A stretch of 8,045 nt of DNA. Origin: Anaerolineae bacterium. GTDB taxonomy: Bacteria; Chloroflexota; Anaerolineae; B4-G1. The notes below the pieces were generated by a model, which was not told the origin of the DNA, searched no databases, and saw only the letters and a program-made list of their open reading frames with translations. The stretch spans positions 1 to 8,045 of the forward strand of contig JAUWOI010000183.1 in the NCBI GenBank assembly GCA_030612185.1. Reading direction: 5' to 3'. How positions within the stretch are numbered: the first letter of the stretch is position 1; each line of letters begins with the position of its first letter. A program made the position numbers and the translations under genes. Shown here one piece after another: positions 1-8,045 of the stretch.

Positions 1-1
1 G

Positions 2-622
2 CAGGCTCCTTCGACAGGCTCAGGGCAGGGCACAGAGAAGGTGGAGTTTTTGATGATCCGCCCCTACGTGCCAGCCGGCAAACAGAACATGATCGCGTGG
101 CTGTACGCCAATTCCGACGGCCCCGACTACGGCCAACTGGGCGTCCACAAATTCTCCAAGGAGACGTTGGTGTACGGGCCGATGCAGGTCGAGGCACGTA
201 TTGACCAGGACCCCTACATCTCGCAGCAACTGACGCTGTGGAACCAGCGCGGGTCGTCGGTCATCCGAGGTAACCTGATCGTCATCCCCATCAATGGCAC
301 GCTGCTCTATATTGAGCCACTCTATCTGCAGGCTGAATCTGGCCGGTTGCCCGAACTCAAGCGCGTACTGGTGGCACACGGCAACCGCGTCGCCATGGCC
401 GACGACCTGGAGACGGGGCTGGCACAGGTGTTGAGCGAACTACCGGTGACGACTCCTGTCGAACCGCTGCCGACCGATGTGGCAGCACTGTCCCGCTCGG
501 CCCAGGCGCACTACGAGGCGGCTCAGGAGTGCCTGCAACGAGAGGACTGGACCTGCTACGGCACAGAGCTGGAGGCACTGGCCCACGACCTGGAGGCGCT
601 TGTTGCCGCGACAGAAGAATAG
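2..622 (+). CDS. UPF0182 family protein, C-terminal part (5' end outside window)
   Basis: The frame is open to the window edge, so this is the last ~206 residues of a longer gene; UPF0182 (COG1615) proteins usually have about 900-1000 residues, with N-terminal membrane segments and a large soluble part. A GTG at 41 and an ATG at 53 exist but are internal. The stretch KQNMIAWLYANSDGPDYGQL, then VYGPMQVEARIDQDPYISQQ, LTLWNQRGSSVIRGNL and IEPLYLQAESGRLPELKRV, is the strongly conserved C-terminal block of the family. After a Pro/Thr-rich linker comes the usual small helical tail (SAQAHYEAAQECLQREDW). The first ~15 codons translate a dispersed repeat (APSTGSGQGTEK) where relatives have a short variable loop before EFLxxxPxxPxxKxNMIAW. 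The molecular function of UPF0182 is unknown. It lies upstream of the defence locus, separated by a long non-coding gap, and is probably a host housekeeping gene marking the edge of the island. Confidence 0.9.
   Translation, partial: QAPSTGSGQGTEKVEFLMIRPYVPAGKQNMIAWLYANSDGPDYGQLGVHKFSKETLVYGPMQVEARIDQDPYISQQLTLWNQRGSSVIRGNLIVIPINGTLLYIEPLYLQAESGRLPELKRVLVAHGNRVAMADDLETGLAQVLSELPVTTPVEPLPTDVAALSRSAQAHYEAAQECLQREDWTCYGTELEALAHDLEALVAATEE
4..31. repeat. Dispersed genomic repeat unit inside the UPF0182 gene
   Basis: The core CCTTCGACAGGCTCAGGGCA matches a short interspersed repeat I recall as frequent in Chloroflexota and some other bacterial genomes (variants of CTTCGACAAGCTCAGG). Here it is read in frame as PSTGSGQG within a coding region, at a place where UPF0182 homologues have a variable loop. 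Only one copy is visible in the window, so the repeat assignment rests on recall and not on a second copy. Confidence 0.5.
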
Positions 623-649
623 ATGAGGGGACCGCTTGTTCGCCACATA

Positions 650-704
650 TAATGCGTGAAACGTGAAACGTAATCACACTTCACGTATTACTTCTTACGC
701 ATTA
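650..704. repeat. AT-rich imperfect palindrome
   Basis: Outer arms TAATGCGT (650-657) and ACGCATTA (697-704) pair perfectly. Inner arms ACGTGAA (661-667) and TTCACGT (680-686) also pair, with GAA/TTC between them and a short bulge. The GTGAAACGTGAAACGTAAT-type composition resembles simple cryptic repeats seen between Chloroflexota genes. It lies 28 bases after the UPF0182 stop and may help end transcription, but no T-run follows. Confidence 0.4.
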
Positions 705-714
705 GAGAGATGCG

Positions 715-750
715 CACACCCACCGGCTTGGTCACGGGTGTGTTTCATCT
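715..750 (+). terminator. Possible terminator hairpin downstream of the UPF0182 gene
   Basis: CACACCC (715-721) pairs with GGGTGTG (736-742); ACC/GGT can add a smaller inner stem. A moderately T-rich stretch (TTTCATCTTTG) follows. The loop is long and the T-run interrupted, so this is only a weak candidate for a factor-independent terminator. Confidence 0.25.
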
Positions 751-829
751 TTGCCCTCCAGGTATCAAGTTGGGCCTATCATGCCATAATTCGCCCCAAA
801 ACTGAAATGCACCCCCTGTCTAGCGGGCC

Positions 830-952
830 TGTCAAGTCAAATGATAACCTGAGTGAAAGCCCATCGTTCGGTCAAATGATAATCTGAGTTTCCACTCCTC
901 CTTTCTTTGGTTTTGATAATCCGATCGTGTCAGGGTTCAGGATAATCTCAGG
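830..952. mobile_element. Direct-repeat array resembling one end of an IS element (remnant or MITE-like)
   Basis: Two 19-base copies, GTCAAATGATAACCTGAGT (836-854) and GTCAAATGATAATCTGAGT (871-889), differ at one base and are 35 bases apart. A degenerate third copy, GGTTCAGGATAATCTCAGG, lies at 934-952. The first copy is preceded by TGTCAA (830-835), so the array could begin with a TGTCA-type terminus. Arrays of ~20-base repeats inside a TG-starting end are typical transposase-binding sites of IS21-like and related elements. No transposase gene and no matching opposite end are visible, so this is a lone end or a non-autonomous relic. Another reading is an operator array for the downstream operon. 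Confidence 0.4.
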
Positions 953-1000
953 CCGCCGACGCTGAAACGCCGGGGTTGGGGTCGTCATAGTCGTCGTAGG

Positions 1001-1040
1001 GCTGTGGATAGTGCGGAGAGTCGTCCACACTATCCACGGC
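1001..1040. repeat. Inverted repeat GCTGTGGATAGTG / CACTATCCACGGC
   Basis: Arms at 1001-1013 and 1028-1040 pair at 12 of 13 positions around a 14-base loop. TGTGGATAG...CTATCCACA-type palindromes often sit near the ends of transposase genes, so this may belong to the same relic as the 836-952 array. It could also act at RNA level or bind a regulator. No T-run follows, so it is not a classic terminator. Confidence 0.4.
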
Positions 1041-1049
1041 TCGGCACGG

Positions 1050-1070
1050 AAGGCCGGGCCTTTTGCTTTG
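1050..1070 (+). terminator. Small GC stem followed by T-rich tract
   Basis: AAGGC (1050-1054) and GCCTT (1058-1062) form a tight 5-bp stem with a CGG loop, followed by TTTGCTTT. The stem is short, so it may be a weak terminator or chance. Confidence 0.2.
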
Positions 1071-1194
1071 GGCGGGCCGGTCCAGGCGCTAACCCGGGTG
1101 CCGTACTCAGGGGACCTTCAGACAACCCGATGGCTGGTAGCAGCCTTTCGGGCCGCCTGCACCAGGGGACAGGCGCTAGGGCAGCGCCCCTCGG

Positions 1195-1223
1195 TTGTGC
1201 TTTTCCGCGCTGTATGATACACT
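1195..1223 (+). promoter_or_regulatory. Weak sigma70-like promoter candidate for the BREX operon
   Basis: TTGTGC (1195-1200) and TACACT (1218-1223) are 17 bases apart, matching 3/6 and 4/6 of the -35 and -10 consensus. An overlapping TATGAT (1213-1218) is a better -10 (5/6) but lacks a -35 at the right distance. The position, about 80-90 bases before brxF, is reasonable. Nothing else in the gap looks better. Confidence 0.25.
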
Positions 1224-1305
1224 CCACATACTAACCGCATACGAACGGTGGAGAATCTGTGGGGTCACCCTCGCAGCAAAAAAGGGACGTTGGAGTTTAC
1301 CCCAT

Positions 1306-1800
1306 ATGTCCAAACTCTCATTGGCCAAACTCGCTGAGATAGAGCAACTCCTGCCTGACATCGCTCACCAGTATTATCGGCTGGCCCTGGTTGCTGGTCC
1401 AACTGGTTCGGGCAAGACACCGCTGCTCAAAGAACTGTGCCGCCGGCAGGACATCCCCTACCTCAACGTCAACCTGGCTCTCAGCCAGCGTCTGCTCGAC
1501 CTGACCAGCAAGGAGCGCCCCCTGCGCGTGCGCCGGTTGCTCGACGACGTGATTGGCGAGCAGCCAGGGGACGTCATTGTTCTGGACAACATCGAATTGC
1601 TTTTCGACCCGGCCCTGCACCAGGACCCGCTGGTCTGCCTGCAAGCACTCAGCCGCAACAAGACGCTCATCGTCGCCTGGAGTGGCACGTATGATGATGA
1701 GGATGATGATGAGAAGAGAGTGCTGACTTATGCCGAGCCGGGACACCCCGAGTACCGCCGCTATGAACGTCCTGAAGTGATCGTCATTGCCTTGCCGTAG
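1306..1800 (+). CDS. brxF: BREX type 3 P-loop protein BrxF
   Basis: A 164-residue protein, the size expected for BrxF, the small nucleotide-binding subunit specific to type 3 BREX phage-defence loci. Walker A is GPTGSGKT at residues 31-38 and a Walker B-like [10 protein letters not shown] lies at 91-100. [15 protein letters not shown] (53-67) and [12 protein letters not shown] (142-153) are also segments I associate with BrxF. The ATG at 1306 is chosen because GGAG at 1292-1295 lies 10 bases upstream and the protein then starts at the family's normal position; an upstream TTG at 1195 would add 37 unlikely residues. An acidic stretch (residues 130-136) is coded by a GAT-type microsatellite. 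Its stop overlaps the AGGAGG that serves brxC, so the two are surely co-transcribed. Its role within BREX, presumably ATP-dependent work with BrxC, is inferred. Confidence 0.88.
1691..1713 (+). repeat. GAT/GAG trinucleotide tract in brxF
   Basis: A short in-frame run of GAT, GAG and GAA codons codes for the acidic DDEDDDE segment of BrxF. Slippage here would change length by whole codons and keep the frame, so it could vary between strains without breaking the gene. Confidence 0.5.
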
Positions 1801-1804
1801 GAGG
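1799..1804 (+). promoter_or_regulatory. Ribosome binding site of brxC
   Basis: AGGAGG overlaps the brxF stop codon and lies 12 bases before the ATG at 1817. It decides the brxC start over the upstream in-frame TTG at 1787 and indicates translational coupling with brxF. Confidence 0.6.
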
Positions 1805-1816
1805 AAGCCGGACATA

Positions 1817-2725
1817 ATGAAATACAAAGACCTGGTCCAGTTTGAGCCCATCGAGACCGTCGTGCAATTGCGGGAAGCCGACGACAAGCAAGGGGCGGCC
1901 ACTCTGGTCAAGACCTACGTCATCTCTGACCGCATGGCCGACTTGCTGACGCGCCTGGTGATCCCCCAGTTGCAGTTCGCCGCGCCAAAGGACAACAAGG
2001 GGCTGCTGGTCGTGGGTAACTATGGCACCGGCAAGTCGCACCTGATGTCGGTGCTGTCCGCTGTGGCGGAACACGGCGATCTGGTCGCGTCCCTGACCAA
2101 TGAGCCTGTCACCGGCGCAGCCGAGACCATCGCCGGCCAGTTCCGCGTCGTGCGCACCGAGATCGGCGCGACGACTATGCCCCTGCGCGACATCCTGTTC
2201 GGCGAACTGGAGTTGGCTTTAGGGAAGATGGGCATCGCCTATTCGTTCCCAGCGATGAACGAAGCGCCCAACAGCAAGGACCTGCTGGTGGCCATGATGA
2301 GCGCCTTCTACGAGAAGCACCCCGAACAGGGATTGTTGCTCGTCGTGGACGAGTTGCTCGACTTCCTTCGCTCGCGGCGCGACCAGGAATTGGTGCTGGA
2401 TTTGACCTTCCTGCGGGAGTTGGGGGAGGTCTGCCGGTTGTCGCGGTTCCGGTTTATGGCCGGCATCCAGGAGTCGCTGTTCGACAGCCCCCGCTTTCAG
2501 TTCGTGGCCGACTCGGTGCGCCGGGTGAAGGACCGCTTCGAGCAGGTGCGTATCGCCCGCGAGGACGTGGCCTACGTGGTGGCCGAGCGGCTGCTGCGCA
2601 AGGACGCCCAGCAGAAAGGCCGCATCCGCGAGCACCTGCAGCGCTTCACGCCCTTGTACGGCACCATGGCCGAACGGATGGACGACTTCGTGCGGCTCTT
2701 CCCGGTTCACCCGGCCTACCTGTAG
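1817..2725 (+). CDS. brxC: BREX type 3 ATPase BrxC (DUF6079), N-terminal part ending at an in-frame TAG
   Basis: 302 residues before a premature stop; with the reading frame that resumes at once (2726-5530) the whole gene would code for ~1,237 residues, a normal length for this family. It starts [20 protein letters not shown]. Walker A is GNYGTGKS at residues 67-74. Walker B is LLLVVDEL at 173-180, with D178-E179 as the likely catalytic acidic pair. A conserved block, [16 protein letters not shown] to [10 protein letters not shown], follows at 214-246. These features are typical of the large AAA+-like ATPase BrxC/PglY, a core BREX component needed for defence. The stop comes just after FPVHPAYL, where the sequence would be expected to continue as YLEVFERVYVAEKR, so a GAG-to-TAG change explains it. 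The product would hold the whole nucleotide-binding core but lack three quarters of the protein. It could be a real mutation, a split gene or a sequencing error. Confidence 0.85.
2723..2725 (+). other. In-frame amber codon interrupting brxC
   Basis: TAG stands where the frame on both sides is continuous and clearly one protein (HPAYL, stop, VFERVYVAEKREVL). No indel is needed; one base change from GAG (Glu) is enough. No ribosome binding site serves a restart: the next in-frame ATG (2786) has its nearest GGGAGG 23 bases upstream. The GTG at 2726 directly follows the stop and also lacks one. Confidence 0.85.
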
Positions 2726-5530
2726 GTGTTCGAGCGGGTGTACGTGGCCGAGAAGCGGGAGGTACTCAAGACGCTCAGTGCCGAGATGCAGGCTCGCCTG
2801 GAGAGCGACGTGCCGCCCGACCAGCCGGGCCTCATCGCCTACGATTCCTACTGGACCAGGCTGCGCGAGAACCCCTCCTTCCGCAGCATCCCGGAGATCA
2901 AGAAGGTCATTGATAAGAGCCAGGTGCTGGAAGACCGGGTGCGCAATGCCTTCACCCGGCCCCAGTACCAGCCGGCTGCCCTGCGGATCATCAACGCCCT
3001 CAGCGTCCACCGGCTGACCACCGGCGACATCTACGCCCCGCTGGGCGCTACCGCCGAGGAACTGCGCGACAGCCTTTGCCTTTACCTCCCCATACCGGAG
3101 CAGGACGCCGATTTCCTCAAGACCACGGTCGAGTCAACGCTGCGGGAGATCACGCGCACCGTCAGCGGCCAGTTTATCTCGTTCAACCCCGACAACGGCC
3201 AGTATTACCTGGATCTGAAGAAAATCATTGACTTTGACGCCCAGATCGAGCAGCGAGCGGAGAGCCTGGACGACAACCAACTCGACCGTTACTATTTCGA
3301 GGCGCTGAAGCGGGTACTGGAATGTGCGGAGTCCACCTGCGTCCCCGGCTACAGCATCTGGCAGCACGAGGTCGAGTGGCGCGAGCGGAAGGTGACGCGC
3401 CCCGGCTATCTCTTCTTCGGCGCGCCCAACCAGCGCTCCACCGCCCAGCCGCCCCGCGAGTTCTACCTATATCTACTCCAGCCTCACGCCCCGCCGTCGT
3501 TCACCGACGAACAGAAGGCCGACGAGGTCTTCTTTCGGTTAGCCCGACCGGACGAGGAGTTTGAGACCGCGCTCAATCTCTACGCCGGCGCCCGCGAGAT
3601 GGCCGGGTCTGCATCGGGGGGCAACCGGATGCAGTACGAGAAGAAGGCTGACGGCCACCTCAAACGGTTGCAGAAGTGGCTGCGGGAAAACACGCTCCAG
3701 GCGGTGGACGTGACCTACAAAGGCGTGACCAAGCCGTTCGTTGAATGGGTCAAAGGGGGCACAACGCCTCGCGCTACAGCATCCGTGCGCGACCTGGTCA
3801 ACGGCGTGGCTTCGGCCTGCCTGAGCACCTACTTCGCCGAGCGGTTGCCCGATTACCCGGCATTCTCCATCCTGGTCACCCAAGCCAGCCGGGCGCAGGC
3901 GGCCCACGAAGCGGTACGCTGGCTGGCTGGTGGGCTAAAGACGCGCCAGGGGGCTGCCGTGCTCGATGCGCTGGATCTGCTGGACGATAACCGCGTTAAA
4001 GGGCGCGACTCGCGCTACGCCGGTTACTTCCTGCAGCAACTATCCCACAAGGGCGAGGGCCAGGTGCTCAACCGCTCCGAGTTGATCGGGGGCGAGATCG
4101 CGGCCGAGGCCGACCGCCGCTTTGGCTTGGAGCCGGAGTGGGTGGCGGTGGTTCTACTGGGGCTGGCCTACACCGGCGAGATCACGCTGGCCCTGCCCGG
4201 CCGCAAGATTGACGCCGGCAACCTGGAAGAGACGATCAAGATCCCCATCGCTGACCTGGCCAACTGGAAGTTCATCGGACGGCCCAAGGGTCTGCCGCTG
4301 GCCGCGCTCACCGAGTTGTTCCAATTGTTGGGGTTGCCCACCGGGCTGATCAAAGACGCCAGCCAGCACGACTCAGCCATTGAGCAACTTCAGAAGCGGG
4401 TGGCCGGTGAACTGGACCGGTTGGTGTTGGCCCGGCAGAAGGCTCGGGGTGGCTTGCCAGTGTGGGAGGCCAACTTGCTGGAGGGCCAGGCAAAAGCCGA
4501 CCTGCTGCGCCGGCTGGATGAGCACAAGTCCTTCCTGGAGTCGCTCCAGACCTACAACACCCCCGGCAAGTTGCGCAACTTTCGCTACAGCACCGACCAG
4601 GTGAAGGGTCAGACGGCCGGCCGGGTGCTCGTGGGCGACCTGGAAACGCTGGCCGAGGTGGTCGCCGCCATCCAGCCGCTGACCGCCTACCTGGGCGTGG
4701 CCCTGGCCGTCCTCCCTGCGGTGAGCCTGGCCGAACTGCCCGCCGGTCACGAGTGGTCACAGACCGTCAAGTCCCTGCAGACGGAGCAACTGGCCCAACT
4801 GCGAGACCCCCAGAACTGGCGCCAGCCCACGCTGCGCGCTTCCCTCAGTGGCGCGCTGGAGAACCTGAAGAGCGAGTATATCCAGGTCTACCTGAACCTG
4901 CACCGTCACGCGCGGCTCAACGGGGCCGAGGACGACCGCAAGAAGCGGTTGATGGGCGACCCGCGCCACAAGCAGTTGACCGGGCTGGCCGCGATTGACT
5001 TCCTGCCGGTGGCCGACCTGAAGGAGTGGGAGAGCCGTCTGGCCGACCTGCGCCCCTGCTACGCCATCGGCGCTTCCGACTTGAAGGAACATCCCCTGTG
5101 CCCCAATTGCGGCTACCGCCCGGTGGAAGAACCGGCGGGCAAGCCCGCCCAAGCCATACTCGACGAGCAGGAGGACAGGCTGGACCAACTCTACACCGGT
5201 TGGACCAACGCGCTGCTGACCAACCTGCGCCAGGAGGCGACCCGGGCCAACGTCGCGCTGATGACACCCGATCAGCAGAAACTGGTTCAGGGCTTTCTGG
5301 ATGCCGGCGCATTGCCAGACAAGGTGGCCTACGACTTTGTGCAGACGGTCAAAGAGGCGCTCACCGGTCTGGAGCGGGTCGCCGTGCCGCCGGAGGATAT
5401 TCTGATGGCGCTGACGGAAGGGGGGATGCCTTGCACGGTGCAGGAACTTCTGTCCCGATTCCGCAGTTTCGTGGAGGGGCGAACTGGGGACAAGGACCCC
5501 AACAAGGTGCGGATTGTGGTGGAGTGGTGA
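2726..5530 (+). CDS. brxC: BREX type 3 ATPase BrxC (DUF6079), C-terminal part after the amber codon
   Basis: 934 codons in the same frame as the N-terminal part, starting VFERVYVAEKREVLKTLS. This part holds the long, mainly helical body of the DUF6079 protein. A possible metal-binding element lies near the end: Cys1081, then CPNC at 1095-1098 in whole-gene numbering. The last 70 residues (LPDKVAYDFVQTVKEALTGL to VRIVVEW) recur as a second copy at 6737-6955. Because it has no plausible start signal, it would be translated only by read-through or reinitiation, and it is best seen as part of one interrupted brxC gene (1817-5530). The frame is otherwise intact over 2.8 kb with no further stops, so the nonsense change looks recent or the fragment is still under selection. 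The stop is followed after one base by the ATG of the next gene. Confidence 0.85.
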   Translation: MFERVYVAEKREVLKTLSAEMQARLESDVPPDQPGLIAYDSYWTRLRENPSFRSIPEIKKVIDKSQVLEDRVRNAFTRPQYQPAALRIINALSVHRLTTGDIYAPLGATAEELRDSLCLYLPIPEQDADFLKTTVESTLREITRTVSGQFISFNPDNGQYYLDLKKIIDFDAQIEQRAESLDDNQLDRYYFEALKRVLECAESTCVPGYSIWQHEVEWRERKVTRPGYLFFGAPNQRSTAQPPREFYLYLLQPHAPPSFTDEQKADEVFFRLARPDEEFETALNLYAGAREMAGSASGGNRMQYEKKADGHLKRLQKWLRENTLQAVDVTYKGVTKPFVEWVKGGTTPRATASVRDLVNGVASACLSTYFAERLPDYPAFSILVTQASRAQAAHEAVRWLAGGLKTRQGAAVLDALDLLDDNRVKGRDSRYAGYFLQQLSHKGEGQVLNRSELIGGEIAAEADRRFGLEPEWVAVVLLGLAYTGEITLALPGRKIDAGNLEETIKIPIADLANWKFIGRPKGLPLAALTELFQLLGLPTGLIKDASQHDSAIEQLQKRVAGELDRLVLARQKARGGLPVWEANLLEGQAKADLLRRLDEHKSFLESLQTYNTPGKLRNFRYSTDQVKGQTAGRVLVGDLETLAEVVAAIQPLTAYLGVALAVLPAVSLAELPAGHEWSQTVKSLQTEQLAQLRDPQNWRQPTLRASLSGALENLKSEYIQVYLNLHRHARLNGAEDDRKKRLMGDPRHKQLTGLAAIDFLPVADLKEWESRLADLRPCYAIGASDLKEHPLCPNCGYRPVEEPAGKPAQAILDEQEDRLDQLYTGWTNALLTNLRQEATRANVALMTPDQQKLVQGFLDAGALPDKVAYDFVQTVKEALTGLERVAVPPEDILMALTEGGMPCTVQELLSRFRSFVEGRTGDKDPNKVRIVVEW
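5336..5530 (+). repeat. 3' end of brxC, copy A of an imperfect direct repeat
   Basis: The last 64 sense codons of brxC (5336-5527) align without gaps to 6761-6952. By hand I count 173 of 192 identical bases and 59 of 64 identical residues; 12 codons differ silently and 5 change the residue. The stop codons differ (TGA here, TAG in copy B). Confidence 0.9.
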
Positions 5531-5531
5531 G

Positions 5532-5786
5532 ATGACAACCTTATCGCCTGATACACATCCCGAAATCGAGCGCTTGCAGATCAAGCGGCTGCGCCAGATG
5601 CCGCCCTGGCGCAAGATGACGTTGATGGCGGGGATGAGCCAGACGGTGCAGACGTTGGCTCTGGCCGGGTTGCGCCAGCGCCACCCCGACGACACCCCTG
5701 CCCAGCGCAGGCGACGCCTGGCCGACCTGCTGCTAGGCCCAGACCTGGCCACAAGGGTCTACGGTCCCTTGCTGGAGGAGGACTGA
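5532..5786 (+). CDS. Small conserved helical protein paired with a nucleotidyltransferase
   Basis: 84 residues, basic and predicted helical, starting [20 protein letters not shown]. The pattern [42 protein letters not shown] is one I recognise from small uncharacterised proteins of Chloroflexota and cyanobacteria that almost always precede a nucleotidyltransferase-fold protein. The ATG at 5532 is preferred to an upstream GTG at 5514, which lies inside brxC. The spacing to brxC is one base, and its stop overlaps the ATG of the next gene in TGATG, so the pair is translationally coupled. A toxin-antitoxin or regulatory role is plausible from the arrangement but not shown. Confidence 0.75.
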
Positions 5787-6361
5787 TGCTGGCAGAACAG
5801 ATTGCGGTAACGATGATGGTAGCCGATGCCCTGGACGCCCTGGGCGTGCCCTACGCTATTGGCGGCTCGTTTGCCAGCGCGTTGCACGGCGTGATGCGCG
5901 CCACGATGGACGCTGACATGGTGGCTGACCTGCGCCTGGAACACGCCGAGCCATTGGCGCAGGCGTTGGGCGATGCCTTCTATGCCGACGCGGAGATGAT
6001 GCGCGACGCCGTCCGCCGCCATAGATCTTTCAACGTTATCCACCTGGAGACGATGTTCAAGGTGGACGTCTTTGTAGCCAAGCCGCGCGCTTTCGACCGC
6101 TCCCAGTTGGCCCGCCGCCAGTTGCATCTGTTGAGTGAGGACCCCGAGCGCCGCGCCTACGTCGCCACTGCCGAGGACATTGTTCTCTCTAAACTGGAAT
6201 GGTACCGGATGGGCGGCGAGGTTTCCGACCGCCAATGGCGTGACGTGTTGGGCGTGCTCAAGGTGCAGGGCGACCGGCTCGATCGCGACTATCTGCGCCG
6301 CATGGCCACGGAACTAGGCGTGAGTGATTTGCTGAAGCAAGCGTTTGGGGAAGCGGGCTAG
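5786..6361 (+). CDS. MNT/AbiEii-like nucleotidyltransferase-fold protein
   Basis: 191 residues. The nucleotidyltransferase signature is visible: GGS at residues 26-28 ([15 protein letters not shown]), the first metal-binding pair D42-x-D44 ([10 protein letters not shown]) and the third acidic residue D94 (FKVDVFV). The block [20 protein letters not shown] (128-147) is a conserved C-terminal element of this group. Such minimal enzymes transfer nucleotides to a protein or RNA partner in some toxin-antitoxin systems (MNT/HEPN, AbiE), so it may act on its small neighbour or on a cellular target; this is inference. All expected catalytic residues are present, so it is probably active. A GGAGGAG lies just before the ATG, which overlaps the previous stop by one base. 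It forms a mobile-looking two-gene module inside the BREX locus. Confidence 0.78.
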
Positions 6362-6362
6362 A

Positions 6363-6830
6363 ATGAAAGATAAGAATCTCAAATGGTCGTTGCCTTACTT
6401 GGTGTTTGACGCAAAACATCACCTCGACGTGCGTGGAAAGCCAGGCATCTATCGCATCCGTGCGTTCACGGAAGACGGAGAGCCGTTGCCTATCTCCAGA
6501 GCTGTTGGGGTCGATCCGCTGGGCGTGCTGCACATAGGCAAGTCCAATGACCTTGGGCGAAGGTTAAAACTCTTCCGCCGGGCCGTGGAAGGTGCACAGG
6601 CCTCCCACCATGCCGGACGAGAGTACGCCAAGTGGCACTTTGAGAGGCTGGTTCCGCGTGAGCGACTGTGGTTCGACTATGTGCTAACCGCCGACGGAGC
6701 CGCCCGCGACGCCGAGCGGGCCGAGTACCTACCGTGCTCCCGGAGAAAGTTGGTTGTGGCTTTGTGCAGACGGTCAAAGAGGCGCTCACCGGCCTGGAGC
6801 GGGTCGCCGTGCCGCCGGAGGACATCCTGA
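6363..6830 (+). pseudogene. GIY-YIG nuclease-like protein, 3' end lost
   Basis: ATG at 6363, one base after the nucleotidyltransferase stop, with GGGGAA 10 bases upstream. PGIYRIR (residues 27-33) and LHIGKSNDLGRRL (56-68) match the GIY and YIG parts of the GIY-YIG fold, with HIG in place of YIG and R66/R67 as candidates for the catalytic arginine. A glutamate in ERAEYL (118-123) could be the metal ligand. GIY-YIG domains are endonucleases found in repair, homing and restriction. At about 6730 the sequence changes into a brxC tail in another frame, so the last ~32 codons (to 6830) are nonsense out of frame and the normal C-terminus is missing. The domain core may survive, but the gene is best called truncated. 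Confidence 0.6.
6699..6730 (+). repeat. 32-bp segment shared with the 5' end of pglX (copy 1)
   Basis: 30 of 32 bases match 7944-7975, and both are read in the same frame (AARDAERAEYL here, AARETERAEYL in PglX). It ends exactly where the GIY-YIG sequence changes into the brxC remnant. Confidence 0.75.
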
Positions 6831-6955
6831 TGGCGCTGACACAGGGTGGGATGCCTTGCACGGTGCAGGAACTTCTGTCCCGCTTCCGGGGTTTTGTGGA
6901 GGCGCGAACCGAGGGTAAAGATCCCAACAAGGTGCGGATTGTAGTGGAGTGGTAG
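6737..6955 (+). pseudogene. Remnant of a second brxC: last ~70 codons only
   Basis: LPEKVGCGFVQTVKEALTGL through KVRIVVEW, then TAG, is homologous to the end of BrxC (5312-5530). The first eight codons are similar only at protein level; from 6761 on the DNA is ~90% identical. There is no start codon or ribosome binding site of its own, and upstream it joins the GIY-YIG gene in a different frame. The mostly silent differences from the complete copy show that this piece diverged while part of a working brxC, so it is not a fresh tandem duplication. It is probably the scar of a recombination that placed 5531-6736 between brxC and its former downstream neighbour. Confidence 0.85.
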
Positions 6956-6966
6956 AGGATATTCTA

Positions 6967-7860
6967 ATGCTAGACATTGACGCCGTACAGAAGAACATCT
7001 TCCCAGGAGCACACGACTCCATTTGGCAGGCGTTTCCCTGGCACAGCGGGGCAGCCAGTCCTCACTCGTCGCAGGCGCTGGCCGTGAGCGTGTTTGGCAC
7101 AATCGCCGTACATCCTTCGCGCCAGGCGTTGATTGACGAGACACTCCGCCTGATGTTTGGTTGGGACCCTCAAGGCGACAACGGATGGCGCGTGGAACTT
7201 GAGAGAGAGCTGCCGCGTAGCCTGCTGGGCGAGCGACGACCAACCCAGGTAGACGTACTTCTACAGAACAGAACCAGCGTCGTGGTGCTGGAATGCAAGT
7301 TCACTGAATCGGGTGGCGGTTCTTGCTCTCAGACCAAGCCGCGATCATCCGGCGAGCACGAGGGAATCATCCAGTGCGACGGCAGCTACAAAGAGCAAAC
7401 CAACCCCGTCAACAACAAGACTGCCCGCTGCGCCCTGTCTGCGAAGCGCATCCGCTACTGGAAGCATATCCCCAAGTACCTTGATCTGGACAGAGACAAG
7501 GACTATGAACCCTGTCCCTTCGCCGGACCGGCCTATCAGTACATGCGTAACCTCCTAGCCGCGGCCCAGTTGGCCCGGCGAAAAAGCAAACCAGAGAGAA
7601 AAGTCCGCGCTGCATTTGGCCTGGTCTATGTCGAGGGAGAACCGTTCGCCGTGGCCAACGAGGCCGCCGACCCTCACAGCGAGTGGGGGCAATTCGTCGC
7701 ACGTCTTCGCTCCGATTCTTCTTTGGCGGTCGGGGTAATCTCCTACCAACGTCTCCTGGAAATCTGGTGCTCGCGCTTGCCGGAGGATCCGGTTTTGGCT
7801 CGCCTTGCCGACTGGGTTACTGAAAGAGTGGACGACGTTGGACAAACAATCCAAACCTGA
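6967..7860 (+). CDS. PD-(D/E)xK nuclease, PGN_0703-like putative restriction endonuclease
   Basis: 297 residues. The nuclease core is visible as VELERELP (76-83), QVDVLLQNRTSVVVLECKF (94-112) with D96 and E109-x-K111, and a following GGGSCSQ (116-122). Cysteines 120, 137, 155 and 183 could bind a metal. The arrangement SSQALAVSVFG (34-44), then D...ECKFTE, then SC..., with a later aromatic-rich segment AGPAYQYMRNLLAA (186-199), resembles the PGN_0703 family of putative restriction endonucleases; that name is recalled and not searched. The ATG at 6967 is chosen because AGAGGA (6954-6959) lies 7 bases before it; a GTG at 6949 would overlap the brxC remnant. The gene is intact. It sits directly before pglX, so it may add DNA cleavage to the BREX defence. 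Other options are a stand-alone defence nuclease or an uncharacterised nuclease family. Confidence 0.65.
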   Translation: MLDIDAVQKNIFPGAHDSIWQAFPWHSGAASPHSSQALAVSVFGTIAVHPSRQALIDETLRLMFGWDPQGDNGWRVELERELPRSLLGERRPTQVDVLLQNRTSVVVLECKFTESGGGSCSQTKPRSSGEHEGIIQCDGSYKEQTNPVNNKTARCALSAKRIRYWKHIPKYLDLDRDKDYEPCPFAGPAYQYMRNLLAAAQLARRKSKPERKVRAAFGLVYVEGEPFAVANEAADPHSEWGQFVARLRSDSSLAVGVISYQRLLEIWCSRLPEDPVLARLADWVTERVDDVGQTIQT

Positions 7861-7895
7861 CAACCGGCTACTCTGGTCACCGAGGTGATTGACGT

Positions 7896-8045
7896 ATGAC
7901 CCACCAACCCGAACTCATCCCCGACCAACCCTCCCCCGACCACGCCGCCCGCGAGACCGAGCGGGCCGAGTACCTGGAGCGGTTGCGCGAGAGACTGAAG
8001 GACCCCGAATTCCGCGCCATCGAGGGTTTCCCCATCGGCGAGGAC
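7896..8045 (+). CDS. pglX: BREX type 3 adenine methyltransferase PglX, N-terminus (runs off the window)
   Basis: The 50 residues present start MTHQPELIPDQPSPDHAARE and reach DPEFRAIEGFPIGED. The DPxFRxIEGFPIGxD block is the usual opening of the BREX-3 PglX (PglXI) proteins, just before their first methyltransferase motifs. PglX methylates adenine in a non-palindromic site and marks host DNA as self in BREX. GAGGTG at 7882-7887 lies 8 bases before the ATG. It follows the nuclease gene after a 35-base gap. In canonical BREX-3 loci this gene directly follows brxC, so everything between 5531 and 7895 is an addition. The catalytic motif (typically [ND]PPY) lies beyond the window. Confidence 0.75.
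   Translation, partial: MTHQPELIPDQPSPDHAARETERAEYLERLRERLKDPEFRAIEGFPIGED
7944..7975 (+). repeat. 32-bp segment shared with the GIY-YIG breakpoint (copy 2)
   Basis: Matches 6699-6730 at 30 of 32 bases in the same reading frame (AARETERAEYL). It lies in the pglX N-terminal helix, before the conserved DPEFRAIEGFPIG block. Confidence 0.75.

What the first reader, a model, noticed from the sequence alone, without database searches (positions are those of the whole stretch)
5336..6955. Accessory module bracketed by two diverged copies of the brxC 3' end
The last 64 codons of brxC recur at 6761-6952 with 173/192 identical bases, and 12 silent against 5 residue-changing codon differences. The piece thus diverged under selection in a working gene and is not a fresh duplication. 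Between the copies lie the 84-aa protein, the nucleotidyltransferase and a truncated GIY-YIG gene. This suggests that a foreign BREX-3 locus recombined here, or that the module entered by homologous recombination carrying its own brxC tail, and that the 3' end of brxC is an entry site for accessory genes.
Basis: partly seen in the sequence, partly recalled or inferred. Interest (0 to 1): 0.72.

Follow-up and report, generated by a model that had tools for sequence, protein, structure and literature searches.

The report
Two spliced BREX-3 cargo units
A bacterial anti-phage (BREX type 3) gene cluster seems to carry the welded ends of two related clusters, each with its own add-on genes, which suggests that such add-ons change hands together with scraps of the core genes beside them.

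Summary
The repeat is real: 173/192 bases, 12 silent and 5 replacing codons. Bases 6699-6731, read as the end of the GIY-YIG gene, are a relic of pglX codons 17-27: 30/33 bases to the window's pglX (at most 22 in 200 shuffles) and the same 11 residues as pglX of a related genome. The layout is brxC-p84-NTase-GIY'|pglX'|brxC'-REase-pglX: two brxC-cargo-pglX units end to end. In its last 64 codons the second tail holds no residue absent from 53 related BrxC tails, so it became a relic recently, after the brxC lineages had diverged. That argues against a local duplication; the tail tree is unresolved. Core-gene scraps beside cargo occur in a few other genomes. Gaps above 600 bp occur in 39 of 87 brxC-pglX junctions against 19 of 209 other core junctions, though 17 of 55 behind pglX also. 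Most likely an incoming BREX-3 segment joined at short non-homologous ends. Embedded cargo in BREX is known; paper listings searched showed no report of such scars.

The parts
1195..1800 (+). brxF, BREX-3 P-loop protein
   Evidence: NCBIfam NF033453 E 6e-49, PADLOC BrxF E 1e-49
1817..5530 (+). brxC of unit A (DUF6079), with an in-frame TAG at 2723-2725
   Evidence: PF19557 over both halves; stop seen
5309..5530 (+). tail 1: 3' end of the resident brxC, counterpart of tail 2
5532..5786 (+). p84, 84-aa protein, partner of the NTase
   Evidence: 84% to L115, 75% to L053; found beside the NTase in each of the 30 NTase loci fetched and in L154
5786..6361 (+). nucleotidyltransferase-like protein of the pair
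   Evidence: weak PF10706, E 0.02, below cut-off; 88% to L115; match at E <= 1e-20 in 95 of 361 genomes
6363..6698 (+). GIY-YIG-like gene, about 112 codons kept, 3' end lost
   Evidence: the 12 homologues aligned continue differently from about residue 113 on
6699..6731 (+). relic of a second pglX, codons 17-27
   Evidence: 30/33 to 7944-7976 and 30/33 to L116 pglX; maximum 22/33 in 200 shuffles; in frame with GIY'
6734..6955 (+). tail 2: last 73 codons of a second, diverged brxC, with stop
   Evidence: PF19557 E 1e-14
6967..7860 (+). REase-ARP family restriction-endonuclease-like protein, presumed cargo of unit B
   Evidence: PF22558 68.9 bits, cut-off 27; 79% to P0097
7896..8045 (+). start of the other pglX (PglXI), cut by the window end
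   Evidence: PADLOC PglXI E 4e-6; 80% to L084 (same contig as L115) over 50 aa

Best explanation
The window is a composite of two diverged BREX-3 loci. Unit A is brxF-brxC-p84-NTase-GIY-pglX; unit B is brxC-REase-pglX. A segment of one locus, from the last 73 codons of its brxC rightwards, became joined to the pglX 5' end of the other at short non-homologous ends. That left a pglX scrap and a brxC scrap between the two cargo sets, and the operon now carries both. Shown: the order, the pglX and brxC relics, and comparable scraps in a few other genomes. Well supported: that the two brxC lineages had diverged before the relic formed. Inferred: that the right end entered by ordinary homologous recombination in pglX or beyond (homology-facilitated illegitimate recombination), and that the REase came with tail 2. 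The cargo probably acts as add-on defence: the REase as a DNA-cutting effector, p84-NTase as a toxin-antitoxin-like pair; neither was tested.
For: pglX relic 6699-6731, 30/33, translating exactly as codons 17-27 of the L116 pglX. The GIY homologues aligned leave the window's frame there. Tail 2 has no residue outside the family set of 53 tails in its last 64 codons; four neutral changes would already make that unlikely (P = 0.036), yet it differs from tail 1 at 19 sites, 14 of them third positions. Silent divergence from tail 1 (12 codons) is close to that between tail 1 and the brxC of another genome, L115 (14 codons). Unit A without GIY exists: L115 reads brxC-p84-NTase-pglX, with both core genes incomplete. 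L157 keeps about 8 brxC codons before p84 and the NTase. One genome can hold two diverged BREX-3 brxC genes (G397, two contigs).
Against: No intact brxC-REase-pglX donor was found; REase matches at E <= 1e-15 occur in 4 of 396 genomes of the class of G002, the best 38% identical. Two joints about 35 nt apart need a complex event or two events. The tail tree neither supports nor rejects separate origins. If 9 of the 19 differences had fallen neutrally in the relic, 5 or fewer replacing codons would still occur in 19.5% of simulations. The right end lies outside the window. Reads were not available.
Confidence: 0.62

Rival explanations
1. Two complete BREX-3 loci stood in tandem and a deletion removed everything from early pglX of the first to late brxC of the second.
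For: Gives the same pglX'|brxC' joint. L025 has two whole pglX genes in a row and L126 a pglX followed by a second pglX-like ORF; shrunken old pglX copies lie before the whole one in L059 and L011. L049 and L116 have a short brxH-like match upstream of brxF, not followed up.
Against: No tandem pair of whole BREX-3 loci was seen among the loci compared; many are cut by contig ends.
Confidence: 0.2
2. Chimeric metagenome contig.
For: No whole genome and no reads are held. The two tails share exact runs of up to 35 nt, enough to mislead a short k-mer assembler.
Against: A jump between the tails would fuse them, not make a pglX'|brxC' joint elsewhere; the longest exact stretch at the pglX relic is 19 nt (sequences). 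Comparable scraps occur in separate genomes.
Confidence: 0.1
3. Local tandem duplication of the resident brxC tail, followed by cargo gain.
For: L100 shows such a duplication of 11 brxC codons, by eye at a 7-nt microhomology. In the small DNA tree the two tails pair, support 62/68.
Against: A free relic would collect odd residues at least as fast as silent changes collect in the working gene; tail 2 has none in 64 codons while 12 silent differences exist. The pglX relic differs from the local pglX in 2 residues.
Confidence: 0.06

Closest known systems
T6SS immunity-gene arrays of Vibrio cholerae (PMC5361080; passages seen)
   Same: New modules enter beside a conserved gene by proposed homology-facilitated illegitimate recombination and leave displaced 3' remains.
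   Different: There the core is an effector gene; here it is the brxC/pglX pair of a defence operon, with scraps of both core genes.
Orphan Rhs/CdiA 3' ends (known here from the PMC5361080 passages and a search listing)
   Same: Constant 5' part, displaced 3' parts with their cargo.
   Different: The brxC tail is not itself variable; the variable part is separate downstream genes.
Auxiliary nucleases embedded in BREX loci (PMC12839542, section 35 part 1 of 2 read); Payne et al. 2024 preprint, title seen only in reference lists
   Same: PD-(D/E)XK and other nucleases inside BREX operons.
   Different: In the main text of PMC12839542 the words recombination, duplication and displacement were not found; I saw passages of the rest, not the whole.

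Membership tests
BREX type 3 | BrxF, DUF6079-type BrxC, PglXI in order | tested here: met
   only 50 codons of pglX lie in the window
BREX type 3 | BrxHII, PglZ, BrxA downstream | not testable with these tools
   beyond the window; no whole genome held
BREX type 3 | working brxC (needed for function, not for kinship) | tested here: inconclusive
   in-frame TAG at 2723-2725; whether real or a sequencing error is unknown
REase-ARP (PF22558) | score above curated cut-off | tested here: met
   68.9 bits against 27
GIY-YIG (PF01541) | score above cut-off | tested here: not met
no hit for the window protein; of three homologues scanned one has no hit and two reach E 0.065 and 0.16, below cut-off.
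Toxin-antitoxin pair (p84-NTase) | two-gene unit found in various places | tested here: met
   p84 beside the NTase in each of 30 NTase loci fetched, the best-scoring of the matches in 95 genomes; flanks differ by eye
Toxin-antitoxin pair (p84-NTase) | toxicity neutralised by partner | not testable with these tools
   needs expression
Homology-facilitated illegitimate recombination | one joint with little or no homology | tested here: inconclusive
   about 3 nt shared at the joints by eye; parent sequences unknown
Homology-facilitated illegitimate recombination | other end in homologous DNA | not testable with these tools
   outside the window

The most novel reading that the evidence does not exclude
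BREX-3 loci trade brxC-end/cargo/pglX-start cassettes, with the conserved gene ends serving as recombination arms, so that cargo and methyltransferase specificity turn over together; the toxin-antitoxin-like p84-NTase pair persists, with its brxC and pglX scraps, after BREX is lost.
Probability: 0.3. Interest if true: 0.7.

Novelty: new variant of a known kind. Interest (0 to 1): 0.5.

Why it matters
The papers I saw describe defence genes embedded in BREX operons but, in the parts read, not how they get there. The scraps point to exchange in units bounded by brxC and pglX ends, and offer markers (brxC 3' and pglX 5' or 3' relics) by which past swaps of cargo and methyltransferase can be counted in any genome collection.

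Tried and rejected
Tail tree: inconclusive. Donor search for the REase and GIY genes in 396 genomes of the class of G002: 4 distant REase hits, no GIY hit (no positive control). IMG/VR scan for brxC: one locus, match without the C-terminus. Sliding identity of the window's brxC against the 29 relatives in A1: P0003 best or tied best in most blocks, but not in 526-675 nor in the last 34 codons; too short to build on. Rfam: nothing at gathering score. Inverted repeats near the joints: none of 12 nt or more within 60 nt. The GIY end as a natural C-terminus: rejected by its homologues. Natural GIY-PglX fusion: the frame does run on, but the 29 GIY homologues listed are 122-156 aa long, so not pursued.

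Rows dropped before counting: pglX N-terminus hits in L019, L040, L041 and L042 lie in the same open frame as the whole pglX of that locus, so they are its own start (checked); those in L028 and L029 (E 0.0022) overlap the end of a 1199-aa cargo ORF and are weak. Many tblastx rows (weak, often on the other strand), the L051 repeats there and a brxA row for L022 at E 0.012 were not counted. Of 55 BrxC relatives P0002-P0056, two that do not end in EW were left out of the tail tests (53 used). In one search three minus-strand ORFs of L011 were replaced by one plus-strand ORF, and one minus-strand ORF of L116 and two small ORFs of L062 were left out. The REase query was in a wrong frame and was redone. 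One search held duplicate loci (for instance L096 = L061); one search is the deduplicated count. The 209 other junctions leave out brxC-brxH (1, long), pglX-pglX (1, long), brxH-brxF (2, short) and the window's brxC-brxC.
Full report
WHAT IS THERE. The window is the left part of a BREX type 3 operon: brxF, brxC of the DUF6079 kind, accessory genes, and the first 50 codons of pglX. The closest BrxC relative with a named source is from an Anaerolineae MAG (P0003, 94% over the part searched). No whole genome is held. Tail 2 reaches back to codon 862.

THE MISSED JOINT. The GIY-YIG-like frame follows its homologues to about residue 113. The nearest, P0216, then continues EALALERRLHKEYR and ends at residue 145; the window instead reads AARDAERAEYL. 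This is pglX codons 17-27: identical in residues to the pglX of L116, 30/33 bases to it and 30/33 to the window's own pglX, against a maximum of 22/33 in 200 dinucleotide shuffles of the region. Two bases further on, brxC codon 862 begins, in another frame. The order is brxC, p84, NTase, GIY', pglX', brxC', REase, pglX.

WHICH CARGO GOES WITH WHICH TAIL. In L115 brxC is followed at once by p84, NTase and pglX; brxC lacks its 5' part there and the pglX match ends after 94 codons. In L002 a piece of p84 (28 residues, 64%) lies about 380 nt behind brxC before the contig ends. In L053 two NTase genes lie before pglX, the second with p84. So p84-NTase goes with tail 1. That the REase goes with tail 2 is inferred from its start 11 nt behind the tail's stop codon; no intact donor was found.

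AGE AND ORIGIN OF TAIL 2. Every one of its last 64 residues occurs at that position in at least one of 53 related BrxC tails; simulated neutral change gives this with P = 0.084 after 3 and 0.036 after 4 substitutions. Yet it differs from tail 1 at 19 sites, 14 in third positions. If all 19 changes had been neutral, 5 or fewer replacing codons never occurred in 5000 simulations; if only 9 had been, they occurred in 19.5%. So the codon counts alone do not exclude a duplication; the residue test speaks against it more strongly. The one residue of tail 2 foreign to the family is a cysteine at codon 869, near the joint; tail 1 also has one, at 868. Over 64 residues, 8 of the 53 database tails are nearer to tail 2 than tail 1 is, and 4 are nearer to tail 1 than tail 2 is. 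A tree of 55 protein tails separates the two with little support, and the sister grouping is not rejected (AU p = 0.149); a 7-row DNA tree pairs them with support 62/68.

SCRAPS IN OTHER BREX-3 LOCI. I searched 37 other brxC-pglX gaps above 600 bp with their own brxC and pglX ends, 51 gaps of all kinds above 600 bp with their own core proteins, and 47 brxC-pglX gaps of at least 60 bp, the window's among them, with profiles. Four further loci stand out. L100: 11 brxC codons plus spacer duplicated, 63 nt at 95%. L062: about 60 codons like a pglX 5' end between cargo and pglX; they run on in an open frame of some 120 codons with its own start, so a small gene is not excluded. L059: between brxC and a 344-aa cargo gene, 22 residues of a pglX end (82%) fused to what looks by eye like a pglX start; a whole pglX follows the cargo. 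L011: pieces of a pglX end (E 2e-6 and 5e-5) and of a pglX start (weak, E 0.011) before the whole pglX. The 14 gaps of other kinds gave no hit. Control: own proteins hit 5 of 51 gaps, proteins of other loci 7 of 102, so raw rates do not differ; but the control hits are largely the same L011 and L062 pieces (three tests) and starts of the locus's own pglX (L040, L041, L042), plus weak rows (L020, and a brxC row in the L041 test). The six-frame profile scan gave no hit on the minus strand and one weak one (E 0.042, L129). L025 has two whole pglX genes, L126 a second pglX-like ORF. No other locus has a long second brxC tail: 0 of the 79 other loci with a brxC end (81 searched) and none among the 29 fetched, some of which repeat earlier ones.

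SCRAPS OUTSIDE BREX. In 361 genomes of the class of G002, 95 have an NTase relative at E <= 1e-20. Of the 30 loci fetched, L156 and L158 are BREX loci already known. L157 (G214) has about the last 8 brxC codons, with a changed stop, before p84 (score 21, 0 of 100 shuffles reach it). Behind its NTase is a stretch that looks by eye like a pglX start, but its score of 13 (p 0.01) is weak: L180, with no other sign, scores 15. L160 (G018) has a pglX 5' relic behind the NTase (score 30, 0 of 100; profile E 7e-6) and none before p84. The other 26 show no clear scrap; L159 and L172 upstream and L161, L168, L174 and L180 downstream reach p < 0.05 with low scores and were not counted. L154 (G007), picked because of its tail hit, has about 36 brxC codons followed by p84 with the window's spacing and a broken NTase. 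G214 and G018 are not among the 32 of 396 genomes with a brxC match, and G007's one match is this tail. Whether the pair moved out of BREX with these scraps or survived the loss of BREX cannot be told.

THE CARGO PLACE. Deduplicated and without the window, 39 of 87 brxC-pglX gaps exceed 600 bp, against 0 of 88 brxF-brxC, 0 of 34 pglZ-brxA, 2 of 25 brxH-pglZ, 0 of 6 brxA-brxH, 9 of 33 pglX-brxH and 8 of 22 pglX-pglZ (odds ratio 8.1, P = 2e-11 against 209 others, which count the window's brxF-brxC too). The gaps behind pglX (17 of 55) are not significantly fewer (P = 0.11), so the cargo place is both sides of pglX rather than the brxC 3' end alone. Loci cut by contig ends bias against long gaps, and some loci are close kin. 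Of 58 cargo proteins scanned (55 from 37 other gaps, 3 from the window), the first 25 families shown by each library include Schlafen/AlbA_2 (6 members), PADLOC candidate PDC-S68 (5), PtuA (2), Y1 transposase (2), and SIR2_2, PDDEXK_3 and DUF6036 (1 each).

MECHANISM. One incoming BREX-3 segment with a short, non-homologous left joint and a homologous right end explains the pglX'|brxC' weld in one event, as proposed for V. cholerae effector modules (PMC5361080, passages); that such events occur is reported for E. coli conjugation (PMC3240628, abstract). The GIY'|pglX' joint some 35 nt away needs an earlier deletion or a template switch in the same event. A tandem pair of loci with a deletion fits the sequence equally well but needs more steps. 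That one genome can carry two diverged BREX-3 brxC genes is seen in G397.

WHAT IS KNOWN. Nucleases embedded in BREX operons are in print (PMC12839542, section 35 part 1 of 2; other passages). In its main text the words recombination, duplication and displacement were not found. My searches listed no paper that, by title and start of abstract, reports such scraps; the library holds open-licence papers only, and no paper was read whole.

Mended: 79, not 78, loci; about 8, not 9, brxC codons in L157, and its pglX start marked as weak; L126 as a pglX-like ORF; the raw control rate stated; the dropped rows checked.

Noticed in passing
window 2723-2725: In-frame TAG splits brxC at about DUF6079 model position 303; both halves otherwise match the family end to end. 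Real nonsense change or sequencing error unknown.
   Followed up: partly
window 2-622: 3' end of a UPF0182 gene upstream of the BREX operon.
   Followed up: no
L095 4354-5431: An 85-nt spacer before pglX recurs three more times at 92-96% around a 209-aa cargo ORF in the brxC-pglX gap; two Y1 transposase matches were found among all the cargo, which members was not told.
   Followed up: partly
L059 12069-12188: A short open frame that looks like the first and last 20 or so codons of pglX fused, between brxC and cargo, in Ornatilinea apprima.
   Followed up: yes
L025 12138-17420; L126 2917-7970: Two whole pglX genes in a row (L025); a pglX and a second pglX-like ORF (L126).
   Followed up: no
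L115: BREX-3 core in decay (brxC without its 5' part, pglX match ends after 94 codons) while p84 and NTase are open.
   Followed up: partly
L153 (reverse strand), around 983-1150: Decayed orphan brxC tail with a stop, near an unrelated 2179-aa ORF.
   Followed up: partly
L049 3720-3905; L116 1209-1403: Short brxH-like match upstream of brxF, perhaps a piece of another BREX locus.
   Followed up: no
The window's BrxC protein is listed on an 8045-base contig, its REase on a 13079-base contig; perhaps a second assembly of the same DNA.
   Followed up: no
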